A DNA stretch of 64,000 bases from Ignavibacteria bacterium (GTDB lineage Bacteria > Bacteroidota > Ignavibacteria > Ignavibacteriales > SURF-24), in contig JAAXKN010000002.1 in the NCBI GenBank assembly GCA_025612375.1, positions 124,001 through 188,000 on the forward strand, written 5' to 3'. A program made the translations under genes and the position numbers. Below, piece after piece: positions 1 to 64,000 of the stretch. Below the pieces are notes generated by a model, which searched no databases, was not told the DNA's origin, and was given only the letters and a program-made list of their open reading frames with translations. How positions within the stretch are numbered: the first letter of the stretch is position 1; the number at the start of each line of letters is the position of its first letter.

Positions 1-3000
1 GTTGTAACAACAGTTCTTCCGGGTGCAGGTCCTGAGCAGATAGAGTCGGACGTTACGAAACTTATAGAGGATGCAATAAATCCTGTTGCGGGCGTGGATC
101 ATATATCATCAACCTCACAGGAAGGTGTGTCAATTATAGTCACGCAGTTCAAACTGGAAGTAGATGGAAAACAGGCCGCACAGGAAGTGCGCGAAAAAAT
201 AGCTGCAATCAGGAGCACTCTTCCGCAGGACATAAAGGAACCTATTATTCAGAGGTATGACCCTGCAAGCCAGCCGATACTTACCCTTACAGTTGCAGGA
301 CAGCGTTCTGAAAAAGAGCTTACTACGTTTACAAAAGACGTTATAAAGAAGCGTCTTGAGAACGTGCCGGGCGTAGGTTCTGTCGATCTGATAGGCGGCG
401 CCGAGAGGGAAATACATATTGATGTTGACCTTGAAAGGCTTAAAGCCTATGCGCTTTCAATTAATGACGTTGTTCAGGCCGTCGGCGCCTCAAACGTGGA
501 GATCCCGGGTGGTAACCTCGACCAGGGTACGCGCCAGTTACTTTTGCGCACGATGGGAAAATTCCAGAACATTGAAGACTTTGGGAAAATTATCATTGTT
601 TCGAAGTCGGGCGGTATTGTAAGGCTTAACGAAGTTGCACAGATCAGTGATGCCGCTGTTGAAAGAACGAGCCTCTCCAGGTATAACGGAAAGCCTGCCG
701 TTGGTCTTAACATCATGAAGCAGTCGGGAGCCAACACGGTACAGGTTGCCGATGAGGTCCAGAAGGAGCTCAAAATACTCCAAGGGGATATTCCGCAGGA
801 CGTAAAGGTTTCGGTTGCAGAGGATTATTCAACATTCATACGTGACTCTGTAAACGACGTGCTCTTTGACCTTTTCTACGGCGGTCTATTGGCAGTTATA
901 GTGGTTTACCTCTTCCTTGCCAACATGAGAAGCACGATTATTAGCGCCATAGCGCTTCCGACATCCATCATAACAACGTTTATGGTGATGTACATGCTGA
1001 ACTTTACGCTTAACATGATGTCGCTTCTGGCACTTTCGCTTGCAGTAGGTTTGTTGATCGATGACGCCATAGTGGTTATTGAAAACATATACCGGCATCT
1101 TGATCAGGGCGAGACCCCGATGGAGGCGGCAAAGTCGGCTACAAGTGAAATCGGCCTTGCGGTGCTTGCAACGACGTTCACTATAGTTGCGGTATTCGTG
1201 CCTGTAGCGTTCATGCCTGGAATAGTAGGAAGATTTTTCTACCAGTTCGGTATCACGGTTTCAGTTGCCGTGCTTGTGTCGCTTTTTGTGGCTTTTACGC
1301 TGACGCCTATGCTTTCATCGCGCTGGCTGAAGAAAGAAGACGAGCATTTATCGAAATCGGGCAACCCGCTGCATAAAATGCTTTATTACTTCAATCATTC
1401 ATTTGAATGGCTGAACGGCAAATACCGTTCAACACTGGCCTGGTCGTTAAAGCACCGTCTGATGGTAGTGCTGGGTTCAATTGCGGTATTTATCTTCAGC
1501 ATATTCATGATGCGGTTTTTAGGTACGGCATTCTTCCCTGATACAGACAGGGGTGAATTTACGATACAGGTCAACGCCGCGGCCGGAACATCGATTGAGC
1601 AGACGGACAAAATGTGCCGCATTATTGAGGAGAAGCTTCACGGCGTAAAAGAGGTGACAAACCTTCTTACAACCGTAGGCGGCAACAATATTCCGGTAAA
1701 CAAGGCGTCCATTCTGGTAAAGCTGACCAAGAAAGGCGAGCGCCAGAGGAGCCAGGATGAGATCATAAGCAGCCTGAGAAGCGAGCTGGTAAACTTCCCC
1801 GGAGCAAATCTGAACTTTGCGGTTCAGGGAGGTCCCGGAGGGCAGGAGAAGCCCGTTACATTAAGCGTCAGGGGTGCTGAAATAAATAAAATCAACAGCA
1901 TTGCTGAAAATGTTAAAAGTATTGTTCATTCCACTCCGGGCGCGGTGGATATTGAATCTTCGCTTGAGGCTTCAAAGCCAGAGGTGAGGGTCAGGATTGA
2001 CCGCGACAAGGCATCGGATCTTGGAGTTAATGTAATGTCAGTTGCTTCTTCAGTGCGTTCGATGGTTGACGGATACGTTGCCACAAAGTACCAGGAAGGT
2101 AACGAGCAGTACGACGTAAGAGTGCGCCTGAAGGAAGAAAACCGCAAGTCGATCAGCGATATCGAGAACCTCTCAATCATGAGCAATAAAACGGGTCCAA
2201 AGAGCGAAAAGATCAATGTGCGCCTGGGCGATGTGGCAGATGTTTTTGAAGGAGTAGGTCCTTCGAAGATCAACCGCTACGACCGCCAGAGGGAGATCCG
2301 TGTTGATGCAAACGTGTCCGGAAGGCTTATGGGCGAGGTTTTAGGAGACGCAATGAAAAAGACGAGCAAGATCCCTCTTCCTGCGGGTTATACAATTTCT
2401 GTAGTAGGACAGGGGCAGCAGCAGGCGGAGTCATTCTTAAACATTCTTATATCGCTTGCACTTGCAATTGTGTTTGTTTACATCGTGCTTGCAATGCAGT
2501 TTGAAAGCTTTGTCTACCCGTTCTCGATCATGCTTTCGCTTCCTATGGCTATTGTAGGAGCGATCATGGCGCTCATTATATTTAACAGCGCGCTTTCAGT
2601 AATGTCGATGATCGGTATAATCATGCTGATGGGTCTTGTGACCAAAAACGCAATTCTGCTTATAGATTTTACAAATACGCTGCGTGAGAGAGGTCTTTCA
2701 AGGACGGAAGCACTTCTTCAGGCAGGTCCTACAAGGCTTCGTCCGATTCTTATGACCACGCTGGCCATGATTTTCGGTATGGTGCCTGTAGCGCTCGGTT
2801 TAGGTGAAGGAAGCGAGTTCCGCTCGCCCATGGGGCAGGCAGTAATTGGTGGTCTTATCACCTCCACAATGCTGACGCTGCTTGTTGTGCCGGTTGTATA
2901 TACAATTATAGACGACTTATCGATAAGGAAGGCTTTCGGATGGGTATATAAGCTCTTCCCATTCCTCAGGCGCAGGGAAAAATTAGAGGTTGAACCTAAC

Positions 3001-3021
3001 CCTGCATCTTTCGAAAAATAG
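1..3021 (+). CDS. RND multidrug efflux permease (AcrB/HAE1 type), 5' truncated
   Basis: Inner-membrane pump of a tripartite efflux system, driven by protons. The reading frame is open from base 1, and its first residues match the AcrB porter domain after the first helix ([12 protein letters not shown]), so roughly 40 N-terminal residues lie outside the window. Helices alternate with two large periplasmic domains as usual for the family. The proton-relay acidic pair is present in the fourth helix (visible residues D354 and D355 in [13 protein letters not shown]), and the matching lysine is in the tenth (K882 in [12 protein letters not shown]), which favours a working pump. Substrates cannot be told from sequence. 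The fusion protein and outer-membrane channel would be expected upstream, off the window. Confidence 0.95.
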
Positions 3022-3135
3022 TATTATCTTACCAACAAGTTCCGCCATGGCTTAATATCCATGGCGGAATCTTTTCTTTTTTCATTCAACATTCAGCATT
3101 CAAAATTCAAAATCCTTTTTTATGGAGGTGCTGCG

Positions 3136-3435
3136 ATGAAAATAGCATTTGTTATTTACCGTGATATTTACGAAGACAGGGTTTCGACTGTTCTTGAGAA
3201 GGCCGGAGTTGACTTTTACACCGAATGGGAGAACGTGAAGGGAAAGGGGCATAAGACAATCCCTCACCTGGGTACGCGGGCCTTTCCGGGCTATAATAAC
3301 GTCCGCATGATTGCCTTCGAGGATGAATGCCAGCTGGAGGAAGTAGCCAGGCTCTTAAGGGAGATGAATGCCGGCATAACGATGAAAGACGACCTTGCGC
3401 GCATGTTCCAGATCCCGCTGGAGAAGGTGATTTAA
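3136..3435 (+). CDS. PII-like transporter-associated protein (PG0541-like family)
   Basis: Predicted 99-residue soluble protein with the size and beta-alpha-beta pattern of a PII-like signalling fold. It begins MKIAFVIYRD and carries a middle GKGHKTIPHLGTRAFPG segment where PII proteins have their T loop. It resembles the small 'PG0541 family' proteins found beside RND pumps, and here it lies 114 bases after one. The start at 3136 is chosen because a strong ribosome binding site (ggaggt) sits just before it; an in-frame ATG at 3061 would add residues that look non-coding. The inferred role is sensing a small ligand or metal to modulate the pump. The family assignment is by recognition, and the function is untested. 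Confidence 0.7.
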   Translation: MKIAFVIYRDIYEDRVSTVLEKAGVDFYTEWENVKGKGHKTIPHLGTRAFPGYNNVRMIAFEDECQLEEVARLLREMNAGITMKDDLARMFQIPLEKVI

Positions 3436-3441
3436 GAATTG

Positions 3442-3482
3442 AATCCGGCTGTATAAAAATTGCAGCCGGATTTTTTTTTTTT
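3442..3482 (+). terminator. Rho-independent terminator after the RND/PII-like pair
   Basis: A perfect 10-bp stem (aatccggctg with cagccggatt) around an 11-base loop is followed by an uninterrupted run of T. It ends the transcript of the two preceding genes. The next 230 bases hold a TTAACGTTAA palindrome (3677-3686) but no gene. Confidence 0.93.
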
Positions 3483-3712
3483 GCGCAGTAAAATAACCGA
3501 AATCTCCTTCCCCTGATTTATTTTGCGGGCTTGTTGCTTGCTAAAAATATTTGAATTAACTTTCCATGTAAGAAGTTATACCTGTTGCTATACCTGAGAG
3601 ATGACATTTTTTACCGGTCCGGATATGTTATTATCCCCATCCGGCAGAGAGAAAACAAAAGTGTTCCCTGCGTCCTTTAACGTTAAGTTAAAAACAATTA
3701 AAGGAGAGTATA

Positions 3713-4093
3713 ATGGAAACCGTAGAAAATGCAGAACATGTGGGAAATGAAGCACTGGATAAGGATACTAAGCTCTGGGGTATGCTCTGCCACCTGTCAG
3801 CCCTTCTGATGTTTGTTATCCCCTTTGGAAATATTATCGGGGCGCTGGTCGTCTGGATGCTCAAGAAAGATGTTTCCCCTTTTGTGAACGATCAGGGCAA
3901 GGAATCGCTGAACTTCCAGATTTCCATGACAATTTATATCTTTGCCGCTTTTGTTTTAATGCTTGTGGCAATAGGCATAGTGCTGATGGTAATTCTGGGT
4001 ATTCTTGAGCTGATACTGATCATAGTTGCCTCAGTTCAGGCTAACGATGGTAAAGCCTACAGGTATCCTTTAACTGTGAGGTTTATAAAATAA
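3713..4093 (+). CDS. DUF4870 family small membrane protein
   Basis: A 126-residue integral membrane protein. After a hydrophilic N-terminus comes the DUF4870 signature: LWGMLCHLSALL, a first helix, the polar segment VSPFVNDQGKESLNFQISM, two more hydrophobic helices, and the C-terminal pattern NDGKAYRYPLTVRFIK. Three or four membrane segments are predicted. The start is supported by aaaggagag seven bases upstream. Family members are widespread and uncharacterised. It stands alone, with a terminator before it and a hairpin-rich gap after it. Confidence 0.85.
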   Translation: METVENAEHVGNEALDKDTKLWGMLCHLSALLMFVIPFGNIIGALVVWMLKKDVSPFVNDQGKESLNFQISMTIYIFAAFVLMLVAIGIVLMVILGILELILIIVASVQANDGKAYRYPLTVRFIK

Positions 4094-4111
4094 AGCCGCT
4101 CTTAAAAAGAG

Positions 4112-4172
4112 TTTAAGGGAGAGGTCAATTCCCCCTTAAAAATTCCGCCTCCCCGTCAAGGGAGGCCGGAAA
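4112..4172. repeat. Two adjacent hairpins in a gene-free gap
   Basis: The 304-base gap between the DUF4870 gene and the aminotransferase holds two consecutive inverted repeats. One pairs tttaaggg (4112-4119) with cccttaaa (4133-4140). The other pairs cctccc (4148-4153) with gggagg (4160-4165), extended by ttcc/ggaa across a small bulge. Neither is followed by a T-run on the + strand, so simple termination is uncertain. I see no convincing gene in 4094-4397. Confidence 0.55.
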
Positions 4173-4397
4173 AATAGCGCCTTCTGAAGCCCTAGTGATT
4201 AAAACCTCAGGAGCCTCATAGTACAAAACTGTTAAAAATGTGTATGATAAGGTAACTAACCTTTTTATGGAAAGGAGCAAATTCCCCTTTTTCTCCAGGC
4301 AGGAAGAAATGTCTTTAGTCTATCGCTTTGGAGGAAAAGATTACAATATAATTGAACATAGCATGATTTTGCTGCATGCAAAAACAGGAGTTATTGA

Positions 4398-5894
4398 ATG
4401 GACAGCACTCAGAAACCCGGCTCAACGGTGCCCGGCCAGGAATCGGTATCCGTCAAAGGATCAGATTCAATTGACGAGCTCATTAAACTTGAAGAATCTT
4501 TTAACCTGCATGACCGTATTTTCGGAATTGACCGCAGGGTCCCTCTTTTAGACGGCCGCTGCATACCTTATGTAAATCTGGATAATGGAGCAAGCACTCC
4601 CCCGTTAGTTGAGGTAATGAAGGCCCTTGAGGAGTTCATGCCTTACTATTCCAGCGTTCACAGGGGTACGGGATTCAAAAGCCGCCTCAGCACGGCAGCC
4701 TACGATAAAGCTCATGAAATCATCGGGCACTTTGTGGGCGCAGATCTCAGTACAAACACAGTTATTTTCGGCAAGAACACTACCGAGGTATTAAACAAAC
4801 TTTCATACCGCCTTGAAATCCCGAAAGACAAGGTGGTTATAACAACGCGCCTTGAGCACCATTCGAATGACCTTCCGTGGCGCGACCGTGCAAATGTGGT
4901 TCACGTAAAGGCTACACCGGAAGGAAGATTTGATGAAGAGGATTTTGACCGCCTTCTGGAAGAGTATAAAGGGCGCATAGGGCTTGTAACCGTAACCGGG
5001 GCATCGAACGTAACGGGATTCATCCAGCCGATTCACCGCCTGGCCCGCAAGGCCCATGCCGCAGGCTCCAGGATCCTGATAGATGCCGCTCAGCTAGCCC
5101 CGCACCGCAAGATAGATATGAAAGCCGACGATGATGCCGAACACCTGGATTTTATTGTGCTTGCAGGACATAAAATGTACGCTCCCTTTGGAACGGGTGC
5201 TTTAGTAGGTCCCAAGGAAGTATTCTTAAAAGGAAAGCCTGAATACTCGGGCGGCGGCACGGTTAACGTTGTTACGCAGGATGAGGTATACTGGGGCGGC
5301 ACCCCGGACCGTGATGAAGCAGGAAGCCCTAACGTTCCGGGTGCAGTTGCCATGGCTGCCGCGGCAAAGGCTTTGCTTAAGATCGGAATGGATAATGTTG
5401 CAGAGCACGAAAGGGTGCTTACAGCTTACTGCCTGGAGCGCCTGAGGTCAATTCCCGGCGTAACTGTTTACGGCGAGACCGATCCGGCCAGGGCAGAAGA
5501 AAAAGTCGGCGTTATTCCATTTAACCTTGAAGGCGTTCCGCACTTCCTTTTGTCCGCAATTTTAGGCTACGAAGGGGGCATTGGCGTAAGAAGCGGGTGC
5601 TTCTGTGCGCATCCGTATGTGGTGCATCTTCTGAATTTAAGCGACAAGGAAGCCGAGGACTGGAGAACACAGCTCCTTGCGGGCGACAAGTCGAACATGC
5701 CCGGCATGGTGAGGATCAGCTTCGGGTGCTACAATACAATGGAAGACGTGGATAAACTGATAGAAATGGTTGAAAAGATTTCGCGCGGTGAATACCAGGG
5801 CAAGTACCGCCTGGTGAAGAAAAGCGGCGAATACATTCCCGAAAACTATGAGGACATTTTTGAGCCCTATTTCTCACTCGGCGAAGAGGCTTAA
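4398..5894 (+). CDS. Class V aminotransferase / cysteine desulfurase-like PLP enzyme
   Basis: A 498-residue PLP enzyme of the NifS/CsdA fold. The Schiff-base lysine is K259 in LAGHKMYAPFGTG, preceded by the PLP-binding aspartate and His/Gln cluster (ILIDAAQLAPH). The NNGAST-type start of the fold appears as YVNLDNGASTPP. The active-site loop reads RSGCFCAHPYV with C401 and C403, so persulfide chemistry is possible, although the family also includes selenocysteine lyases and isopenicillin-epimerase-like enzymes. The protein is about 90 residues longer than typical SufS, with an extra N-terminal stretch. aggag sits eight bases before the ATG. No suf or isc partner genes are nearby, so the exact substrate is open. 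Confidence 0.85.
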   Translation: MDSTQKPGSTVPGQESVSVKGSDSIDELIKLEESFNLHDRIFGIDRRVPLLDGRCIPYVNLDNGASTPPLVEVMKALEEFMPYYSSVHRGTGFKSRLSTAAYDKAHEIIGHFVGADLSTNTVIFGKNTTEVLNKLSYRLEIPKDKVVITTRLEHHSNDLPWRDRANVVHVKATPEGRFDEEDFDRLLEEYKGRIGLVTVTGASNVTGFIQPIHRLARKAHAAGSRILIDAAQLAPHRKIDMKADDDAEHLDFIVLAGHKMYAPFGTGALVGPKEVFLKGKPEYSGGGTVNVVTQDEVYWGGTPDRDEAGSPNVPGAVAMAAAAKALLKIGMDNVAEHERVLTAYCLERLRSIPGVTVYGETDPARAEEKVGVIPFNLEGVPHFLLSAILGYEGGIGVRSGCFCAHPYVVHLLNLSDKEAEDWRTQLLAGDKSNMPGMVRISFGCYNTMEDVDKLIEMVEKISRGEYQGKYRLVKKSGEYIPENYEDIFEPYFSLGEEA

Positions 5895-5969
5895 GGGAAA
5901 TAAATATAGCCTTTCATCAGGCATAAATTTTCATAAAATTATTAAAAAGTGAATTAAATGGAGATTAAG

Positions 5970-6272
5970 ATGTCCAAGATGAAAGTAAGTGTTCCGCACA
6001 ATCTGGGTGAAGGTGAAGCCGTAAGAAGGGTAAGCAGCCTTATTCAGGAGCTTAAGAACCAGTTCGGCAGCCAGGTGACTGACGTAAGAGAGAGCTGGAA
6101 CGGGAACCGAGGGGTTTTCTCATTCCGTGCCATGGGAATGGCTGTTGACGGTGAGCTGTCGGTGCACCCTTCAAAAGTTGAAGTGGAAGGAAATCTTCCC
6201 CTGGCGGCCCTGCCGTTCAAGGGCACAATTGAAAGTACAATAAGGAACAAGCTTGAGAATCTCTTAAGCTGA
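5970..6272 (+). CDS. Polyhydroxyalkanoic-acid-system family protein
   Basis: A 100-residue protein resembling the PHA_gran_rgn family: KVSVPHNLGEGEAVRRV at the start, then a WNGNRGVFSFRAMGM core strand and a basic amphipathic C-terminus (KGTIESTIRNKLENLL). Members accompany polyhydroxyalkanoate genes in Proteobacteria but also occur without them, as here, so a granule role is not shown. The start at 5970 is preferred over an in-frame ATG at 5958 because ggag falls six bases before it. Confidence 0.7.
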   Translation: MSKMKVSVPHNLGEGEAVRRVSSLIQELKNQFGSQVTDVRESWNGNRGVFSFRAMGMAVDGELSVHPSKVEVEGNLPLAALPFKGTIESTIRNKLENLLS

Positions 6273-6310
6273 AGTAATCTTAAGCTGAAGTAGTCTCAGG
6301 CTGAAGGAAT
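6263..6310 (+). repeat. Three tandem 16-bp repeats across a stop codon
   Basis: Units at 6263-6278, 6279-6294 and 6295-6310 share the pattern cttaagctgaagtart, with the third diverged. The first unit contains the last codons and stop of the preceding gene, so the array looks like a local duplication of the gene end. Confidence 0.85.
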
Positions 6311-6325
6311 CTGATAAATGAAAAT

Positions 6326-6350
6326 AAGCCGCCTTATGGGCGGCTTTTTT
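6326..6350 (+). terminator. Rho-independent terminator
   Basis: A perfect 8-bp stem, aagccgcc with ggcggctt, encloses a five-base loop (ttatg) and is followed by six T. It ends the transcript of the PHA-system protein. Confidence 0.92.
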
Positions 6351-6457
6351 CTTATTATTATGAGGACGATAAATCTGCAGGAAAACTATCCTGAAATATG
6401 TTATATTTAGTTGGTCCGCTGTTTTTATCATATTTGCGCGCCCTGACCCGAAATAAA

Positions 6458-7258
6458 ATGAAGACAAAAAACGACATTACTGTAAATAACTGGCTTGAGC
6501 TGCAGAAGCTTTTATTCGAGAACTCCTGGGATGAAAACATAATGCGCTACCGCTCCCCTTATGCATTCAGGGGGCTTTCAGACAGGGACTATGACCTTAA
6601 GACCAGCCTAATGAGGCTTGGGGGCAAGTACGAGGATATGGAACGCCACCTGCTTAGAAATTTCAGGAAATATGCCCCTAAAGGCACTCTGGAAAGCGAT
6701 CTGATCTGGGACTGGCTTGCCGTGGCCCAGCACCACGGGCTTCCGACAAGGCTTTTGGACTGGACCTACTCGCCATATATAGCACTGCATTTTGTTACAG
6801 ATGACCTTAGAAAGTATGAAGAAGACGGCGCCATATGGTGCATGGATTACATGAGGTCCAATGAGCTCCTTCCGGGTCCATTAAGGAGTATACTGAGGCA
6901 GGAGAGTTCACTTGTCTTTACGGGCGAGATGCTTGAAAGCGTCTGCAAGGGGCTGTCTGAACTGGAAAGGCTAAAAAGCTCGGCTGATGAATTTGTGGTT
7001 TTTCTGGAGCCCCCATCCTTTGACGAACGCATAATAAACCAGTACGCCCTGTTTTCCTTTATGTCGAGCGCCAGGAGCGTACTTAATGAGTGGCTGGAGA
7101 ACCATCCGGAGCTATTCTTCCGCATCATAATTCCTGCAAAGCTCAAGTGGGAGATCAGGGATAAGCTGGATGAGGTAAATATAACAGAAAGGGTCCTCTT
7201 CCCGGGCCTTGACGGGCTGAGCGCCTGGCTGAGAAGATATTACAGACCTCCAAGATAA
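6458..7258 (+). CDS. FRG domain protein
   Basis: A 266-residue protein built around an FRG domain. It shows the family signature YAFRGLSDRDYDLKTSLMR (the F-R-G of the name), then LIWDWLAVAQHHGLPTRLLDWTYSP with the conserved HHGxPTRLLDWT motif, and a C-terminal region ending GLDGLSAWLRRYY. The biochemical role of the domain is unknown; FRG proteins often occur in variable genome parts. The start at 6458 is chosen because the domain begins there; an in-frame ATG at 6398 would add a hydrophobic stretch unlike the family. No ribosome binding site is obvious at either. The stop lies in a short tandem repeat. Confidence 0.85.
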   Translation: MKTKNDITVNNWLELQKLLFENSWDENIMRYRSPYAFRGLSDRDYDLKTSLMRLGGKYEDMERHLLRNFRKYAPKGTLESDLIWDWLAVAQHHGLPTRLLDWTYSPYIALHFVTDDLRKYEEDGAIWCMDYMRSNELLPGPLRSILRQESSLVFTGEMLESVCKGLSELERLKSSADEFVVFLEPPSFDERIINQYALFSFMSSARSVLNEWLENHPELFFRIIIPAKLKWEIRDKLDEVNITERVLFPGLDGLSAWLRRYYRPPR

Positions 7259-7282
7259 GGATCACGTAAGATAAGGATCACG
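7252..7282 (+). repeat. 15-bp direct repeat across a stop codon
   Basis: The sequence aagataaggatcacg occurs at 7252-7266 and again at 7268-7282, one base apart. The first copy includes the stop codon of the FRG gene. Confidence 0.9.
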
Positions 7283-7394
7283 CAATATATCGTTCATTCG
7301 AGGCAATAGACATACGAACCTGATTTTGGCTTTATAAATAATATATTTTCTTTTATTATATTATCCGAGTAATCACAAACACCGGGGCAATTCC

Positions 7395-9971
7395 ATGAAA
7401 AAGAAATTTGCAGTTGTAAGCATTATCCTGCTCGTAGTTATTCTCCTTATGATGTTCGTTCCGATGCTTTTTAAGGATCAGATTGCTGAAGTAGTAAAAA
7501 AACAGGCTAATAAACAGCTTAACGCTGTTCTGAACTTCGAGAGTGCCGGACTTAATATGTTCAAGAGCTTTCCCGACCTGACGCTAAGCATAAACAATCT
7601 GACAATTGTAAACAAGCCTCCTTTCAAGGGGGATACGCTTCTTAGCGCCGCATCTTTTAACGCCACAATAGACCTGTGGAGCCTTGTAAAGGGCGGCGCA
7701 ATCAGAATTGAAGAGGTAAATCTCCACAAGCCGAATATCAAGCTCATTGTGCTGGAAGACAGTACGGCAAACTACAACATAATGAAGCCCGATACCGTAA
7801 AACCAAAGCCGTCGCAGAAAGAGGTAAATGTAGCCCTGAAATACTATTCGGTTGACGGCGCAAACATTGCCTATATTGACCAGACTTCGGGGATGACGGC
7901 AATAATTAAAAACCTCGACCATGAGGGAAGCGGCGACCTTTCGAAGGACAAGTTTGACTTAAAAACGGTAACTAAAATCGACGAGCTTACATTTGAGTAT
8001 AACGGCCTTACTTATCTCAACAAGGTAAATGCATACCTTGATATGGCCCTTTTTGCCAACATGAGCGAGAAGAAGTTTACACTGAATAAAAATGAGCTCA
8101 GGATTAATAACCTTACGGTTAAGTTCGACGGCTTTGTTGCCAGGCCCGACACGAGCAATATTTCAATGGACCTGACATTTGCCTCAAACCGTACGGACTT
8201 TAAGGATATAGTTTCACTTATACCGGCAGCTTATTCTGAAAACTTCCAGGATATGAAGTCCTCAGGCAAAATGCTTCTTAACGGCTCAGTAAAGGGCATT
8301 TATAACAAAACCCGCATACCTTCTTTTAACATTAAGCTTATGGTGCAGAACGGGAGTTTCCAGTATCCGAAGCTTCCGAATGCAGTCAGGAACGTCAACC
8401 TCGACCTGAACGTAAATAATCCCGGCGGCACTCCTGATAACACGGTTGTAAACCTGAAGCAGATGCATTTTGAACTTGGCAGTGATCCTTTTGACGCCAC
8501 ACTGGTTGTTACAACGCCAAGGTCCAACCCTTATATAGATACAAAAGTAAAAGGGCGCCTGAACCTTGGGCAGCTGAAAAATGCCATGCCGATGAAAGGC
8601 GTTCAGAGGCTCGACGGGCTCATTCAGGCCGACTTTCAGGCAAAAGGAAATATTGGGGGGCTTAAAAGTAAAAATATCGGTAACCTTACGGCCTCGGGAA
8701 CAGTCCAGGCAAATAACATTGTCTACGGAAGCGACGAGCTGACGCAGGAGATAAAGATCAACCAGGCTTTTCTTTCTCTAAGCAATCAGGCGTTTAATCT
8801 GAGCAATTTCAGCATGAATATCGGTCAGAACAACATAAATGCCAATGGCGGGCTTTATAATACGCTTGGCTATTTATTGAACAAGGGGGTAATAAGCGGC
8901 AATCTTTCGCTTAACTCCAACTATCTGGACGTAAACCAGCTCATGAGGCTCAATAAAAAAGAGCAGGTAAAGACGACCCCCTCAGGCACTAAGATGCAGG
9001 CCGTGGAGCTTCCCGAGAGAATTAACTTTACCATGAACTCAAGCATAGGCAGGATGATCTATGACAACCTGACGCTTGATAATGTAAGAGGCGTTATTGC
9101 CATTAGCGACAGGAAGATTTCCATGCAGAGCCTGAGCATGAATCTTCTTGGGGGAAACCTTGTTGCTACCGGTTACTATGCGACTCCCGCCGGAGCGAAT
9201 CCGAATATGGCATTTAACTTTACGGTTAGCAACTTCGACATCGGCAAAACATATGAGAGCTTTGTAAGTGTAAGGCAGATTGTGCCTATGGCGCAGTACA
9301 TACACGGAAACTTTGGCGCAAAGATGAATATCACTTCGGCTCTTGACCCTAGTATGATGCCCGTCTGGAACACTTTTAACGGCAGCGGCATACTTAACCT
9401 TCAGAGGGCGGAGGTAAAGGGGTTCAAACCCTTTGAAGCCGTTGGAGGCGCGCTGAAGCTTGACGCGCTGAAAAATCCCGTCATTACAAACGTCAATCCG
9501 TCGTTCCAGATCCGCAACGGCAGATTCATCATTCAGCCTTTTTCATACAAGGTGTTTAATTACGACGTCACGCTTTCCGGCTCCAACGGAATGGATAAGA
9601 GCATTGATTATACGATGAATGTGCAGATCCCGGCAGGACAGTTAAAGCAGCAGGCCAATCAGGCAATAAACAGGCTTCTTAAAAAAGACATCAACCTGGT
9701 CTCAGCAGATAAAATTGACGTGAAGGCATTCTTAAGGGGCAACATTAATAATCCTTCTGTTACCACAAGCGCAGCCGATATTGTAGGCGGCAGTGTAAAG
9801 ACCGTTCAGCAGCAGGTCCGGGAGCAGGTAAAGCAGCAGGCGCAGCAGCAGATTGAGCAGAAGAAAGCCGAGATACAGAAGCAGGCCCAGCAAAGGGTTG
9901 ACACCGTAAAGCAGCAGCTGCAGAAAAAAGCCCAGGAGAAGCTGAAGGACATATTTAAGAGGAAATTCTAG
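7395..9971 (+). CDS. AsmA family envelope protein
   Basis: An 858-residue protein anchored by one N-terminal membrane helix (about residues 5-25) with a very large periplasmic part. The repeated beta-strand pattern, the start motif VLNFESAGLNMFKSFPDLTLSINNLTI, and the terminal AsmA_2-like region (NGRFIIQPFSYKVFNYDVTLSGSNG near residue 710) identify the AsmA superfamily, now viewed as bridge-like lipid transport proteins between the two membranes. The last 80 residues are a Gln/Lys-rich coiled coil (VREQVKQQAQQQIEQKK). It is monocistronic, with a GC-rich hairpin behind it. Confidence 0.9.
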   Translation: MKKKFAVVSIILLVVILLMMFVPMLFKDQIAEVVKKQANKQLNAVLNFESAGLNMFKSFPDLTLSINNLTIVNKPPFKGDTLLSAASFNATIDLWSLVKGGAIRIEEVNLHKPNIKLIVLEDSTANYNIMKPDTVKPKPSQKEVNVALKYYSVDGANIAYIDQTSGMTAIIKNLDHEGSGDLSKDKFDLKTVTKIDELTFEYNGLTYLNKVNAYLDMALFANMSEKKFTLNKNELRINNLTVKFDGFVARPDTSNISMDLTFASNRTDFKDIVSLIPAAYSENFQDMKSSGKMLLNGSVKGIYNKTRIPSFNIKLMVQNGSFQYPKLPNAVRNVNLDLNVNNPGGTPDNTVVNLKQMHFELGSDPFDATLVVTTPRSNPYIDTKVKGRLNLGQLKNAMPMKGVQRLDGLIQADFQAKGNIGGLKSKNIGNLTASGTVQANNIVYGSDELTQEIKINQAFLSLSNQAFNLSNFSMNIGQNNINANGGLYNTLGYLLNKGVISGNLSLNSNYLDVNQLMRLNKKEQVKTTPSGTKMQAVELPERINFTMNSSIGRMIYDNLTLDNVRGVIAISDRKISMQSLSMNLLGGNLVATGYYATPAGANPNMAFNFTVSNFDIGKTYESFVSVRQIVPMAQYIHGNFGAKMNITSALDPSMMPVWNTFNGSGILNLQRAEVKGFKPFEAVGGALKLDALKNPVITNVNPSFQIRNGRFIIQPFSYKVFNYDVTLSGSNGMDKSIDYTMNVQIPAGQLKQQANQAINRLLKKDINLVSADKIDVKAFLRGNINNPSVTTSAADIVGGSVKTVQQQVREQVKQQAQQQIEQKKAEIQKQAQQRVDTVKQQLQKKAQEKLKDIFKRKF

Positions 9972-9991
9972 GGCGGCGGGATAAATTGTTA

Positions 9992-10032
9992 TTTACGCAG
10001 GGGCGAGCGGGGCGGCTCGCCCCCTGCGTAAA
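9992..10032. terminator. Long GC-rich hairpin, probable terminator
   Basis: tttacgcaggggcgagc (9992-10008) pairs with gctcgcccc-c-tgcgtaaa (10015-10032) apart from one bulged C, giving a 17-bp stem. It follows the AsmA gene by 20 bases. There is no long T-run, so termination is inferred from stem stability and position. Confidence 0.6.
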
Positions 10033-10096
10033 AGCATTCGGTTAATTAAATGACGCAATCCGGAGACAATAATTACAAATTTATTGAAAGAAATCG

Positions 10097-10104
10097 TACA
10101 TTTG
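10097..10104 (+). promoter_or_regulatory. Bacteroidota-type -7 box before serA
   Basis: TACATTTG matches the TAnnTTTG consensus and lies 33 bases before the serA ATG. A -33 box at the usual spacing is not clear. Confidence 0.5.
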
Positions 10105-10137
10105 ACTTGACGAAAATAAAATATACGAGATCTTTTA

Positions 10138-11331
10138 ATGAAAGCTTTATTACTTGAAAATATACATCCCTGTGCAAATGAGGTTCTGAAGAAAAGAGGT
10201 GTGGAAGTTGAAACCCACAAAGGGAGCCTTTCTGAAGACGAGCTGATTGAGGCGCTTCAGGGGGTTTCACTGCTCGGAATCCGCTCGAGAACCTATTTAA
10301 CCAAAAAAGTATTTGAAAATGCACCCGATCTTCTGGCCGCCGGGGCCTATTGCATCGGCACCAACCAGATTGACCTTGACTCGGCCTCCAAAAAAGGCGT
10401 TGCGGTTTTTAACGCTCCTTACAGCAACACGCGCAGCGTGGCTGAAATAGTCATTGCTGAAATCATAATACTGATACGCCGCCTGCACGACAAGATCGTA
10501 AAGGCCCACGAGGGGATATGGGATAAGTCGGCTGAAAACGCCCGCGAGGTAAGAGGCAAAAAGCTCGGAATTATAGGCTACGGGAACATAGGAAGCCAGG
10601 TTTCAATGCTTGCCGAGGCGATGGGAATGGATGTTTACTACTATGACGTGGTTGATAAGCTGACAATCGGAAACGCAACTAGGATGTCTTTTCTTGAGGA
10701 TATGCTGAGAATTGTGGACGTGGTTACAGTGCACGTGGACGGCAACCCGGCAAACAGGAACCTTATAGGCGAAAAAGAATTTGAAATCATGAAAGACGGG
10801 GTCATACTGCTTAACTTAAGCCGCGGCTTTGTTGTGGATGTGGAAGCCCTGAAGGAAAATATTTTAAGCGGTAAAGTTGCCGGAGCCTCACTGGACGTCT
10901 TCCCGGAAGAGCCGAAAGACGCCAACGAAAGGTTTGTTTCCCCATTGCAGCACCTGCCTAATGTTCTTCTGACTCCTCATATTGGCGGAAGCACCGAGGA
11001 GGCACAGTATAACATAGGGGAATTTGTCTCCAGCAAACTTCTTGAATATGTTTACACCGGGAGCACCTTTACGAGCGTCAACTTCCCGAAAATTCAGCTG
11101 CCCTCTATCAGCGATGTACAGAGGCTGCTGCACGTTCATGAGAACGTTCCGGGCGTACTGTCGCAGATTAACGCCATTTTTGCGCGCAACGACGTTAACG
11201 TGGTCTCGCAGTACTTAAGGACCAACGAGAAGATAGGTTACGTTATTGCAGACGTGGATACAAAGTACAAAGATTCGCTCTTTGATGACCTGAAGCAGGT
11301 TGTACGCACAATTAAAGTAAGAATACTCTAA
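10138..11331 (+). CDS. serA: D-3-phosphoglycerate dehydrogenase
   Basis: First enzyme of serine synthesis: oxidises 3-phosphoglycerate to 3-phosphohydroxypyruvate with NAD. At 397 residues it has the substrate domain, the Rossmann domain (GYGNIGSQ near 147-154), catalytic R229 in NLSRGF and H281 in TPHIGGSTEEAQ, and a C-terminal ACT domain from about residue 325 (ENVPGVLSQINAIF). This is the short E. coli-like form, usually inhibited by serine. ogt follows after 10 bases and may be cotranscribed. Confidence 0.95.
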   Translation: MKALLLENIHPCANEVLKKRGVEVETHKGSLSEDELIEALQGVSLLGIRSRTYLTKKVFENAPDLLAAGAYCIGTNQIDLDSASKKGVAVFNAPYSNTRSVAEIVIAEIIILIRRLHDKIVKAHEGIWDKSAENAREVRGKKLGIIGYGNIGSQVSMLAEAMGMDVYYYDVVDKLTIGNATRMSFLEDMLRIVDVVTVHVDGNPANRNLIGEKEFEIMKDGVILLNLSRGFVVDVEALKENILSGKVAGASLDVFPEEPKDANERFVSPLQHLPNVLLTPHIGGSTEEAQYNIGEFVSSKLLEYVYTGSTFTSVNFPKIQLPSISDVQRLLHVHENVPGVLSQINAIFARNDVNVVSQYLRTNEKIGYVIADVDTKYKDSLFDDLKQVVRTIKVRIL

Positions 11332-11341
11332 AGGTTAATAT

Positions 11342-11809
11342 ATGCCTGAAGCATATTACAAATCCCCTTTCGGATGGCTTAAGCTTAAGGCCGGTGATGA
11401 GGCTCTTAATGCAATTGAGTTCATAGAGGGAGGCGGGTATACTTCAGGCAGTGACCATCCGGTCTTAAAGGAAACCCTACGGCAGCTTGATGAATATTTT
11501 AAGTCTGAAAGGAAAACTTTTGATCTAAAACTTGAGCCTGAAGGCACGCCTTTTCAGAAGAGGGTCTGGAATGAGCTCCTTAAAATTCCTTTCGGCAGCA
11601 CAATAACGTATCTTGAACTTGCCCGGCGCCTGGGTGATGAAAAAGTTATACGGGCAGCCGGTACGGCAAACGGGAGAAATCCCATTCCGGTTGTTATCCC
11701 CTGCCACCGTGTAATCGGCAGCAGCGGCAAGCTGGTCGGCTATGCGGGCGGGCTTCAAATAAAAGAGTGGCTCCTCAGGCACGAAGGGAGTTTTATGGAA
11801 TTATTCTGA
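11342..11809 (+). CDS. ogt: Methylated-DNA-protein cysteine methyltransferase
   Basis: A 155-residue suicide repair protein that takes methyl groups from O6-methylguanine onto its own cysteine. The active-site motif IPCHRVIG carries the acceptor C121. Upstream are the DNA-binding helix region (GTPFQKRVWNELLKIPFGSTITY) and the recognition helix segment with RAAGTANGRNP. The length fits the Ogt form without the Ada N-terminal domain. It lies 10 bases after serA. Confidence 0.95.
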   Translation: MPEAYYKSPFGWLKLKAGDEALNAIEFIEGGGYTSGSDHPVLKETLRQLDEYFKSERKTFDLKLEPEGTPFQKRVWNELLKIPFGSTITYLELARRLGDEKVIRAAGTANGRNPIPVVIPCHRVIGSSGKLVGYAGGLQIKEWLLRHEGSFMELF

Positions 11810-11887
11810 CTGCTGTTTTTTTTGCAGTGCCGCCTATAATCGCAGCTGTTACCTCTTCAATTTACCTGATGAATCTCTTAAGTATTA

Positions 11888-12163
11888 CTAATAATCCCTT
11901 CTTCTGTAGTATCTTCTTCCGCCGGGCGACATATCGATAAGGAGTGCTATTACAAGACCGATTATGGGAACCGTGCCCCAGGAATTATCGAAGAAGTGAA
12001 AGACCACGCTGTACCACAGAAGTGTTACAGGAAGGAAAATAAAACCCAGAATGGGCCAGAGTAAGGTATGAAACATGCCGTTAAACCAGTTTGTTAAAAA
12101 CCACAAGAGGGCTATGGAAACTCTTGGTATGAGGACTGCAAAGATCAGTATTAAGTAGATCAT
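11888..12163 (-). CDS. Small hypothetical membrane protein
   Basis: A 91-residue protein with about three hydrophobic segments (MIYLILIFAVLIPRVSIALL; LLWPILGFIFLPVTLLWYSV; VPIIGLVIALLID) and a basic tail ending RRYYRRRDY. I do not recognise a named family. The start is placed at 12163 because aaggaag lies seven bases upstream on the minus strand; the longer frame to 12265 would add 34 polar residues with no signal. It points away from the histidine operon, so the region 12164-12300 holds divergent control sequences. Confidence 0.7.
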   Translation of the reverse strand: MIYLILIFAVLIPRVSIALLWFLTNWFNGMFHTLLWPILGFIFLPVTLLWYSVVFHFFDNSWGTVPIIGLVIALLIDMSPGGRRYYRRRDY

Positions 12164-12296
12164 ATCTTTCTTCCTTATGGCTCTTTCATAATAATCTATA
12201 ATAATATTAAGTAATAATAAAACTTTAAATTCATGCAAAAAATTGCGGAAAAAACTTCCTTCCATGCAATTTATTTACATATGAAGCCAAAAATGC

Positions 12297-12328
12297 TTTG
12301 AAATACAGGATTAATTTTCATAGATTTG
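12297..12328 (+). promoter_or_regulatory. Promoter of the histidine operon (Bacteroidota type)
   Basis: TTTG at 12297-12300 and TAGATTTG at 12321-12328 are separated by 20 bases, matching the TTTG (-33) and TAnnTTTG (-7) pattern of Bacteroidota housekeeping promoters. Transcription would begin near 12333-12336, just before the leader peptide. Confidence 0.7.
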
Positions 12329-12360
12329 ATTTATCAGTTATGAAAAACATTAATTTTAAT

Positions 12361-12447
12361 ATGACCCATTCAACCGGCTGCCTTAAAGCGGCTTTACATC
12401 ATCATGCTCATCATCTTAACTGCATTGCCGGTGTCGGATTGTATTAA
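12361..12447 (+). CDS. hisL: Histidine operon leader peptide
   Basis: A short frame reading MTHSTGCLKAAL, then HHHAHH, then LNCIAGVGLY and stop: 28 residues with five His codons in a six-codon run (12397-12414) plus one near the start. A longer in-frame version from ATG 12340 (35 residues) is possible, but the predicted RNA start leaves it almost leaderless. The position between a promoter and a terminator directly before hisG, and the composition, mark it as the sensor of a His-tRNA-controlled attenuator. No clear ribosome binding site is visible, as is common in Bacteroidota. Confidence 0.85.
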   Translation: MTHSTGCLKAALHHHAHHLNCIAGVGLY

Positions 12448-12507
12448 ACTCTATAAAAAAGTTTGAATTTTAATAACCCCGACACACTTGCCGGGGTTTT
12501 TTGTTTT
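12373..12507 (+). promoter_or_regulatory. Histidine attenuator (alternative RNA structures)
   Basis: Three mutually exclusive pairings can be read. Region 1 ACCGGC (12373-12378) pairs with region 2 GCCGGT (12427-12432). Region 2 GTGTCGG (12431-12437) pairs with region 3 CCGACAC (12479-12485). Region 3 AACCCCG (12475-12481) pairs with CGGGGTT (12492-12498) to form the terminator. A ribosome stalled on the His codons frees region 2 to capture region 3 and prevents termination; one that reaches the stop at 12447 covers region 2 and allows it. Confidence 0.85.
12475..12507 (+). terminator. Attenuator terminator before hisG
   Basis: aaccccg/cggggtt stem with a ten-base loop and the tail ttttttgttttt. 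It ends 26 bases before the hisG start. Confidence 0.88.
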
Positions 12508-12532
12508 TAAAGAATAAGGATTAAAAATAATA

Positions 12533-13402
12533 ATGGAAAACGGGAACTTAAAGCTGGCTATTCAAAAGAAAGGAAGACTTTCTGAAAAATCGCTCGAACT
12601 GATGAAACTTTGCGGGCTGGATATAGAAAACTATTCTGACAGGCTTATCGTCTCTGCCAAGAACCACAAGCTGGATCTTTTATTCTTAAGGGATGATGAC
12701 ATACCTGAGTATGTTCAGGACGGCGTTGCGGATATTGGCATTGTAGGCGAGGATGTGGTTTATGAAAAACAGGCAAATATTACGGTAAGCGAAAAGCTGG
12801 GCTTCGGAAAATGCAAGCTCATGATTGCCGCACCGCAAAACGGGCTTCCCAAAACGCTCGAAGACATTAACGGCAAGACCATCGCAACCTCTTACCCCAA
12901 CATCTTAAAACTCTTCCTCAGCGCAAATAACCTCCAGGCTAAAATAATTGAAATCAGCGGATCTGTTGAAATTGCCCCCTCGCTCGGCGTGGCAGACCTT
13001 ATATGCGACATCGTCTCAACGGGCAACACGCTCATGATGAATAAGCTCGCGAAGTCGTTTAACGTTTTTGACTCGGAAGCAGTTTTAATTTCCAACAACG
13101 CCCTTAAGAAAAATGAGGAGAAGTATGCAATTCTTCAGGACCTGATAGGCAGAATGAGAAGCGTGCTCTCGGCAAAGAAATCGAAGTATCTTATGATGAA
13201 TATACCGAAGGATTCTCTTGAAAGGATTTCAGAAATTATTCCTTCGCTTAAAAGCCCCACTGTGCTTCACCTTGCAGACGAGGCTTCACTTGCCGTTCAT
13301 GCCGTAATTCCGGCAGACCGCTTCTGGAGCATTGTTAACGACCTTAAGGATGCAGGAGCAACGGGAATCCTTCTTCTGCCGATTGAAAATATGATATTCT
13401 GA
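12533..13402 (+). CDS. hisG: ATP phosphoribosyltransferase, long form
   Basis: First step of histidine synthesis: joins ATP and PRPP. It has 289 residues, so it is the long HisG with a C-terminal ACT-like regulatory domain (from about residue 215, KYLMMNIPKDSLERISEI to the end) that normally binds histidine for feedback inhibition and needs no HisZ. The catalytic part shows LAIQKKGRLSEKSLELMK, the GVADIGIVGEDVV motif and the PRPP loop DIVSTGNTLMMNKL. It is the first gene of an eight-gene operon under the attenuator. Confidence 0.96.
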   Translation: MENGNLKLAIQKKGRLSEKSLELMKLCGLDIENYSDRLIVSAKNHKLDLLFLRDDDIPEYVQDGVADIGIVGEDVVYEKQANITVSEKLGFGKCKLMIAAPQNGLPKTLEDINGKTIATSYPNILKLFLSANNLQAKIIEISGSVEIAPSLGVADLICDIVSTGNTLMMNKLAKSFNVFDSEAVLISNNALKKNEEKYAILQDLIGRMRSVLSAKKSKYLMMNIPKDSLERISEIIPSLKSPTVLHLADEASLAVHAVIPADRFWSIVNDLKDAGATGILLLPIENMIF

Positions 13403-13424
13403 AACTAAACGGATTGGACTAAAA

Positions 13425-14714
13425 ATGAAAATCTATAATTTCAGGAATTTAGACCCAAAGGAAAAAGAAAGCCTTTTAAGACGCCCGGCAATAGACTTAT
13501 CGAAGTCTTTTGAAGCCGTAAGGCCTATCTTAAGTGAGATAAAAACTATGGGTCTTGAGGCTGCACTTAAATATGCCGCGAAGTTTGACCATTTTTCGGG
13601 AGAGAACCTCCTGGTATCCAGGGCTGAGTTCGATGAGGCCGAGAAAAATCTGGATAGTGAGGTAAAGCGTGCAATAAAAAAAGCAGCCGACAACATCCAG
13701 AAATTCCACATCAAGCAGATGCCTAAGCCGTACGCGACTGAAACTATGGAAGGAATTTTCTGCTCAAGAGAATACAGGGCAATTGAAAATGTGGGGCTCT
13801 ATATCCCGGGCGGAAGCGCCGTACTGCCCTCAACAATGCTAATGCTTGGAATACCGGCACGCATTGCGGGCTGCAGAAGAATTGTTGCCGTCTCCCCTTC
13901 AAAAGATAACAGGGTTAACGATGCGCTTCTTTATGCGGCAAAGTACCTGGAGATAACCGAGTTCTATAAAATAGGAGGCTCTCAGGCAATAGGGCTTCTG
14001 GCTTACGGCGACAAGGAGTTTCCGAAGGTAAATAAAATATTCGGTCCCGGCAACCAGTATGTTACGGCGGCCAAGCTCCTGGTAAGCATAGACCTTGAGG
14101 GCTGCCCGATTGATATGCCCGCGGGTCCAAGCGAGGTGCTGGTAATTGCGGATGAGTCTTCGGAGCCGTCTTTTATAGCAGCGGATCTTCTGTCGCAGGC
14201 TGAGCACGGAAGTGACTCACAGGTGGTGCTTGTTACAACCTCGCAGAAGGTTTTGTCAGGCGTGCTTGAACAGCTGGAGCTCCAGCTGCAGCTTCTTCCA
14301 AGAAAAGACACGGCTATTAAGGCGCTTGAATCATCTTTTGCCCTTGTAACTGAAAACGTGGAGGATGCCTTTACTTTCAGCAACATGTACGCCCCTGAGC
14401 ATCTTATTCTCCACCTTGAAGAGCCGGAGCAGTATAAGGCGCTAGTAAATAATGCGGGCTCGGTTTTCTTAGGCGGATACTCCCCTGAAAGCGCGGGCGA
14501 CTATGCCTCAGGCACAAACCATTCACTCCCCACATACGGCTATGCAAAGTCTTTTGGAGGAGTTACGGTTGAAAGCTTTATGAAAACAATGACATTCCAA
14601 AAATTAACGCGTGAGGGCTTAAAGAGCATCTCGGGGGCAGTTGAAACCCTGGCCGAGACGGAATCTTTAAGAGCACACAAGAACGCTGTAACTATAAGGT
14701 TAAATCAATTATGA
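13425..14714 (+). CDS. hisD: Histidinol dehydrogenase
   Basis: Last two oxidations of the pathway, histidinol to histidine, with NAD and zinc. The 429 residues include the expected signatures: GLYIPGGSAVLPSTMLMLG, KIFGPGNQYVTAAK, the zinc-ligand segment SQAEHGSDSQVVLV (Gln and His), APEHLIL with the catalytic Glu-His pair, AGDYASGTNHSLPT (zinc-binding Asp), and the C-terminal RAHKNAV histidine. It lies 22 bases after hisG and overlaps hisC by four bases (ATGA). Confidence 0.97.
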   Translation: MKIYNFRNLDPKEKESLLRRPAIDLSKSFEAVRPILSEIKTMGLEAALKYAAKFDHFSGENLLVSRAEFDEAEKNLDSEVKRAIKKAADNIQKFHIKQMPKPYATETMEGIFCSREYRAIENVGLYIPGGSAVLPSTMLMLGIPARIAGCRRIVAVSPSKDNRVNDALLYAAKYLEITEFYKIGGSQAIGLLAYGDKEFPKVNKIFGPGNQYVTAAKLLVSIDLEGCPIDMPAGPSEVLVIADESSEPSFIAADLLSQAEHGSDSQVVLVTTSQKVLSGVLEQLELQLQLLPRKDTAIKALESSFALVTENVEDAFTFSNMYAPEHLILHLEEPEQYKALVNNAGSVFLGGYSPESAGDYASGTNHSLPTYGYAKSFGGVTVESFMKTMTFQKLTREGLKSISGAVETLAETESLRAHKNAVTIRLNQL

Positions 14715-15757
14715 TAGAAAAGTTAGCCAGAAAAAATATACTGAACCTGAAGCCGTATACTTCGGCAAGGGACATGTATTCAAAGGGAATACTCCTGGAT
14801 GCAAATGAAAACAGCCTGGGATCTACGGCTGAATACTACGAGGATCTTTATCTTAACCGCTACCCCGACCCTCACCAGGAGGACCTGAAAAAAGCGGCAG
14901 GAGAATACCTGGGCGTTGAGGGGAAAAACCTCTTCTTCGGCGTTGGCTCCGACGAGATTATAGACCTTATAATCAGGATCTTCTGCGAGCCGAAAGAAGA
15001 CTCGGTTATGATACTGGATCCCACATACGGCATGTACCAGGTGGCCTGCGACATAAATAACGTAAAGACAAAGTCAGTAAACCTGACCGAAGAGTTTCAG
15101 ATAGATTTTGAAGCCGTAAAAAAGAATTTCGATGAGACGGTTAAAGTTATTTTCCTCTGCTCGCCAAATAATCCGACGGGCAACCTGTTAAAGAAAAGTG
15201 ACGTCATAAAGCTTGCTGAGAGCTTCAATGCCATCATTGCTGTTGACGAAGCCTATGTTGATTTTGCAGGGGATAATTCATTTATTAAAGAGGTTAATAG
15301 CCATGAGAACCTGGTCATAATCAGAACCTTCTCCAAGGCGTGGGGACTTGCGGGCATAAGGCTCGGTTTCTGTGTGGCAAATGAAGAGGTAATTCAGCTC
15401 CTGTTCAAGGTTAAAGCCCCCTATAACGTCAGTTCACTTACAAGGCAGGCCGTGATCGGTGCTATTGGAAACTACGGGAAAAAAGACGAGTTTGTTCAAA
15501 AGCTCATCTCAGAAAGGGAGCGCGTTAAAAATGAGCTCATGAAAATTCCGGGCATATTAAAAGTCTATCCTTCAGACGCCAACTACCTTCTTTTTAAGTG
15601 CAGGGATGCAAAGCTCATTCAGAAGAAAATGGCAGACGAAGGGGTTATAATACGCGACAGGAGCTCCTACGAGATGCTTGAGGGATGCCTCAGGGTTTCA
15701 ATAGGTACAGAATATGAAAACAATAAATTTCTGGACATAATTAAAAAACTCTTATAA
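14711..15757 (+). CDS. hisC: Histidinol-phosphate aminotransferase
   Basis: PLP enzyme of fold type I that transaminates imidazole acetol phosphate with glutamate. Within 348 residues are LDANENSLG near the start, FGVGSDEIIDLIIR, SPNNPTGN, DEAYVDF, and the Schiff-base lysine K209 in RTFSKAWGLAGIRLG. It is translationally coupled to hisD by a four-base overlap. Confidence 0.96.
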   Translation: MIEKLARKNILNLKPYTSARDMYSKGILLDANENSLGSTAEYYEDLYLNRYPDPHQEDLKKAAGEYLGVEGKNLFFGVGSDEIIDLIIRIFCEPKEDSVMILDPTYGMYQVACDINNVKTKSVNLTEEFQIDFEAVKKNFDETVKVIFLCSPNNPTGNLLKKSDVIKLAESFNAIIAVDEAYVDFAGDNSFIKEVNSHENLVIIRTFSKAWGLAGIRLGFCVANEEVIQLLFKVKAPYNVSSLTRQAVIGAIGNYGKKDEFVQKLISERERVKNELMKIPGILKVYPSDANYLLFKCRDAKLIQKKMADEGVIIRDRSSYEMLEGCLRVSIGTEYENNKFLDIIKKLL

Positions 15758-15766
15758 ATAAATCCA

Positions 15767-16660
15767 ATGAATAAAGTTGTAATAGATAAACAATTTTTTG
15801 ATCTTACCTCTCCTCTTTCAGGGGGGCTTGTTACGGGCTTAAAAAAGCTGAGCCGCAAGGGCCTTCTTCTTGAAGTAAAGAACGGAAAAATCAGTGGCGC
15901 CCTGGAAAAGGTGCTTACGCTGGAGGCAATTAGTCTCGGCAAGGCTTCAGACGGAAGCACGGGGGATTTTTATATAACAGCCTCCGGGAGTTCAGAGCCC
16001 GGTGGCGGTATAATAGCCGTAAAAGAAGGGTCGAAGACGGACACTTTCGGCAAAGCAGCCCAACAGGTTATAAAAAGCCTGAGGCACTCCATAAAGACGA
16101 GGAAGACAAAAGAGACCGATATAAATGTTGAAGTTTCTTTAGACGGTGAGGGCATTTCTGAAATCTCAACCGGCGTCGGGTTTTTTGACCATATGCTAGA
16201 GCAGATTTCAAAGCATGCCAACATAGACCTCAAGGTTCAGGTTAAAGGGGATCTTTTTGTGGATGAACACCATACGGTTGAGGATACCGGCATAACGCTG
16301 GGCCAGGCGATAAGCGAAGCCCTGGGAGACAAACTCGGCATCAAGCGCTACGGGTTTTTCCTCCCCATGGATGAATCCAGTGCAAAATGCGCAATTGACT
16401 TAGGGGGCAGGACGTACCTCAACTTCAAGTGCAAATTCAAAAGAGAGAAAGTAGGCGACTTCCCCGTTGAGCTGACAGAGGAATTTTTCCGCGGACTCTC
16501 CTCCGGCCTCAAGGCAAACGTATTCCTGAGGGCCAAGGGGAAAAACGACCACCATAAGATTGAAGCCATGTTTAAGGCTTTTGCAAAAGCCTTAAATGAG
16601 GCCCTGAGGATGGATGAAAGAAATGAAGATAAATTACCATCAACAAAAGGAGTTTTATGA
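15767..16660 (+). CDS. hisB: Imidazoleglycerol-phosphate dehydratase with degenerate N-terminal extension
   Basis: Dehydrates imidazole glycerol phosphate; manganese-dependent. Residues from about 108 to 297 are a full IGPD domain: STGVGFFDHMLEQISKHA, the metal-binding DEHHTVEDTG (H168, H169, E172), the second motif KNDHHKIEAMFKAF (H262, H263, E266), and the terminal PSTKGVL. The first 107 residues are extra. They begin VVIDKQFFDLTSPLSGGL and LKKLSRKGLLLEV, which line up loosely with the start of the HAD histidinol-phosphatase domain of bifunctional E. coli HisB, but the catalytic DxD, the TNQ segment and the CxC zinc loop are absent and the region is far shorter. I infer a decayed phosphatase domain. 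It overlaps hisH by four bases. Confidence 0.93.
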   Translation: MNKVVIDKQFFDLTSPLSGGLVTGLKKLSRKGLLLEVKNGKISGALEKVLTLEAISLGKASDGSTGDFYITASGSSEPGGGIIAVKEGSKTDTFGKAAQQVIKSLRHSIKTRKTKETDINVEVSLDGEGISEISTGVGFFDHMLEQISKHANIDLKVQVKGDLFVDEHHTVEDTGITLGQAISEALGDKLGIKRYGFFLPMDESSAKCAIDLGGRTYLNFKCKFKREKVGDFPVELTEEFFRGLSSGLKANVFLRAKGKNDHHKIEAMFKAFAKALNEALRMDERNEDKLPSTKGVL

Positions 16661-17241
16661 TAGCTCTTATTGACTATGACGCCGGAAATACCGCCTCGGT
16701 AGCCAACGCCCTGGAGAAGCTGGGGCACGAGTTTGTGCTAACCAACAAGGAGGCGGATATCTGCAGGGCGGATAAGGTTATATTCCCGGGGGTCGGAGAG
16801 GCATCATTTGCAATTAAGCAGCTTCACCGCTATAACTTGATTAATCTCTTAAGAATAGTTAAAAAGCCCCTTCTTGGCATATGTCTTGGGATGCAGCTCT
16901 TGAGTGAATATTCAACAGAAGGAAATATCCCGTGCTTGGGCGTTGTGCCGGGGAGGGTTGAGAAGTTCGATCCTGCAGAGGTTAACGTTCCGCATATGGG
17001 CTGGAATGAAGTTTTCCAGAAGAAGGAGAGCAAACTGTTTAAGGATATTAAAGACGGGGAGTTTTTCTACTTCGCAAATTCCTATTACCTGCCCGCGGGT
17101 GAATTTACAACCGCCGTGGCAAATCACGGCATCGATTTTACGGCAGCGTTGGAAAAAGATAATTATTACGGGATCCAGTTTCACCCGGAAAAGTCGGGCG
17201 AAGCGGGTCTTAAACTATTAAATAACTTTCTTGAAATATGA
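16657..17241 (+). CDS. hisH: Imidazole glycerol phosphate synthase, glutaminase subunit
   Basis: Class I glutamine amidotransferase that feeds ammonia to HisF. The triad is complete: C76 in GICLGMQLL, H176 and E178 in QFHPEKSGEAG; the oxyanion strand reads FPGVGEA. At 194 residues the length is normal. It overlaps hisB and hisA by four bases each, consistent with tight coupling. Confidence 0.96.
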   Translation: MIALIDYDAGNTASVANALEKLGHEFVLTNKEADICRADKVIFPGVGEASFAIKQLHRYNLINLLRIVKKPLLGICLGMQLLSEYSTEGNIPCLGVVPGRVEKFDPAEVNVPHMGWNEVFQKKESKLFKDIKDGEFFYFANSYYLPAGEFTTAVANHGIDFTAALEKDNYYGIQFHPEKSGEAGLKLLNNFLEI

Positions 17242-17954
17242 TTGTAATACCAGCAATAGATTTATATCAGAATAAAATTGTAAGACTTAAAGAAGGGGAT
17301 TTTAGTAAGGTCACCTTCTACGAAAACAGCCCGCTCGAGCAGGCAAGGATTTTTGAAGAGAGCGGATTCTCCTGGCTCCACATGGTGGATCTGGAGGGCT
17401 CCAGGACGGGCAGCGTCTCGGTGCTTGAGACTGTAAGGGAGATAAAAGCCAAGACAGGACTTAAGTTGGAGTTTGGCGGGGGCGTAAGGGATGAGGCTTC
17501 AGTGGCCAAAATCTTTTCCTCAGGCGCCGACCGTGTAATAATCGGGTCTTTATCGGTAGAAAATAAAAAGGAATTTGAAGCTATAGTTGAAAAGTACGGA
17601 GCAGAAAAGGTAGTGGTTGCAGCCGACGTTAAAGACGGCATGATTGCCGTCAGAGGGTGGACGGAGAAGACCGCGATGTCATTAAAAGACCATATTACGT
17701 ACTGCATGGGCCGGGGTGTGGATACTTTCCTTTGTACCGATATTTCGCGCGACGGAATGCTCTCGGGCACAAACATAAAACTCTACCAGGATATTATTAG
17801 TGAATTTCCGGGCATTAAGCTGATTGCCTCGGGAGGCATTAAGGATATTGAGGACGTCCGGAAAGTGGCGGAACTTAATGCTTACGCGGTTGTAGTAGGC
17901 AAGGCAATTTATGAAAACAGGATCAGCTTAAAGGAGCTTTCAGAAGTTGGTTAG
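17238..17954 (+). CDS. hisA: ProFAR isomerase
   Basis: TIM-barrel enzyme performing the Amadori rearrangement of ProFAR. The two catalytic aspartates are D8 ([14 protein letters not shown]) and D130 (VAADVKDG); the phosphate-binding loops GGGVRD and ASGGIKD are present. With 238 residues it matches the family. Its 3' end overlaps hisF by eight bases. Confidence 0.96.
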
Positions 17955-18702
17955 CAAAAGAATTATTCCGTGCCTGGACGTTAAAGACGGGAAAGTGGTT
18001 AAAGGGACGAACTTTGTAAATTTAATTGATGCCGGGGATGCAGTCAGTCTTGCAGAACGCTATAGCAGTGAAGGCGCAGATGAACTTGTATTCCTTGATA
18101 TAACGGCTTCGGCCGAGAAAAGAAAAACACTCCTGGGGCTGGTTGAAAAGGTGGCAAAGGCTATCCGGATCCCTTTTACAGTGGGCGGCGGCATTTCGGA
18201 GCTGAAGGACATTGAAAGCCTTCTTAAGGCCGGTGCCGACAAGGTATCGCTTAACTCATCAATTGTCCGCAATCCTGAGCTTATTACACAGGCCTCCAGG
18301 CGCTTCGGCAGCCAGGCCATAGTAGCTGCAATTGACGTAAAGCGGGCGGGCGGCCTCTATAAGGTTTATGTAAAAGGAGGACGCGAGGAAACTGAGCTCG
18401 AAGGCCTCAGCTGGTGCAAAAAGGCGGCTGAACTCGGGGCGGGTGAAATACTCCTTACCTCGATGGATAAAGACGGCACAAAGGATGGCTACGACGTGGA
18501 ATTCCTCCGGGAAATTACCTCGTCTGTAACAATTCCTGTTATCGCCTCGGGCGGAGCCGGGAAAAAAGAGGATTTCCTGGAGGCTTTCCTTAAGGCCAGG
18601 GTGGATGCCTGCCTGGCAGCAAGCCTGTTCCACTTCAGCATTCTGGAAATAAAAGAATTAAAAAAGTATCTAAAGGAAAATAATATAAAAGTAAGGCTTT
18701 AA
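17947..18702 (+). CDS. hisF: Imidazole glycerol phosphate synthase, cyclase subunit
   Basis: Cyclase that makes imidazole glycerol phosphate and AICAR from PRFAR and ammonia supplied by HisH. Catalytic D11 ([13 protein letters not shown]) and D130 (AAIDVKR) are present, as are FTVGGGI and [11 protein letters not shown]. Translation starts at a TTG inside the end of hisA; aaggag lies ten bases upstream and the family N-terminus [11 protein letters not shown] is reproduced exactly. Confidence 0.96.
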
Positions 18703-18711
18703 GGTTAAAAA

Positions 18712-19320
18712 ATGATTGATATAAGCAAACTGGACTTTAATAAAATGGGCGGGCTTATACCCGCAGTTGTAACAGACAATTCAAACGGCGAAGTCCTTAT
18801 GCTGGGCTTCATGAATAAGGAAGCCCTGGATAAAACCATGGAGTCGGGGCTTGTTACTTTCTTCAGCCGCTCAAAAGGGAGGCTCTGGACAAAAGGAGAA
18901 ACTTCAGGCAATTATCTTAAATTAGTGAGTGTAGCGCAGGACTGTGATAACGATTCACTTCTGATTAAAGCCAATCCTGAAGGCAACACCTGCCACACTG
19001 GGGGCTACTCGTGCTTTTTCCCGGAAAAGCCAGGTTCAATTAACTTCCTAAACGAGCTTTTCTCACTTATTAAGGACAGGAAAGAAAAGCTTCCGGAAGG
19101 CTCATACACAACAAAGCTCTTTCAAAGAGGGGCCAACAGAATAATACAGAAGGTTGGTGAAGAGGCCATTGAAACCGTAATTGCAGCCAAAAACAGGGAT
19201 AAAAACGAGCTGATAAATGAGACCTCGGACCTCATCTATCATATGTTTGTAATGCTCGCTGAGCAGGAAATTGAATTTACGGACATAGTAAAAAACCTTG
19301 AAATGCGCCATTCCAAGTAA
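18712..19320 (+). CDS. hisIE: Bifunctional phosphoribosyl-AMP cyclohydrolase / phosphoribosyl-ATP pyrophosphatase
   Basis: Second and third pathway steps fused in 202 residues. The HisI half (1-105) has SRSKGRLWTKGETSGN and the zinc cysteines in QDCDNDSL and NTCHTGGYSCF. The HisE half (from about 113) has SYTTKLFQRGANRI and QKVGEEAIETVIAAKN. It closes the operon, so all steps except a recognisable histidinol-phosphate phosphatase are encoded here. Confidence 0.96.
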   Translation: MIDISKLDFNKMGGLIPAVVTDNSNGEVLMLGFMNKEALDKTMESGLVTFFSRSKGRLWTKGETSGNYLKLVSVAQDCDNDSLLIKANPEGNTCHTGGYSCFFPEKPGSINFLNELFSLIKDRKEKLPEGSYTTKLFQRGANRIIQKVGEEAIETVIAAKNRDKNELINETSDLIYHMFVMLAEQEIEFTDIVKNLEMRHSK

Positions 19321-19337
19321 AACTGAGTTTAATGTGG

Positions 19338-19369
19338 GGCGGAAAAGAGCTGTTTTTCTCAAATCCGCC
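19338..19369 (+). terminator. Weak hairpin after the histidine operon
   Basis: ggcgga (19338-19343) pairs with tccgcc (19364-19369), and gag/ctc inside may extend it. The downstream tail is not T-rich, so termination is only suggested by position. Confidence 0.4.
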
Positions 19370-19443
19370 TCAAAATACCCCCTAATACTCCTACAAAATT
19401 CTCATTTTTGAAAATCCTCAATTACTTTCATTGTTTTTTTTCT

Positions 19444-19451
19444 TATGTTTG
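19444..19451 (+). promoter_or_regulatory. Bacteroidota-type -7 box before the ferredoxin gene
   Basis: TATGTTTG fits TAnnTTTG and lies 40 bases before the ATG at 19492. It supports the shorter start of the ferredoxin; the -33 element is unclear. Confidence 0.45.
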
Positions 19452-19491
19452 CTCTGTATTAAAATTAAACTTTCAGAAAGGCGTTGCTGTT

Positions 19492-19701
19492 ATGCTAATG
19501 ATAGAGATTCTGCCGGATAAATGCGATTTTTGCGGCTGTTGTGTGGGCGTCTGCCCTGAAGATGCCATTGAGCTTAAAGAAGCTGAGATCAGAATTATTG
19601 AGCAATTGTGCACGAACTGCTGTAAGTGCGTCTGGAGCTGCCCTTTTGAGACCCTGAAATTCAACAAGAAAGAAACTGTGAGGGTAAACGTTGAAAGCTG
19701 A
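19492..19701 (+). CDS. Small 2x[4Fe-4S] ferredoxin
   Basis: A 69-residue electron carrier with two cluster motifs, C11-x2-C14-x2-C17-x3-C21-P and C40-x2-C43-x2-C46-x3-C50-P. It begins MLMIEILPDKCDFCG; the in-frame ATG at 19408 is rejected because the promoter-like box lies downstream of it. The gene overlaps the next by 11 bases, strongly suggesting that it reduces that flavoprotein. The same ferredoxin-then-geranylgeranyl-reductase order is known in Methanosarcina. Confidence 0.85.
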   Translation: MLMIEILPDKCDFCGCCVGVCPEDAIELKEAEIRIIEQLCTNCCKCVWSCPFETLKFNKKETVRVNVES

Positions 19702-20857
19702 ATATGATCTTATTGTTGTTGGCGCCGGTCCGGCCGGATCGATAGCAGCCAAATTTGCTGCCGAAAAGGGGATCTCGGTACTGATGCTGGAAAAAGACAG
19801 GGACGTTGGCTATCCGGTAAGGTGCGGCGAGGCCGTAAGCAAGGCCGGAGTTGAAGAGTTTTTAACACCCGACCCCAAATGGATCGCTTCTTCAATAGAC
19901 AAGTTTTCTCTTATTTCTCCTGATAATTCAGAAGTAATAATAGGGTTTACGGACACGGGTTACATACTGGAAAGAAGAGTTTTTGACTATGAACTGGCCA
20001 GAATGGCCTCCAATGCGGGCGCCGAAGTTTTGACTAGGGCCTATGTCTCGGGGCTCCTAATGGAAGATGGCCGCGTTTCAGGCGTAAAATACCAGTACCG
20101 CGGGGAAGAAAAAGAAGTCAGGGCTAAAATTGTCATTGCAGCCGACGGGGTTGAAAGCCGCGTAGGGCGCTGGGCGGGCTTAAAGACGCATGTGGATTTC
20201 CGCGACATGGAGTGCTGTGCACAGGTTACGGCTTCCAACATTGATGTCGATCCCAATACGTGTTATTTTTATTTCGGGCAGGATGTTGCCCCCGAAGGAT
20301 ACCTCTGGGTTTTCCCCAAGGGTAACCGCTCGGCTAATATAGGTCTTGGCGTAAGCGGCCTTACAGGCAAAAAACGCTCTGCGGTGTCTTACCTGAACAG
20401 CTTCATGGAAAGTAACTTTCCGGATGCCCCGGTGCTGACTTCAATTGCAGGCGGTGTACCTTGCTCTGTTACTCTGGGCAGGATATCTGCCCCCGGCATT
20501 ATGCTAACCGGCGACGCGGCGCGCCAGGTAAACCCTCTTTCGGGGGGAGGCATAATAAGCGGCATGATAGGCGGATCAATTGCAGGCAGAATTGCAGCGG
20601 AATCTGTGCTTAATAATAAGCCTGAGCACGTAATGACTTACGACAGGGCCTGGAACGACAGGCTCGGAAAACGCCATGAGGTATTTAACCGCATAAAGAA
20701 CGGGATTTATAACTTTTCAGACGAAAAGTTTAATTCCATTGCCCATTCTTTTCTTAAGGTGCCGGGGGATAAAAGGACGCTGGGCAGCCTGTTCAGGACG
20801 GCGCTGTTTAATCAGCCCTCCCTGCTTTTGGATGTAGCAAAGGTGTTTTTAGGATAA
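19691..20857 (+). CDS. Geranylgeranyl reductase family FAD-dependent oxidoreductase
   Basis: A 388-residue flavoprotein likely to saturate isoprenoid double bonds (quinone side chain or lipid). It has the FAD-binding GAGPAG (11-16) and LMLEKD, the family motif GYLWVFPKGNRSANIGLG near residue 200, and GDAARQVNPLSGGG near 274. The start is TTG, with gaggg upstream, inside the ferredoxin gene. The coupled ferredoxin is the probable electron donor. The substrate is not decided by sequence; menaquinone is a reasonable guess in a bacterium. Confidence 0.85.
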   Translation: MKAEYDLIVVGAGPAGSIAAKFAAEKGISVLMLEKDRDVGYPVRCGEAVSKAGVEEFLTPDPKWIASSIDKFSLISPDNSEVIIGFTDTGYILERRVFDYELARMASNAGAEVLTRAYVSGLLMEDGRVSGVKYQYRGEEKEVRAKIVIAADGVESRVGRWAGLKTHVDFRDMECCAQVTASNIDVDPNTCYFYFGQDVAPEGYLWVFPKGNRSANIGLGVSGLTGKKRSAVSYLNSFMESNFPDAPVLTSIAGGVPCSVTLGRISAPGIMLTGDAARQVNPLSGGGIISGMIGGSIAGRIAAESVLNNKPEHVMTYDRAWNDRLGKRHEVFNRIKNGIYNFSDEKFNSIAHSFLKVPGDKRTLGSLFRTALFNQPSLLLDVAKVFLG

Positions 20858-22362
20858 TGAAAAAGATCATATTAGAATTATTAAAGAAGAATTTCGATTT
20901 TATAAAGAATAACTGGACGAGCGTTCTGCTGAGGCTCTTTGAGGGGAAGCTGACGCAGGGCCAGGTTAATCTCTTCGTCGAAAGCACGCTTGAGGTGATA
21001 AGGGAGATTCTGGAAAAATCCGACTATTCTTTGGCCGATAATTATCTGATTGATATCTTTAATTTATTTGAAAATGCCAAGCTGAACCTGCTGGAGGTAA
21101 GCCAGCTGTTTAATAACGGAAGGGTTTCCATTCTGCACTTTATAGACAAGGACAAGAACTCTGGCTACGACCCTATTATAATTGTGGAATTTGTTGACGA
21201 GATAATTGAAAACCTTTACGCCCGCTACAGCATGCTTCACCAGGAAGCGCAGATGAAGGAAATCTCGCATGACCGCGACAGCCTGGCTCTTAAGCTTGAG
21301 ATTAACCAGCAGTACCTGAAAAATATACTTCACACTTCAGATTCCGCCATAATGCTGATAGACCAGAATGAAAAATTTATCGCCTGGAATAAAGGCGCCG
21401 AGATAATCTTCGGCTATAATGAAGCTGAGGTAATCGGGCAGCCCTCTTCCCTTCTGCTTCCCAAGGAAGAGAAGTACTTTAAGGAGCTGGAATATATAAG
21501 AGGCGAGGTTATAAGGGAGGGCTTTGTAAAAGTAGCTGAAACTGAAAGAATGACAAAGCTCGGAAAAATAGTCTCGGTTGAACTTAATATTAAGCTTCTT
21601 CCAAGCAGCGACGGCGAGTACATAGGCCGCTCCGTAATTATAAAGGATTTTACGGAGGTCAAAAAGCTCCAGCAGCAGATAGACCAGTCGGAAAAGCTTG
21701 CCGTCATAGGGCAGCTTGCAGCCGGTGTGGCCCATGAGATAGGTAACCCGCTTACGTCAATTTCCTCGATCGTGCAGATACTGCAGAGGCGTTCTGCCGA
21801 CTCGCTTTTCAGTGAGCAGCTTGCAAACATTAAGCTGAATATAGACAGGATCTCAAGGATCGTCCGCGAGCTCGTGGATTTCTCAAGGCCACCCAGCCAT
21901 GAAATGCTGCTTATTCAGATTACGGACGTTATAAAAACCGCCCTTGGAATCGTCAAGTACGACAAGAGGGTTAAAAAAGTGCTTTTTGAAACCAGGCTCG
22001 ACAATGATCTGCCTAAAATTAACATTGTTCCCGACCAGATACTGCAGGTTTTAATTAACATCCTTTTTAACGCCTTGGATGCAATTAACGGGGAAGGTAA
22101 AATTGAGGTTATCTCCTCGCACGACAAGGAAAATGTATATATTGAAATCAGGGACAACGGCTGCGGAATGGACAAGGATACCATGGGCAAGATCTTCGAT
22201 CCCTTCTTTACAACCAAGGAGGTTGGCAAGGGTACGGGCCTTGGGCTTTCGGTCAGTTACGGCATAATGAAGAAATTTAAGGGTGACATACTGGTTCAAA
22301 GTCAGTTAAAACAGGGCAGCAGCTTTACGGTTAAACTGCCTTTACATCAAAGTGTAAATTAA
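20857..22362 (+). CDS. PAS sensor histidine kinase (NtrB/AtoS-like)
   Basis: A 501-residue cytoplasmic kinase with no membrane segment. The N-terminal 150 residues are helical, ending in a coiled coil. A PAS domain follows (about 155-275: AIMLIDQNEKFIAWNKGAEIIFGY), then HisKA with phospho-acceptor H293 in GVAHEIGNPLTSISSI, and HATPase_c with N, G1 (DNGCGM) and G2 (GTGLGLSVSYG) boxes. It starts on the last base of the flavoprotein stop codon and is followed after 17 bases by its regulator. Confidence 0.93.
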   Translation: MKKIILELLKKNFDFIKNNWTSVLLRLFEGKLTQGQVNLFVESTLEVIREILEKSDYSLADNYLIDIFNLFENAKLNLLEVSQLFNNGRVSILHFIDKDKNSGYDPIIIVEFVDEIIENLYARYSMLHQEAQMKEISHDRDSLALKLEINQQYLKNILHTSDSAIMLIDQNEKFIAWNKGAEIIFGYNEAEVIGQPSSLLLPKEEKYFKELEYIRGEVIREGFVKVAETERMTKLGKIVSVELNIKLLPSSDGEYIGRSVIIKDFTEVKKLQQQIDQSEKLAVIGQLAAGVAHEIGNPLTSISSIVQILQRRSADSLFSEQLANIKLNIDRISRIVRELVDFSRPPSHEMLLIQITDVIKTALGIVKYDKRVKKVLFETRLDNDLPKINIVPDQILQVLINILFNALDAINGEGKIEVISSHDKENVYIEIRDNGCGMDKDTMGKIFDPFFTTKEVGKGTGLGLSVSYGIMKKFKGDILVQSQLKQGSSFTVKLPLHQSVN

Positions 22363-22379
22363 ATAATTGGAGTTATTAA

Positions 22380-23753
22380 ATGTGTGCTAAAGTGCTTATT
22401 GTTGACGACGAAAAAGTAATCCGCGAGTCGCTGGAGATGCTCCTTAGGGATGAGGGCTACAAAGCGGAAACCGCTGCCGATGGTGAGGAAGCACTTCAAA
22501 AAATCAGCAATGATGATTATGACGTTGTTTTAACCGACATTAAAATGCCCAAGGTGGATGGAATTGAGCTCATGCAGAAAGCTGCCAGGATTTCGCCTGA
22601 GACTTTTTTTATTATAATGACGGCTTATGCCTCGGTTAAAACCGCAATTGAGGCCTTAAGAGAGGGCGCATATGATTATTTTATTAAACCGGTTGAGTTT
22701 GACGACGTGATTTTACGCCTGAAAAGGCTTATTTCATATAAGAAGCTCTCAACTGAAAACAAATCGCTCCGCCAGAGGCTTTCCTCTGAGGTGGGCTTCC
22801 AGAACATTATAGGTAAAAGTGAACCTATGCAGAGGGTTTTTGACCTAATCTCCAGGGTTTCACAGACAAACAGCAACGTTCTGATAGTAGGTAAAAGCGG
22901 TACCGGAAAGGAGCTGGTTGCAAAGGCAATCCACTTTAACGGCCACAGAAAAGACCAGATATTCCTTCCTGTAAACTGCGGCGCAATTTCTGAGAACCTG
23001 ATTGAAAGCGAGCTTTTCGGGCACAAAAAAGGGGCATTTACCGGGGCAACCGAAGATAAAATGGGTCTTTTTAAGGTAGCCGACGGAGGGACACTTTTCT
23101 TAGATGAAATTGGCGACCTTCCTCTTAATATGCAGGTGAAACTCCTGAGAGTCCTGGAAGACAAGCAGTTCATTCCGGTTGGTGCAACAAGGCCCGTTAC
23201 AACTGACGTCAGGATTATTGCAGCAACAAACCAGAACCTTTTTGAGAAAACCAAAACCGGGGAATTCAGGGAGGATCTTTACTACAGGCTGAACGTTGTG
23301 GAAATTAAACTCCCCTCTCTTAATGAAAGAAGAGAAGACATACCGGTCCTGGTGAGCCATTTTATTGAAAAGTTCAGGGTCGAGATGGGGCGCAAGATAG
23401 TCGGGGTAGATAATGAGACCATGAGACTTTTAATGAACCATGACTGGCGCGGCGGTGTTAGAGAGTTAGAAAACGTAATTGAAAGGGCAATAATATTCGC
23501 CAGAGATGAAGTAATTACAATTAATGATCTCTCGGATTACTTAAAAGGCAACACATTCAGCGATAATTTCCCCGATGCCCTGAAGGACGCGCTTAAGATT
23601 TTTGAGCGCGAGCACATAATAAAAACAATTAAAAAATATAATTACGATAAAGAAGAAGCGGCCAAGGCTCTTATGATCGGTCTTTCTTCCTTATACAGGA
23701 AAATGGAAGAGCTGGATATTCCCACAAAGGCACCTAAAGAAGTGGAAGAATAA
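22380..23753 (+). CDS. Sigma54-dependent response regulator (NtrC family)
   Basis: A 457-residue activator. The receiver domain has the acidic pair D9/D10, phospho-acceptor D53 (LTDIKMPKVDG) and K at FIKPVEF. The AAA+ domain carries Walker A GKSGTGKE, the sigma54-contact loop ESELFGHKKGAFTGA and Walker B GGTLFLDEIGDLP. A Fis-type helix-turn-helix closes the protein (YDKEEAAKALMIGLSSLYRKM). It pairs with the upstream kinase; targets are unknown. Confidence 0.96.
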   Translation: MCAKVLIVDDEKVIRESLEMLLRDEGYKAETAADGEEALQKISNDDYDVVLTDIKMPKVDGIELMQKAARISPETFFIIMTAYASVKTAIEALREGAYDYFIKPVEFDDVILRLKRLISYKKLSTENKSLRQRLSSEVGFQNIIGKSEPMQRVFDLISRVSQTNSNVLIVGKSGTGKELVAKAIHFNGHRKDQIFLPVNCGAISENLIESELFGHKKGAFTGATEDKMGLFKVADGGTLFLDEIGDLPLNMQVKLLRVLEDKQFIPVGATRPVTTDVRIIAATNQNLFEKTKTGEFREDLYYRLNVVEIKLPSLNERREDIPVLVSHFIEKFRVEMGRKIVGVDNETMRLLMNHDWRGGVRELENVIERAIIFARDEVITINDLSDYLKGNTFSDNFPDALKDALKIFEREHIIKTIKKYNYDKEEAAKALMIGLSSLYRKMEELDIPTKAPKEVEE

Positions 23754-23777
23754 TTAAGGCTTAACCCTTTTTAAGAA

Positions 23778-23808
23778 TTGAATTTAACATTAGTGTTATT
23801 TATATTTG
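23778..23808 (+). promoter_or_regulatory. Promoter of rpmE (Bacteroidota type)
   Basis: TTG (23778-23780) and TATATTTG (23801-23808) are separated by 20 bases, the same spacing as in the histidine promoter. The ATG of rpmE is 32 bases further on. Confidence 0.65.
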
Positions 23809-23839
23809 AAAATAATATTTTTAGAAGGCAAGGTACAAT

Positions 23840-24049
23840 ATGAAAGCAGGAATTCATCCCTCATACAAAAAAGCTACTGTAAGTTGTGTATGTGGCAATA
23901 CTTTTACAACCCGCTCAACAGCCGGTGACATAAAACTCGAAATTTGCGCAAATTGCCATCCGTTCTTTACCGGTAAGCAGAAACTTATCGATTCAACCGG
24001 TAGAGTTGAAAGATTTAACAGAAAATACGCTAAAACAGCAGCAAAATAA
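23840..24049 (+). CDS. rpmE: 50S ribosomal protein L31
   Basis: A 69-residue ribosomal protein, zinc-binding (C+) form, with C16, C18, C36 and C39 in SCVCGN and [12 protein letters not shown]. The start MKAGIHPSY is the family N-terminus. It has its own promoter and a hairpin behind it. Confidence 0.96.
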
Positions 24050-24066
24050 TAACTTTTCTTGGGTTT

Positions 24067-24095
24067 CTTTAACGGAAAATTTTTTTCCGTTAAAG
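24067..24095. terminator. AT-rich perfect hairpin after rpmE
   Basis: ctttaacggaaaa (24067-24079) and ttttccgttaaag (24083-24095) form a perfect 13-bp stem with a three-base loop. No T-run follows outside the stem, so it is a probable but atypical terminator or mRNA-end stabiliser. The rest of the gap to 24316 shows no gene. Confidence 0.5.
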
Positions 24096-24316
24096 AGCTC
24101 CCTATAGCAGCTGATCCTGCCTCAAGACTCTCAGTTTTTGCAGTATCCCATCTGATTTTGAACAAATTTGGTGCTTTGAAGCCATTTTACGGTGTCATCT
24201 TCCGGTTTCTGCATTTTAGGCCGGGGCATTTAAAATTCCAGCCGTCTGGCATTTCTCATAGCAGTGTGAGTATATTTAATTAAAATACATTTTCACAGAA
24301 CTAAAGAGGGTGTCAT

Positions 24317-25576
24317 ATGCAGCTATGCATTTTCGAGGATATATATTTTGACAGGCTCGAACCCCTGATCTACTCAAGGCCTACGTACGATCTTATCTGC
24401 GGCATAAATTCACTGAGGGCGAAAATACTTCGCGCCTATCCGGAAGTCAAATACTCGCTTCATTGCAGGCAGTATCTTGAACCGGTTGTAAAGGCAAAAA
24501 ATCCAAATGTGGACGTAAATAAAATTGAGGACGATGCATGCCTTTTTGTCAATGGCCGCATTCTGGCTCCCCCGGACATGATGGGCCAGATCCCCTTAGA
24601 GGACACAGGAAACAAGCTTTATCTTAACAAAGGGACTATTATTGCAGCCAGGGTTTCAGGCTCGAAGCTCCAGGAACTCAAAGGAAATCTTTTCGACCTC
24701 TTCTCCATGGCTGATTTTGACGGCATTCCGGCCGAGCAGGTGGAAATCAGGCACATCGATTACATCTGGGACCTCATTACAAATAACCGCCAGCAGCTCC
24801 TCTGCGATTTTGAAATACTTACGCGCGATAAAGAAGAAAAAATACTGGGAAAAGTCTATCCGGGGGCACATCTTCTGGAAAAAGGGAACATATTTATTGA
24901 TGAGGGGGCCGAGATAAAGCCCGGTGCGGTTCTGGACGCTGAAAAAGGGCCAATATATATAGATAAGAACGCCGTAGTTGGAGCCAACGCAGTAATTGAA
25001 GACGGGGTTTATGTAGGTGAGGGCAGCCAGGTTAAAAGCTGCGCAAGAATTTACGATAATGTCAGTATTGGCAAGATCTGCAAGATAGGCGGCGAGGTAG
25101 AAGATACGATAATACTGCCCTTTACAAACAAGCAGCATTCGGGCTTTATGGGGCACGCGTACCTGGGAAGCTGGGTCAATATAGGTGCCGATACGAACTG
25201 CAGCGACCTTAAGAATAATTACGGGTCGGTTAAGATTTACGTTAACGGTGAGGTTGTTGACTCAGGGACGCAGTTTCTGGGTGCCATAATGGGAGATCAT
25301 ACAAAAACCGCCATTAATACGATGTTTAATACGGGCACAATTGTAGGTTATTCATGCAACATCTTTGGAGCAGGGTTCCCGGCAAAGTACCTCCCCTCTT
25401 TCTCCTGGGGCGGAAGCGATGCAGTAACGACTTACGACCTGCAAAGGTCGATCGAAACTGCAAGGCGCGCCATGCTAAGACGCGATTATAATATGACAGA
25501 GCAGGATGAGAAACTTTTTAGAAAAATATTTGATTTAACTACTAAGGAAAGAAGGAAAAAAGGTTATCCTTATTGA
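24317..25576 (+). CDS. GlmU-like putative sugar nucleotidyltransferase
   Basis: A 419-residue two-domain protein of a type common in Bacteroidota. The N-terminal half begins MQLCIFEDIYFDRLEPLIYS, a divergent nucleotidyltransferase fold lacking the classical LAAGxGTRM loop. From about 185 a left-handed beta-helix of hexapeptide repeats runs to about 360 (IYIDKNAVVGANAVIEDG; WVNIGADTNCSDLKNNYG; TMFNTGTIVGYSCNIFG), as in GlmU acetyltransferases. It probably handles a sugar phosphate for cell-wall or glycan precursors; the reaction is not proven. Confidence 0.8.
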   Translation: MQLCIFEDIYFDRLEPLIYSRPTYDLICGINSLRAKILRAYPEVKYSLHCRQYLEPVVKAKNPNVDVNKIEDDACLFVNGRILAPPDMMGQIPLEDTGNKLYLNKGTIIAARVSGSKLQELKGNLFDLFSMADFDGIPAEQVEIRHIDYIWDLITNNRQQLLCDFEILTRDKEEKILGKVYPGAHLLEKGNIFIDEGAEIKPGAVLDAEKGPIYIDKNAVVGANAVIEDGVYVGEGSQVKSCARIYDNVSIGKICKIGGEVEDTIILPFTNKQHSGFMGHAYLGSWVNIGADTNCSDLKNNYGSVKIYVNGEVVDSGTQFLGAIMGDHTKTAINTMFNTGTIVGYSCNIFGAGFPAKYLPSFSWGGSDAVTTYDLQRSIETARRAMLRRDYNMTEQDEKLFRKIFDLTTKERRKKGYPY

Positions 25577-25599
25577 TATATTTGTGTAATATATTTGTG
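25576..25599 (+). repeat. Short direct repeat just after a stop codon
   Basis: atatatttgtg occurs at 25576-25586 and 25589-25599 (period 13), starting on the last base of the preceding stop codon. Confidence 0.8.
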
Positions 25600-25690
25600 C
25601 AGTAATTATTTGATTTTTAACTCTAATTCTCCGGAAGATGTGATTACCTCTCAGCTTTCGGACAAGTACGGAAGGGAAACTCTATTATAT

Positions 25691-27055
25691 ATGGTACATG
25701 AGGAAGATCAGACAAAGTCTGATTTGTATGCGGGTGCAAGAGGCATAGCAGTCAAGGTCTTAAACAGAATTGACCGCACGGATGCCTATCTGGAAAAGCT
25801 CCTTGAAAATGAAATGAAGACCTCAGGACTCTCGGGGCAGGATAAAGCCCTGCTTTACGAGATAGTGCACGGCGTCTGCCGCTGGAGCGGCAGGATCGAC
25901 TGGATATTAAACAGTTTTTTCAGGGGGCAGTTCTCCAAAAGCGTTCCGAACGTAAAGAACACACTCCGTGTGGCAGCTTATCAGATCCTGTTCTTAAATA
26001 AAATTCCAGCCTATGCGGCAGTCAACGAGGCCGTGGAGCTGATTAAAAGGCTACAGGGGCAGAAGTCTGCAGGTCTTATTAATGCCGTCTTAAGAAACAT
26101 AATACGCAGCAAGGACGTTATCCGTTATCCCGATCCCAATGAGGACGCTGCGCTTTATTTAAGCGTCTACTATTCCCACCCGCTCTGGATGGTAAAGCGC
26201 TGGATAACAAGATTCGGTCCTGAGGCAGCTGAAAAGCTGCTGATTGCAAACAATGAAAGGCCGGGGCTCTCCTTAAGGGTAAATACACAAAAGACAACCG
26301 TTGAAGAATTCAAGGAGCTTCTAGACAGCGTTTCATTGAAATATTCGCCGGGCAGGTTCCTGCCTGAATTCATCAGGCTTAATACGGTTACCAATATCAT
26401 GGACTGGGAGTATTTCTCTAAAGGGTATTTTAATATTCAGGACGAAAGCACCGGGTTTTCATGCAGGCTTTTAGATCCAAAGGCCGGCATGCGTGTCCTG
26501 GACCTCTGTGCCGCCCCGGGAGGGAAAACCACCTATATTTCCAACCTGATGAATAATGAAGGGGAAATTGTTGCAATAGATAAGTATGAGAGCAGGCTTA
26601 AGTCCTTAAGGAAAAATCTTGAGCGCCTTGGTATTACCAACGTCAGGACCTTAGAGGCCGACGCATTAAGGTATGAAGATGAGCCTTTTGACCGTGTCTT
26701 GCTGGATACACCGTGCTCGGGGATGGGGACGCTGTCGAAGAAGCCGGACATCAAATGGAAAAGAGATCCCTCTGATATCAGAAACCTGAACGCCCTGCAG
26801 TCTGAGCTCCTGGAGAAGGCGGCTTCCCTGGTTAAGGCCGGAGGGGCATTAGTCTACAGCACCTGTACAATTGAGCCTGATGAAAACTTTGAAATAGTAA
26901 GCCGCTTCCTTTCAACACATCCGGAATTTGTAATTAACAGGAATTGCGGCGCGGTTCCTGAGGAACTGATAGATGAAAACGGGTGTCTTCAGACACTGCC
27001 GCATGTAAACAATACTGACGGCGCCTTTGCATGCAGGATGGACAGGGTTGGTTGA
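25691..27055 (+). CDS. rsmB: 16S rRNA m5C967 methyltransferase
   Basis: Methylates a cytosine in 16S rRNA with SAM. From ATG 25691 it has 454 residues: an N-terminal NusB-like RNA-binding domain (ARGIAVKVLNRIDRTDAYLEK; KNTLRVAAYQILFLNKIPAYAAVNEAV written in two parts across residues 10-120), the SAM motif CAAPGGKTT, and two catalytic cysteines, C342 in DTPCSGMG and C392 in YSTCTIEPDEN. A TTG at 25595 would add 32 residues that do not look like the family and fall in the repeat region, so it was not used. Confidence 0.93.
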   Translation: MVHEEDQTKSDLYAGARGIAVKVLNRIDRTDAYLEKLLENEMKTSGLSGQDKALLYEIVHGVCRWSGRIDWILNSFFRGQFSKSVPNVKNTLRVAAYQILFLNKIPAYAAVNEAVELIKRLQGQKSAGLINAVLRNIIRSKDVIRYPDPNEDAALYLSVYYSHPLWMVKRWITRFGPEAAEKLLIANNERPGLSLRVNTQKTTVEEFKELLDSVSLKYSPGRFLPEFIRLNTVTNIMDWEYFSKGYFNIQDESTGFSCRLLDPKAGMRVLDLCAAPGGKTTYISNLMNNEGEIVAIDKYESRLKSLRKNLERLGITNVRTLEADALRYEDEPFDRVLLDTPCSGMGTLSKKPDIKWKRDPSDIRNLNALQSELLEKAASLVKAGGALVYSTCTIEPDENFEIVSRFLSTHPEFVINRNCGAVPEELIDENGCLQTLPHVNNTDGAFACRMDRVG

Positions 27056-27162
27056 TTTGGCTGGCAAATGTTGCCAATTTTTCTCATAATTGCATATCTA
27101 TTATAAAAAGTTTTTAATATTTTAATAATGAACAATTAAAAGTTGTATTACATGGGTCACTA

Positions 27163-30602
<3,440 letters not shown>

Positions 30603-30616
30603 CAGAGAGAATAAAT

Positions 30617-30964
30617 ATGGACTTTGAAGTAAAAAGAGTTGGGGATATTTCAATCTTCAAATTAAACGAAAAACGTCTTAATTCTTCTCTTGCCGGAATG
30701 GTTAAGGGAGAATTTACGATTATGCTTCATGCAGAAGAGATAAGTAAGCTTATTGTCGATCTGTCTGAAGTAGAAACGTGCGACAGTTCTGGTTTAAGCG
30801 CCCTGCTTCTTGCCTACCGTATATTAAGCGGAAATCAGGGGCACATCAGGCTTGCCTCCCCTTCAAAAAATGTCATGACATTAATTCGTATTTCACAGCT
30901 CGACAGGGTTCTGCCGGTCTGCAATACGGTTAATGAAGCTATTTCTGAACTCGAAAAAATATAG
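30617..30964 (+). CDS. STAS domain anti-sigma factor antagonist
   Basis: A 115-residue SpoIIAA-like protein. The phosphorylatable serine is expected at S57 in ETCDSSGLSALLLAYR. Such proteins bind an anti-sigma kinase when dephosphorylated. No partner kinase or sigma factor is adjacent; it lies 14 bases after the GT9-like gene and eight before a symporter. Confidence 0.9.
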   Translation: MDFEVKRVGDISIFKLNEKRLNSSLAGMVKGEFTIMLHAEEISKLIVDLSEVETCDSSGLSALLLAYRILSGNQGHIRLASPSKNVMTLIRISQLDRVLPVCNTVNEAISELEKI

Positions 30965-30972
30965 GTATAATT

Positions 30973-32493
30973 TTGGACCGTACAATTGATTATGTTATTA
31001 TTGTGGCCTATCTGATAGGCATTGCAATTTTCGGTGTTGTCTCGGGCGGAAAACAAAAGTCTGCCAAGGATTATTTCTTAGGTGCCAAGGCTGTTCCATG
31101 GTGGGCAGTCTGTTTTTCAATTGTTGCCTCGGAAACAAGCACACTTACTTTTATTTCAATTCCGGGCGTTGCGTATCTGACAAATCTCAATTTCCTGCAG
31201 CTTACCTTAGGATATCTGATTGGAAGAGTTGTCATAGCATATTTCTTTTTACCACAGTATTACAAAGGTGAACTCTCTACGGCTTATGCCTTCCTGGAAA
31301 ACAGGTTCGGCGTTAAGACGAGGTCTTTTGCGTCTGTTGTATTTTTGCTTACCAGGACACTTGCCGACGGCGTAAGGCTCTTTGCAGCAGCAATTCCCTT
31401 GAAGCTGATGCTGAACATCAACTATCCGGTGGCCATTGCTATTATCGCCTGTGTTACTTTAATCTATACATATACCGGCGGCGTTAAAGGGGTTATATGG
31501 GTTGAGGTAATTCAGATGTTTATCTATCTTGGCGGCGCTGCTATTGCAGGAATATTTCTTCTGCAACTGCTGCCTGAAGGCTGGACATCAGTTGTCAATG
31601 CCGCAGCTCCGAACAATAAATTAAATGTTATCAACTGGGGTTTTGAAAACGGCATATCGGGATTTTTCTCGACGCCTTATACTTTTATAGGCGGCATACT
31701 GGGAGGTACTTTCCTTTCAATGGCTTCGCACGGAACAGACCAGATCATTGTTCAGAGACTTCTTACGGCAAAGAATCTTTCAGGCGGAAGAAAGGCTATC
31801 ATTGGTAGCGGTATAATAGTAATCGTACAGTTCGCACTGTTCCTCTGTGTCGGCCTTGCGCTTTATGCATACTATGGACCGATGAATGTAAAGTCGGATG
31901 AGATATTCCCGAAATTCATTCTGGACGTTCTTCCCGTTGGAATCTCAGGCATCATCATTGCGGGTCTTTTTTCTGCTGCAATGTCGACTCTTGCAGGCTC
32001 GATGAGTGCGCTTTCATCTTCGACTATGCTGGACCTGTTTAAGAACTACTTCAAAAAACACAACGTCGATGATAAAAAAGAGCTCAGAATATCCAGGATA
32101 GTTACAATAGTATGGGCTGGAATTCTGGTTCTGTCCGCAATATTCTTTATGAATTCATCGCGTGCAGTAGTTGAGCTTGCCTTAAGCATTGCATCATTTA
32201 CTTATGGAGGGCTTCTGGGCACGTTCCTTTTAGGCCTCTTTGTTAAAAAAGCCACGCAGGAAGATGCTCTTGCAGGCTTTACCTCGGGTATATTTGTAAT
32301 GATTACGGTCATTTCACTTAAACTCGTTGCCTGGACCTGGTACACCATTATTGGTGTGGCTACAACGATGTTTATCGGCTGGTTTTTGAGCAAGCTTTCT
32401 GTCAGGAAAGATGAAATTCCTGATAAATCGAACGGTACTGCAATAGCGAGAGAAAAACTGGCTCCTGCGGTAAATGAAAATAAAAATTCTTAA
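30973..32493 (+). CDS. Sodium:solute symporter family protein
   Basis: A 506-residue transporter of the SSS (SLC5) family with about 13 helices. The first helix DYVIIVAYLIGIAIFGVVSG and the KSAKDYFLGAKAVPWWAVCFS segment are diagnostic; SETSTLTFISIPG and GLFSAAMSTLAGSMSALSS carry the sodium-site helices. The C-terminus is basic and cytoplasmic. The start is TTG at 30973, shortly after the STAS gene. The solute, perhaps a sugar or organic acid, cannot be decided. Confidence 0.9.
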   Translation: MDRTIDYVIIVAYLIGIAIFGVVSGGKQKSAKDYFLGAKAVPWWAVCFSIVASETSTLTFISIPGVAYLTNLNFLQLTLGYLIGRVVIAYFFLPQYYKGELSTAYAFLENRFGVKTRSFASVVFLLTRTLADGVRLFAAAIPLKLMLNINYPVAIAIIACVTLIYTYTGGVKGVIWVEVIQMFIYLGGAAIAGIFLLQLLPEGWTSVVNAAAPNNKLNVINWGFENGISGFFSTPYTFIGGILGGTFLSMASHGTDQIIVQRLLTAKNLSGGRKAIIGSGIIVIVQFALFLCVGLALYAYYGPMNVKSDEIFPKFILDVLPVGISGIIIAGLFSAAMSTLAGSMSALSSSTMLDLFKNYFKKHNVDDKKELRISRIVTIVWAGILVLSAIFFMNSSRAVVELALSIASFTYGGLLGTFLLGLFVKKATQEDALAGFTSGIFVMITVISLKLVAWTWYTIIGVATTMFIGWFLSKLSVRKDEIPDKSNGTAIAREKLAPAVNENKNS

Positions 32494-32513
32494 AAAAAGC
32501 GTAATTTTCTGTT

Positions 32514-33380
32514 ATGATAAATAAAGATAATCTAAGTGAGCTTAAACTTATAGTATTTGATCTCGATGGTACACTGCTAAATGACAAGGGAATGATTGGT
32601 GAGGAAACACAGAAGCTGGTTAAAGAGCTTAAGAACTATGACATGCGTTTTACGATGGCCTCAGGAAGGCTTCAGTGTGCAATAACAGAATATGCGTCTT
32701 TGTTGGAACTTAAGACCCCGCTCATATCTCTGGACGGGGCCCTGATTAAAAGTAATTACGATGCTGAAACGGTATTTAATTCGTATGTGCCTGAACGCTA
32801 CGTCAAAAAGGCTATAAAGCTGGCAGATAAGCTTTTCCTTAAAATTGCGCTCTGCCATGACGAGGCGATTTTCTTTACGGAATATAATTCCTCCATACCC
32901 AATATACTGGACAAGTTCGGGGCGGAATTCAGGGAAGTGGAAAGCTACGACGGGCTTTCAAAAAAAGTTCTTGAGGTGGTTGTTGCAGGCGATCAGAACG
33001 ATGCGGTCAAATTCCTCAAAAACAAAATGAGCTTCCCGTACAGTTTCGGTATCAATGCTTCTTACTTCAAGTCGCATTATCACGACGGAATTTACTATTC
33101 AGAAATAAGAAAGTCCGGGGTTTCAAAGGGTTCCGGCCTTGAAAGGCTTCTTAAGCACCTGAAAATAAAAATTACAGAGGCAGCTGTCCTTGGCGACTGG
33201 TACAACGACAGGAGCCTTTTTGAAACAGGAGCACTGAAGATTGCTATGGCGAACGCCGTCCCGGAAATTAAAAGAATGGCTCAGTATGTCACCAAAAGAA
33301 CAAACAATGAAGATGGTGTGGCTGAGTTTTTGGAGATGGTATTAAGAGCAAAAAAGGAAAAGAATGGGATTCGCAGATAA
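32514..33380 (+). CDS. Cof-type HAD hydrolase
   Basis: A 288-residue phosphatase of the HAD IIB (Cof) type. Motif I is VFDLDGTLLNDKG (nucleophile and acid/base aspartates), motif II lies in FTMASGR, the conserved lysine is in GVSKGSGLERLLKHL, and motif III reads LGDWYNDRSLFETG. The substrate is probably a sugar phosphate or nucleotide. It overlaps the next gene by 17 bases. Confidence 0.92.
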   Translation: MINKDNLSELKLIVFDLDGTLLNDKGMIGEETQKLVKELKNYDMRFTMASGRLQCAITEYASLLELKTPLISLDGALIKSNYDAETVFNSYVPERYVKKAIKLADKLFLKIALCHDEAIFFTEYNSSIPNILDKFGAEFREVESYDGLSKKVLEVVVAGDQNDAVKFLKNKMSFPYSFGINASYFKSHYHDGIYYSEIRKSGVSKGSGLERLLKHLKIKITEAAVLGDWYNDRSLFETGALKIAMANAVPEIKRMAQYVTKRTNNEDGVAEFLEMVLRAKKEKNGIRR

Positions 33381-35556
33381 GTCCGTTCTGAGAAAAAGTC
33401 TGAGAATAAAACTGCTTATTTTATTCGTTACAGTTGTTCTGATAGTAATGATGTTCCCCGGAGGAGAGTCAATCGAATCCGAGGTCACCGTGGGGTCAAT
33501 CTGGCTGCACGACGATTTAATCGCAAACAACAGCTTCCCGATTTATAAAAGTCCTGAAGCATATAAGCAGGAAAAAAGGCGGGCTGCCGAGAGCGTTTTA
33601 CCTATATTTCAGAAAAGGGAAAACGTAATCGGGCAGGTGCTGGATTCTCTTTCGAAATATAACGAGTACCTGATATCTGTAATTGACCGTGACCTGGCAG
33701 CCAGCCAGCCGGAAGAAGACCAGATATTCCTAAGCCCTTCTTCATATAAAAGCTTCAGAAACCTCAGGCAGTCGGAAAGCACCTTCTCAGCTCCCAACAA
33801 TCAGAATCTCCGCTACATACTCACGCTTGCCGAAAATATTGTAAAAGACGTATATAAATCTGATATACTGAACCTGCTTTATAATGAAATTAAAAAAGAC
33901 AGCATTGCCGTCAGGGCAGGTAAGTTTGACCAGATAGAACCCAAGACGAAGTTTCAGGATATTACGCGTGTGCGCGAGGCTGTTGCCGAAAGGGCCGCAA
34001 AGATAAGCGGAGATGCGCAGCTTAATAACGCGGTGGCAGAGTATATTGCTCATTTCATCAAACCGAATCTGATATACAGGGAAGACCTTACAGAGCAGGA
34101 AGTAAAGGTTGCAGAAAACAAGGTTTCTCCTAATATCGGCATTGTAAATGAGAATGAAAGAATAATAGCAAAGCACGACAGGATAAGCGAGGAGACAAAG
34201 CTCAAAATTGATTCTTACAGAAGAGCTAAGGCCGAAAAACTTGGCTTTATTAACAGCTATACGCAGCTTTTGGGAAAGTTTCTGCACGTACTTCTCATAC
34301 TTGCTCTTTTTGTAATATACCTGTTCCTGTTCAGGAAAAAAGTTTACGGCGACAACGTTAAGATACTCCTTATTTCCATCATCGTCTTGTTCATAAGCTT
34401 TGTTGCATTCCTGGTGCATCAGATAAATGTCGACTCGCCGGTTTACCTGCTAATAATTATTCCGGCAGCTTCAATGCTGCTTACAATAATATTTGATTCC
34501 AGGGTAGGTTTCTACGGTACGGTTGTTATTTCTCTTATTGCCGGGGGTTTAAGGGGTAATGATTATTCTTTTGTTGCAATGAATATCTTTGCCGGTGCAC
34601 TGGCTTCCTACACGGTGCGCGATATCAAAAACCGCACACAGGTCTTCCGCTCTTTTGTTTATATACTGCTCGGCTATGCCGTCAGCATTTTTGCCTTCGG
34701 CCTGGAAAGGTTTGATACAATTAATAACATTGTGCTCGAACTGGTCTTTGCCGCTTCCAATGCACTTATCAGTCCGGTATTTACGTTCGGAATGATAATT
34801 TTCTTCGAGCGTTTATTTAAGATTACAACAGACCTTACGCTTCTGGAGCTTACGGATTTCAACAGGCCGCTTCTAAAAGAGCTGGCGCGCAAGGCTCCAG
34901 GCACTTTTACGCACGCAATGACGGTAGGTTCACTGGTTGAAGGCGCTGCCGAACAGATCCACGCTAACCCCCTTCTGGCAAGAGTCGGTGCTTATTATCA
35001 CGATATAGGCAAGACAAAGGATCCGGCGAACTTTGTTGAAAACCAGCTGAATGATGAAAACCGCCACGAGCACCTGGACCCGAGGGAAAGTGCAAGCCTG
35101 ATTATTGATCACGTTAAGCAGGGTATTGAACTTGCCAGTGAGAATAATATTCCGCAGGAAATTATAGACTTTATTCCAATGCACCACGGAACGCTCGTTG
35201 TAAGCTTCTTTTATGAGAAGGCAAAGGCGTTATACGGCGAGGATAACGTTGATATAAACAACTTCCGCTACAAGGGTCCGAAACCCAATTCAAAGGAAAC
35301 TGCGCTTGTAATGCTTGCCGATGCCTGTGAATCCACGGTAAGATCGATACAGAATCCTGATCCCGTTAAGGTTGAAAATGTAATCAACAGCCTCATTAAA
35401 AACAGAATTGATGACGGCCAGCTCGATGACTCCCCGATTACATTGTCGGATATTAAAAAGATTAAAGAATCTTTCCTGAGTATATTACTCGGACAGCATC
35501 ATAAGAGGATACGCTACCCGAAGCAGGATGAAATGGAAAACCTCAAGGGAATCTGA
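33364..35556 (+). CDS. 7TM-HD phosphodiesterase (PgpH-like)
   Basis: A 730-residue membrane protein: one N-terminal helix, an extracytoplasmic helical domain (7TMR-HDED type, about 50-285), seven membrane segments (about 300-480), and a cytoplasmic HD domain with THAMTVGSLVEGAAE, the H546-D547 pair in YYHDIGKTKDP, and MHHGT. PgpH enzymes of this architecture hydrolyse cyclic di-AMP; the domain order fits, but no cyclase is in the window. Confidence 0.92.
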   Translation: MGFADKSVLRKSLRIKLLILFVTVVLIVMMFPGGESIESEVTVGSIWLHDDLIANNSFPIYKSPEAYKQEKRRAAESVLPIFQKRENVIGQVLDSLSKYNEYLISVIDRDLAASQPEEDQIFLSPSSYKSFRNLRQSESTFSAPNNQNLRYILTLAENIVKDVYKSDILNLLYNEIKKDSIAVRAGKFDQIEPKTKFQDITRVREAVAERAAKISGDAQLNNAVAEYIAHFIKPNLIYREDLTEQEVKVAENKVSPNIGIVNENERIIAKHDRISEETKLKIDSYRRAKAEKLGFINSYTQLLGKFLHVLLILALFVIYLFLFRKKVYGDNVKILLISIIVLFISFVAFLVHQINVDSPVYLLIIIPAASMLLTIIFDSRVGFYGTVVISLIAGGLRGNDYSFVAMNIFAGALASYTVRDIKNRTQVFRSFVYILLGYAVSIFAFGLERFDTINNIVLELVFAASNALISPVFTFGMIIFFERLFKITTDLTLLELTDFNRPLLKELARKAPGTFTHAMTVGSLVEGAAEQIHANPLLARVGAYYHDIGKTKDPANFVENQLNDENRHEHLDPRESASLIIDHVKQGIELASENNIPQEIIDFIPMHHGTLVVSFFYEKAKALYGEDNVDINNFRYKGPKPNSKETALVMLADACESTVRSIQNPDPVKVENVINSLIKNRIDDGQLDDSPITLSDIKKIKESFLSILLGQHHKRIRYPKQDEMENLKGI

Positions 35557-35577
35557 TAACTGTAATCAAAATTACTA

Positions 35578-36471
35578 ATGAAAAATTTAATAGACGAATA
35601 TCTAACTGTCTTAGAGCTCGAGAAAAATCTTTCTGAAAATACCATTACGAGCTACAGGAACGACCTCATGAACCTGGTAAATTTTGCCGCCGACAGGGGT
35701 GTCCTGGACGAAAGTGATATTGACTACGGACTTCTTTCCGACTTTTACAAAATGCTGAGCGACCTGGGTGTTGCAGGAACAACTTCTGCAAGGTATCTTT
35801 CCTCGCATAAGGGTTATTTTGAATATCTTCTTGCGAGCGATTATATAAAAAGTAATCCTGCAGAGAAGATCATGCCGCCAAAACTCTCAAGAAAGCTTCC
35901 CGAGGTGCTTACCTTTAACGAGGTTGAGAAGATATTATCGCGTCCTGACACTGATTCAAAGCTGGGGCTGCGCGACAGGGCGCTTCTTGAAGTGCTATAC
36001 GCTTCAGGCCTGAGGGTTTCCGAGGCAATAGGGCTTCACCTGCAGGACCTTTTCTTAAGTGAAGAGGTTATACGTGTCTTCGGCAAAGGCTCGAAGGAAA
36101 GGCTCGTCCCGATCGGTTCAAGCGCAATAGAATGGATAAACATTTATCTGAAGCACAGCCGTCCCCTGCTGGAGAACAAAATGAAAAGCCAGAACGTGCT
36201 TTTCCTTAATAACCGGGGAAGCAGGCTCTCGAGAATGGGATTGTGGAAAATTGTTGACCGGTATACACGCGAAGCGGGCATTATGAAGCCGGTACATCCG
36301 CATACATTCAGGCACTCATTTGCCACTCATCTGCTTGAAGGAGGAGCTGATTTGCGTGCAGTGCAGGAGATGCTGGGGCATGCAGACATCTCAACCACAC
36401 AGATCTATACCCATATAGACAGGGAGTACATTAAACAGGTCCACAGGGACTGCCATCCGAGAGGAAAATAA
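35578..36471 (+). CDS. xerD: Tyrosine recombinase, XerC/XerD type
   Basis: A 297-residue recombinase that probably resolves chromosome dimers. The full catalytic set can be placed: R146 (ASGLRVSEA), K170 (FGKGSKER), H242 and R245 (HPHTFRHSFATHLL), H268 (LGHADISTTQ) and nucleophile Y277 (IYTHID). The N-terminal SAM-like domain starts LIDEYLTVLELEKNLSENTI. Length and context (housekeeping genes, no att sites) argue for XerD rather than a phage integrase; the C versus D choice is uncertain. Confidence 0.88.
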   Translation: MKNLIDEYLTVLELEKNLSENTITSYRNDLMNLVNFAADRGVLDESDIDYGLLSDFYKMLSDLGVAGTTSARYLSSHKGYFEYLLASDYIKSNPAEKIMPPKLSRKLPEVLTFNEVEKILSRPDTDSKLGLRDRALLEVLYASGLRVSEAIGLHLQDLFLSEEVIRVFGKGSKERLVPIGSSAIEWINIYLKHSRPLLENKMKSQNVLFLNNRGSRLSRMGLWKIVDRYTREAGIMKPVHPHTFRHSFATHLLEGGADLRAVQEMLGHADISTTQIYTHIDREYIKQVHRDCHPRGK

Positions 36472-36472
36472 A

Positions 36473-37135
36473 TTGCCTGAGATACAAGTTAACGATAAAC
36501 TGATAAATTTTATCCTGTTTTTGCCGGTGTTTTTTATTTCACTGGCTTTTCATGAATTTTCGCACGCTTTCTTTGCCTCGAAGTTTGGCGACGATACGGC
36601 AAAGAACCAGGGGCGCCTGAGCATGAATCCTATAAAGCACATAGACATGATCGGGAGCGTTCTGATGCCACTTATTTCTTTTGCTTCATCGTCATTTCTT
36701 ATAGGATGGGCCAAACCGGTTCCTGTTAACAGAAGAAATTTTAAGAATATGTTAAGAGATGATGCTGTTGTGTCCTTTGCCGGTCCCTTTGCAAACTTTT
36801 TTCTTGCTGTTGTGCTGTTTCTGCTTTATGCTCTTCTGGATTCCCCTTCTACGGCACAGACCTCCATGCTTCAGAGGCTTAGCGGCATTCTCTGGATGGG
36901 AAGCTACTTTAACGTATTTCTTTTCTGTTTTAACCTGCTGCCCATTCCACCGATGGACGGCTCACATATACTGTTTGACCTGTTTCCGAATGAGGTTACA
37001 TCAAAAATTGCGGGCTCGGGCCTATACGGCTTCTTTATACTTATGATATTTATGTTCAGCCCGCTCTGGGGTTATTTTATAAGAATTGTCAATTTTATCT
37101 TTAAAATGTTTATCTTTGCCTTTGGAAAACTTTAA
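36473..37135 (+). CDS. M50-family site-2 protease-like membrane protein
   Basis: A 220-residue intramembrane protease homologue. The zinc motif HEFSH (H27, E28, H31) sits in the first helix, followed by ASKFGDDTAKNQGRLSMNP, a SAGPFANF-like segment (FAGPFANFFLAVVLF), and the third zinc ligand in LLPIPPMDGSHIL. The start is TTG, with gagga upstream, one base after xerD. The short length fits the RseP-unrelated group III enzymes without a PDZ domain; the substrate is unknown. Confidence 0.9.
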   Translation: MPEIQVNDKLINFILFLPVFFISLAFHEFSHAFFASKFGDDTAKNQGRLSMNPIKHIDMIGSVLMPLISFASSSFLIGWAKPVPVNRRNFKNMLRDDAVVSFAGPFANFFLAVVLFLLYALLDSPSTAQTSMLQRLSGILWMGSYFNVFLFCFNLLPIPPMDGSHILFDLFPNEVTSKIAGSGLYGFFILMIFMFSPLWGYFIRIVNFIFKMFIFAFGKL

Positions 37136-37140
37136 CAATT

Positions 37141-38406
37141 ATGAAATGGTCGCTTTATCTGCTGTCTTTTTCTGTTTTCATTATATCGTGTGGTAAAAAA
37201 GACAAACCGGAAGATACGAATAAGGGAATTTACTATGTTCAGGTGAGGACGTTTGGAACTAAGGATAGCGCTGAAGATTATATAAGAAAACTGGAAACAA
37301 AGACAAACCAGCCCCTTGCGGTAAAAGAGATTCCCCAACAGAATGGGAAACAGCCGTATATTGTTAGACTCGGAAATTTCTCCTCATCCTATGAGGCCGG
37401 GCTGGCTGCCTACAAACTCCTGAACGCTAAAGCTATTGATAACTACCTTATTACGCGCGACCTGGCCGCTATTCCGGATGAATTCTCAAGAGTTGTTGTT
37501 GTAGGAAATTTCAAAGGTGCGACAGCACTCTATGAATATGACCTGAGGACGGGCAGGAAAAAGAAGCTGTGGGGCCATCCGGGAGAAATGATAACCGACT
37601 GCAGCTACTCTTCCGATATGTCGGGCGCTCTTTTTACTACGGTCGGCTCTTTCGGAAGGAAAAGCATTTTCCCGTATGTCGATAATGTTAAGGTTTACAG
37701 GATTGACCTTTCTTCCATGAAGATAGAAAAGCTTCAAAATCTTGGAAGCGGTATTCAGATTTATACAAATAACGATCTTGGCAAAGCTTACAGAATTATA
37801 ATGAACGTATTTGACAAGGCAAAAAATACGTTTGTTGTGCAGAATACTTATACTTACGACTTTAATGGCAGGCTTGTAAGCAATGAGAAGAAGAGTTTTG
37901 ACCTGGCAAAAGAAAATTACCCTGCTCCGCCGGAGCTGATTTTCGACAACCGTTCACCTGACAACAAAAATCAGCTTGAGGTCTCCTTTAATGCGGGTTC
38001 ATATACATTTTCAGTTACCAGAGTTGCAATATCTTCTAAAAGGAACATACTTACTACCAGGCAAAGGCTTAATGAGGCGGCCTGGTCGAAAGACGGAAGA
38101 TATCTCGTATTTTCAACCGTGGATCTTTCGCCGCGTAACAGGAGCCTTTACGGCAGGAGGCCCGAGACATCAAACCTTTACCTTTTTTCGGCAAACGAAG
38201 GTAAGCTTTTGAAACAGTGGGCAGGCGCAGGCTATAAAAATTTTCTCTTAAGGGGCGACCTGATTTTCTTCGACGACGGATTCAACGAAAAGTCACAAAT
38301 AATAGTTTACGATTACAGAAACAACAGGATAATTGATACAGTTGCCATTGCCGGCGGCTGTGGAATAAGAAATATCCCATATATACCCGATTTTGGAATA
38401 GAGTGA
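37141..38406 (+). CDS. SPOR-domain lipoprotein with beta-propeller region
   Basis: A 421-residue lipoprotein: lipobox IISC with acylated C17, then a SPOR domain at about 28-100 (IYYVQVRTFGTKDSAEDYIR; PYIVRLGNFSSSYEAGLAAY), which usually binds denuded peptidoglycan, then a TolB/WD-like beta-propeller with repeated blades such as DCSYSSDMSGALF and AAWSKDGRYLVFSTVD. The gene overlaps the ABC exporter by four bases, linking it to envelope assembly. Its specific role is unknown. Confidence 0.75.
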   Translation: MKWSLYLLSFSVFIISCGKKDKPEDTNKGIYYVQVRTFGTKDSAEDYIRKLETKTNQPLAVKEIPQQNGKQPYIVRLGNFSSSYEAGLAAYKLLNAKAIDNYLITRDLAAIPDEFSRVVVVGNFKGATALYEYDLRTGRKKKLWGHPGEMITDCSYSSDMSGALFTTVGSFGRKSIFPYVDNVKVYRIDLSSMKIEKLQNLGSGIQIYTNNDLGKAYRIIMNVFDKAKNTFVVQNTYTYDFNGRLVSNEKKSFDLAKENYPAPPELIFDNRSPDNKNQLEVSFNAGSYTFSVTRVAISSKRNILTTRQRLNEAAWSKDGRYLVFSTVDLSPRNRSLYGRRPETSNLYLFSANEGKLLKQWAGAGYKNFLLRGDLIFFDDGFNEKSQIIVYDYRNNRIIDTVAIAGGCGIRNIPYIPDFGIE

Positions 38407-40259
38407 AAACATACTATAGAATATTAGATTTTATAAAACCTTACTGGAAGCATCTTTCAGCTTCCATATTCTGCACAATCTTTTTTGCACTGCTTAATGG
38501 CGCATCCATATACCTGATGATACCTCTGCTCGATACACTTTTCCAGGAGCCTGGAAAAGTCAAGGCTCCGGATCAGACCCAAATGATTGACAAGGCCAAC
38601 GGTCTTCTGCCCCACTGGATTACTGACTTTAAGGAGTCAATATCGCATGCCTTCAACAGTTATATTTTCTCGGGCAGCAAAACAGATTCTCTTGTAAAGA
38701 TATGCATACTAATACTTGCTTCATTCCTTGCAAAGAATATCTTCGGATACATGCAGGCATATTATCTGGCAACGGTTGAGCAGGGGCTCATAAAAGATAT
38801 GCGTAACAGCGCATACAAGCACCTGCATAAACTTCCAATGAGCTATTTTAAGAATGAAAAGACGGGCAATCTAATCTCGCGCATTACAAACGACGTAAAT
38901 GCCGTTCAGGCAAGCGTCTCTGCCGTGTTTCTGAACCTTATACGCGAGCCCCTTACGATCCTTGTATTCCTGGGAATTGCGGTTTCCATCAGCTGGAAGC
39001 TGATGCTTTTTTCCATACTGATCCTCCCTGTTTCTCTTTTTATTATCAGCTGGATCGGCCTTATACTGCGCCGGCACAGCATACTGCTGCAGGAAAAAAT
39101 GTCCGACATCACGACAGTGCTCCACGAGACGATCTCAGGTGTCAAGATAGTTAAAGCTTTCGGCATGGAGGAATATGAAAATAAAAAGTTTACAAAAGAG
39201 ACCAAAAGCTATTTTAACCTGTTCCTTAAAATTGTAAGGATCAGAAATGCCTCAAGCCCGATAACGGAATTCTTAAGCGTTGTAGTTGGAGTCTTTATAG
39301 TTTACTATGGCGGCAGGCTTGTCCTTGTGGACGGAACGCTAAAGGCAAGTGAATTCCTGGGGTTCCTTTTTGCGATATTCCAGCTCATGCCTCCGATTAA
39401 GGAGTTAAGCGGCGTAAATAACCGTATACAGGAGTCGAGTGCCGCGGCAGACAGGGTTTTTGAAATACTTGATACAAAGCCCGGAATTGAAAACGCGGCT
39501 GATGCTGCGGAGGTAACTACACTTCAGGATAAAATTACTTTTAAGAACCTCTCATTCCACTATGAGGATTCAGATCAGCTGGTTCTTAATGACCTCTGTT
39601 TTGACATTAACAAAGGCGAGATCGTGGCCCTTGTGGGCAGCAGCGGCTCAGGCAAGACCACACTCGTGGACCTGCTTCCGAGGTTTTATGATCCCACTTC
39701 AGGAAAAATTCTTATTGACGGCCTTGATATTAAAGATATAAAGATTGAAAACCTCAGAAGCCTTATGGGAATTGTAACTCAGGAAACCGTGCTCTTTAAC
39801 GACACGATAAAAAATAACATAGCCTATGGGCTTGATAACTATCCCATGGAAAAGATCATTGAGGCTGCCAGGGCCGCAAACGCCCATGATTTTATTATGC
39901 AGATGCCTCACGGATACGATACGGTTGTAGGCGAAAGAGGAGCCAAGATTTCAGGAGGCCAGCGCCAGAGGATTTCAATAGCCAGGGCGCTTCTGGTTAA
40001 TCCTCCAATTATGATTTTTGATGAGGCCACTTCGGCCCTTGACAATGAAAGTGAGGTCTTGGTGCAGGAGGCCATTGAAAGGCTCATGAGGGACAGGACC
40101 ACGGTTGTAATTGCCCACAGGCTGAGTACAATAAGAAATGCGGACAAAATTCTGGTGCTTGAAAAAGGACGCATTATTCAGCAGGGAAAACATGAAGAGC
40201 TCATGGAAAACAGCAAAAGCGTATACAGAAAACTTTATGAACTTCAATTCAGGGATTAG
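38403..40259 (+). CDS. ABC exporter with fused membrane and ATPase domains (MsbA-like)
   Basis: A 618-residue half transporter acting as a dimer. Six helices cover residues 15-340. The ATPase has Walker A GSSGSGKTT with K418, Q-loop GIVTQETVLFND, signature ISGGQRQRISIARALL, Walker B IMIFDEATSALD and switch H in VVIAHRLSTI. It starts at GTG overlapping the previous stop. Next to an O-antigen ligase and a glycosyltransferase, it likely flips lipid A-like lipids or a glycan precursor; MsbA is the closest guess. Confidence 0.9.
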   Translation: MKTYYRILDFIKPYWKHLSASIFCTIFFALLNGASIYLMIPLLDTLFQEPGKVKAPDQTQMIDKANGLLPHWITDFKESISHAFNSYIFSGSKTDSLVKICILILASFLAKNIFGYMQAYYLATVEQGLIKDMRNSAYKHLHKLPMSYFKNEKTGNLISRITNDVNAVQASVSAVFLNLIREPLTILVFLGIAVSISWKLMLFSILILPVSLFIISWIGLILRRHSILLQEKMSDITTVLHETISGVKIVKAFGMEEYENKKFTKETKSYFNLFLKIVRIRNASSPITEFLSVVVGVFIVYYGGRLVLVDGTLKASEFLGFLFAIFQLMPPIKELSGVNNRIQESSAAADRVFEILDTKPGIENAADAAEVTTLQDKITFKNLSFHYEDSDQLVLNDLCFDINKGEIVALVGSSGSGKTTLVDLLPRFYDPTSGKILIDGLDIKDIKIENLRSLMGIVTQETVLFNDTIKNNIAYGLDNYPMEKIIEAARAANAHDFIMQMPHGYDTVVGERGAKISGGQRQRISIARALLVNPPIMIFDEATSALDNESEVLVQEAIERLMRDRTTVVIAHRLSTIRNADKILVLEKGRIIQQGKHEELMENSKSVYRKLYELQFRD

Positions 40260-40263
40260 CAGA

Positions 40264-42366
40264 ATGGAAAACAAAACCTCAGTCATAAAAATTTTGGACG
40301 GGATTATTTTTGGTTGCGCGATTCTTTTCCTCGTAAGTACCAATAATTCCATTTTCGTAAACCAACTCGGCTACTATGGAGCGCTTCTGTGCATCATTGC
40401 AGAGTACTTTCTTGGTAAGAACAGGTTTAAGAGAACCGGCCTGGAAGTGGCCTTCCTTCTTTTCATACTGATTGAAGTAGTTGCCGCCTTCTTTTCGTTT
40501 AATGAACGCCAGGCATTCAGCAATGTACTCAGAAGATTTCTCCTGATACCTACGGTCTATACAATTATGGCCTCCGCAGATGATTTTTCCAAGGCAAAGC
40601 TATTTTTCAAGGTTTACCTTGGAGCGGCTTTTCTTACAATAATATTTTATCTCGGTTTTGCCGTTAAATACTTCCTTTCCAACCTCTATGTGGTGCAGGG
40701 AAAAGGGCCTTCGGTTTTCCAGTATGTTATGACTGCAGGAGGGCTCATAAGTTTTACCACTATTTTCTTCTTTGCCTTCCTCATAAATGAAAAGGGAAGT
40801 TTTAAGGTTAGAATATTTTATCTGGCGGGTTTTTTATTGTCCCTTATTGCCCTCGTTGCAAGCGATACGCGTGCGGCATGGATCGGAACAGCTGCGGCTT
40901 TATTCCTGATTCTCGTTGTAAAAAGAAAGTGGCTCATACTGGCCCCAATGATTATCCTGCTTGTTGCAGTTATTTTTCTCCAGAAGAACAAGAGCGTGCT
41001 GCACGTTTACAAATTTGACGGCAATAGCCTGGTGGAAGAAAAAGCTATTCCTACAATGGGAAGAGCCACCGGGGTATACAGTGAAAATGATGATGTTTAC
41101 CTCTGCGATTATGACAACGGCATACTTGAATATAAGAACCTCAAACTTACGGGCAGGATACCGACACCTTTCCCCGTTCAGAGCATGGAATACTGGACTG
41201 ACAGCACTTATGTGGCAAGGCTGTTGGATTTGAGATTCCTCCTTTTTAAGAAGTCCAACGGGAAAATGAAGCCCGCGGGGGAGTTTACTGCCCCCGGCTT
41301 AAATGTTGACTATTTTACCTCCAATGGGAGACTTTATCTGGCTGATTCCGACAGCGGGCTTACTGTCCTTTCTAATCCTGCTAATCTTAAGGAAAAAGTC
41401 AGGTTCCCTGAAATAAACAAAATTAAAAGAATGTCCGTTGATTCATCGGCGGCTGCAGTCTTTGACGGAAATAACAATCTTGAAGTTTACAGATTGAGTA
41501 ATGGCCTGCCGAAAGAAAAAATCTTCAGCCGGAAATTTAATACCAGTTACGGATTTCTTTATCTGAAGGGAGACAGGCTCCTCTTTACAGATAACAGCAG
41601 CCTGAGGCTCTTCCGCATAGATAATGGCGGCCTTAGCCTAACAGATTCAAACAGTAAACTTCAGGGCGTTTCGGTTTTCGGCTTTTCTATGGGCAAGCTC
41701 GTTGCTGTTGACTATAAAGGAAATGCCTATGATCTGGAGTACCCGATAAAGGATAAATTAGTCATTAAAAGTGAGATCCATATTAACTACCAGCCTTTAG
41801 GCCTTGCCGTTCTTGATGGGGGCTTCGCGGCCTCAGAGGTTAAGCGCAGCCGCATCGGTTCTATGGTTGATCCCTACCATCCATCAAACGTAGAAAGGAT
41901 GAACCTCTGGAAGGCAGGCTCACGCATTGTAAGGGACCATCCCCTATTCGGAGTGGGCGACATCGATATGCAGAACATATACAAGCTGTACAGGGATTAT
42001 TACGACAAGGAAACATACGGGCACTTCCATAATAATTATGTGCATTTTCTGGTTGCCTTGGGCATTCCGGGATTTATTATTGTAATGTTTCTTATTATCA
42101 GCATCCTGGCGGTACACGTAAAGATTTACAATGCACTCAAGTCGGTTGAATTTGCTTCTTCTTATGCCCTGGGGGCTATGGCTGCATTCATAGGGTTCCT
42201 GGGTTCAGGTCTTGCCGAATGGAATTTCGGCGACCATGAGATTATTACAATGGTCTGGTTCACGCTTGGGCTTAACCTGGCTTTTTATCTTACTTCCAAG
42301 AGAAAAGACCTGAAGGCTGAGGCGGGCAAAATTGAAGAAACAGTTCTTAATCCGAAACAACTTTAA
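40264..42366 (+). CDS. O-antigen ligase family protein with inserted beta-propeller
   Basis: A 700-residue membrane protein. Residues 1-240 hold about nine helices ending with LIALVASDTRAAWIG and ILAPMIILLVAVIFL. Residues 541-700 carry the Wzy/WaaL signature: ERMNLWKAGSRIVRDHPLFG then GHFHNNYVHFLVALGIPG and more helices. Between them (about 242-538) lies a soluble insertion of short repeated strands (NDDVYLCDYDNGILEYKN; NGRLYLADSDSGLTVLSNP) typical of a beta-propeller. The start at 40264 follows the ABC stop by four bases; an upstream in-frame ATG at 40138 lies inside the ABC gene. It probably polymerises or ligates surface glycan in the periplasm. Confidence 0.8.
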   Translation: MENKTSVIKILDGIIFGCAILFLVSTNNSIFVNQLGYYGALLCIIAEYFLGKNRFKRTGLEVAFLLFILIEVVAAFFSFNERQAFSNVLRRFLLIPTVYTIMASADDFSKAKLFFKVYLGAAFLTIIFYLGFAVKYFLSNLYVVQGKGPSVFQYVMTAGGLISFTTIFFFAFLINEKGSFKVRIFYLAGFLLSLIALVASDTRAAWIGTAAALFLILVVKRKWLILAPMIILLVAVIFLQKNKSVLHVYKFDGNSLVEEKAIPTMGRATGVYSENDDVYLCDYDNGILEYKNLKLTGRIPTPFPVQSMEYWTDSTYVARLLDLRFLLFKKSNGKMKPAGEFTAPGLNVDYFTSNGRLYLADSDSGLTVLSNPANLKEKVRFPEINKIKRMSVDSSAAAVFDGNNNLEVYRLSNGLPKEKIFSRKFNTSYGFLYLKGDRLLFTDNSSLRLFRIDNGGLSLTDSNSKLQGVSVFGFSMGKLVAVDYKGNAYDLEYPIKDKLVIKSEIHINYQPLGLAVLDGGFAASEVKRSRIGSMVDPYHPSNVERMNLWKAGSRIVRDHPLFGVGDIDMQNIYKLYRDYYDKETYGHFHNNYVHFLVALGIPGFIIVMFLIISILAVHVKIYNALKSVEFASSYALGAMAAFIGFLGSGLAEWNFGDHEIITMVWFTLGLNLAFYLTSKRKDLKAEAGKIEETVLNPKQL

Positions 42367-43133
42367 TGATAAAGATATCTTCCATCATCCTTGCAAAGGA
42401 TGAAGAACATAATATTGCTCGATGCATCGACAGCCAGGCGGGCTGTGTTGACGAAATTATAGTCATTGTAGACAGCAGGACCAAGGACAATACGCTTAAT
42501 ATCCTGAAGGAAAAAGGTGTAGTCTACGAAGTCTGCCAGTGGCAGGGGTATGCCAGGACAAAGGAGTATGCTCTTTCGAAAGCCTCAAACGACTGGATAT
42601 TCTGGATTGATGCCGATGAAGCCCTGACGCCTGAGCTTAAAAATGAAATACTTGAATTCAAAATGGGCAAGCCCGCATTCAGCGCTTATTCAGTTCCACG
42701 CAAGGCAAATTTCCTTGGAAGGTGGATTATGCACAGCGGCTGGTATCCGGGGCGCGTTGAAAGGCTTTTTAGTAAAAGCCGTGCGCATTTCAGCAACAAG
42801 GATGTTCATGAGCATCTTGTTGTGGAAGGTGAAACAGGGAGATTGAGGCACGACCTGGAGCATTATACCGATCCTTCAATCAAGCATTACTTCGATAAAT
42901 TTAACATTTACACGTCACTTGCTGCTGAAGAGCTCTTTAAGAAAAACAGGAGTGCGTCTTTGAAGGATATACTTCTCAGGCCGCCATTTCTTTTCTTTAA
43001 GATGTATATAATGAAACTGGGTTTTCTGGACGGCCTTAACGGCTTTATGCTGGCCGTATTTTCATCACTTTATGTTTTTACAAAGTATTGCAAGCTCTGG
43101 GAATTAAACAAGGCTTCCAAAGAAAAGGCGTAA
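42366..43133 (+). CDS. Family 2 glycosyltransferase (WaaE/KdtX-like)
   Basis: A 255-residue GT-A enzyme: ISSIILAKDEEHNIARCI at the start, the metal-binding DAD at 82-84 in WIFWIDADEALTPEL, and a WaaE-like middle (WIMHSGWYPGRVERLFSKS; DVHEHLVVEG). A hydrophobic C-terminal stretch may attach it to the membrane. It begins on the last base of the ligase stop codon and ends the array of rightward genes. Confidence 0.9.
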   Translation: MIKISSIILAKDEEHNIARCIDSQAGCVDEIIVIVDSRTKDNTLNILKEKGVVYEVCQWQGYARTKEYALSKASNDWIFWIDADEALTPELKNEILEFKMGKPAFSAYSVPRKANFLGRWIMHSGWYPGRVERLFSKSRAHFSNKDVHEHLVVEGETGRLRHDLEHYTDPSIKHYFDKFNIYTSLAAEELFKKNRSASLKDILLRPPFLFFKMYIMKLGFLDGLNGFMLAVFSSLYVFTKYCKLWELNKASKEKA

Positions 43134-43154
43134 GAGTTTAATAAAGGTATTTAC

Positions 43155-43194
43155 AAAAAAAGCATGGCAGCTTAAGTGCTGCCATGCTTTTTTT
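43155..43194. terminator. Bidirectional terminator between convergent genes
   Basis: aaaaaaagcatggcagc (43155-43171) pairs with gctgccatgcttttttt (43178-43194) around a six-base loop. A and T runs flank both sides, so it can serve the glycosyltransferase on + and the S46 peptidase on -. Confidence 0.93.
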
Positions 43195-43213
43195 TATAAG
43201 TACTTGTTATGCC

Positions 43214-45421
43214 TTAAAGATTAACACCCAGTTCGCTTAAGATAAAATCTGCTCCGCCAATTTTCTGTGTAACCCAGAGCACATAGCGGATATCCACGCC
43301 GATTGAGCGGCTGTAGTCTTCATTCCAGGCGTAGTCATTAATTGTTGCCTCATATGTCCTGTCGAAGTTAACCCCTATTAGTTCCCCGTAGGCATTCATT
43401 ATAGGGCTTCCTGAGTTGCCGCCTGTTGTATCCATGTCGTAGAGAAGAGCAACCGGCAGGCCTTTAGCTTTTTCGCTGTAGAAGCGTCCGAAATCCTTAT
43501 TCTCATAAAGCTCGCGGAGTTTTTCAGGTATTCTGTATTCACCTCCAAGGTAGCTCTTTTCAATTACCCCCTGAAGAGTGGTAAAAGGAGAATTATAAAC
43601 AGCGTCTGCAGGTGAATAGCCCCTGACGTGTCCGTAGGTAAGCCTGAGCGTAGAGTTGGCGTCAGGAATAAAGGACTTTTTCTGCCAGAGCCTTTTTACT
43701 TCAATGAGTCTTGCCGAGAGTTCATCAAGTGTTCCTTCAAGCGCTCTTTTTTCATCTTCATAAGATGAAGCCTCTTTTCTTAAGTCTAAGGCCAGAGTAA
43801 TGATGGGGTTATTTAATGAAACAAGCTCGTCATAGCTTTTTGTAAGAAGTTTCAGGAAATACTCTACATCGGAAAGTCTGTTGTTGTTAAAAGCTTTCTC
43901 AATATATTCATCAATAGCTTTAGCGTTGCCTTTTTCCCTGGCTATCTTATCTACAGAGCTTATTCTGGATCCTTCAGGAAACTCCGAGGCATCCTGAAGC
44001 ATTCTTTTTAGGAAGACCTTGTCTGCCTCAAGGCCGAATGTGCCGTAGATAACGGAAATATTTTTCTTTAGCTCAGGCATATTAAGATAAGCCTGCTTTC
44101 TTTCACTTTCGGGTTTTTTTGAATCAATTGCATAGTCCAGTGCCAGGTCGGCAAGCCTGAGGAGTGTGGAAGATCTGTAAATCTGTCCCATCCACAGGTC
44201 GCGTTTTGCAGTTCTGAACATGCTCTTATAAGCCTTTTCGGTTTCCGGGAGCACACTTCCGTACTGTGCTTTAAGTGAAGGGTCATTATCTATAAATGCC
44301 TGAAGGTCCTTTTCCTCACGGCGTTTTTTATCTACAAGTGAAAGCGATCTGAGGCCTTTCAGCTTCCCTTTATAGTTCTTTGTCACGTTTGCAAGCCCCT
44401 TAATTCTTGAAGCAAAGCGGATTGCAAGTTCGTGATTATTCTCTCCCATCTTCTCCATTGCGGCAATCTGGAAGTCATAAAGTTCAGAGATGTAGGGGAG
44501 CTGATATTTTTCCTGGAACTTCAGGAACTCTGAAGGCTTATGGCGGAAAGTCCTGCCCGGGTAACCTAGAATAAAGACAAAGTCTTCCTCGTTAACGCCA
44601 TTGGGATTAACCTTCAGGAATTTTTTCGGCTTAAAAGGAACGTTGTCCTTTGAGTATGGCGCGGGGGAGCCGTCTTTTGCAACATATGCTCTTACAAATG
44701 AAAAGTCACCCGTATGGCGCGGCCAGACCCAGTTATCAGATTCTCCGCCGAACTCCCCTATAGAGCGCGGGGGAACGTAAACTATTCTTACGTCGCGGAT
44801 AAGCCTGTACCTGAAGAGGACGTATGTTTGTCCTTCAAACATTTCAGAAACTTCAGCTCTTATGGTTTTATCCTTGCTTTCAGCTTCTTTTACCAGCTCT
44901 ATTCTTTTTTTCTCCATTGCCCTGGATCTTTCAGCAGGGTCGGTAATTCCATCGGCTGCTTTCAGGATTTTTGCCGAAACGTCTTCATATGAATCCGTAA
45001 TACGGCAGCTGAGCCCTTTGGCTTCAATCTCCTCTTCCTTTGCAGAGGCTTTGAAACCATTTTCAATATAGTCGTGTTCTAGTGTACTGGCGGCCTGCAG
45101 AGCGCCGAAGACGCAGTGGTGGTTTGTAATAATAAGGCCTTCGCCGGAGATGAAGCTTCCTGTGCATCCTCCTACATTTACCAGTGCATCTACGAGGCTG
45201 ATGCCGTTTGGATTATATACTTCCAAAGGATCAATCCTTAAGCCCGCCTGCTTTAAGGCGATGTTATGGATTTCACTTAAGGGGTACATCCCTTCATCCA
45301 GATCCGGCATGCCTTTTTCGGGCAGTGGTTTTTCGGGCACAGCCTTAGCCGCAAAGAACGATATGGAGACAATACCGATTATAAGAAGAAAAGTCTTCCT
45401 GTACTTGTTAAACAAAAACAT
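43214..45421 (-). CDS. S46 family dipeptidyl-peptidase, DPP11-like
   Basis: A 735-residue secreted or periplasmic serine exopeptidase that releases dipeptides. An N-terminal signal peptide ends near SFFAAKA. Catalytic parts: His in GLIITNHHCVFG (101/102), Asp in GESDNWVWPRHTGDFSF, and S670 in GGNSGSPIMNAYGELIG. The residue 18 positions after the serine is R688; in this family arginine there marks DPP11 (Asp/Glu preference) and glycine marks DPP7. Such enzymes support growth on peptides in Bacteroidota. Confidence 0.92.
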   Translation of the reverse strand: MFLFNKYRKTFLLIIGIVSISFFAAKAVPEKPLPEKGMPDLDEGMYPLSEIHNIALKQAGLRIDPLEVYNPNGISLVDALVNVGGCTGSFISGEGLIITNHHCVFGALQAASTLEHDYIENGFKASAKEEEIEAKGLSCRITDSYEDVSAKILKAADGITDPAERSRAMEKKRIELVKEAESKDKTIRAEVSEMFEGQTYVLFRYRLIRDVRIVYVPPRSIGEFGGESDNWVWPRHTGDFSFVRAYVAKDGSPAPYSKDNVPFKPKKFLKVNPNGVNEEDFVFILGYPGRTFRHKPSEFLKFQEKYQLPYISELYDFQIAAMEKMGENNHELAIRFASRIKGLANVTKNYKGKLKGLRSLSLVDKKRREEKDLQAFIDNDPSLKAQYGSVLPETEKAYKSMFRTAKRDLWMGQIYRSSTLLRLADLALDYAIDSKKPESERKQAYLNMPELKKNISVIYGTFGLEADKVFLKRMLQDASEFPEGSRISSVDKIAREKGNAKAIDEYIEKAFNNNRLSDVEYFLKLLTKSYDELVSLNNPIITLALDLRKEASSYEDEKRALEGTLDELSARLIEVKRLWQKKSFIPDANSTLRLTYGHVRGYSPADAVYNSPFTTLQGVIEKSYLGGEYRIPEKLRELYENKDFGRFYSEKAKGLPVALLYDMDTTGGNSGSPIMNAYGELIGVNFDRTYEATINDYAWNEDYSRSIGVDIRYVLWVTQKIGGADFILSELGVNL

Positions 45422-45521
45422 TAATACACCTCTTTCAGTGGAAAGATTAAGATTTAAGTCCTAAAAATATGAAATTAATAGCCATAAATCATTTGGTAAA
45501 GGATTCTCCGGCGGCAGCCTA

Positions 45522-45529
45522 TAAGTTTG
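45522..45529 (+). promoter_or_regulatory. Bacteroidota-type -7 box before recG
   Basis: TAAGTTTG fits TAnnTTTG and lies 34 bases before ATG 45564. It supports that start over an ATG at 45531. A TTTG at 45492-45495 is 26 bases upstream, longer than usual. Confidence 0.5.
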
Positions 45530-45563
45530 CATGTTCATTTCTAATGGCTTATTTTTGAAAATC

Positions 45564-47753
45564 ATGAATAACCCGAATACAAATACACTGGAACATTCTG
45601 TAAAGTTCATTAAGTCCGTAGGGCCCAAGAGGGCTGAATCGTTTGCCAAGGTGGGTATTGAGACCATAAGGCAGATTCTTTACTATTTTCCTACCAAATA
45701 CCTGGACCGTTCCACTACGCTGAACGCCGCAAAGGTATACGGGCACATTGTAAACGGCTACGAGGGTGAAGTTACCATAATAGGGCAGGTGCTCGATAAG
45801 GAGAAGATCCGTTATGGTAAAAAAGAGATACTGAAAGTAAAGATGCGCGACGCAAGCGGATTTTTTGAATGTGTCTGGTTCCAGGGTATCAGGTACATGC
45901 AGCTGCTTTTTAATCCGGGCGAGCATTATGCTGTTTCATCCAAGCCTGTACTTACAAAATACGGCCACCTGCAGTTTGTGCATCCCGATTTCGACAAGAT
46001 CACCGAAGATGAGTCGCAGCGTTTCTTAAACACCGGCAAAATTATTCCTTTCTACCGCGTTTCAAAGGAATTACGCTCGACAAATATAGGGGACCTGAGC
46101 CTGAGAAAGATCATCAGTGCTGCCGTGGAAACCTATGCTGATGACTTGGGTGAGACACTTACGCCTGAAATAATAGAGCAGTATAAGCTCCCGGGCATTC
46201 GGGAGGCGGTAAAGAACATACACTTCCCTCCTTCAAAAGAAGAGCTTGAACGCGCGCAGCTGCGCTTTAAGTTTGAAGAGCTCTTTTATATTGAGCTTCT
46301 TGTTGCCTTAAGGAAATATAACATTCAGGAGCAGCTTCCGGGCTATTCCATGAAAGTAAGAAGCCATCTTGTAGCTGACTTTCTTAAAACGCTTCCTTTT
46401 GACCTTACACGGGCACAGCTCGGGGTCTTAAGCGATATAAGGCATGATATGGAAAGGAATAAGCCGATGAACCGGCTTCTGCAGGGGGATGTAGGCAGCG
46501 GCAAGACCATTGTAGCCCTTATTGCAATGCTGATAGCAAAGGATAACGGCTTCCAGTCGGCGCTCATGGCGCCCACGGAGATTCTGGCAGACCAGCACTA
46601 TAAAAATATCACGCGCATGCTGGAAGGATTTGATATAAAGGTGAGCCTGCTTGTAGGGGGGCAGAAGAAATCCGAAAAGCAGAAGAATAAGTCAATGATT
46701 GAAATGAATGAAAGCGACATTGTTATCGGCACGCACGCACTCTTTGAAGAAGCGGTTACTTTTAACAACCTCGGCCTCATTGTAATTGACGAGCAGCACC
46801 GCTTCGGAGTTGTTCAGCGTTCAAGACTTATTACCAAAGGGCACTCGCCCGACGTGCTGGTTATGACTGCCACACCAATTCCAAGGACTTTGTCGATGAC
46901 AATTTACGGTGACCTGGATGTTTCAGTAATAAAGGAAATGCCTAAAGACAGGATTGCAATTAAAACCTCTTTAAGAGGCGAGGCAAGTCTTCCAAACATA
47001 TATAAATTCATAGTTGATAAGGCCAGGGAGGGCTATCAGTCGTTTATTATCTATCCCCTGGTAAAAGAATCCGATAAAATTGAGCTTAAGGCAGCTGAAA
47101 CCCACTTTGTTGAGCTCAAGGAGACGCATCTGAAGGAGTTAAGGATAGCCATGGTGCATGGACAGATGTCCTGGCAGGAAAAAGAAGAGGCTATGATGCG
47201 CTTTGCCAGAAAAGAGTTTGACGTGCTGGTTGCAACAACTGTTATTGAGGTAGGAATAGATATTCCGGATGCCAATATAATAGTTATTAATGATGCCGAA
47301 CGTTTCGGCCTTTCACAGCTGCATCAGTTAAGGGGAAGAGTGGGAAGGAGCAACAAGCAGGCATACTGCATTCTTGTAACAAAAGATGAATACGCCGAAA
47401 GGACAAATAATTTCAGCGCCGACTTTGAGTATATGTCACCTTCGCAGATAGAGAAGAATAAAGCCGTGGCAAGGCTGCATTCCATGGTAAAGTATACGAG
47501 CGGGTTCGAACTTTCGGAAATTGACCTTAAGCTAAGAGGTCCGGGTGATATATTCGGGACAAAGCAGAGCGGCTTTCCTGAACTGAAGTACGCAGACGTT
47601 GTAAATGACACTCAGATACTTGTGGAGGCTAAAGCAGCTGCATTCAGCCTTATCAGTTCAGATCCTAAGCTTAAGGCTCCGGAGAACGGACTGATTAAGG
47701 AGAACCTGCTTAGAAGCTACCGTGAAAATCTCGCCTATGCGAGGATTGCATAG
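45564..47753 (+). CDS. recG: ATP-dependent DNA helicase RecG
   Basis: A 729-residue branch-migration helicase that rescues stalled forks. The N-terminal wedge/OB domain covers about 1-250 (SVKFIKSVGPKRAESFAKVG; IGQVLDKEKIRYGKKEILKV). Helicase motifs: GDVGSGKT with K314, MAPTEILADQHY, DEQHRFGVVQR, MTATPIPRTLSM, and motif VI QLRGRVGRSNKQAYC. Intact and of normal length. Confidence 0.97.
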   Translation: MNNPNTNTLEHSVKFIKSVGPKRAESFAKVGIETIRQILYYFPTKYLDRSTTLNAAKVYGHIVNGYEGEVTIIGQVLDKEKIRYGKKEILKVKMRDASGFFECVWFQGIRYMQLLFNPGEHYAVSSKPVLTKYGHLQFVHPDFDKITEDESQRFLNTGKIIPFYRVSKELRSTNIGDLSLRKIISAAVETYADDLGETLTPEIIEQYKLPGIREAVKNIHFPPSKEELERAQLRFKFEELFYIELLVALRKYNIQEQLPGYSMKVRSHLVADFLKTLPFDLTRAQLGVLSDIRHDMERNKPMNRLLQGDVGSGKTIVALIAMLIAKDNGFQSALMAPTEILADQHYKNITRMLEGFDIKVSLLVGGQKKSEKQKNKSMIEMNESDIVIGTHALFEEAVTFNNLGLIVIDEQHRFGVVQRSRLITKGHSPDVLVMTATPIPRTLSMTIYGDLDVSVIKEMPKDRIAIKTSLRGEASLPNIYKFIVDKAREGYQSFIIYPLVKESDKIELKAAETHFVELKETHLKELRIAMVHGQMSWQEKEEAMMRFARKEFDVLVATTVIEVGIDIPDANIIVINDAERFGLSQLHQLRGRVGRSNKQAYCILVTKDEYAERTNNFSADFEYMSPSQIEKNKAVARLHSMVKYTSGFELSEIDLKLRGPGDIFGTKQSGFPELKYADVVNDTQILVEAKAAAFSLISSDPKLKAPENGLIKENLLRSYRENLAYARIA

Positions 47754-48144
47754 GTAGAGTTTTCAGATTCCTCTTAAAAGTTTAACGCCCGGTTTCGTTT
47801 TATAGTTAACAATCCCCATTATATCCCCTTGCATAAGTTCCACCTTCGTAATTTCTGTATAGTGAGGCTTCATTGCATGAAAAGTTTACTTAAGCCTGGA
47901 ATGTTCATGCGTTAAAGAAAAAAATAAAAATATTTTAATATGTTGTTTTATTTAAAGAATAACTTTTTATATTTTTACAAAATATTTTTTCCGAAAGAAT
48001 TTTTAAAAATATTTTGATTTTTAGCAAAATATTTTCCTTATTGCTCCAAAAATATTTTTAAATAATAAAGAATGTTTTATATTACAATTAAGTGTTCTTG
48101 CAAACTGATTTAGAAAAAATTTTAGTCATAAATTTTTTATCGCT
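47754..48144. other. Gene-free AT-rich region with five AAAATATTTT palindromes
   Basis: No gene is visible between recG and the ATP-grasp operon. From 47920 on the sequence is almost purely A and T and contains the palindrome AAAATATTTT five times: 47927-47936, 47979-47988, 48006-48015, 48026-48035 and 48049-48058. Spacing of the last three is 20-23 bases, about two helical turns. It could be a curved upstream element or a set of protein sites for the operon promoter that follows, or just AT-rich sequence. Confidence 0.55.
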
Positions 48145-48152
48145 TAACTTTG
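48145..48152 (+). promoter_or_regulatory. Bacteroidota-type -7 box before the ATP-grasp/KamA operon
   Basis: TAACTTTG fits TAnnTTTG. The ATG at 48189 is 36 bases downstream. A TTG at 48150 falls inside this box and is therefore an unlikely start. Confidence 0.5.
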
Positions 48153-48188
48153 GGAGCAGTTATTACATCACTTAATAATAACATTCAG

Positions 48189-49262
48189 ATGAATGTTGCA
48201 ATTACATTTAATGTTAAACCCGAAGAGGAGTCTTTAACAGAACCTCCGTCTTCGAAAGAAGAATTAACCTCAGAACGATCTGTCCTGCCTCAGACTTCTA
48301 CTTCATACAATGACGTTTATGCTGAGTGGGATTCCTTTGAAACCATAGATGCTGTAAATAAGGCGCTTTCACTTTACCACAATGTAACCTTAGTTGAAGC
48401 AAATGACCTGGCTTTTGAGAAATTAAAATGCCTTAGGCCCGATATTGTATTTAATATTGCCGAAGGAATGAACGGCATTAGCCGTGAGGCACAGATTCCG
48501 GCAATGCTCGATATGCTGAATATACCATATACAGGAAGTGACCCGCTTACGCTTGCAACATGCCTGGATAAGGCAAGAACAAAAGAAATTTTATCATTTT
48601 ATAACATAAAGACCCCGCGCTTCATTACGGCTTCAGGCCTGGATGATCTTAAAGACTTTTCCTTGAGATTTCCTGTCATGATCAAGCCCGTAGGTGAAGG
48701 CTCAAGCAAGGGAATATTCGATTCTTCGTTTATCAGAGACTTTGAAGGGCTGAAGGAAGCCTTATTAAGCAACAGCAGAACATACGGACAGCCTTCTTTG
48801 ATCGAAGAATTCCTTCCCGGAAGGGAATTTACAGTAGCCATAATCGGTAATGACGATGATGCCACGGTGCTCCCGATCGTAGAAATTAACTTTAGTGAAC
48901 TTCCCGGCGGAATGGCGCCTATCTATTCCTACGAGGCAAAGTGGATTGTGGACAGAAGAGAAAATCCGCTGGAGATTTTTACATGTCCGGCCGGGCTTAG
49001 TGCTGCTCTGGAAGAGAAGATCAAGAGTGCTGCATTAAATACATATAAGACTCTGCGCTGCCGCGACTGGAGCCGTATTGACGTAAGGCTTGACGCGGAA
49101 GGTGAGCCGAACATTATTGAAGTAAACCCTCTGCCGGGTATACTGCCCGACCCGAAAGACAATTCCTGCTTCCCGAAGGCAGCACGTGCCGCAGGAATGA
49201 ATTATGAAGAGATGCTAAACCGTGTTTTATATGTTTCAGCTAAAAGGCATAACCTTATATGA
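48189..49262 (+). CDS. Ddl-like ATP-grasp ligase, first copy
   Basis: A 357-residue enzyme of the D-alanine-D-alanine ligase fold. From MNVAITFNVK it follows the Ddl plan: NIAEGMNGISREAQIPAMLD (N-domain), FPVMIKPVGEGSSKGIF (ATP lid lysine region), SLIEEFLPGREFTVAIIG, and the metal-binding end DWSRIDVRLDAEG with EVNPLPGILPD. It is not likely the wall Ddl: a second copy follows, and the partners are an acetyltransferase and an aminomutase. It probably forms an amide bond between amino acid-like substrates. It overlaps the next gene by four bases. Confidence 0.85.
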   Translation: MNVAITFNVKPEEESLTEPPSSKEELTSERSVLPQTSTSYNDVYAEWDSFETIDAVNKALSLYHNVTLVEANDLAFEKLKCLRPDIVFNIAEGMNGISREAQIPAMLDMLNIPYTGSDPLTLATCLDKARTKEILSFYNIKTPRFITASGLDDLKDFSLRFPVMIKPVGEGSSKGIFDSSFIRDFEGLKEALLSNSRTYGQPSLIEEFLPGREFTVAIIGNDDDATVLPIVEINFSELPGGMAPIYSYEAKWIVDRRENPLEIFTCPAGLSAALEEKIKSAALNTYKTLRCRDWSRIDVRLDAEGEPNIIEVNPLPGILPDPKDNSCFPKAARAAGMNYEEMLNRVLYVSAKRHNLI

Positions 49263-50317
49263 GCAGTGAAGCTAAAATATTAGTCTGTTATAATGAACCC
49301 GCAAAGGTATATAAGAACTATGTAGGGAAAAACATTTCCTCGGATGATGAGAATGTCGACATGTCTGAAACGGGAATGCTGGAGCATATAAATGATATTG
49401 TAAGCGGGCTTCAGCTTTACTTTAAGAACGTGGATACTTTTGCATTCAGTTCAGACGTTGAACGTGCCATCACCTCAATAGTCGCATATTCGCCGGATGT
49501 GATCTTTAATTTTGTGGAGTCTGTTGAGGGCAAGGCGAACTATGAAGCCTACACGGCAGGTCTTTATGAGCTCCTGGGGTATAATTATACGGGCAATGTT
49601 CCATTGTGCCTGGGGCTGTGCCTCAACAAGGCAAGGACAAAGCAGCTTCTTCAGTCCGGAGGGATCAAAACCCCGGGCTTTTACATAGCAAAGTTTAATG
49701 GTGTCATAGATCCTGAAAGTTTTGGCCTGAAATTTCCGGTTATACTGAAACTTCTTAACGAAGATGCCTCGATAGGTATCTCCGAGTTCTCGGTTGTAAA
49801 CAACATTGATGAAGTAAACAGGCGCCTCGGATTTTTATTTAAGACTTACAGGCAGGATGTAATTATTGAAGAGTTTATCAACGGCAGGGAATTCAACGTC
49901 TCGATCTTAGGAGGAGATGTCCTGCCGATATCTGAAATTATTTTCAACGGTTTACCAAAAGGTTTACCAAAGATTGTTACTTATGAAGGTAAGTGGTCTC
50001 CTAACAGTACTTATTACAAGTATACGAATCCGAACTGCCCGGCAGATATTGATGATGAGCTTAAAGAAAAGATTGAAACTGCTGCCCGGGAAGCTTATGA
50101 GCTGATGAACTGCCGTGATTATGCGAGGATAGATATTCGTCTTAGCAAAAGCGGTGTTCCGTATGTAATTGAGGTTAATCCGAATCCGGATCTCTCACAG
50201 GATGCCGGGTTTGCAAGAGCTGCAAGAGCCAAAGGTCTTTCGTATCCGGAATTGTTATACAGCATAGTCAGCCTGGCATTGGAAAGGAAGGAACATGATA
50301 CGAAAACTGAAGCCTGA
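49259..50317 (+). CDS. Ddl-like ATP-grasp ligase, second copy
   Basis: A 352-residue paralogue of the preceding ligase. Shared landmarks include NKARTKQLLQSGGIKTPGFY, FPVILKLLNEDASIGISEF, VIIEEFINGREFNVSILGG and DYARIDIRLSKSG with EVNPNPDLSQDAG. In place of the first copy's GEGSSKG lid it has NEDASIG, and PGI is replaced by PDL, so the binding pockets differ. The pair looks like an old tandem duplication now specialised for two coupling steps or a heteromer. It overlaps the GNAT gene by 23 bases. Confidence 0.85.
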   Translation: MSSEAKILVCYNEPAKVYKNYVGKNISSDDENVDMSETGMLEHINDIVSGLQLYFKNVDTFAFSSDVERAITSIVAYSPDVIFNFVESVEGKANYEAYTAGLYELLGYNYTGNVPLCLGLCLNKARTKQLLQSGGIKTPGFYIAKFNGVIDPESFGLKFPVILKLLNEDASIGISEFSVVNNIDEVNRRLGFLFKTYRQDVIIEEFINGREFNVSILGGDVLPISEIIFNGLPKGLPKIVTYEGKWSPNSTYYKYTNPNCPADIDDELKEKIETAAREAYELMNCRDYARIDIRLSKSGVPYVIEVNPNPDLSQDAGFARAARAKGLSYPELLYSIVSLALERKEHDTKTEA

Positions 50318-50765
50318 GGACAGGGATACAATAGAGGAAATGCTGCGGCGTATAGAGCAGTTTAATCCGCAGGAGGTAGAAGTTGCCATGGAACTGGTGG
50401 ATGTGGCTATACTGAGGCCCCTGCAGGAGGATTATCTCATTTATGTTTACGAGCTGGATGGAAAAGTAAACGGCTATCATTGCACCGGAAGAAGACCTCT
50501 AACTGATGGAGTTTTTGACCTTTACTGGATTGTGGTGGATCCATCCATCCAGTCGAAAGGAATAGGGCGTCAGCTGTTGAAGCATGCCGAGGGCATTGTT
50601 TCAGAGAACAAAGGCAGGTGGCTTCTGGCTGAGACCTCCTCAAAAGAGAGTTATCTGGCTACAAGGAGTTTTTACATGAAAAACGGCTATTCCGTTGTGG
50701 CAGAAATAAAGGATTTTTATTCGTTAAAAGATAACCTGGTAATCTTTGGTAAGTACTTTCAATAA
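50295..50765 (+). CDS. GNAT family N-acetyltransferase
   Basis: A 156-residue acetyltransferase. The acetyl-CoA loop is visible as WIVVDPSIQSKGIGRQLLKHAE (Q-x-x-G-x-G). It begins MIRKLKPEDRDTIEEML inside the preceding ligase and lies 17 bases before kamA. AblB-type enzymes acetylate beta-lysine made by KamA, but AblB is longer; the chemistry here is inferred from neighbours. Confidence 0.85.
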   Translation: MIRKLKPEDRDTIEEMLRRIEQFNPQEVEVAMELVDVAILRPLQEDYLIYVYELDGKVNGYHCTGRRPLTDGVFDLYWIVVDPSIQSKGIGRQLLKHAEGIVSENKGRWLLAETSSKESYLATRSFYMKNGYSVVAEIKDFYSLKDNLVIFGKYFQ

Positions 50766-50782
50766 TTTAAAGGGTTAATTAA

Positions 50783-52015
50783 ATGGAACTATGGCAACAA
50801 ATGCTTAGAGACAGTGTCCACACCGTGGATGAGCTCGTCGATAAATTTCAAATCGATAGAGCAACTGCCGAACAAATAGACCAGTTTTTTCAGGCCCGAA
50901 TCAATCCTTATTACATGAGTCTGATAAAGTATCCTGGAGACCCGATCTGGAAGCAATGCGTTCCCGACAGGGTTGAACTGGAAGACTTCGATGCCTTTGA
51001 GGACCCGCTTAATGAAGATGCTATGAGCCCTGTTCCAAACATTACCCACCGCTACCCTGACCGCGTACTGTTTCTTGTGACAAGCCAGTGCGGAATGTAT
51101 TGCAGATTCTGCACAAGAAAAAGAAAAGTTGGTAATTCCGACAAGATTTCCATGAAAGGGCTGGAATCGGCCTTCAAATATATCGAATCGCATACTGAGA
51201 TCCGTGACGTCATCCTTTCGGGAGGCGATCCTCTGATGCTCACAGACTTAATGCTGGAGAAAATACTTGCACGCCTGCGTCAGATACCTCACGTGGAAAT
51301 AATCCGCATAGGCACCAAAATGCCATGTGTGCTTCCGCAGAGAATTACACCAAAACTCTGCAACATGATAAAAAAATACCACCCTGTTTATATAAATACA
51401 CATTTTAACCATCCCTGGGAAATTACCGCTGAAAGTTCACGCGCATGCCAGATGCTGGCCGATGCAGGATGCCCCGTGGGATGCCAGACCGTACTGATGA
51501 AAGGCGTTAATGACGACCCCGACGTAATTAAGGAACTGATGCATAAACTCCTTATGATCAGGGTTAAACCTTACTACCTCTATATGGCAGATGAGACCAA
51601 GGGGGCAAACCACTTCAGAACATCCATCAGAACGGGCATTGAGATCATGGACAAATTAAGGGGACATACGAGCGGACTTGCAATTCCCTACTTTGTAATT
51701 GATGCCCCGGGCGGCGGCGGAAAAATTCCGATTCTGCCGGAATATGTCCTTCATCATGACGATGAAAAAATTATACTCAGAAACTATAAAAATCAGATCT
51801 ATGTCTATAAGGATGCTATAGATAAAAACCATCCCGAAGTAAAACACCCCGTGGAGGTGCCAGCTAAGGAAAAAGTACACCTTGCTGTACCCGTAAACGG
51901 GAATGGTAAAAACGGTAATGGAAAGAATGGAAACGGTAAAAATGGCAAGCATCCTGAAGAGATAACTAAAATTTCATCAAAAGAAATTAAGGAGATGACG
52001 ATTATAGACAACTGA
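50783..52015 (+). CDS. kamA: KamA family radical SAM aminomutase
   Basis: A 410-residue PLP and radical-SAM enzyme that moves an amino group from C2 to C3. The [4Fe-4S] motif is C103-x3-C107-x2-C110 (SQCGMYCRFCTRKR). The stretch YMADETKGANHFRT keeps the Asp that in lysine 2,3-aminomutase binds the side-chain amine, and FVIDAPGGGGK keeps the second one; glutamate mutases replace both, so lysine or another diamino acid is favoured. The C-terminal zinc cysteines of clostridial enzymes are absent. Instead the tail has a GKNGN repeat. It is the last gene of the operon. Confidence 0.9.
   Translation: MELWQQMLRDSVHTVDELVDKFQIDRATAEQIDQFFQARINPYYMSLIKYPGDPIWKQCVPDRVELEDFDAFEDPLNEDAMSPVPNITHRYPDRVLFLVTSQCGMYCRFCTRKRKVGNSDKISMKGLESAFKYIESHTEIRDVILSGGDPLMLTDLMLEKILARLRQIPHVEIIRIGTKMPCVLPQRITPKLCNMIKKYHPVYINTHFNHPWEITAESSRACQMLADAGCPVGCQTVLMKGVNDDPDVIKELMHKLLMIRVKPYYLYMADETKGANHFRTSIRTGIEIMDKLRGHTSGLAIPYFVIDAPGGGGKIPILPEYVLHHDDEKIILRNYKNQIYVYKDAIDKNHPEVKHPVEVPAKEKVHLAVPVNGNGKNGNGKNGNGKNGKHPEEITKISSKEIKEMTIIDN
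51896..51949 (+). repeat. 15-bp tandem repeat coding GKNGN units in KamA
   Basis: Asn-Gly-Lys-rich units repeat three to four times with silent differences between copies (aat/aac, ggt/gga), giving a flexible basic tail between residues 372 and 389. Confidence 0.85.
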
Positions 52016-52027
52016 TACTTTAGAGAC

Positions 52028-52062
52028 AAAAAAAGGCGCTCATTTTTGAGCGCCTTTTTTTT
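52028..52062. terminator. Bidirectional terminator
   Basis: aaaaaaaggcgctc (52028-52041) pairs with gagcgccttttttt (52048-52061). It lies between the convergent kamA (+) and thioredoxin-like (-) genes. Confidence 0.93.
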
Positions 52063-52064
52063 AC

Positions 52065-52625
52065 TCATTTCCCGCCTGTTTCAGTACTATCCTTGTCCCC
52101 TGATTCATTTTCCTTTTTTGCGGCTCCCGTAACTATGTTATAGGTGTCTTTTTCCAGCGTTTCCTGCGGGGCCTCTGTAATACGCCCTTCTTCTTTCCCG
52201 TCCTTATAGAAAATAATTGTAGGCACAAGTTCAATATTCAGGCTGTCCGATTCTCCGGTAAGGTCCTTCCTCTTTTTGTCTACAAGTATCAGCTTTAGCC
52301 TGCTCCCCGGAAACTTCAATGTATCCAGTATCTTATAGAACCTTGGTATTTCGCGGTGGCTGTCGCTGCACCAGGTTCCCATTACAATTGTAATATCGTA
52401 ATCTTTAATTTTGTCTGAAAGGCCCTCAAGGTCCTTTGTCTTTACGCGGTAGTTCTCATATTCAGGGTCAAACCACCTGGAGTAGCTCGTATCCCGGAAA
52501 GCGCTTCTGTCTGCAACTCCAACAAGCATAGGCCTGCCGGACTTCTCGTCGACTACAGTTCTTACTTTATCCTGTGCATTGAGGCTAAGCAGAGCTGCAA
52601 AAAACAAAATAACAAATGTTTTCAT
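52065..52625 (-). CDS. Secreted thioredoxin-like protein with a single active-site cysteine
   Basis: A 186-residue protein with a signal peptide (MKTFVILFFAALLSLNA) and a thioredoxin fold (DITIVMGTWCSDSHREIP, later ELVPTIIFYKDGKEEGRI with the cis-proline). The usual CxxC is replaced by C86-S-D-S, so it cannot form the normal disulfide; C86 is the only active-site cysteine. The hydrophilic C-terminus is rich in Glu, Ser and Lys. Function is unknown; a role in thiol transfer or binding is possible. Confidence 0.8.
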   Translation of the reverse strand: MKTFVILFFAALLSLNAQDKVRTVVDEKSGRPMLVGVADRSAFRDTSYSRWFDPEYENYRVKTKDLEGLSDKIKDYDITIVMGTWCSDSHREIPRFYKILDTLKFPGSRLKLILVDKKRKDLTGESDSLNIELVPTIIFYKDGKEEGRITEAPQETLEKDTYNIVTGAAKKENESGDKDSTETGGK

Positions 52626-52649
52626 TTTATCTCCCTTAATTGGGCAATA

Positions 52650-53537
52650 TTATGGGTGCATTATTCTTCTTAAGTCCATTCCCCAGAAGAGTTTTTCTCT
52701 TAAAGTCTTAAAGTAATTGGTGGAAAATGTATGTACAAGGCGGACATGCTTTTTGCTTTTCCTGACCGTAATATCTATCGGCGGAGTGTAGTTATAAACC
52801 CTCTGCCCGTCGCAGTTGATCTGAACCGAAGTATGCATTGAGCTTACATGTATATTAATTGTATGGCTGCTGGCAAGAACAAGAGGGCGCATTGTAAGGC
52901 TGTGAGGCGATATTGGGCTCATTGTAATAACGTCGGCCTGCGGGCTTACAATGGGGCCTCCGGTTGAAAGAGAGTATGCCGTTGAACCGGTGGGGGTTGC
53001 AAGTATAAGGCCGTCGGCGGCAAAAGTAGTTACATAATCATCATCCACTTTAAGCGAAAGCTCAATCATCTTGGGCCAGCCGCCCTTTTCAATAACAATG
53101 TCATTTATGGCAAACAAGTACTTGTTGTCGCAGCCTGAACATTCACCTTCAAGCACCATGCGCTCGTCAATTGTAAACTTGCCTTCTTTAATTTCCTTTA
53201 AGAGCTGGTCCATGTGGTTAATGTCAAACTCCGCCAGGAAGCCCAGTTTACCGAAATTTATACCAAGAATTGGAGTTTCCCATTTTCTTGCCTGGAAGGC
53301 TGTATGAAGCATTGTGCCGTCGCCTCCTATGGAGGCCACCATGTCGCAATGGCTGAAGATCTCTTCAACGTCCATATACTCACAGCGCCTGAATTCATCA
53401 GGGAGTTCTTTTAATGAATGGTTAAAGTTGCTGCTGATTGCATAATCAAAGCCATTCTCCCTCAGGCTTTTGACCAGAATTGCAACTACTTCTGCAATAT
53501 TCTCCTTTGAGGTGTTTGGCAATATACCAATAGTCAT
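52650..53537 (-). CDS. nadK: NAD kinase
   Basis: Phosphorylates NAD to NADP. The 295 residues include the signature GGDGT at 71-75 (ASIGGDGTMLHTAF), GKLGFLAEF, the NE/D region NDIVIEKG, and DGLILATPTGSTAYSLSTGGP. It lies 24 bases upstream of the thioredoxin-like gene on the same strand. Confidence 0.96.
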   Translation of the reverse strand: MTIGILPNTSKENIAEVVAILVKSLRENGFDYAISSNFNHSLKELPDEFRRCEYMDVEEIFSHCDMVASIGGDGTMLHTAFQARKWETPILGINFGKLGFLAEFDINHMDQLLKEIKEGKFTIDERMVLEGECSGCDNKYLFAINDIVIEKGGWPKMIELSLKVDDDYVTTFAADGLILATPTGSTAYSLSTGGPIVSPQADVITMSPISPHSLTMRPLVLASSHTINIHVSSMHTSVQINCDGQRVYNYTPPIDITVRKSKKHVRLVHTFSTNYFKTLREKLFWGMDLRRIMHP

Positions 53538-53596
53538 ATTTTTACGATCTGCCCGCTATTTGAAAATTAAGCCTCACGGCATCAAGGGCCTGAAGG

Positions 53597-53857
53597 CTAT
53601 TTACTCTCATTAACATAATTAAGTTTTAAGTCTCTTACAACGTCCTGTATGAATTTTTCTTCATTCGGGCTTAGGTTCCCCTTCGTTTTAGTGATAAGCA
53701 TATCGAGCATGTCGATTGCCAGCTTGGCCTGTTCCAGATTTTTTTCAGTCTTATTGGAAACAGGATTCATTATTTTTCCCAAACCCATCATGCCAAGCTG
53801 CTGATTCTGGTAAATTAGCTGCATAAACAATATTTCGTTAAGCTGATTTGCTTCCAT
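53597..53857 (-). CDS. DUF1844 family protein
   Basis: An 86-residue helical protein fitting DUF1844: NEILFMQLIYQNQQLGMMGLGKI, then KNLEQAKLAIDMLDML and LSPNEEKFIQDVVRDLKLNYV. The family is widespread, its function unknown. It precedes nadK by 59 bases. Confidence 0.85.
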   Translation of the reverse strand: MEANQLNEILFMQLIYQNQQLGMMGLGKIMNPVSNKTEKNLEQAKLAIDMLDMLITKTKGNLSPNEEKFIQDVVRDLKLNYVNESK

Positions 53858-53914
53858 TTAGCATCCTTTTTTGTTTTACGCAAGATACTAAATAACGGTG
53901 TATTTTTGAAATCT

Positions 53915-55060
53915 TTATCCTCGTGTGGAGTTTATGAGGTATTGTAAGATGCCCGGGAACATTTTCCCCGCGGCATACGCAGGAAGAGATAATGCGGAAT
54001 TAAGAACAGCTTTTTGGATAAGCCCTGCGTGCCTGATGCGCCTGGAGAACGTCCTCTTCCACATCAGGCGGTAGAATTCCTCTGCATGGGGCACGCTTAA
54101 CTCCTTTCTGTGCAATTTTATCAGTGCCTCCGAGGCGAGCCCTGCGCTTTGAAGTGCCATTGCAATGCCGTCGCCGGCAAGGGGTGCAATTACACGCGCC
54201 GTGTCCCCGGCCATGAAGACGCCATGTTCAACAGAATTCCTTCTCCCGAAATAAATATTCCCGGTTCCGTAAACAGGAAGTGAATCTATGAGGTCAAAGA
54301 TTCCGGGAGAGAAGATTTCCTTAAAGCTGCCATTTTGAATTAAGAGATCCTTAAGGTGCATTTTGGGGGAGGCCTCATATCCCCTTCTGTCTTCAAGAAA
54401 GCAGACTGTTAATATTCCGTTATCCACCCTGTTTACCCCGCAGTAGATTCCGCTTCCGGCATAAATATGAATTTCATCTTGCGGGAATCCTGGAGCGTAC
54501 TTTGCCGGGATGTGCAGCTTTACCCCGTTAATGCGGCTTTTTATTCCGGCGAAATCGCGGTTGAGGACCCGGTCCAGTGGGCTCTGCCTGCCATAGGCTG
54601 CGATCAGATGGGATGCATGGAGTTCTTTCTGGCTTTCCCCGGAAAGTGCAAGGTGGAAGAGCTCATTAAGGCGCTTTACATCTTTTACTTCCATAGGCTG
54701 GAAGCATGTTGCCCCTTCCTTAACGGCCTGAGTTAAAAGAAAGTTATCAAAGGCTCCGCGGCTTAAGCCGTATGCTGTAAAGAAGAGCGGGGCTTTAAGC
54801 GTCTTTCCGTTCTTAAATATAAATTTCAGGCTATGAATTGGATTTGGACAAAGTGCCAGGAAGCCATCCCAAAGCCCCAGCTCCTGCAATATAGCTACAG
54901 CCTCTTTTGAAATAAATTCCCCGCAGAGTGTCTCTCTGGGGAAGATTTTCTTTTCAATAATTGAGACATTAAGTCCTGCCCTTGCGAGGTGCAGGGCTGA
55001 GGTTGAGCCTGCGGGGCCTCCGCCAATAACTGCGGCATCAAATATTTGTGTAGTGTCCAT
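53915..55060 (-). CDS. FAD-dependent oxidoreductase of the type III PKS cluster
   Basis: A 381-residue flavoprotein of the geranylgeranyl-reductase/halogenase-like superfamily. It has the nucleotide-binding GGGPAGSTSALHLARAG, IIEKKIFPRETLCGE, and the second FAD motif GVFMAGDTARVIAPLAGDGI. It lacks the lipid-reductase motif seen in the 19.7-kb flavoprotein. As last gene of a three-gene cluster it probably oxidises or hydroxylates the polyketide product. Confidence 0.85.
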   Translation of the reverse strand: MDTTQIFDAAVIGGGPAGSTSALHLARAGLNVSIIEKKIFPRETLCGEFISKEAVAILQELGLWDGFLALCPNPIHSLKFIFKNGKTLKAPLFFTAYGLSRGAFDNFLLTQAVKEGATCFQPMEVKDVKRLNELFHLALSGESQKELHASHLIAAYGRQSPLDRVLNRDFAGIKSRINGVKLHIPAKYAPGFPQDEIHIYAGSGIYCGVNRVDNGILTVCFLEDRRGYEASPKMHLKDLLIQNGSFKEIFSPGIFDLIDSLPVYGTGNIYFGRRNSVEHGVFMAGDTARVIAPLAGDGIAMALQSAGLASEALIKLHRKELSVPHAEEFYRLMWKRTFSRRIRHAGLIQKAVLNSALSLPAYAAGKMFPGILQYLINSTRG

Positions 55061-55079
55061 TTTTATCCTGCAGCCTGGA

Positions 55080-55763
55080 TTATTCTTTTATGCAGTATAT
55101 GAGCCACCTGAAGGCCCATTTGCGCCTTATATGGACCCTGCATTGTTTTATTCCGGAAAGAATTGCCATAAGCTCACTTTTGATAAATCCTCTTCTTACA
55201 GAAAGCGGCCCGTCATTTTTCACCATCCGGCTTTTGGAAAAGAGCTGAGTCAGGATTTTAATTCCGATAAGGGCAAAGACCGAACGCCTGAGGTCGTTTA
55301 TTATTATTCCATGTCTGGCAATTAAACTGCACTGCCTTAAAACCGCCGCCATATCCTCCTCTTTGAAGTGATGAAAAAATAGAGAGGCGTGGATTATGTC
55401 AATTGTACTAACTTTGAAGGGGAGTTTTTGGGCATCGCAGCAGACAACCTTTGCCTCCGGGTGTAGCAATTTAGTATAACGGCATGCCCGGATATTCATG
55501 TCGGCACTAATGGGCTCCACGTTTCTGCCCTTTATCTTCATCTTAAAAAACAGGTCGGATCCTCCCGATCCTATGTCCAGAATTAGCGGAGTATTCTTAA
55601 AAGTGCAGGCCCGGTTTATAGCTGATAAACCAGCACGGCTTACAGAATTTCCCCCAAGGAAGAAGTTAATAACTTGTAACTCATGCAGTGCAAGGTCCAG
55701 GCGTTCATCAGTAATCGAAAGATCGTCAATTATTTCTTTGGCATAACTTCTTTTAAGAAGCAT
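55080..55763 (-). CDS. SAM-dependent methyltransferase of the type III PKS cluster
   Basis: A 227-residue class I methyltransferase. Motif I is LILDIGSGGSDLFFKM (63-70), followed by ADMNIRACRY and VVCCDAQKLPFKVSTIDIIH. Its start codon shares a base with the polyketide synthase stop. It most likely methylates the polyketide, at O or C. Confidence 0.85.
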   Translation of the reverse strand: MLLKRSYAKEIIDDLSITDERLDLALHELQVINFFLGGNSVSRAGLSAINRACTFKNTPLILDIGSGGSDLFFKMKIKGRNVEPISADMNIRACRYTKLLHPEAKVVCCDAQKLPFKVSTIDIIHASLFFHHFKEEDMAAVLRQCSLIARHGIIINDLRRSVFALIGIKILTQLFSKSRMVKNDGPLSVRRGFIKSELMAILSGIKQCRVHIRRKWAFRWLIYCIKE

Positions 55764-56854
55764 CAGACTCCTCTGAAGAAAGCCGCTTCCATTGTAAGTC
55801 CGGGCCCGAAGGCAGCAGCCAGGAGTATATCCCCTTTTTTTATTTCGCTGTTTTCAAGCAGTTCTTTCATGACAAATAGTATTGAGGCCGAAGACATATT
55901 GCCGTAGTTTTTAAGAACGGTTCGTGAAGGTGTCATTTCTCTATCTGTCAGGCCCAGTCCCGTCTGCATGGCATCCAGAATTGCGCGTCCTCCGGGGTGA
56001 AGGGCCCAGTGTTTAATTGAGCTTTTACTGAGGTTCATGCCGTCAATAATTCTTAAGAGGGCCGGGGCGGCCTCTTTGAGTATAATATTCGGAAGTTCGG
56101 AAGAAAGCAGCATTTCAAAGCCGTAGTCGCCAATTTTCCACCCCATGAGCTCATCTGAGTTATCGAAAAGTACCGACCTGGTTGCCAGGAGTTCCAGGCG
56201 GGGATTCCGGGGTAAGGTGCTTAAATCAGAGAACAGTGCGGCAGCGCATCCGTCGGCAAAAATTATGTTTGAAAGGATGTTATCCCGTGAAGCTTCTGTC
56301 TGAAGGTGCAGGCTGCACAATTCCACCGATACCAGGAGTGTATTTGGTGCAGGGTTCCCCTTTTGGGAATTCATGGCTTCAAGTACTGAAGTAAACCCTA
56401 TAATTGAAGCAGCGCATCCCATAAAGCCTATATTCGTTCTTTGTGTGCAGGCCGGCATTCCGAAGGTTTTCATCAGGTGGTAATCCAGCCCGGGAGCAAA
56501 AAAACCAGTGCAGGAGATAGTAATAAGGCGCCCGATATCAGAAGGCTTAAAGCCTGTCTTCTCAAAAAGGTCTCCCGCGGCTTTTACAGTCAGCTCTTTT
56601 GACCACTTCTCATACTCCTGCATTCTTTGCCTGGTGCCGGGGTGCGGGACGTCTTTTGCATAAAATCTCTTCTGGGGATTATCTTCGGCGTCGGGCACAA
56701 CAACGTACCTTGAGTCAATGCCTGAGTGTGCGGCAGCCATATCTATCATTCTGGCAACTGCAGGCCGTTCAGCCATTCTTTTTTTTAGTTCCTCAGCCGC
56801 CTTTGACTGGCTTACTTTGAACGGGGGAAGTGCGGTTGCAATATCTATCAGCAT
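55763..56854 (-). CDS. Type III polyketide synthase (chalcone/stilbene synthase family)
   Basis: A 363-residue homodimeric ketosynthase that extends an acyl-CoA with malonyl-CoA without a carrier protein. The catalytic triad is complete: C147 (NIGFMGCAAS), H286 (ALHPGGRAILDA) and N317 (NYGNMSSASILF). The CHS-type start (ATALPPFKVSQ) and ISCTGFFAPGLDYHL are also present. With the next two genes it forms a typical small bacterial alkylpyrone or phenolic-lipid type cluster; the starter unit is unknown. Confidence 0.93.
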   Translation of the reverse strand: MLIDIATALPPFKVSQSKAAEELKKRMAERPAVARMIDMAAAHSGIDSRYVVVPDAEDNPQKRFYAKDVPHPGTRQRMQEYEKWSKELTVKAAGDLFEKTGFKPSDIGRLITISCTGFFAPGLDYHLMKTFGMPACTQRTNIGFMGCAASIIGFTSVLEAMNSQKGNPAPNTLLVSVELCSLHLQTEASRDNILSNIIFADGCAAALFSDLSTLPRNPRLELLATRSVLFDNSDELMGWKIGDYGFEMLLSSELPNIILKEAAPALLRIIDGMNLSKSSIKHWALHPGGRAILDAMQTGLGLTDREMTPSRTVLKNYGNMSSASILFVMKELLENSEIKKGDILLAAAFGPGLTMEAAFFRGV

Positions 56855-56970
56855 AATATACCTGAAGTATTAAAAATGTCTTTTATCCAATTTAACACAT
56901 CCGGGCATATAGTCAACGAAGGAATATTTGAACATGGGAAATGGAGCCTTGAGGCTGGGGAAACGTTTAA

Positions 56971-57003
56971 AAACAAAAAAGCCGGTCTTTTCAGACCGGC
57001 TTT
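56971..57003 (-). terminator. Terminator of the cytochrome gene
   Basis: On the minus strand aaagccggtct and agaccggcttt form an 11-bp stem with a four-base loop, followed by ttttttg. It lies 26 bases after the cytochrome stop. Confidence 0.92.
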
Positions 57004-57028
57004 GAAAACACTTCAAAGAAAGAAACTC

Positions 57029-59158
57029 TTACTTTGTAAGAACCATCTTCTTAGTCATGTTGAAGTTCTGACCGTTCTGGCCAACGCCTTCGATGCGGTA
57101 GAGATAGATACCGCTGGCAGCCATTGAACCGCTCATGTCTCTTCCGTTCCATGTAGCAGTATAGTTGCCGGGAACGAATTCACCGTTAACCAGTGTAGCA
57201 ACCAACTGGCCTACGATGTTGTAAACATTCAACTGAACACGGGCTGCAGAAGGAACGCTGAATGCAATCTGTGTTGAGGGGTTGAACGGGTTAGGATAGT
57301 TCTGGCTTAAATCGAATGATTTAGGCATTTCGTTATTTCTAACTGCAACGCCAGTTGGATTAAAGCTAGCAATAGCTGCTCTTAAAATGGCAGTTGTATA
57401 TTTAGTATTGTGCATACCGCCAGATTTATCATTCAGAACATACAGGTAGTCGTAAAGAGCGCCCATAACTTGTTTGCTCAGTTTTATTCCTGCTGTATCA
57501 GCAACGTTAGCAATAACATCACCGTTCTTCTGAGGCAGTTTAGCTTTCAGTGTAGCCATCATGTTGGCAACTTCAGTCTTAACGCCTTCAACTTTACCGT
57601 TACCATCATAATCCAAGCCCTTGATATCACCGAATTCTTCAATAGAAGAACCATGGCATCTCTGGCAGATTTCAACTCTATCCTTACCCTCGCTGGTAGT
57701 CATAGTCCATTCATGGTTAGTGATTGTAGCGCCGGCTTCAGTACGTTCCTGCATATGGCAGGTAGCGCAAGCATCATCCATGAAAGCGTGAGTTGTGTAG
57801 TTATCCATAGTCTGTCCAAACTGATAAGCATTCTGTCCGAAGTACATATCAGCCTGTGGGTTTCCGTGAGGGCCATAGTGAGCTGCAAATCCGTATAATG
57901 GAGCCTTGTCTGTAACTTTAGTAGCAACGTCATAACGTGAGCTATGGCAGTTCATACAGATAGCGCCTTTACCGCCGCCGTTAATGACGAATCCGTTCTT
58001 AAGAGGAGGAGTTGACATGGTACGGATCTGATTCGGGTTGCCGTTTCCGTGAGGATCGTGGCATGCAGCGCAAGTTAAAGCAACGTTACCTTCTTCAACA
58101 CCATTAGTGCTGTACATGGATTTATCTGTCATAGCAGGTTTGCCTTTATCAACCCATTTCTGGAATGCAAGACCGCTGTGGCAGGGATAGCAGCCAGTCT
58201 GGGCTGTGTGTGAACCGTTCTCCCACATAGCGTGAGCTGAAGCGTTGTAATAGTAACCGAGTCTGTGATGAGTCATAGCGTCGTGGCAGGTTAAGCAGAC
58301 GCCGGCGTCGATTGAGTAAGAGATCTTGTTCACGTTGCCGTTATGATCAGCGCCAGCGCCGTGGCAGCTTTCGCATCCGATAGTGGCAACGCCTTCCATG
58401 TTAGGGTCCATTGCTTTCATTGAGTTCCAGTTGGTCAGATCACCAGAAGTTGTCCAGTAGTCACCGCCTCTGTATTCAAGAGTCTTGTACCATGTGGTAT
58501 CGAAACCTGATTTATGAGCAAGGAAACCGAAGTTACCGTTATCAAGTGTCTGGTCATAGCCCTCTGTATGGCACTTGAAGCAATTGCCGCCATAAGCGCC
58601 TTTGCCGGCTTCAACTTCCAGCTGACCAGAAATACCGCGTTTGAAAATAGTAGCGTGGTTTGTCTGTTTCCATGCATCATACTTATCCTTGTGGCAGGTA
58701 CCGCATCCGGGCTGGATATTGCCCTCGGCGTCAAGGAGCCTGCTATAGAAAGTACCCATAAAGGTGCTGACAAAGAAAGTATCTATGGCAGTTTTTCCGG
58801 CACCTTCCAGTTTCACAATATAACGTCCGATAACATCGGGAGTGAAAACGGTCGGCTTTCCAGCTGCGGAAATAAAATTAGCCTGTGAGCCATTAGGTTT
58901 TTCAACGAAAGACCATGTAAGGCTGGGAACTGTACCGGTTGTGTCGGCATTTAAGTAAATGTTCTGACCCTTTCCAACAGTACGAAGGCCGGTGTAGACC
59001 TGGAATGTACCGGCAGGAGCCTTACCAGGAGCATAAAAGGCAGTAAGCCCGGTAGAGGACATAGGTACTCTCTTAATCTTTACTGTCTGAGCGAAGCTTT
59101 CCATTGTAAAGAAGCTTGCCAGCAGTACGATCGTACATAAAAGTATCGATCTTTTCAT
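57029..59158 (-). CDS. Secreted nine-heme cytochrome c with T9SS sorting domain
   Basis: A 709-residue extracellular or surface electron carrier. A signal peptide (LLCTIVLLASFFTMESFAQ) leads into an Ig-like region (30-135). Nine CxxCH heme sites follow, at residues 152, 193, 262, 288, 323, 363, 401, 464 and 498. A DYDGNGKVEG calcium-type loop is at 517. The last about 97 residues are a type IX secretion C-terminal domain (SQNYPNPFNPSTQIAFSVP; GIYLYRIEG). The start at 59158 is set by ggagg eight bases upstream. Exact reaction unknown; extracellular electron transfer or nitrogen-compound reduction is possible. Confidence 0.93.
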   Translation of the reverse strand: MKRSILLCTIVLLASFFTMESFAQTVKIKRVPMSSTGLTAFYAPGKAPAGTFQVYTGLRTVGKGQNIYLNADTTGTVPSLTWSFVEKPNGSQANFISAAGKPTVFTPDVIGRYIVKLEGAGKTAIDTFFVSTFMGTFYSRLLDAEGNIQPGCGTCHKDKYDAWKQTNHATIFKRGISGQLEVEAGKGAYGGNCFKCHTEGYDQTLDNGNFGFLAHKSGFDTTWYKTLEYRGGDYWTTSGDLTNWNSMKAMDPNMEGVATIGCESCHGAGADHNGNVNKISYSIDAGVCLTCHDAMTHHRLGYYYNASAHAMWENGSHTAQTGCYPCHSGLAFQKWVDKGKPAMTDKSMYSTNGVEEGNVALTCAACHDPHGNGNPNQIRTMSTPPLKNGFVINGGGKGAICMNCHSSRYDVATKVTDKAPLYGFAAHYGPHGNPQADMYFGQNAYQFGQTMDNYTTHAFMDDACATCHMQERTEAGATITNHEWTMTTSEGKDRVEICQRCHGSSIEEFGDIKGLDYDGNGKVEGVKTEVANMMATLKAKLPQKNGDVIANVADTAGIKLSKQVMGALYDYLYVLNDKSGGMHNTKYTTAILRAAIASFNPTGVAVRNNEMPKSFDLSQNYPNPFNPSTQIAFSVPSAARVQLNVYNIVGQLVATLVNGEFVPGNYTATWNGRDMSGSMAASGIYLYRIEGVGQNGQNFNMTKKMVLTK

Positions 59159-59569
59159 AAAACGAACCTCCAATTAATTAAAGAAATAATAACCATGCGC
59201 ATGTTATTAGACAGAAAGCCTGAAGCTTTCCGTTCCTGCTATTTATAAATAGCTTCTATGGTCGTGCTTACATCCTCAAATTGCATACCAGTGCCCCAAT
59301 TGGGAAAGTGTTGAATATTGAAATAGATCTTTCCAACTATTCCCAATATTAGTAAAAACGGGTTCTTCTTTCTGGAAAAAATTGTGTTAAATGTAAACAG
59401 TCAAGTGTTGAAAAACTAAGCATTTACGCAATGGAGTGAGGTGGTGAAGTGCTTAGAATGTTTACAGGGGAAGAACGTGGGAAACAGGACGAAATTATGC
59501 ATGGAAATTCCTGTCCCTTTGGGCTTTTCTAAGAATCGGGAAAATCTTGTTTAAGATTGCGAGGTAACG
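59159..59569. promoter_or_regulatory. Cytochrome upstream region with palindromes
   Basis: A gene-free stretch of about 410 bases before the cytochrome gene. It holds a perfect 16-bp palindrome GCTATTTATAAATAGC (59238-59253), the near-palindrome aataaccatgcgcatgttatt at 59186-59206, and the pair AATATTG/CAATATT at 59312-59350. The palindromes are 30-95 bases upstream of the start, the normal place for regulator binding. No standard promoter was recognised. Confidence 0.45.
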
Positions 59570-59604
59570 GAGAAAAACTCTGCCGGCGTATTGGCCGGCA
59601 GAGT
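59570..59604 (-). terminator. Terminator of the Nramp-like gene
   Basis: actctgccgg (59577-59586) pairs with ccggcagagt (59595-59604). On the minus strand the stem is followed by tttttctcc. It begins five bases after the Nramp stop. Confidence 0.88.
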
Positions 59605-59609
59605 AAAAT

Positions 59610-60866
59610 TCAAAAGTTTATGATCGGTTCGAGTGTGAGTATAATGGTCAAAATTACCAGTATTGTTATTGTTGACCATCCTATAAAATTCTTAAGCGGG
59701 GTATTTGTAAGTGCCCCCATGATTTCTTTCTTATTGACAATGATCATCATGGAGATCAGTACTACGGGCAGAAGAATGCCGTTTATCACCTGTGTCCAGA
59801 TTGTGATCTCAATTAATGGAGCGCCCGGGATCAGGATTATTAGCACCGAAATAATGATGATTGAGGTAAAGAAAGTGTAGAATTCAGGGGCCTCTCGCGG
59901 TTTTTTATCTATTCCTGCTTCAAAGCCGAATGCCTCGCAGATATAAAATGCTGTTGCAAGGGGCAGAATTGTAGCGGCAAAAATGGAGGCAATAAAAAGG
60001 CCGAAAGCAAAAAGCTGGCTTGCAAAGGCTCCGGCCAGAGGGGCCAGGGCTTCTGCGGCATCCTTGGCGTCGTTGATCTGTATGCCCTTCTGATGCAGTG
60101 TGGCGCCGCAGGCAACAATTATGAAAAATGCAACAGCTACCGTTGCAATACAACCGATAACCACGTCCCAGAGTTCGTACTTGTACTCATCGAGCTTGAT
60201 GCCTTTTTCAATTACAGCCGACTGCATGTAAAACTGCATCCATGGGGCAATTGTGGTACCTACGATACCGATCACCATCCCGATAAAACGGGTATCCATA
60301 TCAAATGATGGCCTTGAAATGGCTGTCCCTATCGCAGCCCAGTCGGGCTTGGCCAGCACGGCGGAGACCACGTATGAAAGCAGGAAAACACTGAAAACGA
60401 GAAATATTTTCTCGGCCGACTGGTAGGTGCCGTGAACCACAAAGAACCATACCAAAAGTGCAGAAACCGGTACCGAGATATACTTACTGACCCCGAATAT
60501 CTGGAGGCTTCCTGCAACACCTGCAAATTCAGTTGTCGTGTTGCCTATATCGGCTACAATAAGGCCCAGGAAAATAAAAAATGTAACCTTTACGCCAAAA
60601 TTCTCGCGAATCAGGTCGGCCAGTCCTTTGCCGGTCACTATACCCATTCTGGCATTCATCTCCTGAACTACCAGCAGGACTACAAAGGCTGGAATTAAGG
60701 TCCACAATAGCCTGTAACCATACATTGCGCCGGCAACCGAGTAAGTTGTTATTCCTCCGGCGTCATTATCAACACTCCCGGTAATAATACCGGGTCCCAG
60801 TATGCTTAAGAATACCAGCAGTGTAGAAATCCACCCTTTTTTCTTTCCGTTTTTTTCGACAGTCAG
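59610..60866 (-). CDS. Nramp-family divalent cation transporter, unusual start
   Basis: About 418 residues with eleven helices. The first ATG in frame (60725) lies inside the first conserved helix, because the frame continues upstream through GPGIITGSVDNDAGG and TYSVAGA, the Nramp metal-site region. No ATG, GTG or TTG occurs further up. Either a CTG at 60866 is used (ggagg nine bases before it), or an ATG at 60882 is the start and a 7-base A run (60850-60856) carries an extra base. The sixth-helix MPH motif of Mn/Fe transporters is replaced by APW, as in Nramp-related magnesium transporters. It follows the MgtE-like sensor gene. Confidence 0.8.
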   Translation of the reverse strand: MTVEKNGKKKGWISTLLVFLSILGPGIITGSVDNDAGGITTYSVAGAMYGYRLLWTLIPAFVVLLVVQEMNARMGIVTGKGLADLIRENFGVKVTFFIFLGLIVADIGNTTTEFAGVAGSLQIFGVSKYISVPVSALLVWFFVVHGTYQSAEKIFLVFSVFLLSYVVSAVLAKPDWAAIGTAISRPSFDMDTRFIGMVIGIVGTTIAPWMQFYMQSAVIEKGIKLDEYKYELWDVVIGCIATVAVAFFIIVACGATLHQKGIQINDAKDAAEALAPLAGAFASQLFAFGLFIASIFAATILPLATAFYICEAFGFEAGIDKKPREAPEFYTFFTSIIIISVLIILIPGAPLIEITIWTQVINGILLPVVLISMMIIVNKKEIMGALTNTPLKNFIGWSTITILVILTIILTLEPIINF

Positions 60867-60987
60867 AACCTTTATCCTCCATCTTTGAAGTGCGGAAACC
60901 AGTGATCTCCGCCCAACCAGCCCAAAAAAATCATTTACTTCAATTTCTAAAACCAGCAGCCCTGCGGGGCTATTGCCTGAAAGGATC

Positions 60988-62205
60988 TTATCTTTCCTTC
61001 AGGATTTCGTACATAATATCGTTAATAACAACGTTTCCCACCAGGTTCATTTCCTTGTCCACAATAGGAATTGCAAACAGGTTGTATTTTGTAACGATCT
61101 TGATCAGTTCCTCAATTTCATCATTATCATACATAAAGATTATATCCTTATGCATAATGCTTTTCAGCGTTACGTTGGGGTCGGAGATAATAATATCTCT
61201 TAAGGAAACTTTACCAATCAGCTTATTTTTCTGGTTTGTAATGTAAATATAGCTTGTTGTTCCCTCTTCGGGCTTCTGTTCCCTTATGATATTTATAACC
61301 TGTCCCACGCTTGTGTCGCTTCTGAAGGCAACAAACTCCGTGCTCATAAGGCTTCCGACAGACTTTTCATCGTACTCCATGAGTTCCCTAACCTCATCGG
61401 AAGCTTCTTTTTCCATATTGCTTAAGAGTTCTTCAACCCTTTCCTTGTCCATTCCGTCCAGTATGTCTGCCACCTCATCGGCAGGCATTTCTTCCAGGAT
61501 ATCGGCGGCCTTATCGGTAGAGAGGTTCTCCAGAACTTTAACCTGTGTTTCCTCTTCCATTTCCTCTAAAACGTCGGCGCCGCGGGCCGTATCCAGGTGT
61601 GCGAAGATGGTCATACCGGTCTTCGTGTCAAAATCCTCAATAATATCGGCCAGGTCCGACGGGTGCAGCGTGGAAAGTTTATTATATGTCTTTGAAAGGA
61701 CTATATTTTCACTTCCCGAGAACACGGTTTCAACGTCATTCCACAAAATGAGCTTTGAGGGGACTTTAATGCCGAGCTTAAGGATCGGTTTTGCAATTCC
61801 AAGGCGTCTTAAAAGTCCCTCGGTGCCGATATCTACGGCGACCACAAACATTCCGGCAGAAAGAAGAGCAAGCCTGATATCATTAACGCGGACGACCTTG
61901 CGTCCGTTGACGTCAATAATCTGTTTATCCATAACCTGCTTATTGAGCATTATGAGGTCCTCTATAGGGATTTCCTCCAATTTTGCGCAGGAAAGGTGGT
62001 ACTGACCGTGTTGTTTGGTAAGGGTAATATAGTCCCAGTTAATGAATTTTATTCCGTCTTTGGTTTTCACCTTAGCGGCTCTCACGCGCGGATTTCTGAC
62101 ATCGTTAGTAACTGCCACATCTTTGAGCTTACCAATAATCTGGTAATCGTGAGAAAAGATATTAATGTCTAGTATTCTGCTGAAATCAAAACTAATAAAC
62201 TGCAT
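60988..62205 (-). CDS. Soluble MgtE-type sensor: PRC-barrel, MgtE N and CBS domains
   Basis: A 405-residue cytoplasmic protein without membrane segments. Residues 1-145 look like two PRC-barrel modules (SFDFSRILDINIFSHDYQII; KQIIDVNGRKVVRVNDIRLA). Residues about 195-285 are an MgtE N domain made of helical hairpin repeats (LHPSDLADIIEDF; STDKAADILEEMPADEVADI). Two CBS domains follow (EYDEKSVGSLMSTEFVAF to the end, YEILKER). The MgtE channel domain is absent. In MgtE these parts sense magnesium and close the pore; here they are probably a separate regulator of the adjacent Nramp-like transporter. ggggagg precedes the ATG by five bases. Confidence 0.88.
   Translation of the reverse strand: MQFISFDFSRILDINIFSHDYQIIGKLKDVAVTNDVRNPRVRAAKVKTKDGIKFINWDYITLTKQHGQYHLSCAKLEEIPIEDLIMLNKQVMDKQIIDVNGRKVVRVNDIRLALLSAGMFVVAVDIGTEGLLRRLGIAKPILKLGIKVPSKLILWNDVETVFSGSENIVLSKTYNKLSTLHPSDLADIIEDFDTKTGMTIFAHLDTARGADVLEEMEEETQVKVLENLSTDKAADILEEMPADEVADILDGMDKERVEELLSNMEKEASDEVRELMEYDEKSVGSLMSTEFVAFRSDTSVGQVINIIREQKPEEGTTSYIYITNQKNKLIGKVSLRDIIISDPNVTLKSIMHKDIIFMYDNDEIEELIKIVTKYNLFAIPIVDKEMNLVGNVVINDIMYEILKER

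Positions 62206-64000
<1,795 letters not shown>

What the first reader, a model, noticed from the sequence alone, without database searches (positions are those of the whole stretch)
12297..12532. Complete histidine attenuator with readable alternative structures
Promoter, a leader peptide with HHHAHH, region 1 (12373-12378), region 2 (12427-12437), region 3 (12475-12485) and a terminator (12475-12507) are all present in the order used by the enteric his operon. Region 2 is covered by a ribosome at the leader stop and free when it stalls at the His codons. Ribosome-mediated his attenuation is best described in Proteobacteria; finding it with a Bacteroidota-type promoter and without an obvious ribosome binding site is notable.
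Basis: partly seen in the sequence, partly recalled or inferred. Interest (0 to 1): 0.8.

Follow-up and report, generated by a model that had tools for sequence, protein, structure and literature searches.

The report
Histidine operon leader-peptide transcription attenuator
Just before its histidine-making genes, this Ignavibacteria bacterium carries a tiny histidine-rich reading frame and two competing RNA hairpins that should switch the genes on only when histidine runs short; the switch is of a classic known kind, but it turns out to be spread across a phylum for which it is hardly described.

Summary
In front of hisG lie a Bacteroidota-type promoter (12297-12328), a 35-codon leader ORF MKNINFNMTHSTGCLKAALHHHAHHLNCIAGVGLY (12340-12447), an antiterminator strand (12431-12437) and an intrinsic terminator (12475-12510). 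The operon is hisG-D-C-B-H-A-F-IE. The window comes from an Ignavibacteriales-related genome. In its order 49 of 50 distinct hisG upstream regions have a His-run leader ORF and 46 also a terminator. Across 166 loci a His-rich leader occurs in 133 on the coding strand, 0 on the other, and in 0.3% of shuffles. Antiterminator (2:3) and terminator (3:4) pairings covary, also in other families with unrelated terminator sequences. Region 1:2 pairing is real in the window but not a conserved part. Best explanation: classical ribosome-mediated attenuation of the his operon by His-tRNA charging. It scores far below Rfam's His_leader cut-off (23.7 vs 49 bits). New member of a known kind. The news is the phylum-wide spread and the same design in front of trpE and thrA in this genome; no response to histidine has been measured.

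The parts
12297..12328 (+). Bacteroidota-type (sigma-ABfr-like) promoter TTTG-N20-TAGATTTG
   Evidence: Sequence; 37 of 46 relatives score 9 or 10 of 10 upstream of the leader against 6% of shuffles; consensus TTTG/TAnnTTTG from PMC7366714
12340..12447 (+). Leader peptide ORF MKNINFNMTHSTGCLKAALHHHAHHLNCIAGVGLY, starting 12 nt after the -7 box, so nearly leaderless; no obvious ribosome binding site
   Evidence: His-run ORF in 49 of 50 distinct order-level relatives
12397..12414 (+). Regulatory codons: His-His-His-Ala-His-His
   Evidence: Only match of CAYCAYCAYNNNCAYCAY in the whole genome; His clusters conserved
12373..12378 (+). Region 1 (ACCGGC), complementary to 12427-12432; local, not conserved across the order
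12427..12437 (+). Region 2, antiterminator 5' strand (core GTGTCGG 12431-12437), at the 3' end of the leader ORF just before its stop codon
12475..12485 (+). Region 3: 5' arm of the terminator and 3' strand of the antiterminator (CCGACAC 12479-12485)
12475..12510 (+). Intrinsic terminator: stem 12475-12498, T-rich tract to about 12510
   Evidence: 3:4 covariation
12533..13402 (+). hisG, first gene of the regulated operon
   Evidence: TIGR00070 200 bits and TIGR03455
13425..19320 (+). Rest of the operon: hisD, hisC, hisB, hisH, hisA, hisF, hisIE
   Evidence: NCBIfam hits above curated cut-offs

Best explanation
This is a classical ribosome-mediated transcription attenuator of the his operon. 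RNA polymerase starts at the TTTG/TAnnTTTG promoter and a ribosome begins the leader ORF almost at the 5' end. With enough charged His-tRNA the ribosome runs to the stop codon at 12445, covers region 2, region 3 pairs with region 4, and transcription ends near 12505-12510. When His-tRNA is short the ribosome waits on the five His codons; region 2, which begins 13-17 nt after the last His codon, stays free, pairs with region 3 while region 4 is still unmade, and polymerase reads through into hisGDCBHAFIE. Shown here: the parts, their conservation, their spacing and the covariation of both helices. Inferred: ribosome stalling, termination and the response to histidine.
For: The operon holds the his pathway genes hisG to hisIE. 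Leader ORF: 49 of 50 distinct order-level relatives; 133 of 166 loci against 0 on the other strand and 0.3% of shuffles. Antiterminator: mean own duplex -13.2 kcal/mol, swapped between species -10.7, shuffled -6.4 (sd 0.34); 0 of 20000 permutations reach the own value. Compensatory changes: 40 cells with both sides changed against 19.9 in shuffles for 2:3, 30 against 18.9 for 3:4. In 21 further loci from other families, with quite different terminator sequences, own -15.7 against swapped -10.5, 0 of 20000. Geometry: region 2 starts a median of 13 nt after the last His codon and ends a median of 3 nt before the stop codon. Folding with a ribosome mask: stalled on any His codon and RNA ending at 12489, P(2:3) is at least 0.99; ribosome on the stop codon, P(3:4) is 1.00.
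Against: No expression data. At equilibrium with region 4 made, the terminator wins even with a stalled ribosome (P(3:4) 0.67-0.91), so the antiterminator has to win kinetically. In the window alone the 2:3 duplex is only moderately unlikely (23 of 5000 dinucleotide shuffles; 66 of 3000 random 60-mers). Three order-level relatives with a leader lack a strong intrinsic terminator (L006, L040, L042), and 62 of the 83 leader-bearing loci of other families lack one.
Confidence: 0.93

Rival explanations
1. The leader regulates translation of hisG (or Rho access), not intrinsic termination: leader translation controls a hairpin that hides the hisG start.
For: Many Bacteroidota loci, mainly Sphingobacteriaceae, have the His leader but no intrinsic terminator, so some relatives must use another output.
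Against: In the window and in 46 of 50 distinct order-level sequences a terminator with T tract lies between leader and hisG; here its T tract ends about 23 nt before the hisG start, and its 3' arm covaries with its 5' arm.
Confidence: 0.04
2. A riboswitch, T-box or RNA-binding protein senses histidine or tRNA directly; the His codons are incidental.
For: Only general: T-boxes and repressors control his genes in Firmicutes (PMC9413887).
Against: No Rfam family reaches its cut-off in the window, T-box included; the most conserved feature over the phylum is the run of His codons in an ORF, not an RNA sequence or fold.
Confidence: 0.015
3. The short ORF codes for a functional small His-rich (metal-binding) protein and the terminator is constitutive.
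For: The ORF is conserved and lies behind a conserved promoter.
Against: Outside the His run the peptides share almost nothing and vary widely in length; the 3' end of the ORF keeps complementarity to the terminator arm, which a protein would not need.
Confidence: 0.015

Closest known systems
his operon leader of enterobacteria (Rfam RF00514 His_leader)
   Same: His-codon-rich leader ORF upstream of hisG, alternative antiterminator and terminator, intrinsic terminator before hisG
   Different: Scores 23.7 bits against a gathering score of 49, and no order relative passes; different sequence; no conserved 1:2 hairpin; His run broken by Ala; sigma-ABfr-like promoter; leader ORF starts about 5 nt from the inferred transcript start
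Histidine attenuators predicted in Bacillota (B. cereus group, Peptostreptococcaceae, Erysipelotrichales; PMC9413887)
   Same: Found the same way: His-run leader peptide, terminator and antiterminator, no RF00514 match
   Different: Other phylum; sporadic there, usual here
Bacteroid-trp RNA (Rfam RF01692)
   Same: Proposed cis-regulatory RNA of Bacteroidetes; by its name and my own knowledge linked to trp genes (listed in PMC2864571)
   Different: Tryptophan; no match in 21 genomes of this order
Attenuators listed for Bacteroidetes/Chlorobi by Vitreschak et al. 2004 (FEMS Microbiol Lett 234:357)
   Same: From memory, its abstract mentions candidate attenuators in Bacteroidetes/Chlorobi in some cases
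   Different: The paper is not held, so which operons and genomes it covers could not be checked

Membership tests
Classical ribosome-mediated transcription attenuator | Short leader ORF with a run of codons for the amino acid made by the operon | tested here: met
   HHHAHH in front of hisGDCBHAFIE; 49 of 50 relatives. That it is translated is inferred
Classical ribosome-mediated transcription attenuator | Intrinsic terminator between leader ORF and first structural gene | tested here: met
   12475-12510; 46 of 50 relatives; 3:4 covariation
Classical ribosome-mediated transcription attenuator | Antiterminator that excludes the terminator and is covered by a ribosome at the stop codon but not by one at the regulatory codons | tested here: met
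   Swap test and covariation; spacing and masked folding
Classical ribosome-mediated transcription attenuator | Region 1:2 hairpin that pauses polymerase and protects the terminator without translation | tested here: inconclusive
   Present in the window (6 bp) and scattered relatives; weak over the set: own -7.7, swapped -6.9, shuffled -6.5
Classical ribosome-mediated transcription attenuator | Read-through responds to charging of the cognate tRNA | not testable with these tools
   Needs expression data
Rfam RF00514 His_leader | Score at or above the gathering threshold | tested here: not met
   23.7 bits against 49; 0 of 30 order genomes over the cut-off
T-box | T-box covariance model match upstream of the gene | tested here: not met
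   No Rfam match in the window at gathering scores

The most novel reading that the evidence does not exclude
Histidine attenuation is an ancestral and nearly general control of his operons throughout Bacteroidota sensu lato (Ignavibacteria to Flavobacteria), older than the terminators now used: the His leader peptide is kept while the terminator/antiterminator sequence has been replaced lineage by lineage, and in Sphingobacteriaceae and many other genomes by a different, unidentified output without an intrinsic terminator.
Probability: 0.5. Interest if true: 0.62.

Novelty: new member of a known kind. Interest (0 to 1): 0.48.

Why it matters
[quoted passage not shown] A His-leader attenuator that is usual in one order and common across a large phylum, with several unrelated terminator sequences, argues for independent or very old origins. 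It also implies translation close enough behind RNA polymerase in these bacteria for attenuation to work, although they mostly do not use Shine-Dalgarno starts (general knowledge). It offers a way to annotate his, trp and thr control in many genomes that Rfam's model misses.

Tried and rejected
One search read upstream regions of minus-strand loci from the wrong side, which made about a dozen relatives look leaderless; corrected. The scan did not list the terminator. Rfam: no gathering-level hit; the best sub-threshold hits were rnk_pseudo and His_leader, largely through the GC-rich terminator. RF00514 searches over relatives gave only weak scattered hits, so the Rfam model is no use as a test here. 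RF01692 (Bacteroid-trp) absent. One search stopped with an error and let terminators overlap the leader; one search replaces it. One search used coordinates off by one; one search replaces it. Thermodynamic z-scores of single sequences are weak (-0.65 to -2.1) and were not used as evidence. Considered that the terminator ends an upstream gene: rejected, the nearest upstream plus-strand gene (ogt) ends at 11809 and the ORF between (11888-12265) is on the minus strand. Literature searches for attenuation in Bacteroidetes or Ignavibacteria returned nothing direct.

Full report
What is there. At 12533-19320 is a compact his operon, hisG-hisD-hisC-hisB-hisH-hisA-hisF-hisIE. The 236 bases before hisG hold, in order: TTTG-N20-TAGATTTG (12297-12328), an ATG at 12340, the ORF MKNINFNMTHSTGCLKAALHHHAHHLNCIAGVGLY ending with TAA 12445-12447, and the hairpin AACCCCG-(10 nt)-CGGGGTT (12475-12498) followed by a T-rich tract.

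More than chance. The pattern CAYCAYCAYNNNCAYCAY occurs once in the genome. I took the 500 bases upstream of hisG from 166 loci: same family, same order, other families of the phylum, and named genomes (a few of the named ones are from other phyla). An ORF of 8-80 codons with at least 4 His in 8 codons occurs in 133 on the coding strand, in 0 on the opposite strand, and in 11 of 3320 dinucleotide shuffles. Some loci are the same or very close genomes, so the counts are not independent, but the contrast is far too large for that to matter. In the order itself 49 of 50 distinct upstream regions have a leader and 46 also a terminator, mostly of the CCCCGGC...GCCGGGG type. Examples are MKIRTHLHHHHIYSLR, MLLVFNHHHHHSILITESGVF, MNLTIHAHHTHHLNPYRGAGIL.

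Pairings. For 39 non-redundant order-level sequences the best duplex between the stretch after the last His codon and the terminator's 5' arm is -13.2 kcal/mol on average; exchanging arms between species gives -10.7, shuffling gives -6.4 (sd 0.34), and none of 20000 permutations reaches the own value. This test leaves the register free, so it is not biased by choosing the register. On an anchored alignment of 43 distinct sequences the 2:3 helix has 82% standard pairs, 40 cells changed on both sides against 19.9 in shuffles, and collapses when slid by one column; the 3:4 helix has 74%, 30 against 18.9. The register of region 2 in that alignment was chosen for pairing, so its percentage paired leans high; the swap test does not. 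In 21 loci of other families with unrelated terminators (AGGCTTACC..., CCCGTCTGAG..., ATCCTACCTG..., GGCATTCCGG...) the own duplex is -15.7 against -10.5 swapped, again 0 of 20000. So the antiterminator has been remade together with the terminator in each lineage.

Geometry and mechanism. Region 2 begins a median of 13 nt after the last His codon and ends a median of 3 nt before the stop codon. That is what ribosome control needs: a ribosome on any His codon leaves region 2 open, one on the stop codon covers it. Folding the window's RNA with a ribosome mask gives P(2:3) of 0.99-1.00 when the ribosome is on a His codon and the RNA ends at 12489, and P(3:4) of 1.00 with the ribosome on the stop codon. 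Once region 4 is made, equilibrium favours the terminator even with a stalled ribosome (0.67-0.91), so the switch must be kinetic, as is usual for this class (general knowledge). But over the order 1:2 pairing is barely above controls (own -7.7, swapped -6.9, p 0.011, shuffled -6.5), so region 1 is at best a local refinement.

Promoter and start. The TTTG/TAnnTTTG promoter, which is the consensus of the Bacteroidetes primary sigma factor (PMC7366714), is present upstream of the leader in most relatives (37 of 46 score at least 9 of 10; shuffles 6%). The leader ATG lies 11 nt after the -7 box here and similarly close in most relatives. The transcript start itself is inferred, about 12335. The leader is thus nearly leaderless, which would explain the missing ribosome binding site.

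Comparison with the known. It works like the enterobacterial his attenuator, but it is not a member of Rfam RF00514 by that family's own test (23.7 against 49 bits; none of 30 order genomes above cut-off). The literature at hand describes histidine attenuators in Proteobacteria and in some Bacillota (PMC9413887; PMC2965389) and proposes a gamma-proteobacterial origin (PMC3766115). Bacteroid-trp (RF01692) shows that a cis-regulatory element of this sort was already proposed for Bacteroidetes. From memory, the abstract of Vitreschak et al. 2004 mentions Bacteroidetes/Chlorobi candidates; it is not held, so priority cannot be settled. I therefore rate the element a new member of a known kind.

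The same genome uses the design elsewhere. In front of trpE is MKTQNRTYSFNLTKSSWGSWWRIIIYGDLVN with a terminator of -22.5 kcal/mol. In front of thrA is MNYPINTYSTAIMHTTMWMTPTPYTG with a terminator, and by inspection a near-perfect antiterminator CGGGCTAAAGTTGG/CCGACTTCAGCCCG; the leader is conserved in relatives, for example as MITLIMCTTTTTMTPSGG. In front of ilvD is an Ile/Val/Leu-rich leader without an intrinsic terminator. This supports attenuation as a general strategy in this lineage.

What remains open. Nothing here measures expression. Sixty-two leader-bearing loci outside the order, mainly Pedobacter, Mucilaginibacter and Sphingobacterium, lack an intrinsic terminator and must work otherwise.

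Noticed in passing
G000:C64 (L189, minus strand 1810-1530): Trp leader peptide MKTQNRTYSFNLTKSSWGSWWRIIIYGDLVN and a strong intrinsic terminator directly before trpE: a candidate trp attenuator not matched by Rfam Bacteroid-trp.
   Followed up: partly
G000:C2 upstream of 355665 (L193); relatives L196-L204: Thr/Ile/Met-rich leader MNYPINTYSTAIMHTTMWMTPTPYTG, terminator and near-perfect antiterminator before thrA (825-aa open frame); conserved in family and some order relatives.
   Followed up: partly
G000:C2 about 287750-288010 (L190): Leader ORF ending ISLEILLLGISIIIVVLGIIISILS before ilvD, no intrinsic terminator; AGGGATT / CAATCCCTAATC / GATCAGGGGTTG could form alternative hairpins near the ilvD start, perhaps translational control.
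   Followed up: partly
L113-L117, L119-L120, L122-L127, L129-L130, L132-L142 and similar Sphingobacteriaceae loci: Conserved His leader (HHLHLHHR...) whose His codons pair with the end of the ORF, followed by a conserved GTTTC-TACG-GAAAT or GTTTTG-TACTT-CAAAAC element but no ordinary intrinsic terminator; hisG often seems to start with GTG or TTG.
   Followed up: partly
15767-16660: HisB carries about 105 N-terminal residues before the imidazoleglycerol-phosphate dehydratase domain that NCBIfam models do not cover; possibly a decayed or divergent phosphatase-type domain.
   Followed up: no
17947-18702: hisF appears to start with TTG and overlaps the end of hisA by 8 nt.
   Followed up: no

Follow-up and report, generated by a model that had tools for sequence, protein, structure and literature searches.

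The window, by which we mean the whole 64,000-nucleotide stretch analysed (positions 124001-188000 of contig C2 in a 5.23 Mb host genome of 140 contigs), encodes a nine-heme cytochrome. We interpret it, with a probability of roughly two in three, as a terminal oxidoreductase of the OcwA nonaheme type that ends a chain of extracellular electron transfer and that type IX secretion (T9SS) brings to the outer surface of Ignavibacteria or releases. On profile matches and a predicted structure, the heme core is OcwA-like, with a c554-like tetraheme part followed by an NrfA-like pentaheme part, and it is joined, class-wide, to a T9SS tail, a union for which we found no counterpart and which we regard as new.

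Nine heme sites and a sorting tail in one polypeptide

The nine c-type heme sites of the cytochrome are conserved. Ten CxxCH-compatible DNA matches occur in the window against 2.7 expected, a number reached in none of 100 shuffles, and nine of them lie in frame inside a single open reading frame with exact coordinates, stop codon counted in (Table 1), at residues 152, 193, 262, 288, 323, 363, 401, 464 and 498. The tenth match lies outside the cytochrome, at 23945-23959 (+). All nine Cys-Cys-His columns are kept throughout a 35-member alignment (35/35), and 48 of 54 aligned relatives carry nine plain CxxCH motifs; the remaining six are spacing variants, each at site 1 and one at site 9 too.

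Table 1. Features of the cytochrome, its surroundings in the window and the host porin-cytochrome-like cluster (window positions unless a contig is named)
Feature	Residues	Position	Strand	Basis
Nine-heme T9SS-tailed cytochrome	709 aa + stop	57029..59158	-	ORF, ATG start, nine CxxCH
Sec signal peptide (predicted)	1-24	59087..59158	-	By eye; helix 2-17 in model
Ig/PKD-like beta domain (predicted)	25-135	58754..59086	-	Model strands 25-131; weak match to a presumably PKD-type chain, E 0.0098
c554-like tetraheme part, hemes 1-4	149-300	58259..58714	-	PF13435 and OcwA layout
His297-His298, at the His-His of OcwA open heme 2	297-298	58265..58270	-	Profile alignment and OcwA paper section
NrfA-like pentaheme part and three-helix bundle, hemes 5-9	301-600	57359..58258	-	PF02335, VIA, model helices
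EF-hand-like loop	516-527	57578..57613	-	D516 51/54, D518 48/54, G521 51/54, E524 47/54
T9SS type A sorting domain	612-709	57032..57325	-	TIGR04183, PorU tail match, 54/54 relatives
Terminator-like hairpin, 11 pairs, 3' of the cytochrome gene		56978..57003	-	
Terminator-like hairpin separating the cytochrome from the upstream Nramp gene		59577..59604	-	
Porin-cytochrome-like cluster		Host contig C11, 7.4-14.8 kb (L106 7400-14780)		Six genes listed

The predicted Ig/PKD-like domain has conserved G57, D108, G111, Y113 and G135. Pfam places cytochrome families on both halves of the core, PF13435 (c554) over residues 152-203 (29.7 bits, cut-off 20.8) and PF02335 (cytochrome c552, NrfA) over residues 455-600 (31.3 bits, cut-off 24.1), and the helices of the three-helix bundle span 526-540, 562-577 and 585-597 in an AlphaFold2 model of the whole protein (pLDDT 86.2, pTM 0.78).

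The C-terminal tail scores 29.3 bits against TIGR04183, the NCBIfam model of T9SS type A sorting domains, for which the curated cut-off is 23. It falls below the Pfam cut-offs of PF18962 (23.8) and PF13585 (20.4), each set at 27, and lies above that of FlgD_ig, a fold matched by such tails. Model residues 614-709 superpose on the tail region of P. gingivalis PorU (VIA; Z 10.6, rmsd 2.4, 92 aa), and the TIGR04183 match recurs (E<=0.001) in relatives with identity down to about 31%. The host has a gene for SprA (a frame of 2360 aa), two for PorU-like proteins (C30:2-2911 and C12:111458-113890, one at a contig end) and others for PorV-like proteins, one adjoining a PorU, all over cut-off, as well as cytochrome c assembly genes in three places. 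Sorting-tail matches were found in about 150 places of the genome; 214 candidates were collected and 150 of them scored, in almost every case over about the last 190 residues. PF12081 gave no match to GldM in the host genome, so the T9SS motor is unaccounted for; a divergent motor is possible. Export by T9SS, as the sequence-only reading had claimed from nine CxxCH sites and a sorting domain in one polypeptide, is thus well supported by sequence, and the absence of core genes that would have told against it was not observed, SprA, PorU and PorV being encoded even though GldM was not found. The missing GldM would suit a non-functional tail and a cytochrome that remains periplasmic and carries electrons in a general way, a scenario we consider scarcely credible against the retention of the tail in every aligned relative, the three secretion components and the many tail-matching places in the genome.

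The heme core compared with OcwA and multiheme enzymes

A profile built from the 54 relatives matched 6i5b best in the PDB (E 1e-29), then 6qvm (E 2.8e-23), followed by octaheme nitrite reductase, NrfA and MccA. VIA re-alignment of the model placed 6qvm (Z 15.7, rmsd 3.8, 345 aa) and 6i5b (Z 15.1, rmsd 4.2, 338 of 483 aa) in a tie, ahead of NrfA (Z 13.2-14.1) and MccA (Z 8.6). FlgD and sorting-domain structures stand at the top of the Foldseek E-value list for the PDB, NrfA (1oah) is at rank 46 (E 0.0088) and OcwA is absent among the best 50 matches listed; because matches to the sorting tail led that list, the case for an OcwA fold rests on the profile search and the VIA re-alignment. The structure prediction that had been suggested as a check thus yielded an OcwA/NrfA-like fold, from a model predicted without hemes. 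The tied best fold match, 6QVM, presumably OmhA, is the undecaheme S-layer cytochrome of Carboxydothermus ferrireducens, which differs from the present protein in its eleven hemes, its S-layer location and its lack of T9SS.

Structure 6I5B is OcwA (TherJR_2595), a nonaheme, dimeric cell-surface terminal reductase of Thermincola potens that acts on Fe(III), electrodes and shuttles and reduces oxyanions as well; its c554-like tetraheme part continues into an NrfA-like pentaheme part. The two proteins are alike in having nine hemes, a c554-like followed by an NrfA-like part, a C-terminal three-helix bundle and, as predicted for the present cytochrome, a His-His pair by the heme-2 pocket and a surface role. 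Whereas OcwA sits on a Gram-positive cell wall, the cytochrome has in addition an Ig-like domain at its N terminus, a T9SS tail and an EF-hand-like loop, the last without a counterpart in the aligned OcwA stretch. According to PMC7829351, OcwA belongs to a subclade with nonahemes of Gram-negative bacteria, which may include the present family. The earlier statement that no characterised family has this layout holds, as far as we found, for the union of core and T9SS tail and fails for the heme core, which matches OcwA.

At residue level, H297-H298 align in the profile alignment with the heme-2 His-His of OcwA at chain positions 252-253, equivalent to 281-282 in the paper if its numbering is shifted by +29, an offset that fits the heme-5 pair too. 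H298 is found in 41 of 54 relatives and H297 in 21. OcwA has six distal His and one Met as ligands, with hemes 2 and 5 open and each accompanied by His-His and with heme 9 ligated by His/Met. The heme-5 His-His aligns near H427-Y428, where the pair is not plainly kept (column 427: H in 22 and R in 18 of 54). H457 is invariant (54/54) and adjoins, in the profile alignment, the Met-Tyr of OcwA that precedes heme 8; because it stands at about the place of that Met-Tyr, heme 9 of the cytochrome may be His/His-ligated, unlike that of OcwA. Altogether eight extra histidines (168, 272, 309, 370, 431, 457, 482 and 583) are each kept in 53-54 of 54 relatives, and they show no simple fit with the six distal His and one Met.

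Several of the matched proteins are enzymes acting on small molecules, and the cytochrome might itself be a surface or secreted enzyme for nitrite, hydroxylamine, sulfite or tetrathionate, serving respiration or detoxification and not a mineral conductor; the chemistry would then take place at the cell surface, on the NrfA/MccA-like core with its open hemes. NrfA, octaheme nitrite reductase and MccA are among both its profile and its fold matches and have in common with it the arrangement of five hemes and the helices at the C terminus (Z 13.0-14.1, or 8.6 for MccA); OcwA, by the description above, is also an oxyanion reducer; and R379 is kept in 54 of 54 relatives and R408 in 53, the latter three residues past the heme-7 His, at what we take to be the position of the active-site Tyr in NrfA. 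NrfA, the octaheme nitrite reductases and MccA are periplasmic enzymes. They have five or eight hemes compared with nine here, the best matches are mineral-facing surface cytochromes, the CxxCK motif usual in NrfA is absent in all 66 family members counted (0/66), and the host already encodes, as judged by eye, NrfA, NrfH and an octaheme tetrathionate reductase-like protein. We therefore find the small-compound enzyme unlikely compared with an OcwA-type terminal oxidoreductase, and NrfA identity as such was rejected (five hemes with the usual CxxCK versus nine sites and no CxxCK). The octaheme tetrathionate reductase-like multiheme protein is followed by a cytochrome b561-like gene on host contig C14 (genome G000, L148 853-3098; by eye).

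A cytochrome of the extracellular matrix was also weighed, released by T9SS into a biofilm and linking into a conductive or electron-storing layer. T9SS cargo can be either released or anchored, OcwA is a dimer, and the Ig-like domain and calcium-type loop could aid assembly; no sign of filament-type packing was seen, OmcS being matched weakly (E 0.028, 35 positions), and we hold this alternative to be quite improbable.

Distribution, gene neighbourhoods and a porin-cytochrome-like cluster

Residues 1-595, with the tail removed, were searched against 395 genomes of the phylum at a threshold of 1e-10. Family matches were found in 59 genomes, in seven of them to the second half alone and in 52 with longer relatives; all but one (G135) belong to the class of the host. 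Of the 38 genomes that share the host's order but belong to other families, 33 have relatives. The closest named relative is 77% identical over the full length (MAG Ignavibacteria bacterium bin-C14), and another copy is encoded on host contig C9 (41% identity, nine CxxCH, T9SS tail). The phmmer search gave 66 hits, of which 54 were aligned; the 12 omitted were of half length, were second copies, were unusually long or were truncated by a contig end; the L111 sequence includes a run of N, kept unchanged. SprA is encoded in 59 of 59 family genomes versus 303 of 395 overall, a comparison confounded by relatedness, to which we give little weight because the whole class carries SprA.

Since a hairpin separates it from the upstream Nramp gene, the cytochrome gene probably has its own transcript; an operon with its neighbours was rejected, the gene being flanked by two terminator-like hairpins. 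Upstream lie genes for an Nramp-type metal transporter (59610-60725, -) and an MgtE_N-CBS protein (60988-62205, -), which in L031 are 96-97% identical versus 77% for the cytochrome. On the other side, 53915-56854 (-) encodes in succession a type III polyketide synthase, a methyltransferase and an FAD oxidoreductase, likely a small-molecule operon. Among the loci compared, L031, a close relative, is the only one to share the Nramp and polyketide synthase neighbours, and distant (24%) relatives of the MgtE_N-CBS gene occur in L117 and L120 too; none of these neighbours was taken as a partner. Farther off, 48150-52015 (+) holds in succession, by eye, two ATP-grasp genes resembling D-Ala-D-Ala ligase, one GNAT-like gene and one radical SAM gene resembling lysine-2,3-aminomutase.

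No cytochrome partner gene stands beside the window cytochrome, which counts against the reading favoured here. Across 60 family loci, another gene with at least three heme sites was present in the fetched stretch in 14 and none was nearby in 46. A frequent arrangement joins a gene for 13, 16 or 19 hemes to cytochrome b561-like and NapC-like six-heme genes, another being a set of Rieske, cytochrome b and 11-heme genes; seven of these neighbours were checked by Pfam, and cytochrome b561/NapC-like or Rieske/cytochrome b genes were among them. CysS and other frequent neighbours (about 17 of 60 loci) were rejected as partners, as they look like general synteny.

A search for porin-cytochrome partners elsewhere in the host, which the sequence-only reading had advised, turned up a porin-cytochrome-like cluster. 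It lies on contig C11 and comprises an Rrf2-like regulator (by eye), a protein that combines 18 hemes with a cytochrome b561 domain, a c554 protein with four hemes, a predicted barrel of 427 aa, a 14-heme protein and a six-heme lipoprotein (assigned as such by eye). Neither Pfam nor NCBIfam gave a match for the 427-aa protein; its model (pLDDT 84.4) is a barrel of about 22-24 strands that aligns with outer-membrane barrels at Z 16.5-20.5, in most rows over nearly the whole length. Relatives of the barrel occur in 78 of 119 genomes of the class, and a gene with at least 11 hemes lies near the barrel gene in 29 of 30 loci fetched, the exception being a locus that ends early. Among the matches listed, 42 genomes could be tallied without control for relatedness: 27 have both the barrel and the cytochrome family (one of these, G078, through a half-length relative only), five the barrel alone, ten neither and none the family alone. 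PMC7399161 and PMC6137239 treat porin-cytochrome complexes and extracellular electron transfer in Ignavibacteria, the class of the host, whose cluster is similar. The outer cytochromes of the host conduit look like lipoproteins, whereas the nine-heme protein is a predicted T9SS cargo encoded elsewhere. Extracellular electron transfer, suggested from the sequence at the outset, thus gains indirect support from this cluster and from nearest structures that are surface cytochromes of iron reducers.

A further connection comes from six half-length relatives in the class (L190-L195; 341-402 aa, 5-6 CxxCH), which have a lipobox and a collagen-like linker by eye, give no match to the TIGR04183 tail (0 of 6) and are akin to the second half of the cytochrome, with R408 (6/6), H431, H457, H482 and H583 kept. 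In two genomes, G078 and G251, such putative lipoproteins are encoded inside the barrel cluster, a link between the conduit and the second half of the fold that does not depend on the window gene. On balance, we lean slightly towards a division in which T9SS would be the dedicated surface route of the terminal reductase in Ignavibacteria, while the redox module would also travel as a half-length lipoprotein of the conduit cluster. In L191-L194, half-length hexaheme lipoproteins are encoded beside a 390-430 aa protein with one CxxCH that ends like an outer-membrane barrel, together with a monoheme protein and one resembling Rieske or cupredoxin proteins (all by eye), possibly a different conduit.

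Proposed route and significance

The pathway that we infer, along with where the protein resides, how its hemes are ligated, its electron partners, the direction in which electrons flow and its substrate, would begin with Sec export and attachment of the nine hemes in the periplasm. The folded cytochrome would then pass through SprA with the C-terminal domain as its guide, and PorU would cut off this domain, leaving the protein anchored or released. Electrons from the quinone pool would reach it by way of inner-membrane cytochrome b/multiheme modules and the outer-membrane porin-cytochrome conduit, and its nine-heme chain would pass them to minerals of Fe(III) or Mn, to humics or electrodes, or to acceptors in solution. 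Small oxyanions could bind at hemes 2 and 5, which are predicted to be open.

For the known outer-surface cytochromes of Gram-negative bacteria, lipoprotein export and type II secretion are regarded as the usual delivery routes. We found no literature joining type IX secretion to multiheme cytochromes, in a collection that includes a minority of subscription papers, which makes this a weak indication that none exists; in the Melioribacter paper (PMC5492636), term searches found none of multiheme, nonaheme, extracellular, sorting or secretion. If true, a T9SS-delivered OcwA-like reductase would represent a third delivery route, conserved through a class of sediment and bioanode bacteria, and would link the Gram-positive OcwA lineage to a Gram-negative group. 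The combination of NrfA/c554-type hemes with TIGR04183 provides a searchable signature. The cytochrome would also give the iron and electrode respiration of Ignavibacteria a specific candidate for its surface step, suggesting an unnoticed way for these sediment bacteria to set redox wiring on their surface.
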